Shown here in pieces: positions 1-64,000 of a DNA stretch of 64,000 nt (position 1 is the first letter of the stretch; every line of letters begins with the position of its first letter). The stretch covers positions 3,472,001-3,536,000 of the forward strand of contig NZ_AP022618.1 of NCBI RefSeq assembly GCF_010731615.1, given 5' to 3'. The notes beneath the pieces were generated by a model that was given only the letters and a program-made list of their open reading frames with translations, did not search any database and was not told where the DNA came from. This DNA comes from Mycolicibacterium insubricum (GTDB lineage: Bacteria > Actinomycetota > Actinomycetes > Mycobacteriales > Mycobacteriaceae). The position numbers and the translations under genes were made by a program.

Positions 1-2719
1 CAGCGTCCGTTTCGGCCGGGCGATCGTCGGCCTCCCCGGTCAGCACCGCCCCCGCGGCGACCCGGTCCACCCGGCCCTCGGCGGTATACGGCAGCCGGCC
101 GGTCAGCCGGATCACCGTGGGAACCTGGTGTACCGGCAGCAGCCCGGACATCGCCCGGGCCAGCCGCTCCTCGGTCATCTCCGGGTCGTCGACCTGCACC
201 AGCGCGGCCAGCACGCCGCCGTCGTCGCCGGGCAACGCGAGCACGACCGCGCCGGCGACCCCACGGATGCGGTGCACGGCTGTGGTCACCTCGTCGAGAT
301 TCACCCGCCGGTCACCGATCACCGCCTCGTTCCCGGCCCGGCCGACGACTTCCAGCGTGCCGTTCGGCCAGTACCGGGCCCGGTCGCCGGTGCGGAACCA
401 CCGGCCGCCGTTGTCGTCGGTGAATCGCAGGGCGGTCAGCTCCGGGTCCCCGGAGTAGCCCTGCGCCAGTCCTCGCCCACTGATCAGCAGCTCCCCGACC
501 ACCCAGTCCGGGCAGTCGGCGCCGTCGGCGGTGACCACCCGGCAGGCGGTGTTGGGCAGCGGCCTCCCGTAGGGCAGCCCGGTCCAGTACGACGGGATGA
601 TCGCCGGTTCGCAGAAGCAGGCGGCCAGCGCCGTCTCGGTCGAGCCGCCCAGGCCGATGAATCGGGTCTGCGGAGCCTCCCGGCGCACCGCGGTGGCCAG
701 GTCGACGTGGATCGGATCGGAGCCGGTGACCACCACCCGCAGCGACCCGAGCCGCCCGGCCCCCGCCTCGATGAGTTGCCGCACGGCGCCGGGGGCGGCG
801 TTGAGCACGGTGACGCCGTAGGCGGCCACCAGCCGGGCCCACGCCGCCGGGTCGCGCCGGCGCGCCTCGTCGACGACGACCACGGTTCCGCCGGTGGCCA
901 GGGTGGCGAACACGTCGAGGATCGTCCAGGCGGTGGCCGACGGCGACACGGCCAGGACCCGGTCGGCGGGGCTCAAACCGAAGTGGCGGGCCGCGAATTC
1001 GACGGTGTTCATCAGCGCGTCGTGGGTCAGCTCGACGGCCCGGTGCGATCCGGCAGTGAACAGGATCGCCGCCCGGTCGCCCGGATCGCCGTCCACCGGC
1101 TCGGCGCGGTGACCCTCGGCGACCGCGTCGGCCACCGACAGCGCGCCGGTGACGGGTTCGGCCGCCGCGGACAACACCAGCGCCGGCTGCACCGGCAGGT
1201 CGGCCGGATCGGTGACCGGCAGGAAGGCGGCCCCGGCGGCCAGTGTGCCCAGCAGCGCGGCGATGTAGTCGATGCCGTCGCCGGTGACCGAGACGATGTC
1301 ACCGCGGCCCACCCCGCGCCGGGTCAGCGCCGACGCGACCGCCAATGCCCGCCGGGCCAGGCCGAGGTAGCTGATCTGGCCGGTGGCCGCGATCACCGCA
1401 ATGGCGCTCGGCTGCACCTGCGCGGCACGGAAAAGACCGTCGTGCAGGCGTTTTCCGCTCGGCACCGAGGTCGCGGCGTTCAGTGCGGCGCGGATGGAGA
1501 ACTGGCCCTCGGGCACCACCGAGCTGGCCGCGACGGTCCACGGGTCGACGTCAGCGGTGGTGTCGGCCAGTCGCACCAGTTCGTCGACATAGTGCGCGAA
1601 CATCGCGTCCATGGCGCCCGGGCGGAAGACGTCTTCGCGCACGCTCCAGTTCACCAGCAGCTCACCGCCGACCTCGATGACCTGGACGTCCAGGTCCACC
1701 CCGGGTATCCGGGTGGTCAGCCAGACCGGCTCGCCGAACGTCGCGGTGACCGCGGGGGTGAAGAAGTCACCGGCGCCGAGCAGGCCGGTGAACGCGACCG
1801 GGGCTGCCTTTTCCCGGTGCACGGCCAGCTCCTCGAGCACCGCGCGGCCGGGGTAGCCGGCGTGCGCGGCGGCCTCGCCGACGGCGGCGGTCACCGCGCG
1901 GGCGCAGTCGACTGCGGTGACGGCCGCGCCCGGATCCACCTGCACCGGCAGCACCGAGCTGAAATCGCCGACCAGCCAACCGACTTGGGCGTGCACGGGG
2001 CGACGGTCGAAGATCATCAGGGCCAGCAGCATCGGTGATCGCGACGACCAGGCGGCCAGCGACGAGGTCAACACGGATGCGGCGGCGGCCGGGACGCTGA
2101 CGCCGTGCTGGTGCGCCGCGCGGTACAGGCCGTCGCGGACGGCGTCGCCCAGTCGTCGGGAACGACGGGTGATGCGACGGGGGTCGGTCTGTTCCCAGCG
2201 GGGCAATGTCGGCAGTCCCGGCGCCGGGGCCAGTCCCGGCAACCGCTCCCGCCACCACGCGCGGTCGCGGGACACCGTGGCGTCGTCGGGCGGCGGGACG
2301 GCCCGCCGGTACTGCTCGACGGTGACGTTCAGCTCTGGAGTCTCGGCGCCGGTGTAGGCCGAGGCCAGGTCCGCCATCAGGATGCCGAGGCTCGGCAGGT
2401 CGGCGTCGTGCAGGTCCAGGTGGACGTGCAGCCGGGCGCGCCCGCCCGGCAGTCGGGTCAGGCCCAGCCGCAGCGGGCTGGTCCCGAGCCCGGCGGCCGT
2501 GCCGGCTTCGCGGATGGCGGTCAGTTCCCGCTCGGCGTCGGTGTCCGGACGCTCGCGAAGGTCGTCGACCGGGATCGACGGGTCACCGGCGGTCTCGCCG
2601 ACGCGCAGCTGCGGGTGCCGTGCGGTCAGGGCCGCCGCGGCTCGCGTCAGGCGCTGCGGGTCGAGGTCCGGGCCGTCGAATTCGGCGTAGAGCTGTCCGT
2701 GATCGTCGTCGTCGGCCAT
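1..2719 (-). CDS. Degenerate MbtB-like NRPS fragment (Cy-A), runs off left edge
   Basis: Read from ATG 2719 (GTG 2743 is also in frame), about 906 residues lie in the window and the frame stays open at base 1. The protein resembles MbtB of the same cluster but begins inside the cyclization (Cy) domain: the aryl-carrier domain and first Cy core motif are missing. The Cy motif DxxxxDxxS is intact (DLHDADLPS). The adenylation domain follows but is damaged. Core A3 reads LFTAGSHRAVELTHDAL where MbtB has LFTSGSTGEPKGVQVSHAA, so the glycine-rich loop and its lysine are gone. The KISGYRVE region reads VIGDRRVN, and the A10 lysine motif GKTDR reads GRVDR. It lies 68 nt after mbtH in the same direction, with no clear ribosome site. 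Probably a duplicated mbtB module that cannot adenylate; a structural or acceptor role, or decay, is possible. Function unknown. Confidence 0.8.
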   Translation of the reverse strand, partial: MADDDDHGQLYAEFDGPDLDPQRLTRAAAALTARHPQLRVGETAGDPSIPVDDLRERPDTDAERELTAIREAGTAAGLGTSPLRLGLTRLPGGRARLHVHLDLHDADLPSLGILMADLASAYTGAETPELNVTVEQYRRAVPPPDDATVSRDRAWWRERLPGLAPAPGLPTLPRWEQTDPRRITRRSRRLGDAVRDGLYRAAHQHGVSVPAAAASVLTSSLAAWSSRSPMLLALMIFDRRPVHAQVGWLVGDFSSVLPVQVDPGAAVTAVDCARAVTAAVGEAAAHAGYPGRAVLEELAVHREKAAPVAFTGLLGAGDFFTPAVTATFGEPVWLTTRIPGVDLDVQVIEVGGELLVNWSVREDVFRPGAMDAMFAHYVDELVRLADTTADVDPWTVAASSVVPEGQFSIRAALNAATSVPSGKRLHDGLFRAAQVQPSAIAVIAATGQISYLGLARRALAVASALTRRGVGRGDIVSVTGDGIDYIAALLGTLAAGAAFLPVTDPADLPVQPALVLSAAAEPVTGALSVADAVAEGHRAEPVDGDPGDRAAILFTAGSHRAVELTHDALMNTVEFAARHFGLSPADRVLAVSPSATAWTILDVFATLATGGTVVVVDEARRRDPAAWARLVAAYGVTVLNAAPGAVRQLIEAGAGRLGSLRVVVTGSDPIHVDLATAVRREAPQTRFIGLGGSTETALAACFCEPAIIPSYWTGLPYGRPLPNTACRVVTADGADCPDWVVGELLISGRGLAQGYSGDPELTALRFTDDNGGRWFRTGDRARYWPNGTLEVVGRAGNEAVIGDRRVNLDEVTTAVHRIRGVAGAVVLALPGDDGGVLAALVQVDDPEMTEERLARAMSGLLPVHQVPTVIRLTGRLPYTAEGRVDRVAAGAVLTGEADDRPAETDA

Positions 2720-2787
2720 GGGGCTATCGTCTCGTGCGGCCACCGGCGCCGTGCAGGCACCCCGACCCCCGGTCCGGCGGGCGTGTG

Positions 2788-3000
2788 CTAGTTCGCCAGC
2801 GCCTCACGCAGGCTGCGCGGGCGGATATCGGCCCAGTTCGCCTCGACGTAGGCCAGGCAGTCGGTGCGGGGCGCCGGGCCGACGGCGATCGTCCAGCCCG
2901 CGGGGACCTCGGCGAACGACGGCCACAGGCTGTGCTGCTCCTCGTCGTTGACCAGGACGTAGAAGGTGCCGTTCTCGTCATCGAACGGATTGGTGCTCAT
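2788..3000 (-). CDS. mbtH: MbtH-family NRPS accessory protein
   Basis: This 70-residue protein is the founding type of the MbtH-like family, small chaperone-like partners that bind and activate NRPS adenylation domains in the cytoplasm. The family pattern is complete: NPFDD near the N-terminus, [10 protein letters not shown], the PAGW turn, CLAYVEANW and the closing DIRPRSLR. The start is ATG 3000, supported by AAGGAGA six bases upstream. It overlaps the end of mbtG by 23 nt, so translation is probably coupled. In this cluster it would serve MbtB, MbtE and MbtF. In M. tuberculosis mbtH ends the operon; here an extra NRPS-like gene follows. Confidence 0.96.
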
Positions 3001-4279
3001 CGGTTCTCCTTCGCGTGGGGTGCGGGGCAGCCAGGTCGGAACCCAATACCCGGTCGGACAGCAGGCCCAGGCAGCTCAGGTTCGGGAACCCCGGTCCCTG
3101 ATTGAGCCCGGACAGGTTGGGCAGGAACAACTTCGGCGTCAGGTGTTCGACGGATAGGTCGTGGCCGATGGATTCGGCGAGCCGCTCCCCCGTCATCGGG
3201 CCGCCGAGGCCCAGCTCGATCAGGTCCAGCGCGTCCTGGCTGAACAGCTCGGTGAACCACAGCGTGTCGGCGCCGGAGCCGTCGATGACCAGGTCGAAGC
3301 CGTGCACGGTCTCCGACGGCTCGCCGGCCCGATCGCTGTGCAGGGTCAGCCGGATCTGCTCGTCGCGGGCGACCGCATGCGCGACCCGGCCGCGCAGGTG
3401 CCGGATGCGGTCGTCGGCCAGCAGTGACTCCTGCACCCGCGCGGAGAACACCCCGCGGTCGGTGCGGGCGATGGCGTCGCGGCGTTCCGCCGAGGTCAGG
3501 CCGGCCCAGTGGGTCGGGTCGGAGAACAGGCTGTTCTCGAAGAATCCCTCGCCGCGGGTGAACAGGGTGACCTGCGGGGAGATAACGGTGATCGTCGAAA
3601 CCCGGTGCGCGAAAAGCTCGTTGAGGATCGCTGCGGCGCTCTCCCCGCCGCCGATGACGACCACCCGTTCGGCGGTGATCCGCTCGTGCCCGGCGGCACG
3701 GTGCCAGAACTGGGCGATGGACAGCACCCGCGGGTTCCCCGGCAGGATGGACCGCTCGGCCTGGCCGGGGCCGGTGACCAGCACCCCGTCGGCGACGGTG
3801 CTGCTCGGGCCGTCCTCCCCGTCGACAGCCAGGGTCCAGCGCGACCCGTCGACGCCGAGGGCGGTGACCTCACCGGGCACCACGGTCATCTCGACCTGAT
3901 CGGCCACCCAGTGCAGGTAGCGCGCCCAGTTGCGGTGCCGGGGTGCGGGCCGGCCGCGATCCACCCATTCGGCGAACTGCCCGGTGGCCACCAGGTACGC
4001 CTGCCAGCTATAGCGAAGCATCCGCTCGTCGACCTCGCTGTTGCGCCGCGGCACCAGCGACGAGCGGTACGGGAAGCCGATGTCCTTCTCCGGTCCGGTG
4101 CCCAGCCGGTGGTTGCCGTCGGTCCAGCCGCCGCTGGCCTGCCAGTTGGCGCCGACGGCGGTGCGTTCCACGCTGATCACCTCGGGCGTGGGGACGCCCA
4201 TGGAGCGCAGTACCGCGGCCTTGGCCGCCACCGCGACGGCCTTCGGTCCGGCACCGATGATCGCCAGTGTCGCCGTCAT
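2978..4279 (-). CDS. mbtG: Lysine N6-monooxygenase of mycobactin synthesis
   Basis: A 433-residue flavin-dependent NADPH monooxygenase that N-hydroxylates lysine side chains to make the iron-binding hydroxamates of mycobactin. Visible features are the N-terminal FAD fingerprint [13 protein letters not shown] (residues about 9-21), a second Rossmann motif [13 protein letters not shown] in the middle for NADPH, and a C-terminal region typical of ornithine/lysine hydroxylases. The length matches MbtG. I place the start at ATG 4279 rather than further upstream because it overlaps the mbtF stop as ATGA and has GAGG about eight bases before it. It sits between mbtF and mbtH as in M. tuberculosis. 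Confidence 0.93.
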
Positions 4280-7200
4280 GAGGCCACCTCCGCCAGTGCG
4301 TCCTGCCACAGTGACTGCAGCACCGTGATGTCCTCCGTGGTGAAAATTTCAGGCAGCCAACGCCATTGGGTGGCCAGCACCGGGTCGTCGCCACCGTCGG
4401 GGTCGAGCATGATGGCGGCGATGACGGTCAGTTCGTGGTAGACCGCCAGGTTCTGCTCGGGTACCAGGGAGACCCCGTTCAGCAGGCTGCGGTCCTGCAT
4501 GGCGGCCCCGCCGCCGCCGATTTCGGTGCGGCCCAGGTAGTTCAGCATGAGTTGCGGATCTCGATGGGAGGCCAGCCGCTCGGCGGTGTCGGGCCGCAGA
4601 TAGCGCAGCAGGGCGTAGTCGATGCCGTCTCCCGGGATCTGGGGAACCCCGGTGTCCTCGGGGACCCGGACCGGGTAGATGGCGCTGAGCAGGCCGAGGG
4701 TGTCGGCGGTGTCGGTGATTCCGTCCGGGTCGACGGCGGCGTCGGCGCGGCCGTGGGTTTCCAGGGCCAACAGCGGCGCCGGGGTCGACTGGTGTCGCCG
4801 GGTCCGCCACGCGGTGATCATCCGGGCGGCCGCGGCGGCGAGCAGTTCGGTGATCGGCCGATCGTCGGCCAGCAGGGCGGCGGTCAGGACGGGATCACTG
4901 ATCGACACCGAGATCTGCAGGTCGGCGGCCCGGTCGGTGTCCGGCCGTACCGGGCGCGCACCGAGAACCGGGTCGGGGCCGCGTAATTGGGTCTCCCAGA
5001 ACTCGCAGGTGTCCAGTGTCCGGGCCCGCTCGTGCAGCAGTTGCGACCAGCGCCGGTAGCCGGTCTGTTCACCCACCGGTGCGAGCGCCCGCCCGCACGC
5101 CAGGGTGTGCCAGTGGGCGTCCAACTCGCCGATGAGGATGCGCCAGGACGCCGGGTCCAGGGCCAGCACGTGGCCGGTGAGCACCAGCACGCCGGACTCG
5201 CCGGGCGCGTGCAGCCAGGCGGCCACCAGCAGCCGGCCCTGTTGCGGGTCAAGGCTTTCCACGGCGTCGGCCGTCTGCTGCCGGACCGCGGCGGCCAGGT
5301 CGCCGGCGATGATCACCTCGGTCAGCGTCACCGGGTCGGCGTCGGGAATCAGCGTCATCTCGGTCAGATCGAGCCGGCAGCGCAGCACCTCGTGCCCGGC
5401 CACCGCGGCGGCCAGCATGGCGCGCAGCTGTTCGCCGGTGACCCCGGCCGGCAGCCGGATCGCCTCGGTCTGGGCGAGCCGGCGCGGGTCACCGTGCCGG
5501 TAGAGCCAGTGCACATTCGGCAGCACCGGGATCGGCCCGCTGCCGGCGTCGGCGCCGAGGTCCGGGTGCACGGCCGCGTCGTCGACGGCGGCGGCCAGTT
5601 CCCGGATCGAGGCGCACTCCAGCATCAGGCGGGCGCGCAGTGCCAGCCCGCGGCGCCGCGCCGCCTGCACCACCGACAGCGCGACGATGCTGTCCAGGCC
5701 CAGGTCCAGCAGGTCCGCGGTGACGTCTACGGCGGGGACGTCGAGCAGCTCCGCCACCACCTCGGCCAGCACCGTCTCGGTCGGGGTTTCCGCGGCGGTC
5801 GCCACGGCCGCGTCGTCGGCGGTGTCCAGGGCGGCCAGCGCCCGGTCGTCGACCTTGTCGTTGGGCGTGAGCGGCAGGTCGTCGAGCACCTGGATGCGGT
5901 GCGGGATCAGATAGCGGGGCAATCGGTCCGACAGCCTGCGGCGCAGGGCGGTGACCGGAAGTTCGGCGCCGCCGGTGCCGACGTAGGCCATCAGCCGCGG
6001 TCCGGCGCGGTGTTCACGGACGACGACGTGCGCGGTCTTGACCTCCGGGTGGGCCAGCAAGACGGCGGCGACCTCGCCGGGTTCGACGCGGTAGCCGCGG
6101 ATCTTGGTCTGGTCATCGCTGCGGCCCAGGTAGTGCAGGGACCCGTCCGGGGCGCGGCGCACCACGTCCCCGGTGCGGTACATCCGGTGACCGGAGTGCA
6201 GCGGGTCGGCGACGTAGCGGGCGGCGGTTTCACCCGGCCGACCGAGATAGCCGCGGGTCAGCTGGTCGCCGGACAGGTACAGCTCGCCGGCCGCACCGTC
6301 GGGCACCGGCCGCAGCCAGGAGTCGAGGATCTGGATTCCGGTGCCGGTGGTGGGGCGGCCGATGGTCGGCCGCAGGTGGCGGTCGATCTCGGCGACCACC
6401 GCCTCCACCGTCGTCTCGGTGGGTCCGTAACAGTTGTAGGCCGCCATGCTGGTGCGTTCGCACGCCTGGCGGATCGCGCGCCAGGTGGCCACGCCGATCG
6501 CCTCCCCGCCCAGCGCGAGGACGGCCAGGTCGACGTGCGTGAGCAGGCCGGCGTTGTGCAGCTGGGCGAACATCGACGGGGTGGTGTCGATCATGTCGAT
6601 GCGGCGGGATTCGATGGCCTCGACGAGTCGTTCGGCGTCGCGGCGGATGTCGTCGCCGACGATGTGCACGCGGTGGCCGTCGAGCAGCCCGGCCAGCGGC
6701 TGCCAGGCCGCGTCGAAGGTGAACGACCAGGCGTGGGCGATGGTCAGCGGCCGGTCCAGCCGCGCCGCGGCGGGCCGCAGCACGTGGTCGGCGTGATCGG
6801 CGGCATAGGCCAGCAGGGCGCGGTGGGTTCCGATGACGCCCTTGGGTTTTCCGGTGGTGCCGGAGGTGAACACCGCGTAGGCGGCCCGGTCGGGGTGCAC
6901 GACGGCGGGCCGGTAGCCCGGCGGGGGTTCGGCAGCCGGGATCGGCCAGTCTTCGTCGATGATGATGCGAGCGCCGGATTGGGCGAGGATGTCGGCGATA
7001 CGTTCGGCGGGCATCTCCGGTTCCAGCGGGACGATCATGGCGCCGGCCTTGAGGACGGCGAGCATCGCGATCACGTAGCGGGATCCGCGGCTCAGCGAGA
7101 TCGCCACCGGTTCCTCTGCGGTGACGCCGCGGGCCAGCAGGTCCGCGGCCGCCCGGTCGGCCGCGTGGTCCAGCTCGGCGTAGGTCAGCGTGCCGGCGGC

Positions 7201-8639
7201 GTCGGACAGCGCCACCCGGTCGGGGTATTCGGCGGCCACCGCGGCGAACCGGGTGTGCACCGAATCCCCCTCGGTGACCGAGGATTCGGTCGGTCCGGTG
7301 GGGGCGGTCTCGTCGTCGATCAGGGTGCTGACCTCGGCCAGCGGCCGGTCCCAGCAGCCGATCAGCCGCTGCACCAGCTCCAGCACCCGGCGGGCCAGGC
7401 CGGCCCGGGTCATCATGCCCAGCGCGCCGTCCAGGGACTCCACCAGCACGGTGAGTTCGTCGGCGACCAGATGCGCGGCGACGGTGACCGGGAAGTGCGC
7501 CAGGCTTTCCAGCGCGGCGGGTTTGAAGGTGGCGCCGTTGACGGTGAACTCCCCGCCGCCCACCAAGGCCCCGGGCGGGAAGTTCTCGTAGACGAGCAGG
7601 GTGTCGAACAGCTCGCCGATGCCGGCCACCCGGCGCAGGTCGGCGTGGGTGAGGTGACTGTGGTCGCGCAGTGCGGCGGCTTCGCGTTGCAGCCGAAGGC
7701 ACTGCTGCCCAACGGTTTCGGCCGGGTCGAGGCGGACCCGAAGTGGCACGGTGTTGATGAACAGCCCGACCATCGTCTCCACCCCGGCGATCTCGCCGGG
7801 CCGGCCCGACACGGTGACCCCGAACACCACATCGCTGCGCCCGGTGCACGTGGACAGCAACCGGGCCCAGGCCAGCTGCACCAGGGTGTTGACGGTGACG
7901 CCGCGGCTCCGGGCGGCCTCGGTCAGCGCCCGGGTGGCCGCGGGGTCCAGCCGGACCTCGGCTGTGCCGGGCAGCCCCGGCGCGGGTTCCTCGGCGGTCA
8001 GCGCGGGGGTCAGCAGCGTCGGGTCGGACAGGCCGTCGAGGTGACGGCGCCACAGGTCCAGGCTCTGCTGGTCGTCGCGGTCGGCCAGCCAGCCGATGTA
8101 GTCGCGGTAGGGCCGGGGAGCGGGCGGCAGCGCGGCGGTGTCGCCGCCGGCGCGGTAGGTGGCGATGAGCTCCCCCACGAACAGCGGCAGCGACCATCCG
8201 TCGATCACGATGTGGTGCGCCACCACCGCGAGTCGCCAGTGGGCGTCCGGGAGTTCGATCAGCAGGAACCGGATGACCGGGCCGTTGCCGAGGTCGAACG
8301 GTGTGGCCCGTTCCTCGGCCTCCAGTCGCAGCGCCTCATCGCGGTCGGCGGCGGGCAGGTGCCGCCAGGGCAGCCGCACCTCGGCGGGGATCACCTGGAC
8401 GGGTTTGCGCAGGTCGCCGCGGTAGAAGCTGGCCCGCAGGTTGGGGTGGCGGACCAGCATGGCGGTCGCGCAGTCGCGCAGCAGGTCGACGTCCAACGGG
8501 CCGTCGATATCGGCGGCCATCGCGATGGTGTACGGGTCGACGCGGCCGCCGTCCCCGTCGGCGAAGGCGGCCATCGAATACAGGCCGAGTTGCAGTGGGC
8601 TCAGCGCGATGACGTCCTCGATGGTCGCCCCGGCTGCGC

Positions 8640-8643
<4 letters not shown>
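4276..8643 (-). CDS. mbtF: Mycobactin NRPS MbtF (C-A-PCP plus terminal C/E-like domain)
   Basis: Nonribosomal peptide synthetase of 1455 residues that incorporates the last (N-hydroxy)lysine of mycobactin. Domain order: condensation with HHIVIDG near residue 145; adenylation with [12 protein letters not shown] near 590, CYGPTETT near 738 and [12 protein letters not shown]; carrier protein with LGLDSIVAL near 980; and a C-terminal condensation/epimerization-like domain from about 1030 to the end. In the last domain the His-His-x3-Asp-Gly position reads TGHVLALDP, so the first histidine is replaced; it may be inactive or only structural. The start is GTG 8643, overlapping the mbtE stop as GTGA; the stop overlaps mbtG as ATGA. 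No thioesterase domain is present. Confidence 0.93.
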
Positions 8644-13815
<5,172 letters not shown>

Positions 13816-13823
<8 letters not shown>

Positions 13824-16812
13824 GCGAGGAATCCACTCTCTGTGCTCCTTCGGATGGTTGCCCGCCGTCCCCGGCGAGTTCGTCGATCAGTGCGCTGCCG
13901 GTCACCCCGCCCAGCAGGGTGGCCAGCGCGATCTTGCGGCCGGTGGCTCGTTGCAGGCGCTTGCGCAGGTCCAGTGCCAGCAACGAGTCGATGCCCAGGT
14001 CGAACAGCGACGCCTGCAGGTCGAGCTCGGCGGGCTCGGCGACGCGCAGCACGGCGGCCAGCTCGGTGCGTACCGCGGCGGGGATGTCCTGGATGTCACC
14101 ACCGGGACTCGGCGCCCGGTCGTCCGGGTCGGGTTCGCGGTGTCCGGTACGCAGGTCGGTGTCGACGAACAGGCGCAGCCGCTGGCCGTCGATCGCCATC
14201 ACCATCGGGTCGACGTCGAACTCGTGTAGGCAGGCCTCGATGGCGGCGTCCGGCGGCATCGGGCGCAGCCCGGAGCGGGCGATCTGGGCCCGCTCGGCGG
14301 CGTCGGCGATGCCGTCGACCGGCCACAGGCCCCAGCGGATGGAGGTGGCAGACTGGTTCTTGGCGCGCAGCTGGCCGGCCAGCACATCCAGCATGCGGTT
14401 GGCCGCCGGGTAGGCGGGATGCCCGCGCCCACCCCAGACGCCCGACACCGAGGAACACAGCACGATCCGGGCCTGCGGGCGCAGCGGCCAGTGCTCGGCC
14501 ATCCGGGTCAGGCCGATCACCTTGGCGCCGAAAGTATCGGCGAATTCGGCTGGAGTCCACCCTGTTCCGGAGCCGAGGGTGGCCACCGCGGCGGTGTGCA
14601 CCAGCAGGCTCGCCCCGGTTCCGCCGAATTCGGCGGCGGCTGCCCGCACCTGCTCGGGGTCGGTGATATCGCAGCGCACCGATGTCACGACGGTGCCGTG
14701 TCGTTCGGCCAGGCTGGCCGTCGCGGCGGGGTCGGCGCCGCGGCGGCTCAGCAGCAGGATGCGCCGCGCCCCCCGCGCCGCGAGGTAGCGGGCGAACTCC
14801 GTTGCGACGCCGCCGCTTCCGCCGGTGATGACGACGTCGTCGAGCAGACCGTCTCCGGTCGCCAGGGCGGGTGTCGGCGCGGCGTCGACCAGGGTGCGAC
14901 GGTAGAGCACCGGGCCGGACCGTCCGGCGCGCAGCGCCGCCTCGCCGAGGTCGCTGAGCGCGACTGCCGCAGCAGCCTCGGCGGTGCGCGGGTCCAGCTC
15001 CCAGGACGGCAGGTCCAGGTGGCGGAACTGCTGGTCGGTGTGCTCGGAGCCGATGCTGCGGTGCATCGCGGCCATCGCCGCCTGGGCGGGCAGCGCCACC
15101 GGTTCCTGCGCGTCGACCTGCTCTCCGCCCACGGTCAGCAGCCGCACGTCGCGGCAGTGGGCTCCGATGCCGGATGCGTAGTCCAGCAGTCCGTGGCCGA
15201 CCAGGGCGGTGAGTTCCTCGGCCGAGCGGGCGGCGTCGGGATGGTCCAGTTCGGGCGCCACCACCAGCAGCGTCTCGGCGTCGGCGGCGGGCACCGGCAC
15301 CACCCCGAGGACCGCGGTCAGCGCGGCGATCAGTTGCCCGGCCAGCGGCGTCCGGGCGCCGGGGCCGACGACGGCGACGCGGCGCCGGGCCCCGGTGGCC
15401 GGTTCGGGCAGGGCCTGCTGTTCCCACCGTTCGACCGCGACGGTGAGTTCGACCGGGGTGGCGGCCGCGCGCGGGGCCAGCCAGTGGTGGTCGGTCTTCA
15501 TCGGCGCGTTGGGGAATCCGGGCAGTAGCGGTTCGGTGCCCGAGAGGTAGTCGCGCCAGGGGTGCTCGGGGTCGGCCACGGCCGCCGCGCCGATCTGTCC
15601 GGCGAGTTCGTCCATCGGGTCGGTGTCGCGCCGCCCGGAACACAGGGTGAGCACCGTCTGGGGTGTGTCCTCGGTCAGCTCGTTGAGGGCCATCAGCAAC
15701 GCCGGGTGCGCGGACAGTTCGACGAAGGTGCGCGCGCCCAGGTCGACGGCGGTGCGTACAGCCGCGTCGAAGCGCACCGCGGTGCGCAGGTTGTGTCGCC
15801 AGTAGCCGGCGAACTCGGTGTCCCCGGGTACGGCGGCGCCGGTGGCCGCGCCGATGAACGGGATGGCGGGGTGGGCAAAGCGCAGATCCGGCAGTCCGGC
15901 GGCCATGGCTTGCGCGGCGGAGTCCAGCCGGCTGGTGTGTGCGGGGAAATCCACCGCCAGTTCGCGGACGAACGTTCCCTCGGCGGCGACCCGGGCGGTC
16001 AGCGTCGCGATGGCGTCGCGGTCTCCGGAGACCACCACCGACGACGGTGAGTTGACCACGGAAAGTTCGAGCCAGCCGGGGGTTTCGGCGATCAGCGCCT
16101 CGGCGGCGTCGGGCGAGATGCCCAGGACCGCCATGCCGTAGCGGCCGGTGAAGCCTTCCACGGCGCCGGCGCGCGCGGTGATCGCGGCGACTGCCTCCGG
16201 CAGGGCGATGGCGCCGGCCAGATGCGCCGCGGCGATCTCGCCGAGGCTGTGGCCGACGGTCAGATGCGGTGCCAGGTGGTGGGATTCCCAGACCCGGGCC
16301 AGTGCGAGGGCGTGGATGAACTGGGCGCCCTGGATTTCCACCTGGGTGACCGGCGCCGTTCCGGCCTGCTCGGCGGTGAGCAGGTACCGCAGCGGGGACA
16401 CCGCGCCGATGCCGGCGAAGGCGGCGGCGCACCGGTCGGCCTCGGCGCGGTAGGCGGCCAACCGCCGGTAGTGGGTCGCGCCCATTGCGGGCCACTGGCC
16501 ACCCTGGCCGGGGAAGACGAAGGCCCGCGGCGCGGTGGCGCTCGCCGAGGACCGGGCCAGCAGCGGGTGCGCCGCGCCGTCGACGACGGCCCGCAGGCCG
16601 TCGGCGAGTTCGCCCGCGTCGGCGGCCCGCACCAGTGCGCGGTGCCGGCGCACCCGTCGGGTCCGCAGGACCGCGGCGGCGACGGCGGCGACGCCGGGGT
16701 CGCGATCCAGATAGCGCAGCAGCGCCGCGGCGTCTCTGGCGAGCAGGCTCTCGTCGTGGGCGGACAGCAGTACCGGGATCCGGCCGTCCGGGAACACCCG
16801 CGCGGCGGTCAT
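13816..16812 (-). CDS. mbtD: Mycobactin polyketide synthase MbtD (AT-KR-ACP)
   Basis: A 998-residue type I polyketide synthase subunit. The N-terminal acyltransferase has FPGQGGQ and the active-site serine in GHSLGE (near residue 187), with the FPAHTSRLD histidine later. A ketoreductase follows with the nucleotide fold [12 protein letters not shown] near residue 660. An acyl carrier protein near the C-terminus has [14 protein letters not shown] (serine near 937). It lacks its own ketosynthase, which MbtC supplies in trans. Together they build the beta-hydroxy acid that links the two lysine halves. The first four codons overlap the mbtC stop. Length and order match M. tuberculosis MbtD. Confidence 0.93.
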
Positions 16813-18128
16813 GCGGCGGCTCCCCGGTCCGGCATGGCGAGGATCACGTGCGCGTTGGTGCCGCTCATGCCGAACGCCGAGACGGCCGCCACCCGCCGGC
16901 CCGCGGTGGCCGGCCAGTCGGTGAGTTCCCGGGCCAGGCGCAATCCGGTTTGCCGCCAGTCGATCTCGGTGCTGGGATCCTCGACGTACAGGGTCGGGGG
17001 GATCTGCCCGTGTTCGGCGGCGACGAGGACCTTGGCCATCCCGAGAGCGCCGGCGGCGGCCTGGGCGTGGCCGATGTTGGATTTGACCGAGCCGAGTACC
17101 GGACCGGTGCCGGGTTCGCCCGCGCCGTAGGTCTGCGCCAGGGAGCGCAGTTCGGTGCGGTCCCCCAGCCGGGTGCCGGTGCCGTGGCCTTCGATGACGT
17201 CGACGTCGCCGGGACCGAGGCCGGCCCGGTCCATGGCGCGGGCGAACAGTCGGGCCTGCGCGGACTCACTCGGTGCGGTCAGCCCGGGTGTGGTGCCGTC
17301 GGAGTTCAAGCCGCTGGCCAGCACCTCGGCCAGTACCGTGTGGCCGTCGCGCTCGGCCGTCGACCGTCGTTGCAGCAGGAACATGGCCGCGCCTTCGGCC
17401 CACACCGTCCCGCCGGGCTGTGCACTGTAGGGGCGGGCGCGTCCGTCCTCGGACAGGGCGTGCTGTTTGGCGAATTCGACGAAGTAGCCGGGTGATCCCA
17501 TCACGGCGACCCCGCCGGTCAGGGCCAGGTCGCAGTCACCGTCTCGGACGGCGGTGACGGCGGTGTGGAAGGCGGTCAGCGACGACGAGCAGGAGGTGTC
17601 GACGGTGAGCGCCGGACCGGTCAGACCCAGCAGGTAGGCGATCCTCCCGGAGATCACACCGAGCGAGGTGCCGGTGAGCAGATGCCCGCTGTGCGGGGAG
17701 AATTCGGACATCGGCGGCCCGTACTCCAGCGCGGACGCCCCGACGTAGCAGCCGACGTCGCGGCCGGCCAGGTCGTCGGGGTTGATTCCGCCGTTCTCCA
17801 CCGCGCGCCACGCCTGCCGCAGCGCCACCCGCTGCTGGGGGTCCATCGCGATCGCCTCACGCGGCGAGATGCCGAAGAAGGACGGGTCGAATTCGGTGGC
17901 ACTGGACAGGAATCCGCCGAGATCGCTGATCGGGGTGTAGCCCTCCCGACACGATCCGGCGAGCAGTTCGGCCACCGGCCAGCCACGGTCGGCGGGGAAC
18001 TGGACCAGCGCGCTGCGCCGCTCGGCCAGCAGCGCCCAGTACTGCTCGGGGGTGCCGACTCCCCCGGGTGCCTCCACCGCCATGCCGGTGATGACGACCG
18101 GGTCGGCTTCGGTGCTGCGGTCAGCCAC
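16809..18128 (-). CDS. mbtC: Mycobactin polyketide synthase MbtC (ketosynthase)
   Basis: Stand-alone beta-ketoacyl synthase of 439 residues, acting with MbtD. The catalytic cysteine is in VDTSCSSSL (Cys180). The two catalytic histidines are in EGHGTGTRLGD and KSNIGHAQAAAG. The C-terminal GMSGTNAHVIL motif closes the thiolase fold. The GTG start at 18128 overlaps the preceding thioesterase stop by 8 nt, and the stop overlaps mbtD by 4 nt. The protein has no carrier or acyltransferase domain, as expected for this subunit. Confidence 0.94.
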   Translation of the reverse strand: MADRSTEADPVVITGMAVEAPGGVGTPEQYWALLAERRSALVQFPADRGWPVAELLAGSCREGYTPISDLGGFLSSATEFDPSFFGISPREAIAMDPQQRVALRQAWRAVENGGINPDDLAGRDVGCYVGASALEYGPPMSEFSPHSGHLLTGTSLGVISGRIAYLLGLTGPALTVDTSCSSSLTAFHTAVTAVRDGDCDLALTGGVAVMGSPGYFVEFAKQHALSEDGRARPYSAQPGGTVWAEGAAMFLLQRRSTAERDGHTVLAEVLASGLNSDGTTPGLTAPSESAQARLFARAMDRAGLGPGDVDVIEGHGTGTRLGDRTELRSLAQTYGAGEPGTGPVLGSVKSNIGHAQAAAGALGMAKVLVAAEHGQIPPTLYVEDPSTEIDWRQTGLRLARELTDWPATAGRRVAAVSAFGMSGTNAHVILAMPDRGAAA

Positions 18129-18861
18129 GGCCGATCAGCTCCGCGACGGTGTCGGTGTGATCGTTGATGTAGAAGTGGCCGCCGTCGAACAGCGTGCAGG
18201 TGAAGGCGCCCGAGGTGTGAAACTCCCAGCCGCGCAGCATGTCCTCGCTGATCCGGTGGTCGTCTCGCCCGCCGAGGACGTGCACGTCGGCGTCGATGCG
18301 GGTGGTGCGGTCGCAGGAGTAACGGTTGAAGGCGCGGTAGTCGGCGCGCACGGCCATCAGCAGGAGTTCGACGAAATCCTCGTCGGCGAGCAATCGCGGG
18401 TCGGTGCCGTCCAGGTCGACCATGTCGGCGAGCACCTCGCGGTCGGTCAGCGGTGCCGGCGGGGAGCCGGCGACCGTCCACGGCGCCTGCCCGGCCGAAC
18501 ACCAGACCTCGGCGACCGGCACCCCGCGGCGTTGCGCGGCGCGGGCGAATTCGAAGGCCACCAGGGCACCCATGCAGTGGCCGAAGAGCCGCAGTCTGCC
18601 GGCCCGGCGCCAGTCACCGGCGGCGAACAGTTCCTCGGCGATCTCCTCGATGGACTCCGGTGCGGGATCGGCGAGCCGGTCGGCCCGCTGCGGGTACTGC
18701 ATGACGAAGGTGTCGGCACCGGTGGCCGCCAGGGCGCCGGCCAGCGGGCGGTAGGCGGTCGCCGCGCCGCCGGCGTGCGGGAACAGCACGGTGGCCCCGG
18801 TTCCGGCATCGCCGGGGAAATGCTTGATCCACGGCTGGAGGGCAAGCGTGCGGGTGTTCAT
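18121..18861 (-). CDS. mbtT: Type II thioesterase of the mycobactin operon
   Basis: An alpha/beta-hydrolase thioesterase of 246 residues, of the kind that removes stalled acyl groups from NRPS/PKS carriers. Features are FPHAGGAA (oxyanion region), the nucleophile elbow, an acidic residue in GGRDDH and the C-terminal histidine in GGHFYIND. The elbow reads GHCMG, so the usual serine is a cysteine (codon TGC). It lies directly after mbtB with an ATGA overlap, the position where M. tuberculosis MbtB is usually described as carrying its own C-terminal thioesterase region. So the domain is a separate gene here. The symbol follows usage for this separate thioesterase and is less certain than the family. 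Confidence 0.85.
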   Translation of the reverse strand: MNTRTLALQPWIKHFPGDAGTGATVLFPHAGGAATAYRPLAGALAATGADTFVMQYPQRADRLADPAPESIEEIAEELFAAGDWRRAGRLRLFGHCMGALVAFEFARAAQRRGVPVAEVWCSAGQAPWTVAGSPPAPLTDREVLADMVDLDGTDPRLLADEDFVELLLMAVRADYRAFNRYSCDRTTRIDADVHVLGGRDDHRISEDMLRGWEFHTSGAFTCTLFDGGHFYINDHTDTVAELIGRG

Positions 18862-21800
18862 CGCGCCTCGGCTTCCAGTAGGGATTCGGCCTGGCTGCGG
18901 TCCATCCCGGCCACCTCCAGGTAGATCTCGGCGACCTGGGTGAGCCGGTCGCTGCCGGGTTCGCGCCCGGTCAGCAGTGCGGCCAGGCCGGCGACCGTGC
19001 GTGCGGCGAACACGTCGGCCACCATCAGGGTCGGGGTGTCCAACCAGTCGCGGATCCGCGCGATCAGCGCGGTGGCCAGCACGGAATCACCGCCGAGGGC
19101 GAAGAAGTCGTCGTCGGCGCCGACCCGCTCGAGGCCCAACAGGGTGGCGGTGATGTCGGCCAGCGCCGTTTCCAGCGGTGTCGCCGGTGCCCGTGATCCG
19201 GCCAGGGGTGCGGCTTCCCGTCGGCGCGCCTCGTCGACCAGCCGGGCCTCGGCGGTCTTGCGGTCGGTTTTGCCGGCGACGGTGTAGGGCATCGCCGCGA
19301 CGGTGAGCACCAGGTCCGGAATCATGTGCGGCGGAACGAATCCGGCCATCGCCGCGGCCAGCTGCGGTTCGCCGAGTGTGTCGTCGTCGACGGCGACCAG
19401 CGCGCCGAGCTGGACGCCCGCGCGCCCGCCGGTGCACGGTAACACCACGGCCACCGCGCCGTGCACGCCGTCGATCCGATTCAGGGCTGCTTCTACTTCG
19501 CCGAGTTCCACCCGGTAGCCGCTGATCTTGACCCGGTGATCGGCGCGACCGACGAATTCCAGTGTCCCGTCGGGCAGATAGCGGACCAGGTCCCCGGTGC
19601 GGTACCAGGTCAGGCCGTCATGCTCGACGAATCGCTGTGCGGTGAGGTCGGGCCGGCCGCGGTAGCCGTCGGCGATGCCGCGTCCGCCGACCCACAGTTC
19701 GCCGGGCACCCAGTCCGGGCAGTCGGTGCCGTCGGCGGCGACCACCCGGCAGGCGTTGTTGGGCAACGGAATCCCGAACGGTACCGCCGACCAGCGCTCG
19801 GGCAGCTCACCCGGTTCGCAGATGGTGTTGTGGATCGCGGTTTCGGTGGCACCGCCCAGGCCCGCGGCGCGGACCCCGGGGGCTTGGCGGCGCAGCGCGC
19901 GGACCATGTCGGTGCGCACCCAGTCCCCGCCGGTGGGCACCGCCCGCACCGTGGACAACCTGCCCGAGCGGAGGGCAACCAGCATCTCCAGCCAACCGGT
20001 CAGCCAGTGCAGCACGGTGACCCGGTGTTCCTCGATCAGCCGGGCCCAGGTGTCCGGGTCACGGCGGTCGCCCTCGTCGACGACGACGAGGGCGCCACCG
20101 GCGGTCAGCATCCCGAAGACGTCCAGCACGGAGATGTCGCCGTCGAGGGTGGACAGCGCCAGTGCTCGATCGTCCGGACCGATGTCGAAGTGGGCGTTGA
20201 TGAATTCCACGGTGTTCATCGCCGCGGCGTGGCTGACCTGGACGCCCTTGGGTTCCCCGGTCGAGCCGGAGGTGAACAGCACATAGGCCACAGCGGTGTC
20301 GTTACCGGGCAGCGGTGCGGGCAGCGGCCTGCGCGCGCCGCGGCGGATCGCCTCGGTGACGCTGATCACCGGCACGGGCAGATCCTCGATCGCGGGGCCG
20401 CCGACCAGCGCCGCGGCGACGGCCGCGGTGTCCAGGATGCGCCGGGCCCGGTCGACGGGTTGGTCGGTGCCGATCGGCAGGTACGCCGCACCGGCGGCGT
20501 GGATGCCCAGCACGGCCGGAATCTGTTGGACGCCTTTGGGTCCCAGTACAGCGACGACGTCGCCAGGTGCGACCCCGAGGTCGATGAGGGCGGCGGCAAC
20601 GGCCAGCGCCTGCGCGGCGAGTTCGCGGTAGGTCAGTTGACCGCGGGAGTGATACACCCCGTCGGGGGGGTGGTACACCGCCGGCGCAGACGGCTGCTCG
20701 CCGGCCCGGCGGAAGAAGCCGTCATGCAGGCGTTCGCCGGACCGGGGCGCGAGAACGCTGTTGATCGCGGCGCGGCGCTGCTGCTGGTCGGCCGGCACGG
20801 CCGGCGGGTCGGCGGCCTCCCAGGCGCCGGGATCGCCGGCCAGCCGGTGCAGTTCGGCGATGTGATGTTCGAACATCGCGTCGATGACGCCCGGGCGGAA
20901 CAGGTCTTCGCGGACGTCCCAGTTCACCAGGATGCCGCCGTTGAATTCGGTCACCTGGGCGTCCAGCAGCACCTGCGGGCCCTGGGAGATGATCCAGACC
21001 GGCTCGCCGAATTCGGTGACGACGTCGGCGGAGAACAGGTCGCCCAGGCCCAGGGCGCTGGTGAACACGACGGGCGCGTAGCTGGGTTTGCCGCGATGTC
21101 GGCCGAGGTCGCGCAGCACCTGCAGACCTGTGTAGCCGGAGTGCGCGGCCGCGGTGTGCAGGGTCTGCTGCACCGAGCGGGCACGGTCGAGGGCGGTTGT
21201 CGCGCCGTGCAGGTCGACGTCCAGCAGCAGCGAGGAGGTGAAGTCGCCGACCAGCGCGTCGACGTCGGGGTGGCGGGGTTGGCGGGCGAACATCGGCACG
21301 TTGAGCAGGAATCGCGGCCCGGTCGACCAGCGGGCCAGGGTGCCGGAGAAGGAGGCCGCCACCGCCATCGCCGGGGTGATGCCGTGGCGTTGGGCGGACG
21401 CGCACAGCGCGGTAGCGGTCTGCGGGTCCAGCCAGTGCCAGCGGCGGGTGCTGCGGCGCGGGTCGGCCGCCTCGGCCGGCGGGACCGTCGGCAGGCCCGG
21501 GGCGTCGGGCAACTCGGGGATGCGTTCGGCCCACCAGGTCCGGTCGGCGTCGGCCCTGGCGTCGGAGACGGTGGCCTCGCACCGGTATCGGCGGTAGCTG
21601 TAGCCGAGTTCGCCCAACTCCTCGCCACGGTAGAGCCGAGCCAGGTCGTCCATCAGGGTCCGGTAGCTGACCGCGTCGGCGGCCTGCATGTCCAGGTCGA
21701 CGTGCAGCCTGGTGGTTCCGCCGGGCAGCAGGGTCAGGCTCAGCTGCAGCACCTCGCCGGTCAGCAGCTGGTGGGACTTCGCCTCCCGGGTGTGCTGCAG

Positions 21801-22358
21801 CCGGGCCGCCGCGTCGGCGTCGCCGAGCCCGCGCAGGTCGTCGACGGTGACCGGCAGGGCGCGCCGGCTGATGCACTGGGTGCCGTCGGGCAGGAACTCG
21901 ACCCGCAGCATCGGGTGTCGCCGGGCCAGCGCATCGGCGGCGGCCCGCAGCCGGTCCGCGTCGATCCGGCCGCCGTCGAATTCGACGTAGAGGTGCCCGG
22001 CCACCCCGCCGAGTTCCTGGTTGTCGTTGCGCCCGACCCACATTGCGTGCTGCATGGGTGCCAGTGGGAAGGGCGCGTCTTCACCGTCGTCGGTGTGCGT
22101 ATCCTCGGCGGGTGGGGTGACGGCTGCGGGCGCGCCCAGCAGCTGCGCCCAGCCGGTGATGGTGGGGTTGGCCGCCAGCGCGGCGAAGTCGACGTCGAAG
22201 CCCTCGCGGCGCCAGCGTCCCGATAGCGACATCATCCGGATGGAGTCCAGTCCGGCGGCGATCAGGTCGGCATCGAGGTCCAGCGTCTGCGGGTCGACGT
22301 CGAGCAGTTCGGCGACCAGGCGCCGTACGTCGGTCGGATCTGTCGCAGCGCGCACCAC
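18858..22358 (-). CDS. mbtB: Mycobactin NRPS MbtB (ArCP-Cy-A-PCP), phenyloxazoline synthase
   Basis: This NRPS receives activated salicylate and couples it to serine or threonine, cyclizing the product to the phenyloxazoline of mycobactin. Order: aryl carrier (AGLDSIRMMS, serine near residue 37), cyclization domain with FPLAPMQHAMWVGR and the Cy motif DMQAADAVS (near 225), adenylation (LFTSGSTGEPKG near 695, LGGATETAI, RTGD, KISGYRVELG, GKTDR) and a carrier ([14 protein letters not shown] near 1086). I start it at GTG 22358. The upstream TTG at 22371-22373 lies in the likely ribosome site GGGAGG, which is seven bases before this GTG. The protein ends without a thioesterase; that is the next gene. 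It heads the operon and is probably iron-repressed through the boxes upstream. Confidence 0.93.
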   Translation of the reverse strand: MVRAATDPTDVRRLVAELLDVDPQTLDLDADLIAAGLDSIRMMSLSGRWRREGFDVDFAALAANPTITGWAQLLGAPAAVTPPAEDTHTDDGEDAPFPLAPMQHAMWVGRNDNQELGGVAGHLYVEFDGGRIDADRLRAAADALARRHPMLRVEFLPDGTQCISRRALPVTVDDLRGLGDADAAARLQHTREAKSHQLLTGEVLQLSLTLLPGGTTRLHVDLDMQAADAVSYRTLMDDLARLYRGEELGELGYSYRRYRCEATVSDARADADRTWWAERIPELPDAPGLPTVPPAEAADPRRSTRRWHWLDPQTATALCASAQRHGITPAMAVAASFSGTLARWSTGPRFLLNVPMFARQPRHPDVDALVGDFTSSLLLDVDLHGATTALDRARSVQQTLHTAAAHSGYTGLQVLRDLGRHRGKPSYAPVVFTSALGLGDLFSADVVTEFGEPVWIISQGPQVLLDAQVTEFNGGILVNWDVREDLFRPGVIDAMFEHHIAELHRLAGDPGAWEAADPPAVPADQQQRRAAINSVLAPRSGERLHDGFFRRAGEQPSAPAVYHPPDGVYHSRGQLTYRELAAQALAVAAALIDLGVAPGDVVAVLGPKGVQQIPAVLGIHAAGAAYLPIGTDQPVDRARRILDTAAVAAALVGGPAIEDLPVPVISVTEAIRRGARRPLPAPLPGNDTAVAYVLFTSGSTGEPKGVQVSHAAAMNTVEFINAHFDIGPDDRALALSTLDGDISVLDVFGMLTAGGALVVVDEGDRRDPDTWARLIEEHRVTVLHWLTGWLEMLVALRSGRLSTVRAVPTGGDWVRTDMVRALRRQAPGVRAAGLGGATETAIHNTICEPGELPERWSAVPFGIPLPNNACRVVAADGTDCPDWVPGELWVGGRGIADGYRGRPDLTAQRFVEHDGLTWYRTGDLVRYLPDGTLEFVGRADHRVKISGYRVELGEVEAALNRIDGVHGAVAVVLPCTGGRAGVQLGALVAVDDDTLGEPQLAAAMAGFVPPHMIPDLVLTVAAMPYTVAGKTDRKTAEARLVDEARRREAAPLAGSRAPATPLETALADITATLLGLERVGADDDFFALGGDSVLATALIARIRDWLDTPTLMVADVFAARTVAGLAALLTGREPGSDRLTQVAEIYLEVAGMDRSQAESLLEAEAR

Positions 22359-22377
22359 GATTAACCCTCCCAAAGCA

Positions 22378-22416
22378 TGAATAGAGGCTATCCTAACTTT
22401 GAGAAGGCTACCCTAG
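22378..22416. promoter_or_regulatory. Two tandem IdeR-like iron boxes upstream of mbtB
   Basis: IdeR, the iron-dependent repressor, binds 19-bp palindromes close to TTAGGTTAGGCTAACCTAA. Two imperfect copies sit 20 bp apart: the right half GGCTATCCTAA at 22386-22396 (10 of 11 matches) and GGCTACCCTAG at 22406-22416 (9 of 11). Their left halves match poorly (3 or 4 of 8). On the minus strand TAGGAT within the first box could be the -10 element of mbtB. Tandem boxes are also the known arrangement at the M. tuberculosis mbtB promoter. Presence is seen; binding is inferred. Confidence 0.7.
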
Positions 22417-22453
22417 GTAGTTGCGTTCAAAAACGCCCCCCCAAAACCCCTGC

Positions 22454-23506
22454 TCAGCTGGTGTTCTGCGCCCGGAGCGCGCGGATCGCCGCGATCGACT
22501 TGACGCAGGCGGCCAGCACCGGAGCGCCGATGACCATGCCCAGCAGCCCGGCGACGGTGCCGCCGATCATGGTCGCCAGCAGTACCGCCACCGGATGCAG
22601 CCGCAGTGAGGAGCCCAGCGCCCAGGAGTTGACCGCGCTCTGAATCGTGCCGTTGGAGATGATGAAGGTGATCCCGATGATCAGCGCCGCGCTCGGCCCG
22701 CCGGTGCCGAGCGCGATGAGCACGGCAAAGGCCCCGGTGATCCAGGCGCCCAGGAACGGGATGAAGGACAGGAAGAAGTACAAGATGAAGATCGGCACCG
22801 CCAGCGGGATGCCCAGCAGCACCAGCGGCACCATGAAGATCGGGGCGGTCACCACCGCGGTAATCGCGGTCCCCCGGAAATAGCCGCGCACCGATTCCCG
22901 TGACAGCGCCACCACCTCGGTGACCTCGGCCGGATCGAACCCGCCGGTGCGTGACAGCCAGGCCGGGAAGCGGTCCGCGTCGCGCAGCGTGAAGAACAGG
23001 AAGAACAGGGCGAAGAAGATGCCCATGAACAGCGACAGCGCGCCGTAGAACGTGCTGGCCACCGCGCCCACCACGCCCTCGGCCAGGCCGGCGGCGTGGC
23101 CCTCCAGCGCCACCCGGGCCCGGTCGAGGACGTCGGCCTCCAAGTCGAGGCTGCGCACCCAGTTCAGCAGCGAGCTCCAGCCGGCCATCAGCTGCCGATA
23201 GATTTCCGGCCACTGGGCCAGGAACCCGCGCACGACGACGGTGACGGTCACGGCGCCGACGACGACGGCCACCAGCAGCGCCAGCACCACCGACAGGGTC
23301 GGCGGGACGCGGAACCGCCGCAGCAACGCGGCCAGCGGTTCCAGCACGATGCCGAGCAGCACCGCGACCACCAGCGGCACCAGGATGCCGCTGACCGCGC
23401 TCAGGCCGAGGGCCACCACCACCGCCAGCGCGATGATGCCCAGCGCCGACCAGCTCGCCAGGCCGGCGCGGCGCAGCGGGCCCGACCATGCGTCACTGCT
23501 GTTCAT
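22454..23506 (-). CDS. AI-2E family (UPF0118) membrane transporter
   Basis: A polytopic inner-membrane protein of 350 residues. After a short cytoplasmic N-terminus come hydrophobic segments around residues 15-65, another near 75-100, then a soluble middle part (about 105-150) and five or more C-terminal segments, with the family region FILYFFLSFIPFLGAWITGA. Members include the TqsA/YdiK group; their substrates are mostly unknown and autoinducer export is shown only for some. I start it at ATG 23506 with AGGATG upstream, not at the further in-frame codon, which would overlap hemW. It occupies the place of Rv2387-type genes near hemN and is transcribed toward mbtB, with about 95 bp between. 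Confidence 0.82.
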   Translation of the reverse strand: MNSSDAWSGPLRRAGLASWSALGIIALAVVVALGLSAVSGILVPLVVAVLLGIVLEPLAALLRRFRVPPTLSVVLALLVAVVVGAVTVTVVVRGFLAQWPEIYRQLMAGWSSLLNWVRSLDLEADVLDRARVALEGHAAGLAEGVVGAVASTFYGALSLFMGIFFALFFLFFTLRDADRFPAWLSRTGGFDPAEVTEVVALSRESVRGYFRGTAITAVVTAPIFMVPLVLLGIPLAVPIFILYFFLSFIPFLGAWITGAFAVLIALGTGGPSAALIIGITFIISNGTIQSAVNSWALGSSLRLHPVAVLLATMIGGTVAGLLGMVIGAPVLAACVKSIAAIRALRAQNTS

Positions 23507-23558
23507 CGGGTCACATCCTGCCCGACCGGCCCCGCCGGGGCGGGACCGCGCCCGGCAC

Positions 23559-24764
23559 TCAGCCCAGAATGTCGCGAACCACCCCGTCGGCCAGCAGCCG
23601 GCCGCGGTCGGTGAGCACCAACCGGTCCCCGGCACGGGTCAACAGGCCGTCGGCCACCGCGGTCTCGGCGCGTGAGCGTTCCGCGCCGTCCAGCAGCGAC
23701 ACCGGCAGCCCGTCGCGCAGCCGCACCCGCAGCAGCACCTCCTCGACGTGCGCCTCCTGCGCGCCGAGTTCCTCGAAGCCGGCGACCGGCAGTGCACCGC
23801 CGTCCAGTGCTTCGGCGTAGGCGTTGGGGTGCTTGATGTTCCACCAGCGCAGCGCGCCGAGATGACCGTGCGCGCCGGGTCCGGCGCCCCACCACTGACC
23901 GCCGTTCCAATAGCCCAGGTTGTGCCGGCAGGCACCGCCGTCGCGGCTCCAGTTCGACACCTCGTACCAGTGCAGGCCGGCGCCGGACAACCGCGCGTCG
24001 AGCAGCTCGTAGCGGGCGGCCAGCACGTCGGAGTCGACGGCGGGCATCTCGCCGCGGCGAACCCGCCGGGCCAGGGCGGTGCCGTCCTCGACCACCAGCG
24101 CGTACGCCGAGACGTGGTCGACGCCGGTGGCCACGGCCGCATCGACCGAGCGGGCCAGGTCGTCGTCGGTCTCCCCCGGCGTGCCGTAGATCAGGTCCAG
24201 GTTGACGTGCTCGAACCCGGCGCGGCGGGCCTCCCGGGCGGCCTCGGGGGCCCGGCCGGCCGAGTGCACCCGGTCCAGCAGCGCCAGCACCCCGGGGGCA
24301 CTGGACTGCATGCCCAGCGACACCCGGGTGTAGCCGGCGTCGAGGATCCCGGCGAAGAACTGCGGGGAGGTGGACTCGGGGTTGGCCTCGGTGGTCACCT
24401 CGGCGTCGCCGGCAAGGGTGAAGTTGGCCCGCACGGCATCCAGCGCGGCCGCCAGCCCGTCGGCCCCCAGCAGCGACGGGGTACCGCCGCCGACGAACAC
24501 GGTGTCCACCCGCCGGGGGCCCCCCGGGGCCGTTGCCAGCAGGTTCGCTGCCAATTCCAGCTCCCTGCCCAGCCCCGCCAGCCAGCCCGCCGGCGTCGAC
24601 CCCGCCGGGGTTTCCGCGGCACCGGCCAGCTCGGCCGGGGTGTAGGTGTTGAAATCGCAATATCCGCAGCGAGAGGCACAGAACGGCACGTGCAGGTAGA
24701 TGCCGAACTGGCCGTCGGCGCGCACGGCGACGGGCGGCAGCACGGGCACGGTCACGGTGCGCAA
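23559..24764 (-). CDS. hemW: HemW-like radical SAM protein (annotated hemN in mycobacteria)
   Basis: A 401-residue radical S-adenosylmethionine protein. The iron-sulfur motif is CASRCGYCDF (residues about 28-37). SAM-binding residues follow in FVGGGTPSLL and the region ending NLDLIYGTPGE. The C-terminal HemN_C-type domain contains EVSNWSRDGGACRHNLGYWNGGQWWGAGPGAH. The fourth cysteine typical of true oxygen-independent coproporphyrinogen III dehydrogenase (CxxxCxxCxC) is absent. This favours HemW, a heme-binding protein thought to deliver heme, over HemN. The start is TTG 24764 behind GGAGG; GTG 24755 is an alternative. M. tuberculosis Rv2388c holds the same position. Confidence 0.88.
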   Translation of the reverse strand: MRTVTVPVLPPVAVRADGQFGIYLHVPFCASRCGYCDFNTYTPAELAGAAETPAGSTPAGWLAGLGRELELAANLLATAPGGPRRVDTVFVGGGTPSLLGADGLAAALDAVRANFTLAGDAEVTTEANPESTSPQFFAGILDAGYTRVSLGMQSSAPGVLALLDRVHSAGRAPEAAREARRAGFEHVNLDLIYGTPGETDDDLARSVDAAVATGVDHVSAYALVVEDGTALARRVRRGEMPAVDSDVLAARYELLDARLSGAGLHWYEVSNWSRDGGACRHNLGYWNGGQWWGAGPGAHGHLGALRWWNIKHPNAYAEALDGGALPVAGFEELGAQEAHVEEVLLRVRLRDGLPVSLLDGAERSRAETAVADGLLTRAGDRLVLTDRGRLLADGVVRDILG

Positions 24765-24817
24765 TTGTCCTCCAGTCCGCGCCCACCCCCTTCATGCGGT
24801 CTCCGGGGTGGGCGCGA

Positions 24818-24848
24818 TTGGGCGAACCGGCGGCCCCCGTGGCAGAAT
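24818..24848 (+). promoter_or_regulatory. Leaderless promoter of the nirA-cysH-sirB operon
   Basis: The -10 element CAGAAT occupies 24843-24848, with A at -11 and T at -7 relative to the GTG of the leader ORF at 24855, so the transcript would begin at that GTG. A possible -35 element TTGGGC lies at 24818-24823 with a 19-nt spacer, somewhat longer than ideal. Confidence 0.55.
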
Positions 24849-24854
24849 GGCCAG

Positions 24855-24950
24855 GTGACCGCCGTAGCCCACCAGACGCCCTCCGTGTCGGTGACGCTGC
24901 CTCGGCACTTCGACCTCAAGCAAGCCCCGCACTGTCGCTGTCAGTCTTGA
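24855..24950 (+). CDS. Leaderless cysteine-rich leader peptide upstream of nirA
   Basis: GTG 24855 to TGA 24950 encodes 31 residues ending in CRCQS; the cysteines are TGT codons around CGC. There is no ribosome site before it, and a -10 element is placed for transcription to start at the GTG. In M. smegmatis, leaderless short ORFs with clustered cysteine codons upstream of sulfur genes, including nirA, act as cysteine-responsive attenuators: translation speed through the cysteine codons decides whether the downstream genes are expressed. Position, ending and distance (132 nt to nirA) fit that class. Confidence 0.8.
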   Translation: MTAVAHQTPSVSVTLPRHFDLKQAPHCRCQS

Positions 24951-24996
24951 TGTTGCGTTGATTTCGGAAGACCTGCCCGCCCCCGCATATTCAGCT

Positions 24997-25077
24997 GGCA
25001 CCCGGATCCGCGCCCGCCGGGTCAGCCACCGGTCGTGAGCGAGTTCCGTACGCCGGCTCCTTGAAATCCAGAGGAGC
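24997..25077 (+). promoter_or_regulatory. Attenuator hairpins in the nirA leader, one hiding the ribosome site
   Basis: Two stems can be drawn in the RNA between the leader ORF and nirA. The first pairs ACCCGG (25000-25005) with CCGGGT (25017-25022), with an outer GGC/GCC extension. The second pairs GCTCCT (25056-25061) with AGGAGC (25072-25077) around a 10-nt loop. That second stem buries the GAGGAG ribosome site of nirA, just before ATG 25083. No U-tract follows, so control of translation or of Rho access is more likely than intrinsic termination. Confidence 0.6.
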
Positions 25078-25082
25078 ACCGA

Positions 25083-26762
25083 ATGACCGAGACGACCGAG
25101 CGTCCCGCCCGGGCCGCGAAAACCCGCGACGAGGGGCAGTGGGCGCTGGGCAGCCGGGACCCGCTGAACCACAACGAGGAGTTCAAACAGCTGGACGACG
25201 CGCTCAACGTCCGTGCCAGGATCCTCGACGAATACTCCAAGCAGGGGTTCGACTCGATCAGCATGGACGACCTGCGCGGCCGGTTCCGCTGGATGGGTCT
25301 CTACACCCAGCGCGCCGAGGGCTACGACGGCACCTTCACCGGCGACGACAACATGGATCTGCTTGAGGCCCCGTACTTCATGATGCGGGTGCGCACCGAC
25401 GGCAAGGCGATGTCGGCGCGGGCGATTCGCACCCTCGGGCAGATCTCCATCGACTTCGCTCGCGACAGCGCCGACATCACCGACCGCGAGAACCTTCAGT
25501 ACCACTGGCTGCGGATCGAGGACATTCCGGAGATCTGGCGGCGCCTGGACGAGGTCGGCCTGCAGACCATGGAGGCCTGCGGCGACTGCCCGCGCGGCAT
25601 GCTCGGGTCGCCATTGGCCGGTGACTCACTGACCGAGGTGCTCGACCCGACCCCGGCGCTTCATGCGATCGAAGAGCGTTACATCGGCAGCCCGGAGTTC
25701 TCCAACCTGCCGCGAAAGTTCAAGACCGCGGTCTCTGGCCTGCAGGACGTCGCGCACGAGGTCAACGACGTGTCGTTCATCGGGGTGAACCACCCCGAGC
25801 ACGGACCGGGTCTGGACCTATGGGTGGGCGGCGGCCTGTCGACAAACCCGATGCTCGCCCAGCGCCTCGGCGTATGGGTTCCGCTGGACGAGGTGGCGGA
25901 CGTCTGGGCCGGTGTGATCGGCATCTTCCGCGACTACGGCTACCGCCGGCTGCGCTCCAAGGCGCGACTGAAGTTCCTGGTGAAGGACTGGGGTCCGGAA
26001 AAGTTCCGAGAGGTCCTGGAGACCGAGTACCTGCACCGCAAGCTGATCGACGGCCCGGCGCCCGAGCCCGTCGCGCACACCATCGACCACGTCGGGGTGC
26101 AGCGGACCAAGAACGGCCTCAACGCCGTCGGGCTGTCGGCAATCGCCGGCCGGGTCTCGGGTTCCATTCTCACCCAGGTGGCTGATCTGATGGAGGCGGC
26201 GGGTTCGGACCGCGCCCGGATGACGGCGTATCAGAAGCTGATCATCCTCGATGTGGCCGACGACAAGCTCGATGCGCTGCAGGCGGGCCTGGACGCGCTG
26301 GGTTTGCAGTCACGACCCTCACATTGGCGCAAGAACCTGCTGGCCTGCACCGGAATCGAGTACTGCAAGCTGTCCTTTGCCGACACCCGCGGCCGCGCCC
26401 AGTATCTGGTGCCGCAGCTGGAGGAACGCCTGGCCGATCTGAACGCCGCGCTGGAGGTTCCGGTCACCGTCGGGCTCAACGGCTGCCCCAACTCGTGCGC
26501 CCGAATCCAGGTGTCCGACATCGGTTTCAAGGCCCAGATGGTCGACGAGGGCAACGGGCCCGAGGAGGGCTTCCAGGTGCACCTGGGCGGCAGCCTCGGC
26601 CTGGACAGCGGCTTCGGCCGCAAGCTGCGTCAGCACAAAGTGCTGGCCACCGAGCTCGTCGACTACATCGAGCGGGTGGTCCGCAACTACGTGGAACAAC
26701 GCGAGTCCGGTGAGCGTTTCGCCGTGTGGGCCGTGCGGGCCGACGAGGCGCTGCTGCGCTGA
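25083..26762 (+). CDS. nirA: Ferredoxin-dependent sulfite reductase NirA/SirA
   Basis: A 559-residue siroheme and [4Fe-4S] reductase that turns sulfite into sulfide in the cytoplasm using reduced ferredoxin. It has the duplicated nitrite/sulfite reductase ferredoxin-like half-domains. The cofactor cysteines are in LACTGIEYCKLSF and NGCPNSCAR. A further cysteine in ACGDCPRGMLGSPLAGD fits the residue that forms a covalent link to a tyrosine in M. tuberculosis NirA. Start ATG 25083 follows GAGGAG. It is the first full gene of the operon with cysH and sirB and is likely controlled by the upstream cysteine leader. Confidence 0.95.
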   Translation: MTETTERPARAAKTRDEGQWALGSRDPLNHNEEFKQLDDALNVRARILDEYSKQGFDSISMDDLRGRFRWMGLYTQRAEGYDGTFTGDDNMDLLEAPYFMMRVRTDGKAMSARAIRTLGQISIDFARDSADITDRENLQYHWLRIEDIPEIWRRLDEVGLQTMEACGDCPRGMLGSPLAGDSLTEVLDPTPALHAIEERYIGSPEFSNLPRKFKTAVSGLQDVAHEVNDVSFIGVNHPEHGPGLDLWVGGGLSTNPMLAQRLGVWVPLDEVADVWAGVIGIFRDYGYRRLRSKARLKFLVKDWGPEKFREVLETEYLHRKLIDGPAPEPVAHTIDHVGVQRTKNGLNAVGLSAIAGRVSGSILTQVADLMEAAGSDRARMTAYQKLIILDVADDKLDALQAGLDALGLQSRPSHWRKNLLACTGIEYCKLSFADTRGRAQYLVPQLEERLADLNAALEVPVTVGLNGCPNSCARIQVSDIGFKAQMVDEGNGPEEGFQVHLGGSLGLDSGFGRKLRQHKVLATELVDYIERVVRNYVEQRESGERFAVWAVRADEALLR

Positions 26763-26798
26763 CCGCCGGTTGCGATTCGCACGAGGGATGACGACCAG

Positions 26799-27536
26799 AT
26801 GACCGTTGACACCAACAGCGCCGACACCGACCAGCTGCGCGAGATCGCCGAGCGCGGAGCCGCCGAACTCGACGGCGCGAGCGCCGAGGAACTGCTGCGC
26901 TGGACCGACGAGACGTTCGGTGGGTTCGTCGGCGCGGGCGGCCGCAGCGGCTACGTGGTGGCCTCCAATATGCAGGATGCGGTGCTGGTCGATCTGGCCG
27001 CCAAGGTCCGCCCCGGCGTCGACATCCTGTTCCTGGACACCGGCTATCACTTCGCCGAGACCATCGGCACCCGCGACGCGGTGGAAACCGTGTACGACGT
27101 GCACGTCCTCAACGTCACCCCGGAACTGACCGTCGCGCAACAGGACGAGCGGTACGGCAAGGACCTGTTCGCCCGGGACGCCGGTGCCTGCTGCGGCATG
27201 CGCAAGGTGGAACCGTTGAGCAGGTTCCTGCGCGGCTATTCGGCGTGGGTCACCGGGATCCGCCGGGTCGAGTCACCGACCCGGGCCAACGCCCCGCTGA
27301 TCTCCTTCGACGAGGGTTTCGGCCTGGTCAAGATCAACCCGCTGGCCGCGTGGTCGGACGAACAGATGCAGGACTACATCGACGAGCACGGCATTCTGGT
27401 GAATACCCTTGTCGACGAGGGCTATCCGTCGATCGGCTGCGCCCCCTGCACGGCCAAGCCGGTGCCCGGCGCCGATCCGCGCAGCGGCCGGTGGGCGGGC
27501 CAGACCAAGACCGAATGCGGTCTGCACGTCTCGTGA
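26799..27536 (+). CDS. cysH: Adenylylsulfate (APS) reductase CysH
   Basis: A 245-residue reductase making sulfite from activated sulfate. It carries the CC and CxxC cysteine pairs that bind a [4Fe-4S] cluster (CCGMRKVE and GCAPCTAKP), which mark the APS-using bacterial type rather than PAPS reductases. The catalytic cysteine is in the C-terminal ECGLHVS. The N-terminal part has the adenine-nucleotide fold, including LFLDTGYHF. It lies 36 nt after nirA and its stop overlaps the GTG of sirB. Confidence 0.95.
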   Translation: MTVDTNSADTDQLREIAERGAAELDGASAEELLRWTDETFGGFVGAGGRSGYVVASNMQDAVLVDLAAKVRPGVDILFLDTGYHFAETIGTRDAVETVYDVHVLNVTPELTVAQQDERYGKDLFARDAGACCGMRKVEPLSRFLRGYSAWVTGIRRVESPTRANAPLISFDEGFGLVKINPLAAWSDEQMQDYIDEHGILVNTLVDEGYPSIGCAPCTAKPVPGADPRSGRWAGQTKTECGLHVS

Positions 27537-28246
27537 TACCCACCCTCATCCTGACCGCGCACGGCAGCGCCGATCCGCGGGCCGCGACGGTGACGCACGC
27601 CGTCGCCGGCCGGATCCGCCGGCTGCGCCCGGATCTGGCGGTGCGGGTCGCGTTCTGCGAGAAGCACGGACCCAACCTCGCCGAGGTGCTGTCCGGCCTC
27701 GACGGTCCCGCGGTGGTGACCCCGCTGCTGCTCGCCGACGCCTACCACGCCCGGGTGGACATTCCCGCGATGATCGCCGCGTCCGGCGCCACCGGTGTCC
27801 GCCAGGCCCCGGTGCTGGGTGCGGATCCGGCGCTGCTGGCCGTGTTCCGCCAGCGCCTCACCGAAACGGGCGTGTCCCGCCACGACGGTGACGTCGGGGT
27901 GATCGTCGCGGCGGTCGGTTCCTCGGATCCGGCCGCCAACGCCGTCACCGCCCGGGTCGCCGCCACACTCGGTGCCGGAACCCATTGGGCCGGAGCCACT
28001 CTCGGATTGGCCACCCGACCGCACCCGAGCCTCGCCGACGCCGCGCTGCGCCTGCGCGCCGCCGGTGCGACCCGGCTGGTCATCGCCCCGTGGTTCCTGG
28101 CGCCCGGTGTGATCACCGACCGAGTCGCCGAATACGCTCGCGCCCACCAGATTCCGATGACCGAGCCGCTGGGCTCGCACAACCTGGTGGCCGCGACCGT
28201 GCTGGACCGCTACGAGATGACGGTCTCGGGCACCTTGGCCGCCTGA
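27533..28246 (+). CDS. sirB: Sirohydrochlorin ferrochelatase (CbiX/SirB family)
   Basis: A 237-residue protein of the class II chelatase family, which inserts iron into sirohydrochlorin to make siroheme, the cofactor of NirA next door. The two metal-binding histidines are in [11 protein letters not shown] (near residue 10) and [14 protein letters not shown] (near residue 70). The second half repeats the fold, consistent with an internally duplicated, long-form CbiX. The start is GTG 27533, overlapping the cysH stop as GTGA. The 3' end overlaps the convergent cysA gene by 37 nt. The M. tuberculosis homologue in this place is called che1. Confidence 0.88.
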
Positions 28247-29295
28247 ACCTCACCGGCGATCGGCGGGATCCGGGTGGCGCGCACGTAGACGGTCTCCCCC
28301 GCCTCGATGCGCAGCGCCTCGGCGTCACCGCGGGTGATCTGCGCGAGGAACGGGGCACCGGTCAGCGCGCTGGTCAACTCGACGCGCACCTCGAAGCCCA
28401 GGTACACCACCCGGTCGACGACAGCCCGGGTCACCCCGGCGCTCTCGGCGGTGCCGTCGCCGGCGGCGATCGCCAACTCCGGGTTGCGTCCGACGCGAAT
28501 GTCGTGCGGGCGCACCAACACACCGTTGAGCGACGAGACCGTTCCCAGGAACCCCATCACGAAGGCGTTGGCGGGCGAGTCGTAGACCTCGGTCGGCGAC
28601 CCGACCTGTTCGACCCGGCCCTTGTTCAGCACGGCGATCCGGTCGGCGACGTCGAGCGCCTCGGCCTGGTCGTGGGTGACCAGCACCGTGGTGACGTGCA
28701 CCTCGTCGTGCAGGCGGCGCAACCATACCCGCAGATCGTCGCGGACCTTCGCGTCCAGGGCGCCGAACGGTTCGTCGAGCAGCAGCACCTCGGGGTCGAC
28801 GGCCAGCGCGCGGGCCAGTGCCATGCGCTGGCGCTGACCACCGGAGAGCTGGCTCGGGTAGCGGTTCTGAAAACCGGCCAGCCCCACCACCTCCAGCAGG
28901 TTGTCCACCTTCTCGTTGATCTCGGCCTTGGGGCGTTTGCGGATTTTCGGTCCGAAGGCCACGTTGTCGCGCACCGTCAGGTGTTTGAACGCGGCGTAGT
29001 GCTGGAAGACGAAGCCGATACCGCGCTTCTGCGGCGGCACCCCGGTGACGTCGCGGCCGTTGATGGTGACGGTTCCCGAATCCGGGTGATCCAGGCCGGC
29101 GATGGCGCGCAGCAGCGTCGACTTGCCGGAGCCGCTGGGCCCCAGCAGTGCGGTCAGCGAGCCCTTCGGCACCACGAAGTCGACGTTGTCGAGGGCGGCG
29201 AAGTCGCCGTAGTGCTTGTTCGCGCCGGCGACGGTGATCGCGTTCACCGCGTCGGTCACCGGGCCGCCATCGGCGGGCATGCTGTGCTTGGACAT
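28210..29295 (-). CDS. cysA: Sulfate ABC transporter ATP-binding protein
   Basis: A 361-residue ATPase energizing sulfate/thiosulfate import at the inner face of the membrane. Walker A is GPSGSGKST (near residue 53), the Q-loop [12 protein letters not shown], the signature [15 protein letters not shown], Walker B VLLLDEP and the switch histidine [11 protein letters not shown]-terminal TOBE-like domain with RPHDIRVGR follows. Start ATG 29295 is preceded by AAGGAGA. It is last in subI-cysT-cysW-cysA, 21 nt after cysW, and converges with sirB. Confidence 0.95.
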
Positions 29296-29316
29296 GAATG
29301 TTCTCCTTGGCCAGGT

Positions 29317-30129
29317 TTATTGTGCGGCGTTGTTGCGGCGGGCGTCGAGGATTATCTGCACGACGAGCACCAGCACGGCGGTGGCCATCAGCAGTGTCGA
29401 CAGCGCGTACGCGCCGTATTCGTTGCCGCGGTTGTAGCGGTCGGCGACCAGCAGGGTCAGCGTCTGGGACTGTCCCGGCAGGTTCGACGACACCATGATC
29501 ACCGCACCGAACTCGCCGAGGGTTCGGGCGATGGTCAGCACGACGCCGTAGGTGAGTCCCCACCGGATCGACGGGAGGGTGATCCGCCAGAAGGTCTGCC
29601 ACCAGGTGGCGCCGAGGGTGGAGGCGGCTTCCTCCTGGTCGGTGCCCAGTTCGTGCAGCAGCGGTTCGACCTCCCGGATCACGAACGGCACGGTCACGAA
29701 GATCGACGCCAGCACGATGCCGGGCAGGCCGAAAATGATCTTGATGCCGAAGTCGTTCTCCACGAAGCCCAGCAGCCCCGAGGAACCCCACAGCAGGATC
29801 AGGGCGACGCCGACGACCACCGGCGACACGGCGAACGGCAGGTCGATGACGGCCTGCAGTGCGCCTTTGCCGCGGAACTTGTTGCGCGCCAACACCAGTG
29901 CGGTGGGCACCCCGAACACCACGTTCAGCGGCACCACGATGGCCACCACCAGCAGGGTCAGCTGCAGCGCCGAGATGGCCGCCGGGGTGGTGATCCAGTC
30001 CCAGAACTGGCCCAGGCCGGGCTCAAAGGTGCGATACAGGATCAGCCCGACCGGCACCGCGACCAGCACACCGATGTAGGCCAGTGCGGTATAGCGCAGC
30101 AGGTACCGGACGGCGGGCGACAGGGTCAT
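29317..30129 (-). CDS. cysW: Sulfate ABC transporter permease CysW
   Basis: A 270-residue inner-membrane permease with about six hydrophobic segments. The cytoplasmic EAA loop that contacts CysA is visible as EEAASTLGATWWQTFWRITLPSI, shown here by its key residues EEAASTLGA and ITLPSI. Its ATG overlaps the cysT stop as ATGA. Together with CysT it forms the channel for sulfate and thiosulfate. Confidence 0.94.
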   Translation of the reverse strand: MTLSPAVRYLLRYTALAYIGVLVAVPVGLILYRTFEPGLGQFWDWITTPAAISALQLTLLVVAIVVPLNVVFGVPTALVLARNKFRGKGALQAVIDLPFAVSPVVVGVALILLWGSSGLLGFVENDFGIKIIFGLPGIVLASIFVTVPFVIREVEPLLHELGTDQEEAASTLGATWWQTFWRITLPSIRWGLTYGVVLTIARTLGEFGAVIMVSSNLPGQSQTLTLLVADRYNRGNEYGAYALSTLLMATAVLVLVVQIILDARRNNAAQ

Positions 30130-30974
30130 GAGCTGAGCTCCTCACGCCGCGCGGCGCGGGAGCCGAGCAGCCGCAGAACGAAGAGGACGGCGAACGAGAG
30201 CGACAGCAGCACAATGGAGATCGCTGCGGCACCGGTCCGGTCGTCGTTCTCGATCAGGGTCCGAATCCACTGCGAGGACACCTCGGTCTCCCCCGGGATG
30301 GCACCGCCGATGAGCACCACCGAGCCGTATTCGCCGATGGCCCGGGAGAACGCCAGTCCGGCGCCGGACAGCAGCGACGGCAGCAGCGCGGGCAGTATCA
30401 CCTTGACGAAGATGATCCGGCCGTTGGCGCCCAGGGACGCCGCGGCCTGTTCCACCTCGGTGTCCAGTTCGATGAGCACTGGCTGCACCGAGCGGACGAC
30501 GAATGGCAGCGTCACGAACAGCAGTGCCACCCCGATGCCCCACCGGGTGTGCTGCCAGTGCAGCCCGACCGGGCTGCCCGGCCCGTACAGCGCCAGCATC
30601 ACCAGGCTCGCGACGATGGTGGGCAGGGCGAACGGCAGGTCGATGACGGCGTCGACGATGCGCTTGCCGGGGAAGTCGTCGCGGGTGAGCACCCAGGCGA
30701 CCAGCAGGCCGAACACCGCGTTGACCAGCGCCACGCCGAACGAGATGGTCAGCGTGACCCGGAAGGACTCCAGTGCGGCGTTGGAGGTGATCGCGGCCCA
30801 GAAGCCGCTCCACCCGCCCTTGGCGGACTGCCACAGGATCGCCGCCAGCGGCAGCAGCACGATCACCGACAGCCACAGGGTGGCCGCGCCGACCCGCAGC
30901 GACAGTCCCCCTCGGTGCACCGCCCGGGCGGCCACCGGGGGCGGCGGGGCGGTGTCGGTCTCGGTGATGGTCAT
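30126..30974 (-). CDS. cysT: Sulfate ABC transporter permease CysT
   Basis: A 282-residue permease with six predicted membrane segments; the EAA loop reads EQAAASLGANGRIIF followed by ILPALLPSL. The first 35 residues are a proline- and alanine-rich cytoplasmic tail. I start it at ATG 30974, which overlaps the subI stop as ATGA, instead of an in-frame codon further upstream inside subI. It pairs with CysW. Confidence 0.94.
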   Translation of the reverse strand: MTITETDTAPPPPVAARAVHRGGLSLRVGAATLWLSVIVLLPLAAILWQSAKGGWSGFWAAITSNAALESFRVTLTISFGVALVNAVFGLLVAWVLTRDDFPGKRIVDAVIDLPFALPTIVASLVMLALYGPGSPVGLHWQHTRWGIGVALLFVTLPFVVRSVQPVLIELDTEVEQAAASLGANGRIIFVKVILPALLPSLLSGAGLAFSRAIGEYGSVVLIGGAIPGETEVSSQWIRTLIENDDRTGAAAISIVLLSLSFAVLFVLRLLGSRAARREELSS

Positions 30975-32002
30975 CCCGTCGCCTTCTTGTAGATCGCGGT
31001 GATGGAGCCGTTCTCCTTGTCGAACAGCGCCGAGTCGACGACCTTCCAGCCGCCCAGGTCCGCAATGGTCCACAGTTTCGCCGGGGCCGGGAAGTCGTCG
31101 GCGAACTCCGCGGCCACCGCCGGGTCGACCGGGCGGAAGCCCGACTGGGCCCACAGCCGCTGACCGGCCGTCGTGTAGAGGAAGTTGTTCAGCGCCACCG
31201 CCTGCTTCTGGTGGGCGCTGTTGCTGGTCACGGCGACCGGGTTGTCGATCTTGAACGTGTCGGCGGGCACCACGTAGTCGATGGCGTCGCCCCGGCGCTT
31301 GGTGTTGATGGCCTCGTTTTCGTAGCTGATCAGCACGTCACCGGTGCCGCGCAGGAACACGTCGGTGGCCTCCCGGCCGGAGCCCGGGCGGGTCCGGACG
31401 TGGCCGTTGACCAGCTCGTTGATGTAGGCCAGTCCGGCCGCCGGGTCCGCGCCCCCGGCGCTCTTGGCGGCATACGGCGCCAGCAGGTTCCACTTGGCCG
31501 AACCGGAGCTCAGCGGGCTGGGGGTGACCACCTCGATACCCGGCGCCAGCAGGTCGTCCCAGGAGTGGATGTTCTTCGGGTTGCCGGGGCGGACCACCAG
31601 CGCGACCACCGAGCCGAACGGGATGCCGTGGGTGACCCCGGAGTCCCAGTCCGCGGCGACCTTGCCGGCCTTCACCAGCCGGGTGATGTCGGGTTCGACG
31701 GAGAAGTTGACGATGTCGGCATTCTTGCCGTCGACGACCGAGCGGGACTGGTCCCCGGATGCGCCGTAGGAGGTGGTCACGCCGACATCCGCGCCGTCCG
31801 GGGTGGCCGTGAACGCCGGGATGATCACGCTCCACCCCGGTTCGGGGACGGCGTAGGCGACCAGCGTCAAGGTAGTCGCCGCGTTGCCGGACCGGTCGCC
31901 GGGAACGTCGCTGGCGCCGCCACCGCACCCGGTCAGCACCGCCAGCGTCGCGGTCAGCGCGACCGCCGGGCGCCATCGCCATCGGGATCGGGATGTGTTC
32001 AT
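30971..32002 (-). CDS. subI: Sulfate-binding lipoprotein SubI
   Basis: A 343-residue extracytoplasmic solute-binding protein. The N-terminus is a lipoprotein signal: basic residues (RSRWRWR), a hydrophobic core and the lipobox LTGC, so the mature protein should be lipid-anchored outside the membrane. The body matches the sulfate/thiosulfate-binding family, with SYGASGDQSR and VNFSVEPDI near the anion site. I start it at ATG 32002 because it gives a normal signal peptide and has GGAAGG upstream; the longer reading runs through the cysteine leader region. First structural gene of the sulfate transport operon. Confidence 0.93.
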   Translation of the reverse strand: MNTSRSRWRWRPAVALTATLAVLTGCGGGASDVPGDRSGNAATTLTLVAYAVPEPGWSVIIPAFTATPDGADVGVTTSYGASGDQSRSVVDGKNADIVNFSVEPDITRLVKAGKVAADWDSGVTHGIPFGSVVALVVRPGNPKNIHSWDDLLAPGIEVVTPSPLSSGSAKWNLLAPYAAKSAGGADPAAGLAYINELVNGHVRTRPGSGREATDVFLRGTGDVLISYENEAINTKRRGDAIDYVVPADTFKIDNPVAVTSNSAHQKQAVALNNFLYTTAGQRLWAQSGFRPVDPAVAAEFADDFPAPAKLWTIADLGGWKVVDSALFDKENGSITAIYKKATG

Positions 32003-32038
32003 GAAAGACAGCCTTCCGGGGAACTCAACGGGGAACAA

Positions 32039-32098
32039 GCGGATCCCGCGAGCACGGAAGAGTGACGCCGCAACAGCACGGCGGATCCAGCTCCGCCG
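32039..32098 (-). promoter_or_regulatory. RNA hairpin and GGATCCGC copies in the subI leader
   Basis: Between the leader ORF and subI the minus-strand RNA can form a 7-bp stem, CGGCGGA with TCCGCCG (plus-strand 32079-32085 and 32092-32098), around a 6-nt loop. The octamer GGATCCGC occurs twice on the minus strand, at 32081-32088 and 32039-32046. The same octamer occurs in the nirA and TQxA leaders. Role inferred: part of a cysteine-responsive attenuator. Confidence 0.5.
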
Positions 32099-32126
32099 AC
32101 ACCCCCAGACCGTGCACGGGTCAGGT

Positions 32127-32213
32127 TCAGCGACAACAACACGAATCGGCGACGGTGAACCCGTCCACAACGGTCAGGGCCGACTGCCCCGCCCCGTGTC
32201 CCGCCGATTTCAT
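32127..32213 (-). CDS. Leaderless poly-cysteine leader peptide upstream of subI
   Basis: ATG 32213 to TGA 32127 encodes 28 residues ending SCCCR; the three cysteines are consecutive TGT codons. There is no ribosome site, and a -10 element TACTGT lies seven bases before the ATG, so the mRNA should begin at the start codon. This matches the leaderless cysteine leader class of mycobacteria. The stop is 124 nt before subI, with a hairpin between. When cysteine is scarce, ribosomes would pause at the TGT run and allow the sulfate transporter operon to be expressed. Confidence 0.85.
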   Translation of the reverse strand: MKSAGHGAGQSALTVVDGFTVADSCCCR

Positions 32214-32220
32214 GGGCCGA

Positions 32221-32226
32221 ACAGTA
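32221..32226 (-). promoter_or_regulatory. -10 element of the subI leader (leaderless promoter)
   Basis: Minus-strand TACTGT followed by seven bases (TCGGCCC) and the ATG of the leader ORF. It matches the mycobacterial TANNNT pattern and places the transcription start at the ATG. No convincing -35 element was found. Confidence 0.55.
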
Positions 32227-32266
32227 GCAGAACCCCTCGTCGTGCGCGCGCCGAGCGGGCGCCGGG

Positions 32267-32353
32267 CTACCGGTTGAGCAGCCACACGACGATGACCAGC
32301 GCCAGCAGCAGCATCAGCGCCAGCGTCACCCGGGACCGGGGCATCCCGCTCAT
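32267..32353 (-). CDS. 28-residue single-pass membrane peptide
   Basis: A tiny ORF whose ATG overlaps the stop of the preceding 67-residue gene as ATGA, indicating coupled translation. After a basic start (MSGMPRSR) the rest is one continuous hydrophobic segment, TLALMLLLALVIVVWLL, ending NR. It looks like a single-pass membrane micropeptide or a helper of its neighbour. Function unknown; it could also be non-coding. Confidence 0.55.
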   Translation of the reverse strand: MSGMPRSRVTLALMLLLALVIVVWLLNR

Positions 32354-32553
32354 CGGTGGTCCATCCGGCGTTTGTAGGTCAGGCGCGCCACCCGCAGGCC
32401 GCGCAGCAGGTAGCCCAGCGCGGCGTCCCCGGCGACCGCCAGGCCCCAGGCGAGCAGCAGCGCCACCGGCATCACGATGACCACCTGCAGGATGAAAGGC
32501 AGGCCGGTCAGCCACAGCTCGACCCCGTCCCACCAGCTCAAAATCGCGTTCAT
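32350..32553 (-). CDS. Small conserved membrane protein (67 aa)
   Basis: A 67-residue protein with a long hydrophobic stretch from about residue 16 to 48 (LPFILQVVIVMPVALLLAWGL and on) and a basic C-terminus, ARLTYKRRMDHR. I believe M. tuberculosis has a similar small membrane protein (Rv2401A) in the same place, next to subI and the trehalase-like gene. The start is ATG 32553, eight bases after TAGGCT on the minus strand, so it may be leaderless. Function unknown. Confidence 0.7.
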   Translation of the reverse strand: MNAILSWWDGVELWLTGLPFILQVVIVMPVALLLAWGLAVAGDAALGYLLRGLRVARLTYKRRMDHR

Positions 32554-32566
32554 CGGGTTCCAGCCT
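32551..32566 (-). promoter_or_regulatory. Start-site block shared with the GNAT gene at 45030
   Basis: The 16 bp CATCGGGTTCCAGCCT (plus strand) cover the ATG of the small membrane protein and its upstream TAGGCT hexamer. The identical 16 bp lie at the start of the unrelated acetyltransferase at 45028-45043. Probably a conserved leaderless promoter core. Confidence 0.45.
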
Positions 32567-32622
32567 ACGGTCCGGCGGTCTCAGCGCTAGACGGCACCCG
32601 CGCGACGGCCGATCATGTGAGC

Positions 32623-34563
32623 ATGACCTCCGATGACAACTCGCCGGCACCGCTGCGCAACGCGTTCCCGCCGATCGCCGACTACGGGTTCCTCTCGGAT
32701 TGCGAGAACACCTGCCTGGTGTCGGCGGCGGGGGCGGTGGAGTGGTTGTGCATCCCGCGGCCGGACTCGCCGAGTGTGTTCGGCGCCATCCTGGACCGCG
32801 GCGCCGGGCACTTCCGGCTGGCGCCGTACGGGGTGTCGGTGCCCTCGGCGCGGCGCTATCTGCCCGGCAGCCTGATCCTGGAGACCACCTGGCAGACCCA
32901 CACCGGCTGGCTGATCGTGCGTGAGGCGCTGGTGATGGGGCCCTGGCACGACCTGGAGGCCCGGTCCCGCACCCACCGGCGCACCCCGATGGACTGGGAC
33001 GCCGAGCACATCCTGCTGCGCACCGTGCGCTGCGTGTCGGGCACCGTCGAGCTGACCATGACCTGTCAGCCGGCGTTCGACTACCACCGGGTCCGGGCGG
33101 CCTGGGAGTACTCCGGACCGGCCTACGGGGAGGCGACCGCCCGCGCAGTCACCGACGCCGACGCCCATCCGGCGCTGCGGCTGACCACCAGCCTGCGCCT
33201 GGGGCTGGAGGGCAACACCGCCCGGGCCCGCACCCGGCTGTCCGAGGGTGAGACCGCGTTCGTCGCGCTGAGCTGGTCCAAGCACCCGCAACCGCGCACT
33301 TTCGACGAGGCGGCCAAGAAGATGTGGACCACCAGCGAGTGTTGGCGGCAATGGATCAACATCGGGGATTTCCCGGATCACCCGTGGCGGTCCTATCTGC
33401 AGCGCAGTGCGCTGACGCTGAAGGGCCTGACCTATTCGCCGACCGGCGCGCTGCTGGCCGCCAGCACCACCTCACTACCGGAAACCCCGCAGGGCGAACG
33501 GAACTGGGACTACCGGTACGCCTGGGTCCGGGACTCGACCTTCGCGCTGTGGGGCCTCTACACCCTCGGGCTCGACCGGGAGGCCGACGACTTCTTCGCG
33601 TTCATGGCCGACGTGTCCGGCGCCAACAACGGCGAGCGGCACCCGCTGCAGGTCATGTACGGCGTCGGCGGCGAACGCAGCCTGCCGGAATCTGAGCTGC
33701 ACCACCTGTCCGGCTACGACGACGCACGTCCGGTCCGCATCGGCAACGGCGCCTTCGACCAGGTGCAGCACGACATCTGGGGCACCATGCTCGATTCGGT
33801 GTACCTGCACACCAAGTCCCGCGACCAGGTCCCGGACAACCTGTGGCCGGTGCTCAAAGAACAGGTCGAGGAGGCCGTGAAGCACTGGCGCCAGCCCGAC
33901 CGCGGGATCTGGGAGGTCCGCGGCGAGCCGCAGCACTTCACCTCCAGCAAGATCATGTGCTGGGTGGCGCTGGACCGCGGCGCCAAACTCGCCGGACGCC
34001 AGGGCGAGAAGAGCTACGCCCAGCAGTGGTCGGCCATCGCCGAGGAGATCAAGGACGACATCCTGACGCACGGGGTGGACTCCCGCGGGGTGCTCACCCA
34101 GCGCTACGGCGACGACGCGCTGGACGCCTCGCTGCTGCTGGCCGTGCTGACCCGCTTCCTGCCACCCGACGATCCGCGCATCCGGGCGACCGTGCTGGCC
34201 ATCGCCGACGAACTGACCGAGGAAGGCCTGGTGCTGCGCTATCGCACCGACGAGACCGACGACGGCCTGTCCGGCGAGGAGGGCACCTTCACCATCTGCT
34301 CGTTCTGGCTGGTGTCGGCGCTGGTGGAGATCGGCGAACTGCACCGGGCGCGGCATCTGTGCGAGCGGCTACTGAGCTTCGCCAGCCCGCTGCACCTGTA
34401 CGCCGAGGAGATCGAGCCCCGCACCGGCCGGCACCTGGGCAACTTCCCGCAGGCGTTCACCCACCTGGCGCTGATCAACGCCGTCGTGCACGTCATCCGC
34501 GCCGAGGAGAACTGCAGCGCCGACGCCGCCGGGATGTTCCAGCCCGCACACGGCCCGGTCTGA
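32623..34563 (+). CDS. GH15-family hydrolase, probable trehalase
   Basis: A 646-residue glycoside hydrolase of family 15 (glucoamylase/trehalase type). The N-terminal beta-sandwich opens with IADYGFLSDCENTCLVS and VEWLCIPRPDSPSVF, typical of mycobacterial trehalases. The (alpha/alpha)6 catalytic part contains NWDYRYAWVRDSTFALWGL and, later, DRGIWEVRGEPQHFTSSKIMCW, where a catalytic glutamate is expected. No signal peptide, so it should act on cytoplasmic trehalose. The start is ATG 32623; GATCAT six bases earlier fits a leaderless promoter. It corresponds to Rv2402. Substrate assigned by family only. Confidence 0.82.
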   Translation: MTSDDNSPAPLRNAFPPIADYGFLSDCENTCLVSAAGAVEWLCIPRPDSPSVFGAILDRGAGHFRLAPYGVSVPSARRYLPGSLILETTWQTHTGWLIVREALVMGPWHDLEARSRTHRRTPMDWDAEHILLRTVRCVSGTVELTMTCQPAFDYHRVRAAWEYSGPAYGEATARAVTDADAHPALRLTTSLRLGLEGNTARARTRLSEGETAFVALSWSKHPQPRTFDEAAKKMWTTSECWRQWINIGDFPDHPWRSYLQRSALTLKGLTYSPTGALLAASTTSLPETPQGERNWDYRYAWVRDSTFALWGLYTLGLDREADDFFAFMADVSGANNGERHPLQVMYGVGGERSLPESELHHLSGYDDARPVRIGNGAFDQVQHDIWGTMLDSVYLHTKSRDQVPDNLWPVLKEQVEEAVKHWRQPDRGIWEVRGEPQHFTSSKIMCWVALDRGAKLAGRQGEKSYAQQWSAIAEEIKDDILTHGVDSRGVLTQRYGDDALDASLLLAVLTRFLPPDDPRIRATVLAIADELTEEGLVLRYRTDETDDGLSGEEGTFTICSFWLVSALVEIGELHRARHLCERLLSFASPLHLYAEEIEPRTGRHLGNFPQAFTHLALINAVVHVIRAEENCSADAAGMFQPAHGPV

Positions 34564-34574
34564 CGCCGGGGTGT

Positions 34575-35840
34575 TCACCAGGCGAGGTCGAACTCGACCA
34601 CCGACTGGGTGGGCACCACCAGCGCGACCGGAGTGAACCGCTGCGAATTCTCTTCGCGCGCAACGCCGGTCAGCACCCGCCCGCCGTGCCCGTCGCTGCG
34701 CCCGGGCACCTTCATGGTCAGCGTCACCGACCTCCTCGCGCGGGCGTGCGCCCCCAGACTCAGGTAGAAGGCGGCGCCGGGCTCCAGCGGTCCGTCGATC
34801 ACCGTCCCGGTGGCATCGACCACCTGCGCGCCGTCGCCGGCCAGCGCGGCGGCCGAGCCGGCGCACAGTCGGAACGGCCCGATCACCGCATCGTCCTGCG
34901 TGACGAGGACCCCGGCCGCGCCGACGGCGGGCGCGGCGCTGTGGGCGCGGGCCCATCGTGCACCCTCGATCAGGTAGCGGTAGGCGTGCACGATGCGCGG
35001 TGAGTTGCGGTACACCGCGCAGCCGGCCAGCGAGAAGGCCGTCTCGCCGATGGTGGCCGGCCCGTCGACGGTCAACCGATAGTGCCGGTGCCCGCGGCGG
35101 GTATGCCCGTGGCCGTGCGACACCGTTGCACCAACGCCCAGTGGCTTGTGGTGCTCGCCGGAACCGGCGGTCAGCGCCGAGGCCGCGACCTCGTCCCAGC
35201 GCTGTCCGTCGACCGACTTGTGCAGCCGCACCGTGACCGGGCCGGATCCGGCGATGTCCACGGTGTAGCCGTCGAGTTCGATGTCGTCGGCGAATTCGAC
35301 GGTCACGCCGCGCTCGTCGTGCACGACGCGGTCGGGCCGGTTGCGCGGGCGGGTGTCCAGCGCCAGCCCGTTGGTGAAGTGCCAGATCGCCGCCTGGGTG
35401 GCGGCGATGGCCTCGTGCTCGCCGATGTGCCCGGCGCCCAGCGGGTATCCGGCGTCTCGCAGTCGTCGGCTCAGTTCCGCGGCGCGCAACGTCGGGAAGG
35501 AGTTCCGCAGGATCCAGTCGATCTCCACCTCGAACGAGCGGGCCCGCGCATTCGGCAGGGCGGCAAAGGACTCCACGTCGTAGCGCGACGGCCGCAGCGG
35601 CGCGACGCCGGTGAAGTCCAGCGAGTAGGCCTCCACCCCGGGGTTGAGCCGGATCAGGTCGGTGCGGGCGAATGTACCGTCGGTGAACACGATTCGGTCG
35701 ACGGTGTGCGAGTAGGTGCCGCCGTGATAGCGCGTCAGCCGGGACAGTTCGATCGCCGGGCGCGGCTGGATCCGGCGACGCACGACGACGGGACGCGCGG
35801 CGGGCAGCAGGCGCCCGGCGGCTATGGGTAGGGAGGTCAT
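34575..35840 (-). CDS. TQxA (thioester-fold) domain protein lacking the thioester cysteine
   Basis: A 421-residue protein of the TQxA/thioester-domain family. The N-terminal domain (about 35-170) has THTVDRIVFTDGT-like sequence, PGVEAYSLDFTG and the hallmark AATQAAIWHFTNGL. In classic thioester adhesins the first motif is Y-C-hydrophobic-D/E and its cysteine bonds to the TQxA glutamine. Here that residue is serine (codon TCG), so a Cys-Gln thioester cannot form. A beta-rich C-terminal half follows. I see no signal peptide, sortase motif or membrane segment, so it appears cytoplasmic unless exported unusually. It is preceded by a poly-cysteine leader peptide, suggesting cysteine-dependent expression. 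Divergent from the encapsulin operon. Function unknown. Confidence 0.75.
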   Translation of the reverse strand: MTSLPIAAGRLLPAARPVVVRRRIQPRPAIELSRLTRYHGGTYSHTVDRIVFTDGTFARTDLIRLNPGVEAYSLDFTGVAPLRPSRYDVESFAALPNARARSFEVEIDWILRNSFPTLRAAELSRRLRDAGYPLGAGHIGEHEAIAATQAAIWHFTNGLALDTRPRNRPDRVVHDERGVTVEFADDIELDGYTVDIAGSGPVTVRLHKSVDGQRWDEVAASALTAGSGEHHKPLGVGATVSHGHGHTRRGHRHYRLTVDGPATIGETAFSLAGCAVYRNSPRIVHAYRYLIEGARWARAHSAAPAVGAAGVLVTQDDAVIGPFRLCAGSAAALAGDGAQVVDATGTVIDGPLEPGAAFYLSLGAHARARRSVTLTMKVPGRSDGHGGRVLTGVAREENSQRFTPVALVVPTQSVVEFDLAW

Positions 35841-35880
35841 GGCTGGTTGTCGGCTTTCGCATACTGAGGCGGCGCGCTCG

Positions 35881-35910
35881 GGATCACACCGCCGGATTCA
35901 GGGCGGATCC
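35881..35910 (-). promoter_or_regulatory. Hairpin in the leader of the TQxA gene
   Basis: On the minus strand GGATCCGCC can pair with a following GGCGG and GATCC, giving a bulged stem of about nine pairs around CTGAATC. It starts about 20 nt after the stop of the poly-cysteine leader ORF and carries the same GGATCCGC octamer as the other two cysteine leaders. Inferred attenuator element. Confidence 0.5.
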
Positions 35911-35929
35911 ACGACGCAGGACGGAGGCG

Positions 35930-35998
35930 TCAGATACAGCGACAACAACGCACGGCGAAGCATCGCGACATGGCGATGCGCTGCGGTGCGTCAGACAT
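35930..35998 (-). CDS. Leaderless poly-cysteine leader peptide upstream of the TQxA gene
   Basis: ATG 35998 to TGA 35930 encodes 22 residues, MSDAPQRIAMSRCFAVRCCRCI; the final cluster CCRC uses only TGT codons. A -10 element TATGCT lies exactly seven bases before the ATG with no ribosome site, the same geometry as the subI leader. It shares the 13-nt run GTTGTTGTCGCTG with that leader. The frame stays open upstream (to 36169), but the promoter position supports the short form. The stop is 89 nt before the TQxA gene. Confidence 0.8.
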   Translation of the reverse strand: MSDAPQRIAMSRCFAVRCCRCI

Positions 35999-36005
35999 GG
36001 GCCCG

Positions 36006-36035
36006 AGCATACGGCACCGTCGGCAGCTGCGCCAA
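36006..36035 (-). promoter_or_regulatory. Promoter of the TQxA cysteine leader
   Basis: Minus-strand TTGGCG (36030-36035) and TATGCT (36006-36011) are separated by 18 nt, a good sigma-A-like arrangement. The -10 lies seven bases before the leader ATG, so the transcript should be leaderless. Confidence 0.6.
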
Positions 36036-36145
36036 GCAAGGCGACCTGTCAAAAAGCCGGCCTGCTCCCCGGCGGTTGCCAGGTTCAATTCAGCCTGCGC
36101 GCAATTCGTGCACCCGGGCACACCGGGGCGCATCATGGACCCGGC

Positions 36146-36176
36146 AAGCCACGTGCCAGGCGATGACACGTGGCTT
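36146..36176. repeat. Perfect 10-bp inverted repeat upstream of the encapsulin gene
   Basis: AAGCCACGTG (36146-36155) and its exact inverse CACGTGGCTT (36167-36176) flank an 11-bp spacer, giving a 21-bp centre-to-centre distance, two helical turns. Each arm contains the palindrome CACGTG. It ends 44 bp before the encapsulin ATG and just upstream of CATATT (36182-36187), a possible -10 element, so an operator is plausible; an RNA hairpin is the alternative if transcription starts further upstream. Confidence 0.6.
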
Positions 36177-36220
36177 CAGTCCATATTTCGATCACTCCCG
36201 TCGTGGAAAGAGGAACGTCG

Positions 36221-37144
36221 ATGACATCGGCCCAGAACGAATCCCAGGCACTCGGCGACCTCGCCGCACGGCAGCTTGCCAATGCCACCAAGACCGTCCC
36301 CCAGCTGTCCACGATCACTCCGCGGTGGCTGCTGCACCTGCTGAGCTGGGTGCCCGTCGAGGCCGGCATCTACCGGGTGAACCGGGTGGTCAACCCCGAG
36401 CGGGTCGCCATCCACACCGAGGAGGGCGCGGGCACCTCCGAGCCGCTGCCGCAGACGTTCGTCGATTACCAGACCAGCCCGCGCGAGTACACGCTGCGCG
36501 CCATCTCCACCCTGCTGGACGTGCACACCCGAGTCTCGGACCTGTACTCCAGCCCGCACGATCAGATCGCCCAACAGCTGCGGCTGACCATCGAGACGAT
36601 CAAGGAACGCCAGGAGTCCGAGCTGATCAACAACCCGGAGTACGGGCTGCTGGCGCAGGTCACCCCGGAGCAGACCATCAAGCCGCGCACCGGCGTCCCG
36701 ACGCCCGACGACCTGGATTCGCTGCTGACCAAGGTGTGGAAGACGCCCGGCTTCTTCCTCACCCACCCGCTCGGTGTCGCCGCGTTCGGCCGCGAGGCCA
36801 CCCGGCGCGGTGTGCCGCCGGTCGTGGTCAACCTGTTCGGGGCGCAGTTCATCACCTGGCGCGGCATCCCGATCATCCCCAGCGACAAGGTGCCGGTGCA
36901 GGACTCCAAGACCAAGTTCATCCTGATCCGTACCGGCGAGGAGCGCCAGGGCGTGGTCGGGCTGTTCCAGCCGGGCCTGGTCGGCGAGCAAGCCCCGGGG
37001 TTGTCGGTCCGCTTCACCGGGATCAACCGGTCGGCGATCGCCTCCTACCTGGTAACGCTGTACAACTCGCTCGCGGTGCTCACCGAGGATTCGCTCGCCG
37101 TGCTCGACGGCGTCTCGGTGGACAAGTTCCATGAGTACAAGTAA
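36221..37144 (+). CDS. Family 2A encapsulin shell protein (MMP-I/SrpI type)
   Basis: A 307-residue HK97-fold capsid protein, the length of mycobacterial major membrane protein I and cyanobacterial SrpI. It has the family 2 N-terminal arm (residues 1-50) and RWLLHLLSWVPVEAGIYRVNRV, and lacks the cyclic-nucleotide-binding insertion of family 2B. Family 2A shells self-assemble into icosahedral compartments that enclose a cysteine desulfurase and accumulate elemental sulfur. I start it at ATG 36221 with AGAGGA upstream. Its stop overlaps the start of the desulfurase gene by 14 nt, so shell and cargo are coupled. The name major membrane protein is historical; no membrane segment is needed. Confidence 0.93.
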   Translation: MTSAQNESQALGDLAARQLANATKTVPQLSTITPRWLLHLLSWVPVEAGIYRVNRVVNPERVAIHTEEGAGTSEPLPQTFVDYQTSPREYTLRAISTLLDVHTRVSDLYSSPHDQIAQQLRLTIETIKERQESELINNPEYGLLAQVTPEQTIKPRTGVPTPDDLDSLLTKVWKTPGFFLTHPLGVAAFGREATRRGVPPVVVNLFGAQFITWRGIPIIPSDKVPVQDSKTKFILIRTGEERQGVVGLFQPGLVGEQAPGLSVRFTGINRSAIASYLVTLYNSLAVLTEDSLAVLDGVSVDKFHEYK

Positions 37145-38768
37145 CGAGCCGGCCGGGGTCCCGACCGCCGAGGAGATCGCCGCGCTGGCCGGTCAGATGT
37201 ACTCGTCGGGTGTACGGCCCGGCCCGGACACGCCGCCGCAGCTGGTTCCGGTGGCACCGCGGGGCAGCGCACCGGCCGATCCGCTGCTGCCCGACCTGAC
37301 GGCCTTCGCGGTGCCCTCGGGCCTGGTCCCGACGGTGCCCGGGGTGCTGGCCGGGGCCCGGCCCACCGCACCGGTCGCCCCGCGGGGCTCGGCGCCTGCG
37401 TGGCCGGACTCGGCACCGAGCGTGCCGAGTGGGATCTGGTCACCGGCGCAGCCGCAGACTTCGGGCAACGAGGCCGACTATTACTTCCTGTCCGGGCCCT
37501 CGGCCCGGCCGGGGGTGCTGGCCCCGGCTCCCGACGTCCCGGATTCGCACGAGGTCTTCGATGTGCACGCGCTGCGGGCCGATTTCCCGATTCTGGGAGA
37601 GACGGTCAACGGCCGGCCGCTGATCTGGTTCGACAATGCGGCGACCACCCAGAAGCCGCAGGCGGTCATCGACCGACTGGCGCACTTCTACGCGCACGAG
37701 AACTCCAACATCCACCGGGCGGCGCACGAGCTGGCCGCCCGGGCCACCGACGCGTACGAGGATGCCCGGGAGACGGTGCGCCGGTTCATCAACGCACCGC
37801 GGGCCGAAGACATCGTGTTCGTCCGGGGCACCACCGAGGCGATCAACCTGGTCGCCTACGCATGGGGCGGCAAGAACCTCGGCCCCGGTGACGAGATCGT
37901 CCTCACCCACCTGGAGCACCACGCGAACATCGTTCCGTGGCAGTTCGTCGCCCGCCAGACCGGTGCGGTGATCAAGGTCGCCCCGGTCGACGACGCGGGG
38001 AACCTGCTGCTGGCGGATTTCGAGCGGCTGCTGGGTCCGCGGACGAAGCTGGTGGCGGCCACCCACGTGTCGAACGCCCTGGGCACCGTCACCCCGGTGC
38101 ACGAGATCGTCGAGCTCGGCCACCGCTACGGCGCCCGGGTGCTGATCGACGGGGCACAGTCGATCCCGCACATCCCGATCGACGTGGCATCGCTGGGCGC
38201 GGATTTCTTCGTGTTCTCCGGGCACAAGATCTTCGGGCCCACTGGCATCGGGGCGCTGTACGCCACCGAGGACGCGCTGGCCGAGACCCCGCCGTGGCAG
38301 GGCGGCGGGAACATGATCACCGACGTCACCTTCGAGCGGTCGCTGTTCGCACCGCCCCCGGGCCGGTTCGAGGCAGGCACCGGGAACATCGCCGACGCAG
38401 TCGGGCTGGCCGAGGCGCTGCGCTATGTGGAGAAGGTCGGCATCGAGCGGATCAACGCCTATGAGCATGCGCTGCTGGACTACGCCACGCCGCTGCTGGC
38501 CGACATCCCCGGGGTACGGCTGGTCGGCACCGCCGACGAGAAGGCCAGCGTGCTGTCGTTCGTGCTGGCCGGCCACGAGCCGTTGGAGGTCGGCAAGGCC
38601 CTGAACGCCGAGGGTATTGCGGTGCGCGCCGGGCATCACTGCGCCCAGCCGATTCTGCGCCGGCTCGGTTTGGAGGCAACGGTGCGCCCGTCGTTCGCCT
38701 TCTACAACACCTTCGACGAGATCGACGTGTTCATCGCCGCGGTGCGGCGGATCGCGGCCGACGGCTGA
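37131..38768 (+). CDS. Encapsulin cargo cysteine desulfurase (SufS-like, disordered N-terminus)
   Basis: A 545-residue PLP enzyme. Residues about 140-545 form a SufS-type desulfurase: WFDNAATTQKPQAVI, the aspartate in DGAQSIPHI, the PLP lysine in FSGHKIFGPTG and the catalytic cysteine in RAGHHCAQP. It would remove sulfur from cysteine as persulfide. Residues 1-139 are an extra proline-, alanine- and glycine-rich, low-complexity region. That region holds two copies of PVAPRGSAPA (40-49 and 81-90), each followed by VPSG (61-64, 98-101). In known family 2A systems this N-terminal extension directs loading into the shell. Inside the shell the product would be stored sulfur. Followed by cysK and cysE after a hairpin. 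Confidence 0.92.
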   Translation: MSTSNEPAGVPTAEEIAALAGQMYSSGVRPGPDTPPQLVPVAPRGSAPADPLLPDLTAFAVPSGLVPTVPGVLAGARPTAPVAPRGSAPAWPDSAPSVPSGIWSPAQPQTSGNEADYYFLSGPSARPGVLAPAPDVPDSHEVFDVHALRADFPILGETVNGRPLIWFDNAATTQKPQAVIDRLAHFYAHENSNIHRAAHELAARATDAYEDARETVRRFINAPRAEDIVFVRGTTEAINLVAYAWGGKNLGPGDEIVLTHLEHHANIVPWQFVARQTGAVIKVAPVDDAGNLLLADFERLLGPRTKLVAATHVSNALGTVTPVHEIVELGHRYGARVLIDGAQSIPHIPIDVASLGADFFVFSGHKIFGPTGIGALYATEDALAETPPWQGGGNMITDVTFERSLFAPPPGRFEAGTGNIADAVGLAEALRYVEKVGIERINAYEHALLDYATPLLADIPGVRLVGTADEKASVLSFVLAGHEPLEVGKALNAEGIAVRAGHHCAQPILRRLGLEATVRPSFAFYNTFDEIDVFIAAVRRIAADG

Positions 38769-38770
38769 CT

Positions 38771-38807
38771 CGGCGGCGGCTGCGGGGCACCCGCCCCGCG
38801 GCCGCCG
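38771..38807 (+). promoter_or_regulatory. Strong GC hairpin between desulfurase and cysK
   Basis: GCGGGGC (38782-38788) pairs with GCCCCGC (38793-38799) across an ACCC loop, and outer CGGCGG/CCGCCG arms extend it. No T-run follows. It could be an attenuating or RNA-processing stem that sets the ratio of encapsulin/desulfurase to cysK-cysE messages. Confidence 0.5.
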
Positions 38808-38864
38808 TCGGGGACTGTGGTGCAGTAGTCAGAGGGATTGCCTCGCGGAAGGGATGAAGGGCTG

Positions 38865-39800
38865 ATGAGCAAGATTTACGACAACGTCACCGAGTTGGTC
38901 GGACGCACCCCCCTGGTACGGCTGAACCGGCTCACCGAGGAACTCGGCGCCCAGGTCGTTGTCAAACTCGAGTTCTACAACCCCGCCAACAGCGTCAAGG
39001 ACCGCATCGGAGTGTCCATCATCGACGCCGCCGAACGCGTCGGCGCGCTGCGTCCGGGCGGCACCATCGTGGAGGCGACCAGCGGAAACACCGGTATCGC
39101 GCTGGCCATGGTCGGCGCCGCCCGCGGCTACCGGGTGATCCTGACCATGCCGGACACCATGTCCCTGGAACGACGGGCGATGCTGCGGGCGTTCGGCGCC
39201 GAGATCGTACTGACCCCGGGCTCCGAGGGGATGGCCGGCGCGGTCAACAAGGCCCGGGAGATCATCGCCGAGACCGACAACGCGGTGGCCGCCGACCAGT
39301 TCGCCAACCCCGCCAACCCGGAGATCCACCAGCGGACCACCGGCGAGGAGATCTGGAACGACACCGACGGCGCGGTCGACATTTTCGTCGCCGGCATCGG
39401 CACCGGGGGCACGCTCACCGGCGTCGGCCGCAATCTGAAGGCCCGCAAGCCCGAGGTGCAGGTGGTCGGAGTCGAGCCCAAGGATTCGCCGATCCTGACC
39501 GGCGGGCAGCCCGGCCCGCACAAGATCCAGGGTCTGGGCGCGAACTTCATCCCGGAGGCGCTCGACCGGTCGGTGTACGACGAGATCATCGACGTCGACG
39601 CCGACGACGCGATCCGGGTGTCCCGGGAGCTGGGCACCCGGGAGGGCATCCTGGGCGGCATCTCCGCCGGCGCCAACGTGTGGGCCGCGCTGCAGTTGGC
39701 GGGCCGGCCGGAGAACGCCGGCAAGCTCATCGTGGCCGTCATCCCCGACTTCGGCGAACGCTACATCTCGACCGTTCTGTTCGACCACGTCAGAGAGTAG
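38865..39800 (+). CDS. cysK: Cysteine synthase (O-acetylserine sulfhydrylase)
   Basis: A 311-residue PLP enzyme that makes cysteine from O-acetylserine and sulfide. The PLP lysine is in NSVKDRIG (near residue 44), the substrate loop [10 protein letters not shown], and the phosphate-binding glycine loop [12 protein letters not shown]. Length and sequence fit CysK1. ATG 38865 follows GAAGGG at good spacing; an upstream in-frame ATG is less likely. It lies 96 nt after the desulfurase and six bases before cysE. In M. tuberculosis cysK1-cysE sit elsewhere (Rv2334-Rv2335); here they are linked to the encapsulin genes. Confidence 0.95.
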
Positions 39801-39806
39801 ATAAAC

Positions 39807-40391
39807 ATGGCCCTGCTGTCGGTGCTGCGCGAAGATCTGCGCAATGCACGCGGCCACGATCCGGCCGCCCGCGGCGACCTGGAGAACGCACTGGTCTATT
39901 CCGGGCTGCATGCCATCTGGTCCTACCGGTTGGCGCACCGACTCTGGACCCGGCCCGGCCTGCAGGGCCTGGCCCGGCTGCTCTCCCAGTTCACCCGGTT
40001 CGCCACCGGTATCGAGATCCATCCGGGAGCGACGATCGGCCGGCGGTTCTTCATCGACCACGGCATGGGCGTGGTGATCGGCGAGACCGCCGAGATCGGT
40101 GACGACGTGATGCTCTATCACGGTGTCACCCTGGGCGGGCGCAGCCTTCAGAAGGGTAAGCGTCACCCCACCCTCGGCGACCGGGTCACCGTGGGGGCCG
40201 GCGCAAAGGTGTTGGGGCCCATCATGATCGGCGACGACAGCGCCATCGGCGCCAACGCCGTGGTCACCCACGACGTGCCGGCCGAGGCGATTGCCACCGG
40301 CATTCCCGCGGTGGTGCGCCCGCGCACGGAAAAGCAGCGCGAGCCGCTGGTCGACCCGACCAGCTACATCGACCCGGCGATGTATATCTAG
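39807..40391 (+). CDS. cysE: Serine O-acetyltransferase CysE
   Basis: A 194-residue hexapeptide-repeat transferase making O-acetylserine from serine and acetyl-CoA. After the helical N-terminus come left-handed beta-helix turns ([40 protein letters not shown]) and the catalytic histidine region RHPTLGDRV. The protein ends in isoleucine (DPAMYI), the residue by which CysE tails dock in the CysK active site to form the cysteine synthase complex. It is the short bacterial form (EpsC-like). The stop overlaps the convergent heme oxygenase gene by 4 nt. Confidence 0.93.
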
Positions 40392-41044
40392 CGCGCGTAG
40401 GCCGCCAGGTTGGCGCCCAGTTCGGCGAAGATCGCCTGGTTGAGGCCGAACGCCACCTTCACCTCGTCGACGATCCGCGCGGTGTCGGCATCCGACAGCT
40501 CCAGCGCGTCGAGGCGGTGCCGGTAGGCGTCCTTGTACAGCTTGGGTTTTGCGATGGCCGGGAAGTCGTAGAAGGCCAGCCCCGCGCCGTGCAGGTGGTA
40601 GGTGCGGTTGAGGTTCTTGCCGATGATCCGCCCGCCGGACAGGTCCCCGAGGTAGCGGGTGTAGTGATGCGCCAGCAGCGCGCCGCCCCAGTCGGCGTCG
40701 CGCAGCCGGGCGGCGTAGGCGGCCGCGGCCGGACTGTCGGTGTCGCGCGGCTGTCCCGGGGCCCAGTGCGCAAGGTCGGACTCCAGGGCCGCGCGGCGCT
40801 GCAGCGCCGGGTCGTAGACCGCGGCGACCAGCCGATCATGCCGGTGGGCGAAGACCGCGGCCTCCAGCGCCGTGTAGATCGTGAGCAGCCGGCGCAGGTA
40901 GTCGGCGTAGCCGGTCTCGTTGATCCGGCCGTCGAGCAGTTCGGTGACGAAACCGGAGTTCTCGGCGTCCTCGTGCTCAGCCTTCGACCCCTCCCGCAGC
41001 GCCACCGACAGCGGCTGCCGCAACAGTTCAGGTGCGATGGTCAT
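40388..41044 (-). CDS. Heme oxygenase (biliverdin-producing, HmuO type)
   Basis: A 218-residue helical heme oxygenase that opens heme to release iron. The proximal histidine is in [10 protein letters not shown] (His24) and the distal-helix glycines in [12 protein letters not shown] (133-141). The lysine- and tyrosine-rich [19 protein letters not shown] supports substrate contacts. This is the classic fold, distinct from mycobacterial MhuD. ATG 41044 has GGGAG upstream; TATGAT on the minus strand (41081-41086) is a possible -10. I do not see a convincing IdeR box. It fits the iron-acquisition theme but sits beside the cysteine genes. Confidence 0.9.
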
Positions 41045-41128
41045 CAGGCTCCCGTCGTGGCCATCCGGATTTGTTAGCCAATCATAACTTCCCGTAGGTC
41101 TGGGCACGGACCGCGCTAACGTGGCCCG

Positions 41129-41818
41129 ATGACAACGGAGAACGGCGCCGCGCACTGGTCGATCGCCGACGGCGGGCGCTGCTACCTGCGATCGCTGCCG
41201 GTGCTCACCGGTGACGCCCCCGGCTTCGACGAGGCCAAGGCGCCGGCGGAGCCGGTGACCCTGTTCGTCGACTGGCTGCAGACCGCGGTGGCCGCCGGTG
41301 TCCCCGAACCGCATGCCATGACGCTGTGCACGGTGGATGAACAGGGTTTCCCGCGTGCCCGGGTGCTGATCCTGAAGGCCGTCGACGAGCGGGGCTGGCA
41401 TTTGGCGGTCAGCTCGGTCAGCCAGAAGGGCCGCGAACTGGCCGCTCATCCGGTCGCCACGCTGACCTTCTACTGGCCCGCGCTGGTCCGACAGGTCCGG
41501 GTCGTCGGCGAGGTGGTCGACGATGGGGAGCGGGCGAGCGCCGAGGATTTCCTGGCCCGCCCGCCGGGTTCGCGGGCGATGGCCTGGACCCGCCGGCAAA
41601 GCCAGCCGCTGACCGACCCCGCCGAGCTCGAGCACGAGCTGGTCAAGGCCCACCGGCGGCTGCGCGAGGACCCTGATGCGGTTCCCGCCGAATGGATTTC
41701 GTACGCGGTGCGCCCGCACCAGGTCGAGTTCTGGGAGGGTGCACCGGACCGTCGGCACCGCCGGCTCAGCTACACCCGCGACGGGCAGGGGTGGGCCCGA
41801 ACCGTGTTGTGGCCGTAG
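41129..41818 (+). CDS. Pyridoxamine 5'-phosphate oxidase-family flavoprotein
   Basis: A 229-residue protein with the split-barrel FMN fold of PdxH: RVLILKAVDERGWHLAVSS, SQKGRELAAHPVATLTFYWP and RQVRVVGEV. The C-terminal dimer and substrate segment is VRPHQVEFWEGAPDRRHRRLSY, ending RTVLWP in place of the RLAP of true PdxH. It may oxidize pyridoxine or pyridoxamine phosphate, or a related substrate. Neighbouring genes use PLP (cysteine desulfurase, CysK), but a link is only suggestive. TAACGT six bases before ATG 41129 suggests a leaderless transcript. Confidence 0.82.
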   Translation: MTTENGAAHWSIADGGRCYLRSLPVLTGDAPGFDEAKAPAEPVTLFVDWLQTAVAAGVPEPHAMTLCTVDEQGFPRARVLILKAVDERGWHLAVSSVSQKGRELAAHPVATLTFYWPALVRQVRVVGEVVDDGERASAEDFLARPPGSRAMAWTRRQSQPLTDPAELEHELVKAHRRLREDPDAVPAEWISYAVRPHQVEFWEGAPDRRHRRLSYTRDGQGWARTVLWP

Positions 41819-41821
41819 GAG

Positions 41822-43684
41822 TTATTTCTTGGCTGTCTTGCTGTCGGCGGGGGCATCCGTGGACAGCGCGGCAACGAACGCCTCCTGGGGGACCTCGACG
41901 CGGCCGATGGTCTTCATCCGCTTCTTGCCCTCCTTCTGCTTCTCCAGCAGCTTGCGCTTGCGGGTGATGTCACCGCCGTAGCACTTGGAGAGCACATCCT
42001 TGCGGATGGCCCGGATGTTCTCGCGGGCAATGATCTTCGATCCGATGGCGGCCTGCACCGGAACCTCGAACTGCTGACGCGGGATGAGTTCCTTGAGCTT
42101 GGTGGTCATCTTGTTGCCGTAGGCGAAAGCCGAATCCTTGTGCACGATCGCGGAGAACGCGTCGACGGCCTCGCCCTGGAGCAGGATGTCGACCTTGACC
42201 AGCTCGGCCTCCTGCTCGCCGGCCTCCTCGTAGTCCAGCGACGCGTAGCCGCGGGTACGGGACTTCAGTGAGTCGAAGAAGTCGAAGATGATCTCGCCCA
42301 GCGGCATGGTGTAGCGCAGTTCGACGCGTTCGGGCGAGAGGTAGTCCATGCCGCCGAGTTCGCCGCGGCGGGACTGGCACAGTTCCATGATGGTGCCGAT
42401 GAATTCGCTCGGCGCGATGATCGTCGTCTTCACCACGGGTTCGTAGACGGTGCGGACCTTGCCCTCGGGCCAGTCCGACGGGTTGGTGACGATGAGTTCG
42501 GTGTTGTCGTCTTTGACCACGCGGTAGACGACGTTGGGCGAGGTGGAGATCAGGTCCAGGTCGAATTCGCGTTCCAGGCGTTCGCGGGTGATCTCCATGT
42601 GCAGCAGGCCGAGGAACCCGCAGCGGAACCCGAACCCCAGGGCCACCGAGGTTTCCGGTTCGTAGGTCAGCGCGGCGTCGTTGAGCTGCAGTTTGTCCAG
42701 CGCGTCGCGCAGGTTCGGGTAGTCCGACCCGTCGACGGGGTACAGCCCGGAATACACCATCGGTCTGGGTTCGCGGTATCCGGTGAGCGCCTCGGTGGCG
42801 CCGTGGCGCGCCGTCGTGACGGTGTCACCGACCTTGGACTGGCGCACGTCCTTCACGCCGGTGATCAGGTAGCCGACCTCCCCGACGCCGAGGCCTTTGG
42901 ACGGCTTCGGTTCGGGCGAGACGATGCCGACCTCGAGCAGCTCGTGGGTGGCGCCGGTGGACATCATCGCGATCCGCTCGCGGGGGGTGATCTTGCCGTC
43001 GACGACGCGGACGTAGGTCACCACGCCGCGGTAGATGTCATAGACCGAGTCGAAGATCATCGCCCGGGCCGGCGCGTCGGCGTCACCGCGTGGGGCGGGC
43101 ACCTGGCGCACCACCTCGTCGAGCAGCTCGGCCACGCCCTCGCCGGTCTTGCCGGACACCCGCAGCACGTCGGTGGGCTCGCAGCCGATGATGTGGGCGA
43201 GTTCGGCGGCGTAGCGGTCCGGGTCGGCGGCGGGCAGGTCGATCTTGTTGAGCACCGGGATGACGGTCAGGTCGCGGTCCAGCGCCAGGTACAGATTCGC
43301 CAGGGTCTGCGCCTCGATGCCCTGGGCAGCGTCGACCAGCAGCACCGCGCCCTCGCAGGCCTCCAGCGCCCGGGACACCTCGTAGGTGAAGTCGACGTGG
43401 CCGGGGGTGTCGATCAGGTGCAGGACGAAATCCTCGCCTGCGTTTTCGCCTTCCCGGACCGTCCACGGCAGCCGGACGTTCTGCGCCTTGATGGTGATGC
43501 CGCGTTCCCGCTCGATGTCCATCCGGTCCAGGTACTGCGCGCGCATCGACCGGTCGTCGACGACGCCGGTGAGCTGCAGCATCCGGTCGGCCAGCGTCGA
43601 TTTGCCGTGGTCGATGTGAGCGATGATGCAGAAGTTCCGAATCTGCGCCGGCGCGGTGAACGTTGTGTCGGCGAAACTGCTGAT
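41822..43684 (-). CDS. lepA: Elongation factor 4 (LepA), with a non-standard start
   Basis: A ribosome-binding GTPase of about 620 residues that helps translation and ribosome assembly. G1 is [10 protein letters not shown]2 lies in RGITIKAQ, G3 is DTPGH and G4 is NKIDLP. The LepA-specific C-terminus has [25 protein letters not shown]. The conserved protein begins at ISSFAD, but no ATG, GTG or TTG lies near it. CCAGGAG is followed by ATT (43690) directly and ATC (43684) six bases later. I chose ATC because its distance to the ribosome site is right. The nearest standard codon in frame upstream is TTG 43762. Convergent with the flavoprotein gene. Confidence 0.93.
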
Positions 43685-43784
43685 GGGAATCTCCTGGTGA
43701 GCGGTGCGCGTGGCAGGGGGCGGACCCTGCCAGCCTATCCAGCGGCCGTGCTCGCGACACAATCGCTGGCCTATGCTGGCCGAT

Positions 43785-44396
43785 ATGGCATCGCAGTGGA
43801 AGACGGTGCAGCGATTCGCCGAGCGGCTGGTGTTCGAGGAGGCACCCCGGTTCGTCAAGGGATTGCAGCACCCCGAGGGCCTGCGACGCGGTTTCCAGAC
43901 CACCGTGCAGCAGAGCCTGGTGCAGGCGCTGACCATCGGCATCGACGTGCTCAGCGAGGCGGCGCTGCAGCAGCGCGCGCTGACCGCCGGGCGCCCGGTC
44001 ACCCGCGACGGTGTGCCGACCGCCCACCGGGCGCGGCGCATCAGCTACTCCCCGGCGCTGGACGGGCGCGCCGACCCCGGCGAGATCGTCTGGACCTGGG
44101 TGGTCTTCTCCGACGACCCGACGCGCGGCAAGGACCGGCCGGTGCTGGTGGTGGGCCGCGACCGCAAGACGCTGCTGGGGCTGATGCTGTCGAGTCAGGC
44201 GTACCACGCCGAGGACCCGAACTGGGTCGGGATCGGCAGCGGAACCTGGGACGACGACGGCCGGGACAGCTGGGTGCGGCTGGACCGGGTGCTCGACGTC
44301 CCCGAGGAGGGCATCCGCCGCGAGGGCGCGATCCTGGACCGTGCGACGTTCGAGACCGTCGCCGTGCACCTGCGCACGCGCTACTCCTGGTCCTGA
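43785..44396 (+). CDS. PemK/MazF-like domain protein
   Basis: A 203-residue protein. Residues about 95-203 resemble the PemK/MazF fold: [28 protein letters not shown] followed by [10 protein letters not shown] and [12 protein letters not shown]. The N-terminal 90 residues are helical and are not found in small MazF toxins. There is no antitoxin gene next to it, so a toxin role is not shown. TATGCT at 43772-43777 lies seven bases before ATG 43785, a leaderless arrangement that argues against the upstream ATG 43773. Divergent from lepA; corresponds to the Rv2405 position. Confidence 0.72.
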
Positions 44397-44421
44397 GCAC
44401 CTCGGTGCGCCGTCGCGGTTT

Positions 44422-45030
44422 TCACCCGGGGTTGCGCCACATCTGCCACAGGGTGGGGCCGTCCGGAACGACGATTTCGCCGGTCACCGTGAAGCCGAAT
44501 CGCTGATAGTAGGGCACGTTGTCGGCGTTGCTCGACTCCAGGTAGGCCGGCGCGAATTCCCGGTCGCAGCGGGACAATCGGGAGCGCATCAGCGCGGCAC
44601 CGTAGCCGTCACCACGGACATCGGGATCGCTGCCGATAATCCCCAGATACCAGTGCGGTTCCGCCGGGTGTCGGGCCTGCATTGCGTCGTCGACTGCCTT
44701 TCCCCGCAGCACATCGCGGCCCAGCGCCCGCAGCATGGCGGGCGCCATCGCCAGAAACTCCCGGGGAGTGCTCTGCCAGTGCTGCGGCGGCGCCCACAAT
44801 GCGGCGGCTCCGATTCGGCCGGCGCCGCCGGTAGCGACCTCGGCCCCGCCCCCGCGCAGATAGTGGTGCCGGGTCAGGGCTGCGTACAACCGCGGCAGTG
44901 CCACCTCGCGTCGCCGCGGGTCCGGCACCATCCAGGACATCACCGGATCGTCGCGGAATGCCCGCGCCAGCGCCGCCGATAGGTCCGCGATATCAGCGGC
45001 AGCTGCAGGCCGGGCCACAACAGGAGTCAT
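44422..45030 (-). CDS. GNAT-family N-acetyltransferase
   Basis: A 202-residue acetyltransferase. The acetyl-CoA loop is in GIIGSDPDVRGDGYGAALM (R/Q-x-x-G-x-G/A pattern) and the later strand-helix pair is YLESSNADNVPYYQRFGF. The substrate is unknown. The ATG at 45030 is eight bases from CAGGCT in a 16-bp block shared with the small membrane gene at 32553, suggesting a leaderless start. Confidence 0.82.
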   Translation of the reverse strand: MTPVVARPAAAADIADLSAALARAFRDDPVMSWMVPDPRRREVALPRLYAALTRHHYLRGGGAEVATGGAGRIGAAALWAPPQHWQSTPREFLAMAPAMLRALGRDVLRGKAVDDAMQARHPAEPHWYLGIIGSDPDVRGDGYGAALMRSRLSRCDREFAPAYLESSNADNVPYYQRFGFTVTGEIVVPDGPTLWQMWRNPG

Positions 45031-45043
45031 CGGGTTCCAGCCT
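45028..45043 (-). promoter_or_regulatory. Start-site block shared with the gene at 32553
   Basis: The 16 bp CATCGGGTTCCAGCCT, including the start codon of the acetyltransferase gene, are identical to 32551-32566. On the coding strand it reads as a -10-like AGGCT plus GGAACCCG and ATG. Confidence 0.45.
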
Positions 45044-45087
45044 GCCAGACGACGCCCGGTTGGATGGGGCGTCAGGTGGATGGGGTG

Positions 45088-45927
45088 TCAGGCCAGCCGG
45101 GTGATCTCCACCACCACGTCGAGGTCGGTGGACCCCTCACCGGAGTAGATGCCCTTCAGCGGCGTCACGTCGGCGTAGTCGCGCCCGGTGCCGACGGTGA
45201 TGTACTGCTCGTTGATCGCGCAGTCGTTGGTCGGGTCGTAGTCCCACCACGACCCGGTCCAGGCCTGCACCCAGGCGTGGCTCTGACCCTCGACGGTCTC
45301 CCCGACCGCGGCCTTGCGCTTGGGGTACTGGTAGCCGGATACGTAGCGGGCCGGGATGCCCATGCTGCGCAACAGGATCAGCGTCAGGTGCGCATAGTCC
45401 TGGCAGACGCCCTTGCCCTCGGCGAGTGCGTCCAGGCCTGAGGAGTGCACGGCGGTGGAGCCGGGAACGTAGTCCAGTTCCGAGCGCGTCCACTGCGCCG
45501 CGGCGATCACGGCCTCGGTCGGATCGTATTGGCGCGCCAGGGTTTTCCCGACGGCGGATACACGCCGACTGGCCGGGGCGTAGCGGGTCTGGCCGAACAG
45601 CTCGTCGTACTTGTCGGCGACCGCATCGGTGCGCAGCGCCGCCCAGTCGAGCCGTTTGGCGGGCGGTTCGGGGACGTCGGTCTCCACCACCGAGGATCCG
45701 GTGACCTCAAGTTCGCTGTGCGGGGCGTGCAGGTCGAAGGCCGTGACGGCGGTGCCCCAGTAGTCGACGTAGCGGTAGAGCCGGGTGGCCGGGGTGGTCT
45801 CCACCCGGTTGAGCACGACGTTCTGCCGCAGATCCGACCGCGGGGTCAGCCGCGCCTCGTTGAACGACGCCCGCACCGGCGACTTGTAGGCGTATCCGGT
45901 GGAGTGCACCACCCGCATCCGCCACAT
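45088..45927 (-). CDS. Transglutaminase-like cysteine protease-fold protein
   Basis: A 279-residue protein with an N-terminal beta domain (1-150) and a transglutaminase-like core. The catalytic triad is visible: Cys in GKGVCQDYAH (Cys175), His in GQSHAWVQAW (217) and Asp in WWDYDPTND (231). It is the Rv2409c homologue and the last gene of the ATP-grasp / alpha-E / transglutaminase trio, a conserved set predicted to make or modify a peptide-like product. The ATG shares a base with the previous stop (TGATG). Actual substrate unknown. Confidence 0.87.
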   Translation of the reverse strand: MWRMRVVHSTGYAYKSPVRASFNEARLTPRSDLRQNVVLNRVETTPATRLYRYVDYWGTAVTAFDLHAPHSELEVTGSSVVETDVPEPPAKRLDWAALRTDAVADKYDELFGQTRYAPASRRVSAVGKTLARQYDPTEAVIAAAQWTRSELDYVPGSTAVHSSGLDALAEGKGVCQDYAHLTLILLRSMGIPARYVSGYQYPKRKAAVGETVEGQSHAWVQAWTGSWWDYDPTNDCAINEQYITVGTGRDYADVTPLKGIYSGEGSTDLDVVVEITRLA

Positions 45928-46904
45928 CAGAGTTCCGCCGATTCCAGCGCGTGGTCGCCTGCGCGACCGGTGTCGGTCCAGGCCACCCAGGGTGCGGAGT
46001 GGAAGTACTGCAGGGCCAGCGCCTCGCCGACGTCGATGCACAGTTGTTGCAGCCCGGCCAGGCGTTCCTCGAACGACTCCAGGAGTTCCCCGGCGCGCAG
46101 GAACTCCAGTTCGCTGCGCGCGCGGCCGAGCAGGCGCCGCGCCTCGGCGGTGGTGCCGACCCGGTTGGACGGCCGGTTCATCAGCGCGTCGACGCTGTGT
46201 TCGGCGACCTTGAGCGAGTAGAACACCGACCGCGGGAACAGCCGGTCCAGCAGCAGGAACTCCACCACCCGGCCGGCGTCGAGCACTCCTCGGTAGGTGC
46301 GCAGGAACGCGTCGTGCGCCCCCGCCGAGCGCAGCACCGTCACCCACGCCGGCGACGACGCACTGTCACCGGCCCGGGCGAACAGCAGCCGGGCGGTCAT
46401 GTCCACCCGCTCGATGGCCCGGCCGAGCACCAGGAACCGGTAGCCGTCGTCGCGGGCCAGGGTGGAGTCGGCCAGCCCGGCGAACATCGCCGCCCGGTTC
46501 TCGATGAAGGCCAGGAATTCGTGCGGGCCGAGTCGGCGGGCGGCGTCCTCGCGTTCGGCCAGGGCGTTGTAGGTGGTGTTCAGGCACTCCCACATCTCGG
46601 TGGAGGTGACCTCCCGCGACGAGCGGGCGTTCTCCCGGCCGGCGGAGATCGCGTCGACGATGGAGCAGCCGCTTTTCAGGTCGCGGCTGAACGCCACCAG
46701 GTTGGTCAGCGACCACATGTCCAGTTCGTCCTCCGGCGCCTCGATGCCGAGTACCTGCAGCAGCTGGCGGCAGGTGCTGTCGGCGTCGACGCTGGAGTCC
46801 TCCAGCAGCTGGTGCACGGTGACGTCGAGGATGCGTGCGGTATCGTCTGCGCGCTCGACGTAGCGACCGATCCAGTACAGAGCCTCTGCGTTGCGGGCCA
46901 ACAT
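45927..46904 (-). CDS. Alpha-E domain protein
   Basis: A 325-residue all-helical protein of the alpha-E family (former DUF403), beginning MLARNAEALYWIGRYVERADDTAR at its conserved helix, given here by its key residues LYWIGRY and ERADDTAR. No catalytic motif is known. It always occurs beside a circularly permuted ATP-grasp protein and a transglutaminase, as here, with TGATG junctions on both sides, so the three should act together. Homologue of Rv2410c. Confidence 0.86.
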   Translation of the reverse strand: MLARNAEALYWIGRYVERADDTARILDVTVHQLLEDSSVDADSTCRQLLQVLGIEAPEDELDMWSLTNLVAFSRDLKSGCSIVDAISAGRENARSSREVTSTEMWECLNTTYNALAEREDAARRLGPHEFLAFIENRAAMFAGLADSTLARDDGYRFLVLGRAIERVDMTARLLFARAGDSASSPAWVTVLRSAGAHDAFLRTYRGVLDAGRVVEFLLLDRLFPRSVFYSLKVAEHSVDALMNRPSNRVGTTAEARRLLGRARSELEFLRAGELLESFEERLAGLQQLCIDVGEALALQYFHSAPWVAWTDTGRAGDHALESAEL

Positions 46905-48574
46905 CAGCCGATCACCCCCTGTTGTTGTTGCTGCTGCTGTTGCTGTTGGCCCGGGGTCGCGGACTCGCCGCCGCGCTCGGGTGCGGGCGCGGTCACCGGG
47001 GCCCGCGAACCGCCCTTTTTCGCCTTCGACGCTGGCAGTGAGCGCACCAGTTCGGCCGCCCCGAGCTCCCGGTCCACCGCCGAGGTGCGCGGCGCCAGCA
47101 CCCAGGTGTCCTTGGACCCGCCGCCCTGGCTGGAGTTCACCACCAGCGACCCCTCGGTCAGCGCCACCCGGGTCAGCCCGCCGGGCAGCACCCACACGCC
47201 GTCGCCGTCGTTGACCGCGAACGGGCGCAGGTCGACGTGGCGGGGCACTAGGTGGTCGCCGACCTGGGTCGGCACGGTGGACAGCTGCACCACCGGCTGG
47301 GCGATCCAGCCGCGCGGGTCGTCGCGGATCTTGCGGGCGACGGCGTTTCGCTCCCGGGCGCTGGCCTGATGGCCGAACACGATGCCGTAGCCGCCGGAAC
47401 CCTCCACCGGCTTGATGACCAGCTCACCGATCCGGTCCAGCACCTCTTCGCGCTCGTCGTCGAGCCAGCAGCGCAGGGTGTCGACGTTGGCGAGCAGCGG
47501 TTTCTCACCGAGGTAGTAGTCGATGATCGTCGGGACGTAGGTGTAGACCAGCTTGTCGTCGCCCACCCCGTTGCCCACGGCGCTGGAGATGACCACGTTG
47601 CCGGCCCGGGCGGCGTTGAGCACACCGGCCACCCCGAGCACCGAGTCAGGGCGGAAGTGCATCGGGTCGAGGAACACGTCGTCTATGCGCCGGTAGATGA
47701 CGTCGACCTGGCGCTCCCCCTCCGTGCTACGCATGTAGACGGTGTTGTCTCGGCAGAACAGGTCGCGGCCCTCAACCAGCTCGACACCCATCTGCCGGGC
47801 CAGCAGAGAGTGCTCGAAGTAGGCGGAGTTGAACGGGCCCGGGGTCAGCACAACAACGGTCGGGTCGGCCTCGTTGGTCGCCGCGGCGTTGCGCAGCGCG
47901 CGCAGCAGGTGCGCGGAGTAGCCGTCGACCGCCCGGACCCGGTGGGTGGCGAACAGGTTCGGGAAGACCCGCGCCATAGCGCGGCGGTTCTCCATGACGT
48001 AGGAGACGCCCGACGGGGACCGCAGGTTGTCCTCCAGCACCCGGAAGACGCCCTGGTCGTCGCGGATCAGGTCGATGCCGGCGACGTGGATCCGCACCCC
48101 GTTGGGGGGTTTGATCCCGGCGGCCTCCCGGTGGAAGTGCTCGCACGAGGTGATCAGCCGGCGCGGCAGCACGCCGTCGCGCAGGATCTCCTGCTCGCCG
48201 TAGATGTCGTCGAGGAAACATTCCAGGGCTCTCACCCGCTGGGCGATGCCCTTCTCCAGCCGCGACCACTCGCCGGCCGCGATCACCCGGGGCACCAGGT
48301 CCAGCGGGAAGGGGCGCTCCTGGCCCGACAGTGAGAAGGTGATGCCCTGGTCGATGAACGCCCGGCCCAGCGCCTCGGCGCGGGCGGCCAGTTCGGCGGT
48401 GTTCGACGGGGTCAGCTCGGCGTGGATGCCGCGGTAGGGCGTCCGGACGTGCCCGCGCTTGTCGAACATCTCGTCGAACGCCGCGGCGTAGCTCGGCACG
48501 TCGTCGCGGCTGGCGTAGGCGCCGAAGATCGCCGGACGTTCGGACGCGGCGGTGGATACAGATCGCGGGCTCAC
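46904..48574 (-). CDS. Circularly permuted ATP-grasp protein with poly-Q tail
   Basis: A 556-residue protein of the circularly permuted ATP-grasp type (Rv2411c homologue), a predicted peptide ligase. Features are DLIRDDQGVFRVLEDNLRSPSGVSYVMENRR, shown by its key part LEDNLRSPSG, then YRRIDDVFLDP and the nucleotide-binding KPVEGSGGYGIVFG. The last 60 residues are lysine-, alanine- and proline-rich and end in ten glutamines plus GVIG. I start it at GTG 48574; the in-frame ATG at 48721 would run through the rpsT promoter region. Head of a three-gene operon. Confidence 0.85.
   Translation of the reverse strand: MSPRSVSTAASERPAIFGAYASRDDVPSYAAAFDEMFDKRGHVRTPYRGIHAELTPSNTAELAARAEALGRAFIDQGITFSLSGQERPFPLDLVPRVIAAGEWSRLEKGIAQRVRALECFLDDIYGEQEILRDGVLPRRLITSCEHFHREAAGIKPPNGVRIHVAGIDLIRDDQGVFRVLEDNLRSPSGVSYVMENRRAMARVFPNLFATHRVRAVDGYSAHLLRALRNAAATNEADPTVVVLTPGPFNSAYFEHSLLARQMGVELVEGRDLFCRDNTVYMRSTEGERQVDVIYRRIDDVFLDPMHFRPDSVLGVAGVLNAARAGNVVISSAVGNGVGDDKLVYTYVPTIIDYYLGEKPLLANVDTLRCWLDDEREEVLDRIGELVIKPVEGSGGYGIVFGHQASARERNAVARKIRDDPRGWIAQPVVQLSTVPTQVGDHLVPRHVDLRPFAVNDGDGVWVLPGGLTRVALTEGSLVVNSSQGGGSKDTWVLAPRTSAVDRELGAAELVRSLPASKAKKGGSRAPVTAPAPERGGESATPGQQQQQQQQQQGVIG
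46919..46948 (-). repeat. CAG/CAA trinucleotide tract encoding ten glutamines
   Basis: Ten consecutive glutamine codons (mixed CAG and CAA) near the C-terminus of the ATP-grasp gene. Length changes here would keep the frame, altering only the tail length. Confidence 0.85.
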
Positions 48575-48624
48575 GCCGGTAATGCTGCCGCAGAAACGGC
48601 GTCTCTGCAGGCCAGGCGTTCGAG

Positions 48625-48654
48625 TTGGGGAGAGCCGGGCGGGACTGATAGCCT
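48625..48654 (+). promoter_or_regulatory. Probable rpsT promoter
   Basis: TTGGGG (48625-48630) and TAGCCT (48649-48654) are 18 nt apart, giving a leader of about 65 nt before the rpsT GTG. Confidence 0.45.
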
Positions 48655-48723
48655 GGATAACTGCTGCCCGTGATCCGGGCGCCCAGAAGCATCCCCGGTA
48701 AGAATTCGTAAAGGAACTCACGC

Positions 48724-48984
48724 GTGGCCAACATCAAGTCGCAGCAGAAGCGCATCAAGACCAACGAGCGCCGCCGTCTGCGCAACCAGTCGGCGAAGTC
48801 CTCCCTTCGCACGGCTGTCCGTGGCTTCCGTGAGGCCGTCGAGGCCGGCGAGAAGGAGAAGGCCGGCGAGCTGCTGGTCTCGACCAGCCGCAAGCTGGAC
48901 AAGGCCGCTTCGAAGGGCATCATCCACAAGAACCAGGCCGCCAACAAGAAGTCGGCGCTGGCCCTGGCGTTCAACAAGATCTAG
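48724..48984 (+). CDS. rpsT: 30S ribosomal protein S20
   Basis: An 86-residue basic helical protein of the small ribosomal subunit, starting [20 protein letters not shown] and ending with [23 protein letters not shown] sequence, both diagnostic. It begins with GTG 48724, with AAGGA nine bases upstream. Transcribed alone; a terminator follows. Confidence 0.97.
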
Positions 48985-49000
48985 TCTTCGCCAGACCCAA

Positions 49001-49028
49001 AAGAACCGGCCCCCGCGGGCCGGTTCTT
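49001..49028. terminator. Bidirectional intrinsic terminator between rpsT and holA
   Basis: A perfect 12-bp stem, AAGAACCGGCCC with GGGCCGGTTCTT, around a CCGC loop. On the plus strand it is followed by T then G; on the minus strand the stem end runs into TTCTTTT. It suits the convergent ends of rpsT and holA. Confidence 0.85.
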
Positions 49029-49044
49029 TGGCGTTCCGGGCCGG

Positions 49045-50019
49045 TTACCGGCGGCCGGTCTGCCCGCCGGCGGCCAGCTCGGCCACCCGGCGCACCGCGT
49101 GCTCCAGGGCGTAGTCGGCGTCGGCGGCCGCGCCCTTGACGTCGGCGTTGAGCTGGGCCACCGTGGTGATCGCCTGCGCGACGCTGTCGCGGCCCCACCG
49201 GCGGGCCTGGCGCTGCACCTTCTTGATCCGCCACGGCGGCATGCCGACATCGGAGGCCAGCCGGAACGGGTCCCCCGACAGCGGCCCGATCCGGGCGATC
49301 GCGTGTACCGCCTCGGCCAGCGCGTCGGCCAGCACCACCCGCGCCTCCCCCGCCGACATGGCCCAGCGCAGCGCCTCGGCCGCGCCGCCGACGTCCCCGG
49401 CGACGGCCAGGTCGGCGATGTCGAAGCCGCGGACCTCGGCCCGGCCGCTGTGATAGCGGCGGACGGCGGCGACGTCGATGTGGCCGTCGGTGTCGGCGAC
49501 CAGCTGCGAGCAGGCCGCGGCCAGCTCGCGGATGTCGGAGCCGACGGCATCCAGCAGCGCGGTGACCACGTCCTCGGACACCCGCTGGCCGACGGCGGTG
49601 AACTCGGCGCGGACGAACGCGGCGCGCTCCTCGGGCTTGGTGATCTTGGCGCACGGGTACACCCGGGCACCGGCGTCGCGCAGCTGGGTGGCCAGCGCCT
49701 TGGCCCGTCCGCCGCCGGAGTGCACGACGACCAGCTCGGTGCCCGGCGGCAGATCGACCGCGACCGTCGCGATCAGCGCGGCGGCGTCCTTGCCCGCCTC
49801 CCCGGCGGACTCCAGCACGACGACGCGTTCGTCGGCGAACAGCGACGGGCTCAGCAGCTCGGCGAGCTCACTGGTGCCGACCTCCCCGGCGCGCAACCGG
49901 TCCACCGGGATGTCGGGCGTCCCGGCGCTCTCGCGCGCCGCGCGCAGCACGTCGGCCACCGTCCGCTCGACGAGCAGCTCCTCGTCGCCGAGGATCAGAT
50001 GCAGTCCCGGTTGACTCAC
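49045..50019 (-). CDS. holA: DNA polymerase III delta subunit
   Basis: A 324-residue clamp-loader subunit that opens the sliding clamp for DnaN loading. The N-terminus [16 protein letters not shown] and the segment [17 protein letters not shown] are typical. The C-terminal helices contain [16 protein letters not shown] start it at GTG 50019, matching the usual N-terminus; ATG 50049, inside the end of comEC, is possible. Rv2413c homologue. Confidence 0.9.
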
Positions 50020-50032
50020 GCCTGTGATGGTG

Positions 50033-51511
50033 TCACGCCGCACCGACATCGCGCCGATGGGCCCGCAGACGCAGGTGACGGACGCCCAGGGCCACCAGCA
50101 CCGTCGCCGCGCCGACGAACAGGAACCCGGCCGGGCCCGAAGGCACCCCGAGGACGGCCGCCGGGGCGGCGGCACCGTAGTGCGCGACGGCCAGCACCCA
50201 CCACACCAGCGGCCGGACCGCGCGGATCAGCACCGTCGCGGCAGCCGGCCACACCCCGGTCAGTGCCGCGGCGACGGTGCCCGCCACAGTGATCGGCGCG
50301 ACGACGACCGTCACCGCGAGGTTCGCGACCACCGCCACGACACTGAAGGTCCCGGTCAGCGCGGCGATCAGCGGCGCGGTGCACAACTGGGCGGCGGTGC
50401 AGACCGCGACGGCGTCGGCCAGCGGCTTGGGCCAGCCGCGGGCGGTCAGCCGCCGTGACCAGCCCGGCGCGACGAGCACCAGCCCGGCGGTGGCGGCCGC
50501 CGAGAGGGCGAAGCCGATGTCGACGGCCAGTTGCGGCGCGAGGATCAACAGCACCAACACCGCGGCCGCCAGCGCCGGCAGGGCGTTGCGGGGCCGCGCC
50601 GTGACCACCGCCAGCAGCCCGATCGTGCCCATCACCGCCGCCCGCACCACCGAGGCCGACGGCTGCACCACGAGCACGAACCCGGCCAGGGCCGGTGCGG
50701 CGACGAGCACGGCGATCCGCGGTCCGGCCAGCCCGGCGACCAGCACCACCGCTCCCACCACGATGGACACGTTCGCCCCGGAGACCGCCATCAGGTGGGT
50801 CAGACCGGTGGCGCGGAACTCGGCGGCGGTCGATGCCGTCACGGCCGATGTGTCCCCGAGGATCAGGCCGGGCAGGATCGCGGCGGGGCCATCGGGCAGC
50901 ACCGTCGCCGCGGTCGCGAACCTCTCGCGTATGCGTTGGGCCACCCGTTGCACCGGGGGTGCACGGCCCAGCGTCGGCCGGCCGGTTGCGATCAGCACCG
51001 CCACGCTGAGATCTCTGCGGTCCGGTTTGCCGACCCGGGCGCGGAAGCCCACCGGTTGCCCGACACCGACCTGCCCGTAGTCCGCCGACGGTGCGAATAC
51101 CGTTACCAGTCCACCGATTTCGGTGTCTCCGACCGAGACCAGTGGCCCTTTCAGCAGTACCCGCCCGGAGCTGATCTCGCGTGGGCTTTCCGACGGCGTC
51201 ATCACCACCGACACCGTCTGGCCGGTGCGCCCGGCCAGCGGATGGTGCGCGACGGCGTGGTTACGCAGCGTGATGGCCAGGGCGAATCCGGCCGAGACCG
51301 CCGACGCCGCGGCAACCGCGACGGCCACCGTGCGCCCAGGTGCCCGGCGCAGCCGGTGGCCGGCCACCATTGCCGCGAGGAAAACCAGCAGCGCCGCGGC
51401 CACCAGCACCGGCCCGGTCTGCCACCGGATCCCGGCGGCGGTGACCAGCCAGGCCGACAGCGCGGCCGGTACCAGCCGCAGGTCCACCGGGTCGCGGTCA
51501 GACTCGGACAT
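50033..51511 (-). CDS. comEC: ComEC/Rec2-family membrane protein without nuclease domain
   Basis: A 492-residue polytopic membrane protein with a short OB-like external region (about 100-180) and the competence domain, where [17 protein letters not shown] is the family motif. Ten or so hydrophobic segments follow. The C-terminal metallo-beta-lactamase domain of longer ComEC proteins is absent, as in other mycobacteria. It would be a DNA-uptake channel by family, though uptake is not proven in this genus. Overlaps comEA by 14 nt. Confidence 0.88.
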
Positions 51512-52358
51512 GCTCGCGCAGCCGCGCCAGCCGCGCCGCGCCGATGCCGTCCACCTCGGCCAACTGGTCCACGGTGGTGAAGGCTCCGTGGGCGTCGCGC
51601 CAGGCGATGATCGCCTCCGCGGTGACCGGCCCGACTCCGGGCAGCGTGTCGAGTTCCTCGACGGTGGCGGTGTTGAGGTTCACCGGGCCGTCCGGTTTCG
51701 GTGCAGCGGTGGGCCGCTTACCGGGTGCGGTGGGGCGCCCGGGTGCGGTGGGGTGCCCGGGTGCGGCGGAGGTGGCCGCGGGTGCGGCCGCTTGGTCGCC
51801 GGGGCCGACCGAACTGCCGAGCATGGACCGCTGCCCCGGGCCGGCGGCGATGCCGACGACCACCTGCTCGCCGTCGGACAGCGGCCGGGCCATGTTCAGT
51901 CCGGTGGTGTCGGCGCGGGCCAGCGCGCCGCCGGCGGCGGCCAGCGCGTCGGCGACCCGGGCGCCCGGGGCGAGGGTGACCACCCCGGGGGTGGTGACCA
52001 GTCCGACGATGCTGACGACGACCGGGCCCTCGGGTGCGGCGGTGGTGATCGGCGCGGCCGAGGACACCGCGGCGACCGGTGGCAGGTTCACCGCCGACAC
52101 CGGCGGGGTGTCGTCGCGCAGCAGGCTCCACGCGGTGACGAGCACGGCGATCAGGGCGACGGCGCCCAGACCCATCATCCCGGCCCGGCCCGGGTCCGCG
52201 CGGGCGCTCGCCCACCAGCCGGCGGGTTCCTCGGGTACCTGCGGCAGCCAGCGCGGCAGCAGTGAACGCTGGTCGTCCTCGTCGGTGTCCCCTGTATCGG
52301 AGTCGGCGGTGACCCACGGGGGCTCGTCGGCCCGGCGATTGGCACTGTCCTCGGTCAT
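51498..52358 (-). CDS. comEA: ComEA-like helix-hairpin-helix DNA-binding protein
   Basis: A 286-residue protein: acidic cytoplasmic N-terminus, one membrane segment (about 65-82), an SLBB domain (VSIVGLVTTPGVVTLAPGARV), an Ala-Pro-Gly-Thr linker of short repeats, and a C-terminal helix-hairpin-helix pair with NLNTATVEELDTLPGVGPVTAEAII. The DNA-binding part should face outside. ATG 52358 gives the normal N-terminus. With comEC it forms a predicted DNA-uptake pair. Confidence 0.88.
   Translation of the reverse strand: MTEDSANRRADEPPWVTADSDTGDTDEDDQRSLLPRWLPQVPEEPAGWWASARADPGRAGMMGLGAVALIAVLVTAWSLLRDDTPPVSAVNLPPVAAVSSAAPITTAAPEGPVVVSIVGLVTTPGVVTLAPGARVADALAAAGGALARADTTGLNMARPLSDGEQVVVGIAAGPGQRSMLGSSVGPGDQAAAPAATSAAPGHPTAPGRPTAPGKRPTAAPKPDGPVNLNTATVEELDTLPGVGPVTAEAIIAWRDAHGAFTTVDQLAEVDGIGAARLARLREHVRV
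51723..51766 (-). repeat. 18-bp tandem repeat in the comEA linker
   Basis: Two 18-bp units (51723-51740, 51741-51758; one mismatch) and a partial third encode the repeated six-residue PTAPG-type linker of ComEA. Copy number could vary between strains. Confidence 0.75.
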
Positions 52359-52450
52359 GTCGGCGACCGTAGATCTCCGGTTCCGGTGGTGCGGTGCCGA
52401 TTCGGTTCCCGCTGTGCAGGAATCGCGATGTGTGGACAGGCGGGCGCGGG

Positions 52451-53278
52451 TCAGCGCCGGGCGAGAACCACCCCGAGCGCCCCGGACCCGACGTGCAGGG
52501 CCAGTACCGGCCCCAGCTCGGTGATCATCGCCGGGTCGCACTGCGGCAGCCGAGCCGCGAGTTCGGCAGCGACCTGATCGGCCCCGTCGGGGTTGGCGAC
52601 GTGGTGCACCGCCAGCTCGGCGTCGCCGCCACCGACCGTTTCGGCCACCCGGTCGATCATGGTGGCGATCGCCTTGCTCGCCGTGCGCACCCGCTGCGCC
52701 AGAACGAGTTTGCCGTCCTCCACCCGCAACAGGGGTTTGAGGGACAGCGCGGTGCCCAGCCAGGCCGCGGCCCCGCCGATGCGGCCGCTGCGGCGCAGAT
52801 TGTCCAACCGTTGCACGACGATGTAACCGTCGGTGCGCCCCGAAACCGACTGGGCCCGGGCGGCAACCGATTCCAGGTCGGCACCGTCGGCGGCAGCGGT
52901 GGCCGCGGCCAGCGCGACGAATCCGGTGCCCATCGCCGCGGACCGGGAATCGACCACCCGGATCTGCGGCCCGACCTCGGCGGCGGCCAGCTCGGCCGCC
53001 GCGCAGGTGCCCGACAGCTGCCCCGACAGGTGCACGGCGACCACGCCGTCGCCGGCGCTGTCGGCCAACGCCGCGCGGTAGGCCGCGGCCAGCTCGGCCG
53101 GGGACGCACCCGCGGTCGAAGCCACCCGGTCGTCGAGGTCGGCGAGGAGGTCGTCCACCCCGTCGCGCAGGTCGGCACCGTCGATCAGGATGTGCAGCGG
53201 AACCACCCGGATCCCTTTCGCGACAGCCAGTTCCGCGGGTATCCGGGCCGACGAGTCGGTGACGACGGTGACCGTCAT
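52451..53278 (-). CDS. DegV-family fatty-acid-binding protein
   Basis: A 275-residue DegV protein: the N-terminal VTDSSARIPAELA motif, the loop with SQLSGT-like HLSGQLSGTCAAA, VVDSRSAAMGTGF and the second-domain RLDNLRRSGRIGG. Relatives bind a fatty acid and present it to a fatty acid kinase (FakA); no kinase gene lies here. In M. tuberculosis the eis gene separates it from comEA; it is absent here. Confidence 0.9.
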   Translation of the reverse strand: MTVTVVTDSSARIPAELAVAKGIRVVPLHILIDGADLRDGVDDLLADLDDRVASTAGASPAELAAAYRAALADSAGDGVVAVHLSGQLSGTCAAAELAAAEVGPQIRVVDSRSAAMGTGFVALAAATAAADGADLESVAARAQSVSGRTDGYIVVQRLDNLRRSGRIGGAAAWLGTALSLKPLLRVEDGKLVLAQRVRTASKAIATMIDRVAETVGGGDAELAVHHVANPDGADQVAAELAARLPQCDPAMITELGPVLALHVGSGALGVVLARR

Positions 53279-53282
53279 CGAC

Positions 53283-54032
53283 TCAGCCGTCGCTTTCTGC
53301 CGCGGTCACCCCGGCCAGCCGCAGGGCCGTCAGCATCAGCTCGGCTACCGCGTCATGTCCCTCGAAATTCCAGTGGATACCGTCGGGATTGCCCCGGCCC
53401 GCCCAGATGTGCTCGGCGACCGCGGCTTTCAGGTCGACCAGCGCCACCTGGTGCCGGTCGGCCCATTCGGTGATGGCCGCGACGGTGTCGTCGCGCCAGC
53501 GGTGCGACCGGCCGTAGGTTTCGGCGATGTGCACGCTCGGCAGCGCGGCCACCATCGGGATGCCGGGGCGGTTGAAATCGATGGCACCGCGGGTCATTTC
53601 GAGGTAATCGGCAGTCAGCTTCGCCGGCAGTGCGGGCCGGGCTAACGGGGACAGCCGCGGCTGCAGCCAGCCGTAGCCGTCGCGGACCCACCGGCGCAGC
53701 CGCGGCGGCCGGACGTAGCGGATGAGTTCCCGGGCGGCGGTCGGCAGCGGGGAGGGCAGCGAGTCCATCCCGCTGGTGGCGAAGATGACCGCACCGGCGC
53801 GCGGCAGCGCCGCCCACGCCCGCGGGTCCTGGGTGGCGGCCCACCAGACGTCGCGGCTGGTCCAGCCGATCCGGCCGATCAGCTCCAAATCCCAGCCCAG
53901 CCGGTCGGCGACCTGATTCGGCCAGATCCGCGGGTCGTCGGACGGCAGGCCGCCGGTCGGCCCGTAGTAGGACAGGGAGTCGGCGAAGACCAGCAGGGTC
54001 TTGCGTTCTGCGGAACCGTTCTCAGAGGACAT
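53283..54032 (-). CDS. octT: Diglucosylglycerate octanoyltransferase
   Basis: A 249-residue SGNH-fold acyltransferase, the Rv2418c homologue, which adds octanoate to diglucosylglycerate early in methylglucose lipopolysaccharide synthesis. The nucleophile serine is in [10 protein letters not shown] and the Asp-x-x-His pair in [13 protein letters not shown] 54032 lies in a short overlap with gpgP. Pairing with gpgP supports the pathway assignment. Confidence 0.88.
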
Positions 54033-54699
54033 CGTTGGCCACCTGCGCCGAAGCGTTCCACACGTCCAGACGCCACCGGATGTCGTCGAACGACGCCGGG
54101 TCACCGCCTACGGCGGTATGGCCGGACAGCTGCACCCAGCTGGCATTGCCCATGCCGCCCAGCACCGGCCAGTTGTCCACCGGCAGCGCCAGCAGCGCCG
54201 CGGTGAGCGCGGCGATCAGGCCGCCGTGCGCGACCAGGACCACCGGACGGTCCGTGTCTCCTTGGCCCCAATCCCCCACCGCCGTCACCAGTTCGGCGAC
54301 CAGCGGCACACTGCGTTCGGCGACGTCGACGCGGTTCTCCCCGCCGTGCGGAGCCCAGCGGGCGTCCTCGCGCCAGGCCAGCCGGGCGCCGGGCGCCGCG
54401 GCGTCGACCTGCGTGTGGGTCAGACCCTGCCAGTCCCCGAGGTGGGTCTCGCGCAGCCGGGTGTCCACCTCGACGGCGACGTCGCAGCGCTGCCCCAGCG
54501 CCACCGCGGTGTCGTAGGCGCGGCGCAGATCCGAGGAGACGATGGCCACCGGCGCCCGCTTGGCGAGCACCTCGGCGGCGGCGACCGCCTGGGCACGGCC
54601 CAGGTCGGTCAGGTCGGTGTCGAGTTGACCCTGCATGCGGCTGTCGGCGTTGAACTCGGTTTGGCCGTGCCGAAGCAGCACCAGACGGCGGATCGTCAC
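54022..54699 (-). CDS. gpgP: Glucosyl-3-phosphoglycerate phosphatase
   Basis: A 225-residue histidine phosphatase; the phospho-accepting histidine is in [10 protein letters not shown], and the second histidine in [11 protein letters not shown]. Rv2419c, its homologue, dephosphorylates glucosyl-3-phosphoglycerate in methylglucose lipopolysaccharide synthesis. The GTG start at 54699 overlaps the rsfS stop as GTGA. Confidence 0.9.
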
Positions 54700-55094
54700 G
54701 ACGACGAATCCGTCCCGGCGTCATCGGGCGTGACGTCACTCAGGTCGACGGCGACCGTCGGGCAGTCGCGCCACAGCCGGTCCAGCCCGTAGAACTCGCG
54801 CTCCTCGGTGTGCTGGATGTGCACGACGATGTCGATGTAGTCCAGCAGCACCCAGCGGCCCTCCCGGGTGCCCTCGCGGCGGGCGGGTTTGTAGCCGGCT
54901 TCGCGCATCCGCAGTTCGACCTCGTCGACGATGGCGTTGACCTGCCGGTCGTTGCTTCCGGTGGCGATGACGAAGCAGTCGGTGATGGCCAGCTGCTCGG
55001 AGACGTCGATGACGACGATGTCGGTGGCCAGTTTGGCGGCGGCGGCACGGGCAGCCGTCCGGGCCATCTGCACGGCTTCCTCGGTGGCGGTCAC
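54696..55094 (-). CDS. rsfS: Ribosomal silencing factor RsfS
   Basis: A 132-residue RsfS/Iojap protein that binds ribosomal protein uL14 and blocks subunit joining when nutrients are short. The core [30 protein letters not shown] and [13 protein letters not shown] is diagnostic; its key parts are [10 protein letters not shown] and [12 protein letters not shown] 55094 overlaps the nadD stop. Confidence 0.93.
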
Positions 55095-55732
55095 GGGTTC
55101 TCTCCTCCGGTCCTCGGGACACCGGCGTTGCGGTAGAGCCCACGTTTGGACACATATTGCACGACGCCGTCGGGCACCAGGTACCAGATGGGCCGGGATG
55201 CAGCGGCCCGGCCGCGGCAGTCGGTCGACGAGATCGCCAGCGCCGGGATCTCCACCAGAGTGAGCGCGTCGGCGGGCAGTTCGGTGATGGCTTCGGCGAT
55301 GTGCTTGCCGTGCAGTTCGAACCCGGGCCGGCTCACCCCGACGAAGCGGGCCATGGTGAACAGGTCCTCCCAGTTCTGCCAGGACAGGATCGAGCCGAGC
55401 GCGTCGGCACCGGTGATGAAGTACAGGTCGGCGTCGGGGTTCTGGGTGCGCAGGTCGGCCAGGGTGTCCTTGGTGTAGGTGGCGCCGCCGCGGTCGATGT
55501 CGACGCGGCTGACCGAGAACCGGGGGTTGGCCGCGGTGGCGATGACGGTCATCAGGTAGCGGTCCTCGGCGGCGGTGACCGGCCGGCCGTGCTTCTGCCA
55601 GGGTTCGCCGGTGGGCACGAAGATCACTTCGTCGAGGTCGAACAGGTCGGCGACCTCGCTGGCGGCGACCAGGTGCCCGTTGTGGATGGGGTCGAAGGTC
55701 CCCCCCATCACGCCGAGCCTGCGCCGAGTCAC
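55091..55732 (-). CDS. nadD: Nicotinate-nucleotide adenylyltransferase
   Basis: A 213-residue nucleotidyltransferase making nicotinate adenine dinucleotide for NAD synthesis. The ATP-binding motif [11 protein letters not shown] is at residues 10-20 and the second nucleotide motif is ISSTDCRGR near 170. Start GTG 55732; TAAGCT eight bases upstream suggests a leaderless mRNA. It heads nadD-rsfS-gpgP-octT. The later step enzyme, nadE, lies at the right edge. Confidence 0.94.
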
Positions 55733-55756
55733 GATTGGCCAGCTTACGGCAGCGGG

Positions 55757-57205
55757 TCAGACCGGCAGCAGGCCGTCGATGACGCCGGCCAGCTGCTTTG
55801 CCGACCGGCATTCGTGCATGGGGATCAGCTCGGCGTAACGCGGGGCGGCCGAATCACCGCTGCCCCACTGATTGCGGGGTTCGGGGTTGAGCCAGTGCGC
55901 ATGCCGACTGGCGGTCGCCAGGTGCTCCAACGTGGCCAGCTGCGGGTCCCGGTAGTTGGTCCTGGCGTCGCCGAGGATCAGCAGTGAGCTGCGCGGGGAC
56001 AGCACCTCGTGGAAGTTGTCCACGAACGAGGTCAGCGCGTGCCCGTAGTCGCTGTGCCCGTCGCGGGTGTAGACACCCGCTTCGCGGGTGATGCGCTGCA
56101 CGGCGACGGCCAGGTCGGCGTCCGGGCCGAACAGGTGGGTGACCTCGTCGGTGGTGTCGATGAACGCGAACACCCGGACCCGGGAGAACTGCTGGCGCAG
56201 CGCGTGCACCAGCAGCAGGGTGAAGTGGCTGAACCCGGCCACCGATCCGGACATGTCGCAGAGCACCACGAGTTCCGGGCGGGCGGGGCGCGGTTTGCGC
56301 AGCACCAGGTCGATCGGCACGCCGCCGGTGGACATGGATTTGCGCAGGGTGCGGCGCAGATCGATGGCGCCGGCGCGGTGCCGCCGGCGTTTGGCCGCCA
56401 GCCGGGTGGCCAGCATCCGGGCCAGCGGTGCGACGGTCTTGCGCATTTGGTTCAGCTGTTCGCCGGAGGCGCGCAAGAATTCGACGTTCTCGGCGAGCTC
56501 GGGGATGCCGTAGGTCTGCACGTGCTCGCGGCCCAGCTGTTCGGCGGTGCGTCGTTTTGTTTCCGCCTCGACCATCTTGCGCACCGCGGTGATCCTCTGG
56601 GCGGCAATTGCTTTGGCGATCTGCTCTTGGGTGGGCGTGGGATCGTCGCCGTACTGGGACAGCAGCCCGGCCAGCAGCCGGCCCTCCAGGTCGTCCAGCG
56701 CCATGGCCTTGAGCGCCTGATACGACGAGTACGACGGCCCGCGGCCGGACTGGTAGCGCCCGTGCGCCTCCACGATCGCGGCGATCATCGCCAGCAGTCG
56801 GTCGTCGATGGCCGCGAGGTCCTCGTTGTCGGCCAGCAGGTCCAGCAGCATGTCCCGCATCATCTCGATGTCCTCGGCGGGCAGTCCCGGGGCATCGTCG
56901 CCGTCGTCGTCGTCGGTCTCGTCGAGGATGGTGCGGGCCCCCAGCGCGGCGGGCCACCACAGGTCGAACAGGGCGTCGTAGGTATCGCGGTGGTCGGGCC
57001 GGCGCAGCAGCGCACAGGCCAGGCCCTCGCGCATCACCTCGCGGCTGCCCAGGCCAAGGGTGGCCAGCACCCGTCCGGCGTCGACGGTCTCCGACGGCCC
57101 GACCGCGATGCCGCGGGCCCGCAGTGCCTCGACGAACCCGACCAGGTGCCCCGGCAGCCCGTGCGGAGCCAGCGGTTGGGCGGGGCGGATTCTGCGGGGC
57201 GTCAT
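55757..57205 (-). CDS. VWA-domain (CoxE-like) protein
   Basis: A 482-residue protein with a helical N-terminal region and a C-terminal von Willebrand A domain; the metal site begins with DMSGSVAGFS. It follows a MoxR ATPase, the usual pair in which the ATPase remodels or inserts metal into client enzymes with the VWA protein as adaptor. Homologue of Rv2425c. The client is unknown; none of the neighbours is an obvious metalloenzyme. Confidence 0.85.
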   Translation of the reverse strand: MTPRRIRPAQPLAPHGLPGHLVGFVEALRARGIAVGPSETVDAGRVLATLGLGSREVMREGLACALLRRPDHRDTYDALFDLWWPAALGARTILDETDDDDGDDAPGLPAEDIEMMRDMLLDLLADNEDLAAIDDRLLAMIAAIVEAHGRYQSGRGPSYSSYQALKAMALDDLEGRLLAGLLSQYGDDPTPTQEQIAKAIAAQRITAVRKMVEAETKRRTAEQLGREHVQTYGIPELAENVEFLRASGEQLNQMRKTVAPLARMLATRLAAKRRRHRAGAIDLRRTLRKSMSTGGVPIDLVLRKPRPARPELVVLCDMSGSVAGFSHFTLLLVHALRQQFSRVRVFAFIDTTDEVTHLFGPDADLAVAVQRITREAGVYTRDGHSDYGHALTSFVDNFHEVLSPRSSLLILGDARTNYRDPQLATLEHLATASRHAHWLNPEPRNQWGSGDSAAPRYAELIPMHECRSAKQLAGVIDGLLPV

Positions 57206-57219
57206 CGGGACCGATTCAC

Positions 57220-58119
57220 CTAGTTGAGCCGCAGTTCACCGGCGGCACGCACCTGGTCGGACTGGTGCTTGAGCACCACCCCCATGGTGGCGGCCACGGT
57301 GGCGTCGTCGACGGTGTCCATGCCCAGTGCCAGCATGGTGCGTCCCCAGTCGATGGTCTCGGCCACCGACGGGGTCTTCTTGAGCTGCATGGAGCGCAGC
57401 ACCCCGATGATCCGCACGAGCTCACTCGCCATCCGCTCGGGCAGTTCCGGCACCCGCGACGCTAGGATCCGTCGTTCCAGATCGGGGTCCGGGAAGTCGA
57501 TGTGCAGGAACAGGCAGCGGCGCTTGAGCGCCTCGGACAGTTCCCGGGTGGCGTTCGAGGTCAGCACGACGAAGGGTTTGCGGGTGGCGGTGATGGTGCC
57601 CAGTTCCGGGACGGTCACGGCGAAGTCGGACAGCACCTCCAGCAGCAGGCCTTCGATCTCGATGTCGGCCTTGTCGGTCTCGTCGATCAGCAGCACGGTC
57701 GGCTCGGTGCGCCGGATCGCGGTCAGCAGCGGGCGGGACAGTAGGAACTCCTCGCTGAACACGTCGGTGCGGGTCTGGTCCCAGTCCTCGGCCGCGCCGG
57801 AGGCCGCCGCGTGCGACCCGGCCTGGATCCGCAGGATCTGCTTGGCGTGGTTCCACTCGTAGAGCGCACGGGATTCGTCGACACCCTCATAACACTGCAG
57901 TCGCACCAGGCCCGATCCGGTGGCGGCCGCGACCGCCTTGGCCAGCTCGGTCTTCCCTACGCCGGCGGGGCCCTCGACCAGCAGCGGCTTGCCCAGCCGG
58001 TCGGCGAGGAACACCGCCGTCGCGGTCGCGGTGTCGGCCAGGTAGCCGGTCTCGGCCAGCCGGGCGATCACGTCGTCGGTGTCGATGAACAGCGGCACGG
58101 TGGAAGTCGGGGTATCCAA
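57220..58119 (-). CDS. MoxR-family AAA+ ATPase
   Basis: A 299-residue AAA+ ATPase: Walker A GPAGVGKTE, Walker B VLLIDETDKAD, sensor region VLTSNATRELSEALKRRC. Works with the VWA protein encoded 14 nt downstream. Homologue of Rv2426c. Confidence 0.9.
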   Translation of the reverse strand: MDTPTSTVPLFIDTDDVIARLAETGYLADTATATAVFLADRLGKPLLVEGPAGVGKTELAKAVAAATGSGLVRLQCYEGVDESRALYEWNHAKQILRIQAGSHAAASGAAEDWDQTRTDVFSEEFLLSRPLLTAIRRTEPTVLLIDETDKADIEIEGLLLEVLSDFAVTVPELGTITATRKPFVVLTSNATRELSEALKRRCLFLHIDFPDPDLERRILASRVPELPERMASELVRIIGVLRSMQLKKTPSVAETIDWGRTMLALGMDTVDDATVAATMGVVLKHQSDQVRAAGELRLN

Positions 58120-58149
58120 CGGTTTCTCCTCGGTGGGTGACGGATCGGG

Positions 58150-59406
58150 TCAGGCCGGCCGAACGTGGCCGTCGCCCCAGACGATCCACTTGGTCGAGGT
58201 CAGCTCGGTGAGCCCCATCGGCCCGCGGGCGTGCAGTTTCTGGGTGGAGATGCCGATCTCGGCGCCGAACCCGAACTGCTCCCCGTCGGTGAACGAGGTG
58301 GCCGCGTTGACCATGACGGCGGCGGCGTCGACCCGGTCGGTAAACCGTTGCGCGGCAGCCAGATCGGTGGTGACGATGGCCTCGGTGTGCCCGGTGCCGT
58401 AGGTGTTGATGTGCTCGACGGCGGCGTCCACCCCGTCGACCACGGCCACCGCGATGTCCAAGGTGAGGAATTCCGCGCGCAGCTGGTCCTCGGTCGGGTC
58501 GGTGTGCACCCGCACCCCGGCCTCGGTCAGCGCGTCGCGCAGCCGCGGCAGGGCGATGTCGGCGATCGCGGCGTCCACCAGCAGAGTCTCGGCGGAGTTG
58601 CACACCGACGGCCGGCGGGTCTTGGAGTTCAGCACGATGGTCTCGGCGACGTCGAGGTCGGCGGCGGCGTCCACGTAGACGTGGCAGTTGCCGACGCCGG
58701 TCTCGATGGTCGGGACGGTGGCGTCCCGCACGACGGCGTCGATCAGCCCGGCCCCGCCGCGCGGGATGGCGACGTCGACCAGACCGCGGGCCTGGATGAG
58801 ATGGGTGACGGTAGCGCGGTCGGCCGAGGACAGCAGCGCCACGGCGTCGGCGGGCAGGCCCTCGTCGACCAGTGCCCGTCGCAGTGCGGTCACCAGCGCG
58901 GCGTTGGAGTCGGCCGCCGAGGAGCTGCCGCGCAGCAGCACGGCGTTGCCGGATTTCAGCGTCAGCCCGAAGGCGTCGACCGTCACGTTGGGCCGGCCCT
59001 CGTAGACGATGCCGACCACTCCGAGCGGGACGCGCTGCTGGCGCAGCCGCAGACCGTTGGGCAGGGTCCGGCCGAGCAGCACCTCGCCGATCGGGTCAGG
59101 CAGCCCGGCGACCTGACGCAGTCCGGCGGCGATGCCGTCGATGCGCTGGGGGTTCAGCGCCAGCCGGTCCAGCATCGCCTCGCCGGTGCCGGCGTCGCGG
59201 GCCCGGTCGAGGTCGGTGGCGTTGGCGGCGAGGATGTCCGGCGCCGCGGCGAGCAGCGCGTCGGCGGCGGCGTGCAGCGCCCGGTCCTTGACGACGGTGC
59301 TGAGCGTGGCGAGTTCGCGGGAGGCGACCCGGGCCCGGCGGGCGGCGGCGTGGACGTCGGCGCGCAGCTGCTCGTTGTCGGTCATCGCGGCAGCTTCAGC
59401 GGTCAT
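58150..59406 (-). CDS. proA: Gamma-glutamyl phosphate reductase
   Basis: A 418-residue aldehyde-dehydrogenase-fold enzyme of proline synthesis, reducing glutamyl phosphate to the semialdehyde. The catalytic cysteine is in [13 protein letters not shown], and [19 protein letters not shown] is typical. ATG 59406 is six bases after TAAGCT on the minus strand, a leaderless arrangement; a second ATG lies seven codons in. proB is not adjacent, as in M. tuberculosis. Confidence 0.94.
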
Positions 59407-59435
59407 CAGTGCAGCTTATCGGGTGTGCATGCGTC

Positions 59436-61547
59436 TCACGCGGGCCGGTGGATCACCAGGGGCAACACCGCCTTGGCTCCGGCGTCGCGCAGGTGCGCAG
59501 CGGCGACGGTGACCGGCCACCCGGTCGAGGTCACGTCGGCGACCAGCAGCACCGTCCGCCCGGACACCGCGTCCAGCAGGGCGCCGTCGACGCCGATCGC
59601 CGTACGCCAGTACGCGGCCTGCTCGGCGCCGGCGGCGTCGCGCCCCGGTGGCGTCCCGGCGGCCACCGGTATGACCGTCCGCGGCAGCCGGCCGACCTCG
59701 GCGATCCGGTCGGTGACCGGGCCCACCGGCGTCTGCGATGCGGTGAGCTGCAGGGACACCGCGACTTCGGGGCGGGCGATCCACTCCGAGCGCCACCGAC
59801 CGAGCACGCCGACGGCGGCCTCGGCGAGCTCTGCGATGGCACCGGGATTCCCGGCGGTAGCGGCCGGGATCACCCCGGTCCATTCCGGGGCGTCGGCGTG
59901 CACGAGTACCCGGCCCGGTTCGGCTGCCAGTTGCGCGGGGATCTTGCCGCGGGCGCCGAACGCACCGCCCGGCCACATCTTGCGCGGTTCCAACACGGTG
60001 GCGTTGGCCCGCAAGGTGCGGGCGACGGTGCGGGTGAGGTCGTCGTCGGCGGGTTCGGCCAGCCCGTCGGGAACCCGGCCCAGGCAGACCGAGCACCGTC
60101 CGCACGGCTGCTCCCGGGGGTCGTCCAGCGAGGCGGTGAGCAGCTGCATCAGGCACTGCTTCCCGTGCGTGTAGGCGGCCATGATGTCGGCTTCGCGGCG
60201 CCGCGTCGCGACGATGCCGGCGTAGTGCTCGGCGTCGTAGTGCCACGGCGTCCCGGTGACCCGCCAGCCGCCGTCGACCCGCTCGACCGCACCGTCGACG
60301 GCGAGCTGTTTGAGCATCAGGTCGACCCGGGTGCGCCGGATTCCGGTGGCGGCCTCCAGCGCGACCGCCGACGCCGGCTGGTCGCCGGTCTGCGACTCGT
60401 CGGCCAGCGCGGCCAGCAGGCCCTGCATTTGGTCGGGGTCGGGGATGGTGGCGGTGGCGAAGTAGTCCCAGACGCCGGTGTCGGACTCCGACGGCAGCAG
60501 CACCACCGTCGCGTTGTCGATGGCGCGGCCGGCCCGGCCGACCTGCTGGTAGTAGCTGACCGGTGAAGGCGGCGAACCGATGTGCACGACGAAGCCCAAG
60601 TCGGGTTTGTCGAAACCCATACCGAGCGCCGAGGTGGCGATCAGCGCCTTGATCCGGTTGTCGCGCAACGCATCTTCGCACCCGGCGCGGGTATCGGCGT
60701 CGAGCTGACCGGTGTAGGCGGCGACCTTGGCGTTCGGGTGCACCGATTTGACCGCATCGACCAGGCGTTGCGCGTCGACGACGGTCAGGACATAGACGAT
60801 GCCCGATCCCGGCAGTTCGTCGAGGTGGCGGGCGACCCAGGCGTAGCGGTTCAGCGGGGACATCGAATCGAGCACGTTGAGTTGCAGTGACCGCCGCGCC
60901 AGTGGGCCGCGCAGCACCAGGGTCGCGTCGCCGAGCTGACCGGCGACGTCCGCGGTGACCCGGGCGTTGGCAGTTGCGGTGGTGGCCAGCACCGGGGTCG
61001 CCGGATTGAGCCGGGTCAGGACGTCGGCGACGCGGCGGTAGTCGGGCCGGAAGTCGTGGCCCCAGTCCGAGACCGCGTGCGCCTCGTCGATCACCAGCAG
61101 CCCCATGGTGCCTTCCAGCGCGGCGAGCACCCGTCGTCCGAACGACGGGTTGGCCAGGCGCTCCGGGCTCACCAGCAGCACGTCGATCTCCCCGTCGTGC
61201 AGACGGGCTTCGATGGTGTTCCATTCCTCGAAGTTCGACGAGTTCAGGGTGGCGGCGCGCAGGCCCGCCCGTTCCGCGGCGGCGACCTGGTCACGCATCA
61301 GCGACAGCAGCGGCGAGACGATCAGTGCCGGGCCGGCGCCCTCGGCCCGGCGGATCGCGGTTGCCACCCAGTACACCGCCGACTTGCCCCACCCGGTGGC
61401 CTGCACGACGAGTACCCGGGCGGCTGGTTCCAATAGTGCGGCGACGGCTCTCTGCTGGTCCTCGCGCAGGGTGGCGCCGGGGCCGGCGAGGGCTTCGATG
61501 ACCTCGCGGGCCCGCTGTTCGCGGGTACCGCTCAACGGTTCGGTCAC
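59436..61547 (-). CDS. RecQ-like helicase fused to a phosphoribosyltransferase-like domain
   Basis: A 703-residue protein. Residues 1-360 are a RecQ-type helicase: QATGWGKSAVYW (Walker A), VIDEAHAVSDWGHDFRPDY (DEAH) and YYQQVGRAGR (motif VI). A zinc site of the CxxCxxC kind follows (QPCGRCSVC near 500). Residues about 540-703 resemble a phosphoribosyltransferase, with VLLVADVTSTGWPVTVAAAHLRDAG; the key part is LLVADVTSTGWP, close to the PRPP loop. The join suggests nucleotide sensing or DNA repair. GTG 61547 follows GGAGGAGG. Confidence 0.83.
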   Translation of the reverse strand: MTEPLSGTREQRAREVIEALAGPGATLREDQQRAVAALLEPAARVLVVQATGWGKSAVYWVATAIRRAEGAGPALIVSPLLSLMRDQVAAAERAGLRAATLNSSNFEEWNTIEARLHDGEIDVLLVSPERLANPSFGRRVLAALEGTMGLLVIDEAHAVSDWGHDFRPDYRRVADVLTRLNPATPVLATTATANARVTADVAGQLGDATLVLRGPLARRSLQLNVLDSMSPLNRYAWVARHLDELPGSGIVYVLTVVDAQRLVDAVKSVHPNAKVAAYTGQLDADTRAGCEDALRDNRIKALIATSALGMGFDKPDLGFVVHIGSPPSPVSYYQQVGRAGRAIDNATVVLLPSESDTGVWDYFATATIPDPDQMQGLLAALADESQTGDQPASAVALEAATGIRRTRVDLMLKQLAVDGAVERVDGGWRVTGTPWHYDAEHYAGIVATRRREADIMAAYTHGKQCLMQLLTASLDDPREQPCGRCSVCLGRVPDGLAEPADDDLTRTVARTLRANATVLEPRKMWPGGAFGARGKIPAQLAAEPGRVLVHADAPEWTGVIPAATAGNPGAIAELAEAAVGVLGRWRSEWIARPEVAVSLQLTASQTPVGPVTDRIAEVGRLPRTVIPVAAGTPPGRDAAGAEQAAYWRTAIGVDGALLDAVSGRTVLLVADVTSTGWPVTVAAAHLRDAGAKAVLPLVIHRPA

Positions 61548-61660
61548 GCTGGCCTCCTCCCCTCGTAGTCCGCTCCACCCACGCTATCGGGCGGGTACGA
61601 CATCTTCGTCGCCTCGTGGGAGGACCCCCGCGCCGGCGCGATTGGTTCTACGCTCGTTCC

Positions 61661-62299
61661 ATGACGGAATCGCTGAGCCCGTGGATGCCCGCGGTCGCCC
61701 TGTCCCTGCTGCTTGTCTACGGTCTGCTCGGTTTCGGGTGGCGCAGCTGGCTGCAGTACCGGCGGACCGGTTCGTCCGGTTTGAAGGGGGTCAGCGGAGC
61801 GCTGGGCTCGGCGGAGTGGTTCGCCGGCGCCGGGTTCGCGGTCGCGATCGTGGTGGAGGTGGTTGCACCGGCGCTGCAGTGGGCCGGCGTGCTGGCGCCG
61901 ATCCCGGCCTTGGTGACGCCGTGGCTGCAGGTCACCGGGATGGTGCTGGCCGTCGTCGGCATTGCGGGCATGATCTATGCGCAGCTGGACATGGGTGCGT
62001 CCTGGCGTATCGGGATGGACCCCGCCGAGCGGACGGCGCTGGTCCGGTCCGGGGTGTTCGCGCGGGTGCGCAATCCGATCTTCACGACGATGCTGGTGTT
62101 CGGCGCCGGTATCGCGTTGGTCACCCCGAATGTGTTGGCGCTCATCGGGTTTGCTCTGCTGCTGGTGACCATCGAGATGCAGGTTCGGATGGTCGAGGAG
62201 CCGTATCTGGCGTCGGTGCACGGCGCGGACTATCACGGATACACCGCTACCGTGGGCCGGTTCGTTCCGGGCGTCGGGCGGATCCCCGACGCACAGTAA
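61661..62299 (+). CDS. Isoprenylcysteine carboxyl methyltransferase-like membrane protein
   Basis: A 212-residue membrane protein with about five hydrophobic segments and the ICMT/PEMT pattern near the C-terminus: SGVFARVRNPIFT, EEPYLASVHGADYHGY. Such proteins methylate lipids or small hydrophobic molecules using SAM, but the substrate is unknown. Corresponds to Rv2437. TACGCT lies six bases before ATG 61661, so a leaderless mRNA is likely. Confidence 0.8.
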   Translation: MTESLSPWMPAVALSLLLVYGLLGFGWRSWLQYRRTGSSGLKGVSGALGSAEWFAGAGFAVAIVVEVVAPALQWAGVLAPIPALVTPWLQVTGMVLAVVGIAGMIYAQLDMGASWRIGMDPAERTALVRSGVFARVRNPIFTTMLVFGAGIALVTPNVLALIGFALLLVTIEMQVRMVEEPYLASVHGADYHGYTATVGRFVPGVGRIPDAQ

Positions 62300-62323
62300 C
62301 CACATTGGCTCTACGCTGGCCGA

Positions 62324-63195
62324 ATGTCTTCGGTCGCGGTGGTGGGCAGCGTCAACATGGACCTGGTGTTCGACGTGACCGCCCTGCCACAGCCGGGACA
62401 GACCGTGTTGGCCGCCGATGTGCGCCGCAGTCCGGGCGGCAAGGGTGGCAACCAGGCGATCGCGGCGGCGCGGGTCGGCGCGTCGGTGGACCTGGTCGCC
62501 GCCGTCGGTGACGACGAGGCCGGCGCGGAGCTGACCGAACATCTGCGCGCCAACGGCATCGGGACCGACGGCGTGCTGCGGTTGCCCGGGACCAGCGGAA
62601 CGGCGGCCATCGTGGTGGGCGCGGCTGCATCGTCGGGAAGGGGGAGAACATAATCGTCGTCGCCCCCGGGGCCAATGCGCATCTGAGGCTGGACGACGCG
62701 GCTCTGCGTGCGATCGTCGCCGGCGCCGATGTGGTTTTGGTGCAGTTGGAGATTCCCGTCGAGACCGCGGTTGCCGCCGCACGTCAGGGTCAGCACAGCG
62801 GAGCGACGGTGATCGTCAACGCTTCCCCCGCCGGTGCCGACCCGCAGCAGCTTGCCGATCTCGCCTCGGCGGCCGACGTGGTGGTGGTCAACGACACCGA
62901 GGTTGACGAATGGCAGTGGCCGGTCCCGTATCTGGTGGTCACCCGCGGTGGCGCCGGCGTCACGCTGATCGCGGGCGAGACCGCGGTCGACGTACCTGCC
63001 ACGGCGGTCGAGCCGATCGACACCACCGGGGCCGGTGACGTGTTCGCCGGGGTGCTGGCGGCCAGCTGGTGCGCCATGGCGCCACAGGCCGCGGTGCGCC
63101 GCGCGGCAGCCGCTGGTGCGCTGGCGACGCTGATTCCGGGTGCCGGCGACTGCGCGCCGACCGCCGAGATGATCGAGGACGCGCTGAGCCGCTGA
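62324..63195 (+). pseudogene. rbsK: Ribokinase, frameshifted at a G tract
   Basis: The reading frame from ATG 62324 gives the ribokinase N-terminus (VGSVNMDLVF, GGKGGNQAIAAARVG) and stops at 62653. The rest (IVVAPGANAHL, LVQLEIPVETAV, and the anion hole and catalytic base in DTTGAGDVFAG) continues in another frame to 63195. Adding a single G to the GGGGG run at 62640-62644 restores one frame, reading GENIIVVAPGAN. So there is a one-base loss, either a real mutation or a sequencing error. The full protein would be about 290 residues, matching Rv2436. TACGCT six bases before the ATG suggests a leaderless start. Confidence 0.85.
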
Positions 63196-63249
63196 ACGTA
63201 AATCCGTTCCAGACGACACCCGATCGACCACTTCGTGGCACATGACGAT

Positions 63250-63420
63250 ATGGCCCTGAAGCGAATCACCACAACGGTGGACCAAGACGATCTCGCGCTG
63301 GTCAGGGAGCCCGCACGCCGTGAGAGCCGGTCCGTGACCGAGGGGACGCCACTTCCCACCGTGGACTTCCCTCGGCCGATCTGCGCGAATTCGCCGGGTA
63401 GCGGACTCCGGCTACAGCAC
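63250..63420 (+). pseudogene. Possible remnant of a ribbon-helix-helix antitoxin
   Basis: From ATG 63250 the reading MALKRITTTVDQDDLALV followed by REPARRESRSVTE resembles the start of VapB-type antitoxins. After about 35 residues the sequence becomes unrelated and the frame runs into the convergent nadE gene. No toxin gene is present. The stretch 63196-63411 holds nothing else I can recognise. Confidence 0.35.
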
Positions 63421-64000
63421 CTCGGGGATGTCACTCTCGATCTCGGCGAGCCAGGTGCGGGCGGACATGTCCGACGGGGCGCGCCAGTCGCCGCGCGGCG
63501 ACAGCGAACCACCGCTGGAAACCTTGGGTCCGTTGGGCATTGCCGATCGCTTGAACTGGCTGAACGAGTAGAACCGCTGCGCGAACACCTTCAGCCAGGA
63601 CCGGATCTCGGTCAGCGAGTACTGCGGCCGTTCCTCGTCGGGATAGCCTTCGGGCCACTCGCCGGCCCCCGCGTCATGCCAGGCGTGCCAGGCCAGGAAT
63701 GCGATCTTGGCCGGGCCGAATCCCCAGCGCAGCGCGTGGAACAGTGAGAAGTCCTGCAGTGCATAGGGTCCGACGACGGCCTCACTGCTCTGCACCGGGT
63801 TGTCGTCGTCGGTGGGCACCAGTTCCGGGGTGATCTCGGTGTCCAGCACGCTCTGCAGCACGTCGCTGACGTCGCTGCCGAATTCACCGTTGGCCATCAC
63901 CCACCGGATCAGGTGCTGGATCAGGGTTTTGGGCACTCCGCCGTTGACGTTGTAGTGCGACATCTGATCACCCACGCCGTAGGTACACCACCCCAGCGCC
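63412..64000 (-). CDS. nadE: Glutamine-dependent NAD synthetase, C-terminal part
   Basis: The last 195 or so residues of NadE, cut by the right edge. The sequence [23 protein letters not shown], with key parts [12 protein letters not shown] and GVPKTL, and later [21 protein letters not shown] and [27 protein letters not shown] are diagnostic of the long actinobacterial glutaminase-synthetase enzyme that makes NAD from the NadD product. Homologue of Rv2438c. The start lies beyond base 64000. Confidence 0.92.

Follow-up and report, generated by a model that had tools for sequence, protein, structure and literature searches.

A short cysteine-rich reading frame that precedes a gene of the TED/TQxA family, next to an encapsulin cluster, raises the question of whether it acts as a cysteine-responsive switch and what the protein under its control does for its neighbors. 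In the window, by which we mean the whole 64,000-nucleotide stretch of Mycolicibacterium insubricum DNA that was analyzed, the TED gene (34575..35840, minus strand, 421 amino acids from an ATG at 35840) is divergent from a plus-strand cluster that encodes a family 2A encapsulin shell protein (36221..37144; NF041162, 501 bits, cut-off 380), an encapsulin cargo cysteine desulfurase (37131..38768; NF041166, 838 bits, cut-off 800), the cysteine synthase CysK (38838..39800; TIGR01139, 452 bits; listed from a TTG, with a provisional start) and a serine O-acetyltransferase of the CysE/EpsC type (39807..40391; NF041874, 248 bits; TIGR01172, 235 bits). The 2A shell accompanied by an N-terminally extended cysteine desulfurase marks this cluster as a family 2A encapsulin system. 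The reading that we favor, with a probability of roughly three in four, is that the leader attenuates translation of TED in response to cysteine and that the cysteine-poor, probably cytosolic and thioester-less TED protein most likely serves the encapsulin.

The leaderless poly-cysteine leader ORF, MSDAPQRIAMSRCFAVRCCRCI (22 amino acids; 35930..35998, minus strand), ends with the codons TGT TGT CGC TGT ATC TGA, giving the peptide terminus CCRCI. A -10-like hexamer, TATGCT (36006..36011, minus strand), is located exactly 7 nt before the leader ATG and constitutes a putative leaderless promoter, with transcription predicted to start at that ATG (35998). The leader stop codon is separated from the TED ATG by a spacer of 89 nt (35929..35841). 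This anatomy, which can be read directly from the DNA, agrees with a preliminary description of the locus. That description had also recognized the same architecture ahead of subI, where a second poly-cysteine leaderless leader ending in SCCCR (32213..32127, minus strand) precedes an ORF for a SubI-type sulfate-binding lipoprotein (30971..32002, minus strand; TIGR00971, 158.4 bits, cut-off 155.5; the start at 32002 is our choice). The TED leader had been counted as the third of its kind, but a scan of the window finds no more than two leaders of this kind preceded by a -10 box. Poly-cysteine ORFs with a leaderless box occurred once in 100 Markov-1 simulations (64 kb, both strands) versus twice in the real window; with chance products at about 0.01 per 64 kb, the leader is not a chance occurrence.

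A survey of 396 genomes of the genus yielded 138 near-full TED loci, which were scanned for leaders with at least three cysteines in the tail, giving preference to starts that a box precedes by 5-8 nt. A poly-cysteine leader is present ahead of TED in all 138 loci, that of the window included, and TED is present in all 136 genomes with a 2A-encapsulin match; joint conservation of leader, TED and encapsulin is what the preliminary description had named as support for its proposal. With boxed starts preferred by the scan, a TANNNT box precedes the leader start by 6 nt in 70 loci, by 7 nt in 67 and by both 5 and 7 nt in one, the commonest versions being TATAGT (59 loci) and TATGGT (47 loci). The leaders are 21-33 amino acids long, invariably stop with TGA, and have 3-9 cysteines in their last nine residues, at least three having been the search criterion. 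Cysteine codons among the last nine codons are TGT 569 times and TGC 116 times; in the preceding part of the leader the corresponding counts are 9 and 53, and in the TED genes 45 and 87.

These codon counts bear on the possibility that the leader senses a signal other than cysteine, such as redox state or metal binding by the nascent cysteine peptide, or merely couples translation. Cysteine tails can bind metal or undergo oxidation, properties that would suit a sensor of this sort. A redox influence on such leaders was also raised in PMC4633059. However, the variable number of tail cysteines and the bias toward TGT suggest that the codons and the RNA matter rather than the peptide, and the architecture equals that of published cysteine-responsive leaders. 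We consequently consider a non-cysteine signal improbable and retain cysteine as the likely input.

How the leader might control TED is suggested by computed RNA folds. A hairpin had been described between the leader and TED, and structure is indeed predicted there, but long-range pairing between the cysteine tail and the ribosome-binding region of TED is the better description. In the minimum free energy fold, the cysteine-codon and stop arm (35946..35930, minus strand), which would act as an anti-Shine-Dalgarno arm, pairs with 35846..35867 (minus strand), a ribosome-binding region that contains GCGAAAGCCGACAAC and is also indicated as the partner of the cysteine tail by footprint modelling. 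The leader RNA of the window folds with a z of -2.27 relative to shuffles, 5 of 200 shuffles being as good. Across the 138 loci the anchored arms pair at -14.7 kcal/mol versus -7.0 for shuffled arms, and the native pairing is stronger than all 20 shuffles in 113 loci, values to be read knowing that the second arm was anchored on a motif selected for being rich in purines and preceding an in-frame start, and that pairing with the U-rich tail is therefore favored. Covering 30 nt of the cysteine tail in silico raised the mean openness of the start region from 0.27 to 0.53. With the tail covered, 119 of 138 loci gained more than 0.1 in openness, compared with four when the leader 5' end was covered and three when the spacer was covered; the gain was 0.1 or less in 17 loci with the whole leader covered and in 19 with the tail alone covered. 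In the computed folds, the ribosome-binding site downstream is thus sequestered in an RNA structure that depends on the tail, as is proposed for poly-cysteine attenuators.

Comparison among species adds detail to this pairing. A UUUUC tail is combined with GAAAG in 39 loci and with GGAAG in one, and a UUUCC tail is combined with GGAAG in 33 loci and with GAAAG in two. When mapped on the TED tree, the tail state changes two times and the ribosome-binding state six times, with matched changes amounting to two independent events, a number that is not significant (sign test, p 0.5). RNAalifold run on an automatic MAFFT alignment of 80 loci returned three pairs and did not recover the helix because the arms are misaligned in that alignment. 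Duplexes over longer arms are nearly equal for native and swapped partners (-20.6 and -19.5) because the arms are alike across species. No known RNA family was found in the leader region at the Rfam gathering score.

An RNA that folds better than most of its shuffles (z -2.27) would also suit transcriptional attenuation, in which stalling determines whether an anti-terminator forms before TED or a terminator of the intrinsic or Rho-dependent kind acts there. Attenuators of this type have been proposed in mycobacteria (PMC13236596), for example at ilvB1 of M. tuberculosis. However, the sole terminator-like site in the one sequence scanned (35700-36350), at 36073..36056, lies upstream of the start site, and it is the Shine-Dalgarno region with which the tail pairs across loci. 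Termination as the controlled step is unlikely on these grounds. Under translational attenuation, the transcript would begin with the leader ATG, and ribosomes would translate the 22-codon ORF immediately. When Cys-tRNA is ample, the ribosome would pass the tail and depart, and the freed cysteine codons and stop codon would pair with the TED Shine-Dalgarno region to close TED. When Cys-tRNA is scarce, the ribosome would stall on the cysteine codons and mask the tail arm, leaving the TED start open. By analogy with published leaders, TED expression would be expected to rise under limiting cysteine. The attenuator interpretation of the preliminary description is thus sustained as regards RNA anatomy, which fits translational attenuation, with the cysteine response itself being something that we infer.

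The protein under this control departs from what its family name implies. Family scores place it above the curated cut-offs (PF08341, 35.7 bits, cut-off 22; TIGR03934, 58, cut-off 30.4), and TQA and W153 are invariant among the 138 TED proteins, which by sequence, TQxA helix included, belong to the TED family. Assignment to the TQxA family therefore stands, but the label misleads: in all 138 proteins Tyr-Ser replaces the [YFL]C thioester motif, the window having Ser73 (codon 35622..35624, minus strand) at the position where canonical actinobacterial TEDs have cysteine in an aligned YC motif. Gln149, in the TQxA helix, is the only glutamine to reach 95% conservation, and a conserved partner glutamine in the C-terminal strand was not found in the 138 proteins. 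By pattern, 13 of 15 canonical TEDs have a TQSLI-like strand, which aligns opposite an invariant T403-P404, with a local alignment that is uncertain by about one residue. His142 is nearly invariant in TED, whereas the canonical alignments listed have no histidine at the corresponding position. Cysteine makes up 0.23% of TED residues and is absent from 66 of the 138 proteins; the TED of the window has two. Residues 165-274 (35019..35348, minus strand) form an insert with a computed galactose-binding-like beta-sandwich fold of the discoidin/CBM32 type. The AlphaFold model of the window protein has a mean pLDDT of 80.1 and an N-terminal part of low confidence. Foldseek with the whole model gave poor full-length matches, and the absence of TED structures from the matches listed says little as the insert fills them. 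A PDB sequence search gave only the Cpa ancillary protein (E 0.51).

Could TED nonetheless be a secreted thioester adhesin, as its name suggests, with the leader being incidental? In addition to the family scores, C-terminal hydropathy gives no clean separation from such proteins (TED mean 1.37, maximum 2.20). Against this, the thioester cysteine is uniformly absent, as is a conserved partner glutamine, and hydropathy of the first 60 amino acids gives 135 of 138 proteins no stretch resembling a signal peptide, with a peak averaging 0.81 and reaching 1.6 in three, whereas each of the 15 canonical TED frames scored has a peak of at least 1.74. Moreover, the family consensus stops shortly after FDxxW, without an LPXTG-like motif. 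We have set this idea aside as very improbable. TED probably resides in the cytosol, lacks a thioester and is tied to the encapsulin, and we propose that it derives from secreted TED proteins by loss of the thioester and gain of the discoidin/CBM32-like insert. Mycobacterial "TQxA/thioester domain" annotations within the TED group thus probably denote proteins in which no thioester is formed.

Linkage to the encapsulin is visible in gene order, as the two genes are divergent in 137 of the 138 loci, with the remaining locus stopping at a contig edge. Among the encapsulins, 101 of 105 have no cysteine. We considered a poly-cysteine leader for the encapsulin itself and rejected it, with a short poly-cysteine ORF present in just 4 of 105 upstream regions (a count made without a chance control). 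An operator shared by both promoters was likewise rejected, as the commonest 8-mers occur in at most 45 of 124 regions and in the main represent fragments of the TED -10 box or of encapsulin ribosome-binding sites. Other common 8-mers between the two promoters include GCCGTATC (27 of 124 regions). One genome (G076) has TED with an encapsulin match split in two overlapping pieces, and another locus (L147) is a second encapsulin copy without an adjoining TED.

It is possible, if rather unlikely, that TED is controlled by cysteine but is independent of the encapsulin, the two adjoining merely through shared cysteine metabolism. For example, two genomes (L019 and L140) retain TED and its leader although encapsulin and desulfurase are no longer intact there, genomes without TED carry the two 2A encapsulins that are among the matches listed outside the genus, and the encapsulin side usually lacks a poly-cysteine leader. 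However, the occurrence of TED in every one of the 136 encapsulin genomes speaks against independence, and in all five retrieved remnant loci without encapsulin the leader is kept and TED is shortened by deletions. We therefore prefer a TED that is made in cysteine shortage and most likely serves the neighboring 2A encapsulin and cysteine desulfurase, possibly by curbing desulfuration or by helping to release stored sulfur.

TED is nearly always beside the shell in mycobacteria and is apparently wired to cysteine shortage, which together make a testable proposal for sulfur mobilization in a nanocompartment. A more speculative version, which we offer as doubtful, is that a secreted thioester adhesin became an intracellular, cysteine-poor accessory of a sulfur nanocompartment, with serine replacing cysteine, His142 becoming almost fixed and a discoidin-like binding domain being inserted, and was placed under a ribosome switch that fires only when Cys-tRNA is short, and that it docks on the shell or desulfurase to stop cysteine use or unlock stored sulfur. 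If true, this would make TED the first controller known to give a bacterium access to sulfur stored in an encapsulin. TED is a concrete candidate for deciding when a 2A encapsulin, a nanocompartment with a long research history as an M. leprae and M. avium antigen (PMC8049743), fills or empties.

Several known systems can be compared with this locus. Poly-cysteine leaderless attenuators in mycobacteria precede cysA2, nirA, Rv0485 and other genes (PMC4633059; Canestrari 2020 via PMC13236596), where stalling is proposed to open a downstream ribosome-binding site (PMC4633059, PMC13236596). These share with the TED leader a leaderless short ORF and C-terminally clustered cysteine codons, and the leader is best read as an added member of this class; they differ in controlling sulfur-assimilation enzymes, whereas the TED leader precedes a TED-family gene beside an encapsulin. 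A uORF before a TQXA gene is not wholly new, given that a 2016 study of M. abscessus reported a ribosome-protected uORF before MAB_0219 (PMC4974804). That uORF is probably the same leader; it appears there as one list item, in a main text from which "cystein" is absent. Our literature search found no paper with both "TQXA" and "encapsulin". Gram-positive TED proteins, defined by a thioester-forming cysteine in a [YFL]C motif (PMC4450167), share with the window TED a core with the TQxA helix, and its C-terminal half can be aligned with canonical actinobacterial TEDs, but the window protein has serine for the thioester cysteine, no conserved partner glutamine or evident secretion signal, and an insert. 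Finally, the 2A encapsulin SrpI, as described in PMC8049743, shares with the window the shell, the cysteine desulfurase cargo and cysteine-metabolism neighbors. SrpI is itself induced by sulfate starvation (PMC8049743), whereas in the window the poly-cysteine leader precedes the divergent TED gene and not the shell.

The cysteine-rich leader upstream of the window's TQxA-family gene (TED; 35840..34575, minus strand) is an ORF of 22 codons on the same strand (35998..35930) with the C-terminal end RCCRCI. A TATGCT box ends 7 nt 5' of the leader ATG, so the transcript would begin at or beside that ATG, and the TED start codon (35840) opens a 421-residue protein 89 nt past the leader stop. The preliminary description had read the leader, its box and the 89-nt spacing correctly from the sequence, and its claim that the same architecture precedes subI also holds, as an ORF scan places a second leader of this build, ending in SCCCR, 5' of a SubI-type gene (32213..32127, minus strand). 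It had counted the TED leader as the third of its kind; the scans used recover just these two box-bearing poly-cysteine leaders in the window, with a chance expectation of one such ORF per 100 simulated windows of the same dinucleotide composition. Profile matches locate a family 2A encapsulin, then its cysteine desulfurase cargo, CysK and CysE, from 36221 onward on the plus strand. About 50 nt 5' of the encapsulin start lies an inverted repeat, GCCACGTG-N11-CACGTGGC (36148-36174), which could be an operator of the shell operon. A terminator-like hairpin with a TTTTT tail (36073-36056, minus) is present on the strand of the TED leader, upstream of its start. TED itself, a protein with no evident export signal, carries a predicted discoidin/CBM32-like domain insertion (35019-35348).

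A genus-wide search of 396 genomes matched TED in 144 and the family 2A encapsulin profile NF041162 in 136 (over cut-off in 130), and comparison of the lists by eye places all 136 encapsulin genomes within the 144. The other eight (G070, G089, G139, G233, G265, G283, G344 and G358) contain TED pieces only. Leaders were scanned at 145 loci, comprising the TED places other than those of G070 and G139 plus one extra encapsulin copy, and were defined as short ORFs that have three or more cysteines in the final nine residues and whose start lies 5-8 nt past a TANNNT box. Near-full TED genes occur at 138 of these loci, from 136 genomes. Conservation across mycobacteria, which the preliminary description had proposed as a check, is borne out, as the leader is found at 138/138 and the encapsulin is divergent at 137, with the remaining locus (L101) stopping at a contig edge. 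Among the carriers identified by name, with 80 of the 110 loci retained, are M. lepromatosis, M. lepraemurium, M. gordonae and M. asiaticum. Five TED remnants in genomes that have no encapsulin match (L142-L146) still have the leader, and their sequences look like TED genes shortened by deletions behind it. At L141, where TED is broken, the poly-cysteine ORF is present and the box absent, and the second family 2A encapsulin copy of G098 (L147) has no TED beside the shell gene. The tie between TED and encapsulin is weakened by exceptions: at L019 the first 35 encapsulin residues continue into a permease-like frame, with no further encapsulin or desulfurase match anywhere in the locus, and at L140 a deletion fuses the encapsulin start to the desulfurase end, both loci retaining TED (near-full at L019) and leader; in G076 the encapsulin match is split into two overlapping pieces.

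Among 397 genomes of the order, a profile built from 35 TEDs matched 93, of which 13 of the same genus score at least 568 bits; among the matches listed, nothing else exceeds 61 bits. The reading frames found at 17 fetched loci (L161-L177) resemble ordinary TED proteins. The encapsulin family is tallied over cut-off in 16 of the 397, and the 15 such rows among the matches listed comprise 13 in the genus and two outside (G424 and G471). Both are absent from the TED match list, and neither TED nor a poly-cysteine leader was recognised beside their encapsulins. Since the strong TED matches listed all come from the genus and no TED was recognised for these two encapsulins, the pair looks mycobacterial.

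All 138 loci have an in-frame TED start that lies 5-21 nt downstream of the first base of a GGAAG, GAAAG, GAGAG or AAGGAT motif (the last one where several occurred) and 85-212 nt past the leader stop (median 94). In many species GUUGA-UUUUCUG, which spans the end of the cysteine tail, the stop and the first bases beyond, is complementary to CAGAAAGUCAAC at the TED ribosome-binding site, or else GUUGA-UUUCCUGA is complementary to UCAGGAAGAUCAAC. UUUUC tails are partnered by GAAAG 39 times and by GGAAG and GAGAG once each, UUUCC tails by GGAAG 33 times and GAAAG twice, and the remaining loci carry other tails. Two-state coding of the arms matched in 119 of 123 scored rows; this covariation is weak as proof because the matched changes represent only two independent events on the TED tree. 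Mean pairing of the anchored arms is -14.7 kcal/mol versus -7.0 for shuffled arms, and native arms outperform all 20 shuffles at 113/138 loci. The register has slid into the cysteine codons themselves both in the window and in its relative L003, and the window's own leader RNA is predicted to pair 35946..35930 with 35846..35867. RNAalifold on an automatic alignment did not recover the helix, the leader RNA matched no Rfam family, and no terminator-like site was found within the window's leader, the one sequence scanned.

Modelled coverage of 30 nt of the tail raises the mean probability that the TED start region is open from 0.27 in free RNA to 0.53, with gains above 0.1 at 119/138 loci and comparable losses at none. 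Covering the leader 5' end instead raises openness at 4 loci and lowers it at 10, and covering the spacer raises it at 3 and lowers it at 2. TGT accounts for 569 of 685 cysteine codons in the last nine positions of the 138 leaders; TGC is favoured both earlier in the same leaders (53/62) and in TED genes (87/132). The TGT bias of the tail and the invariant TGA stop (138/138) are the pattern expected from a pairing constraint. We consider translational attenuation of TED by cysteine very probable (roughly 0.85). It is somewhat more likely than not that TED and the encapsulin are functionally linked, and a role for TED as controller of stored sulfur is doubtful.

Cysteine-rich leaderless uORFs have been reported 5' of cysA2, Rv0485 and nirA (2015; PMC4633059), six regulatory cysteine-rich ORFs are predicted in M. 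tuberculosis (PMC9094748), and PMC13236596 refers to uORFs of this type in M. smegmatis as translational attenuators. A set of open-licence papers, outside which many journals lie, yielded none combining TQXA and encapsulin, thioester domain and encapsulin, or mycobacterial uORF and encapsulin, and words beginning 'thioester' are absent from the main text of both PMC8049743 and PMC8346489. The leader by itself adds one more member to an already described attenuator class and was partly anticipated by the ribosome-protected uORF listed in 2016 5' of an M. abscessus TQXA gene (PMC4974804). What sets the case apart is the pairing: the predicted switch would govern a TED protein that lacks the thioester, is poor in cysteine and is linked through its genomic location to an encapsulin associated with sulfur.
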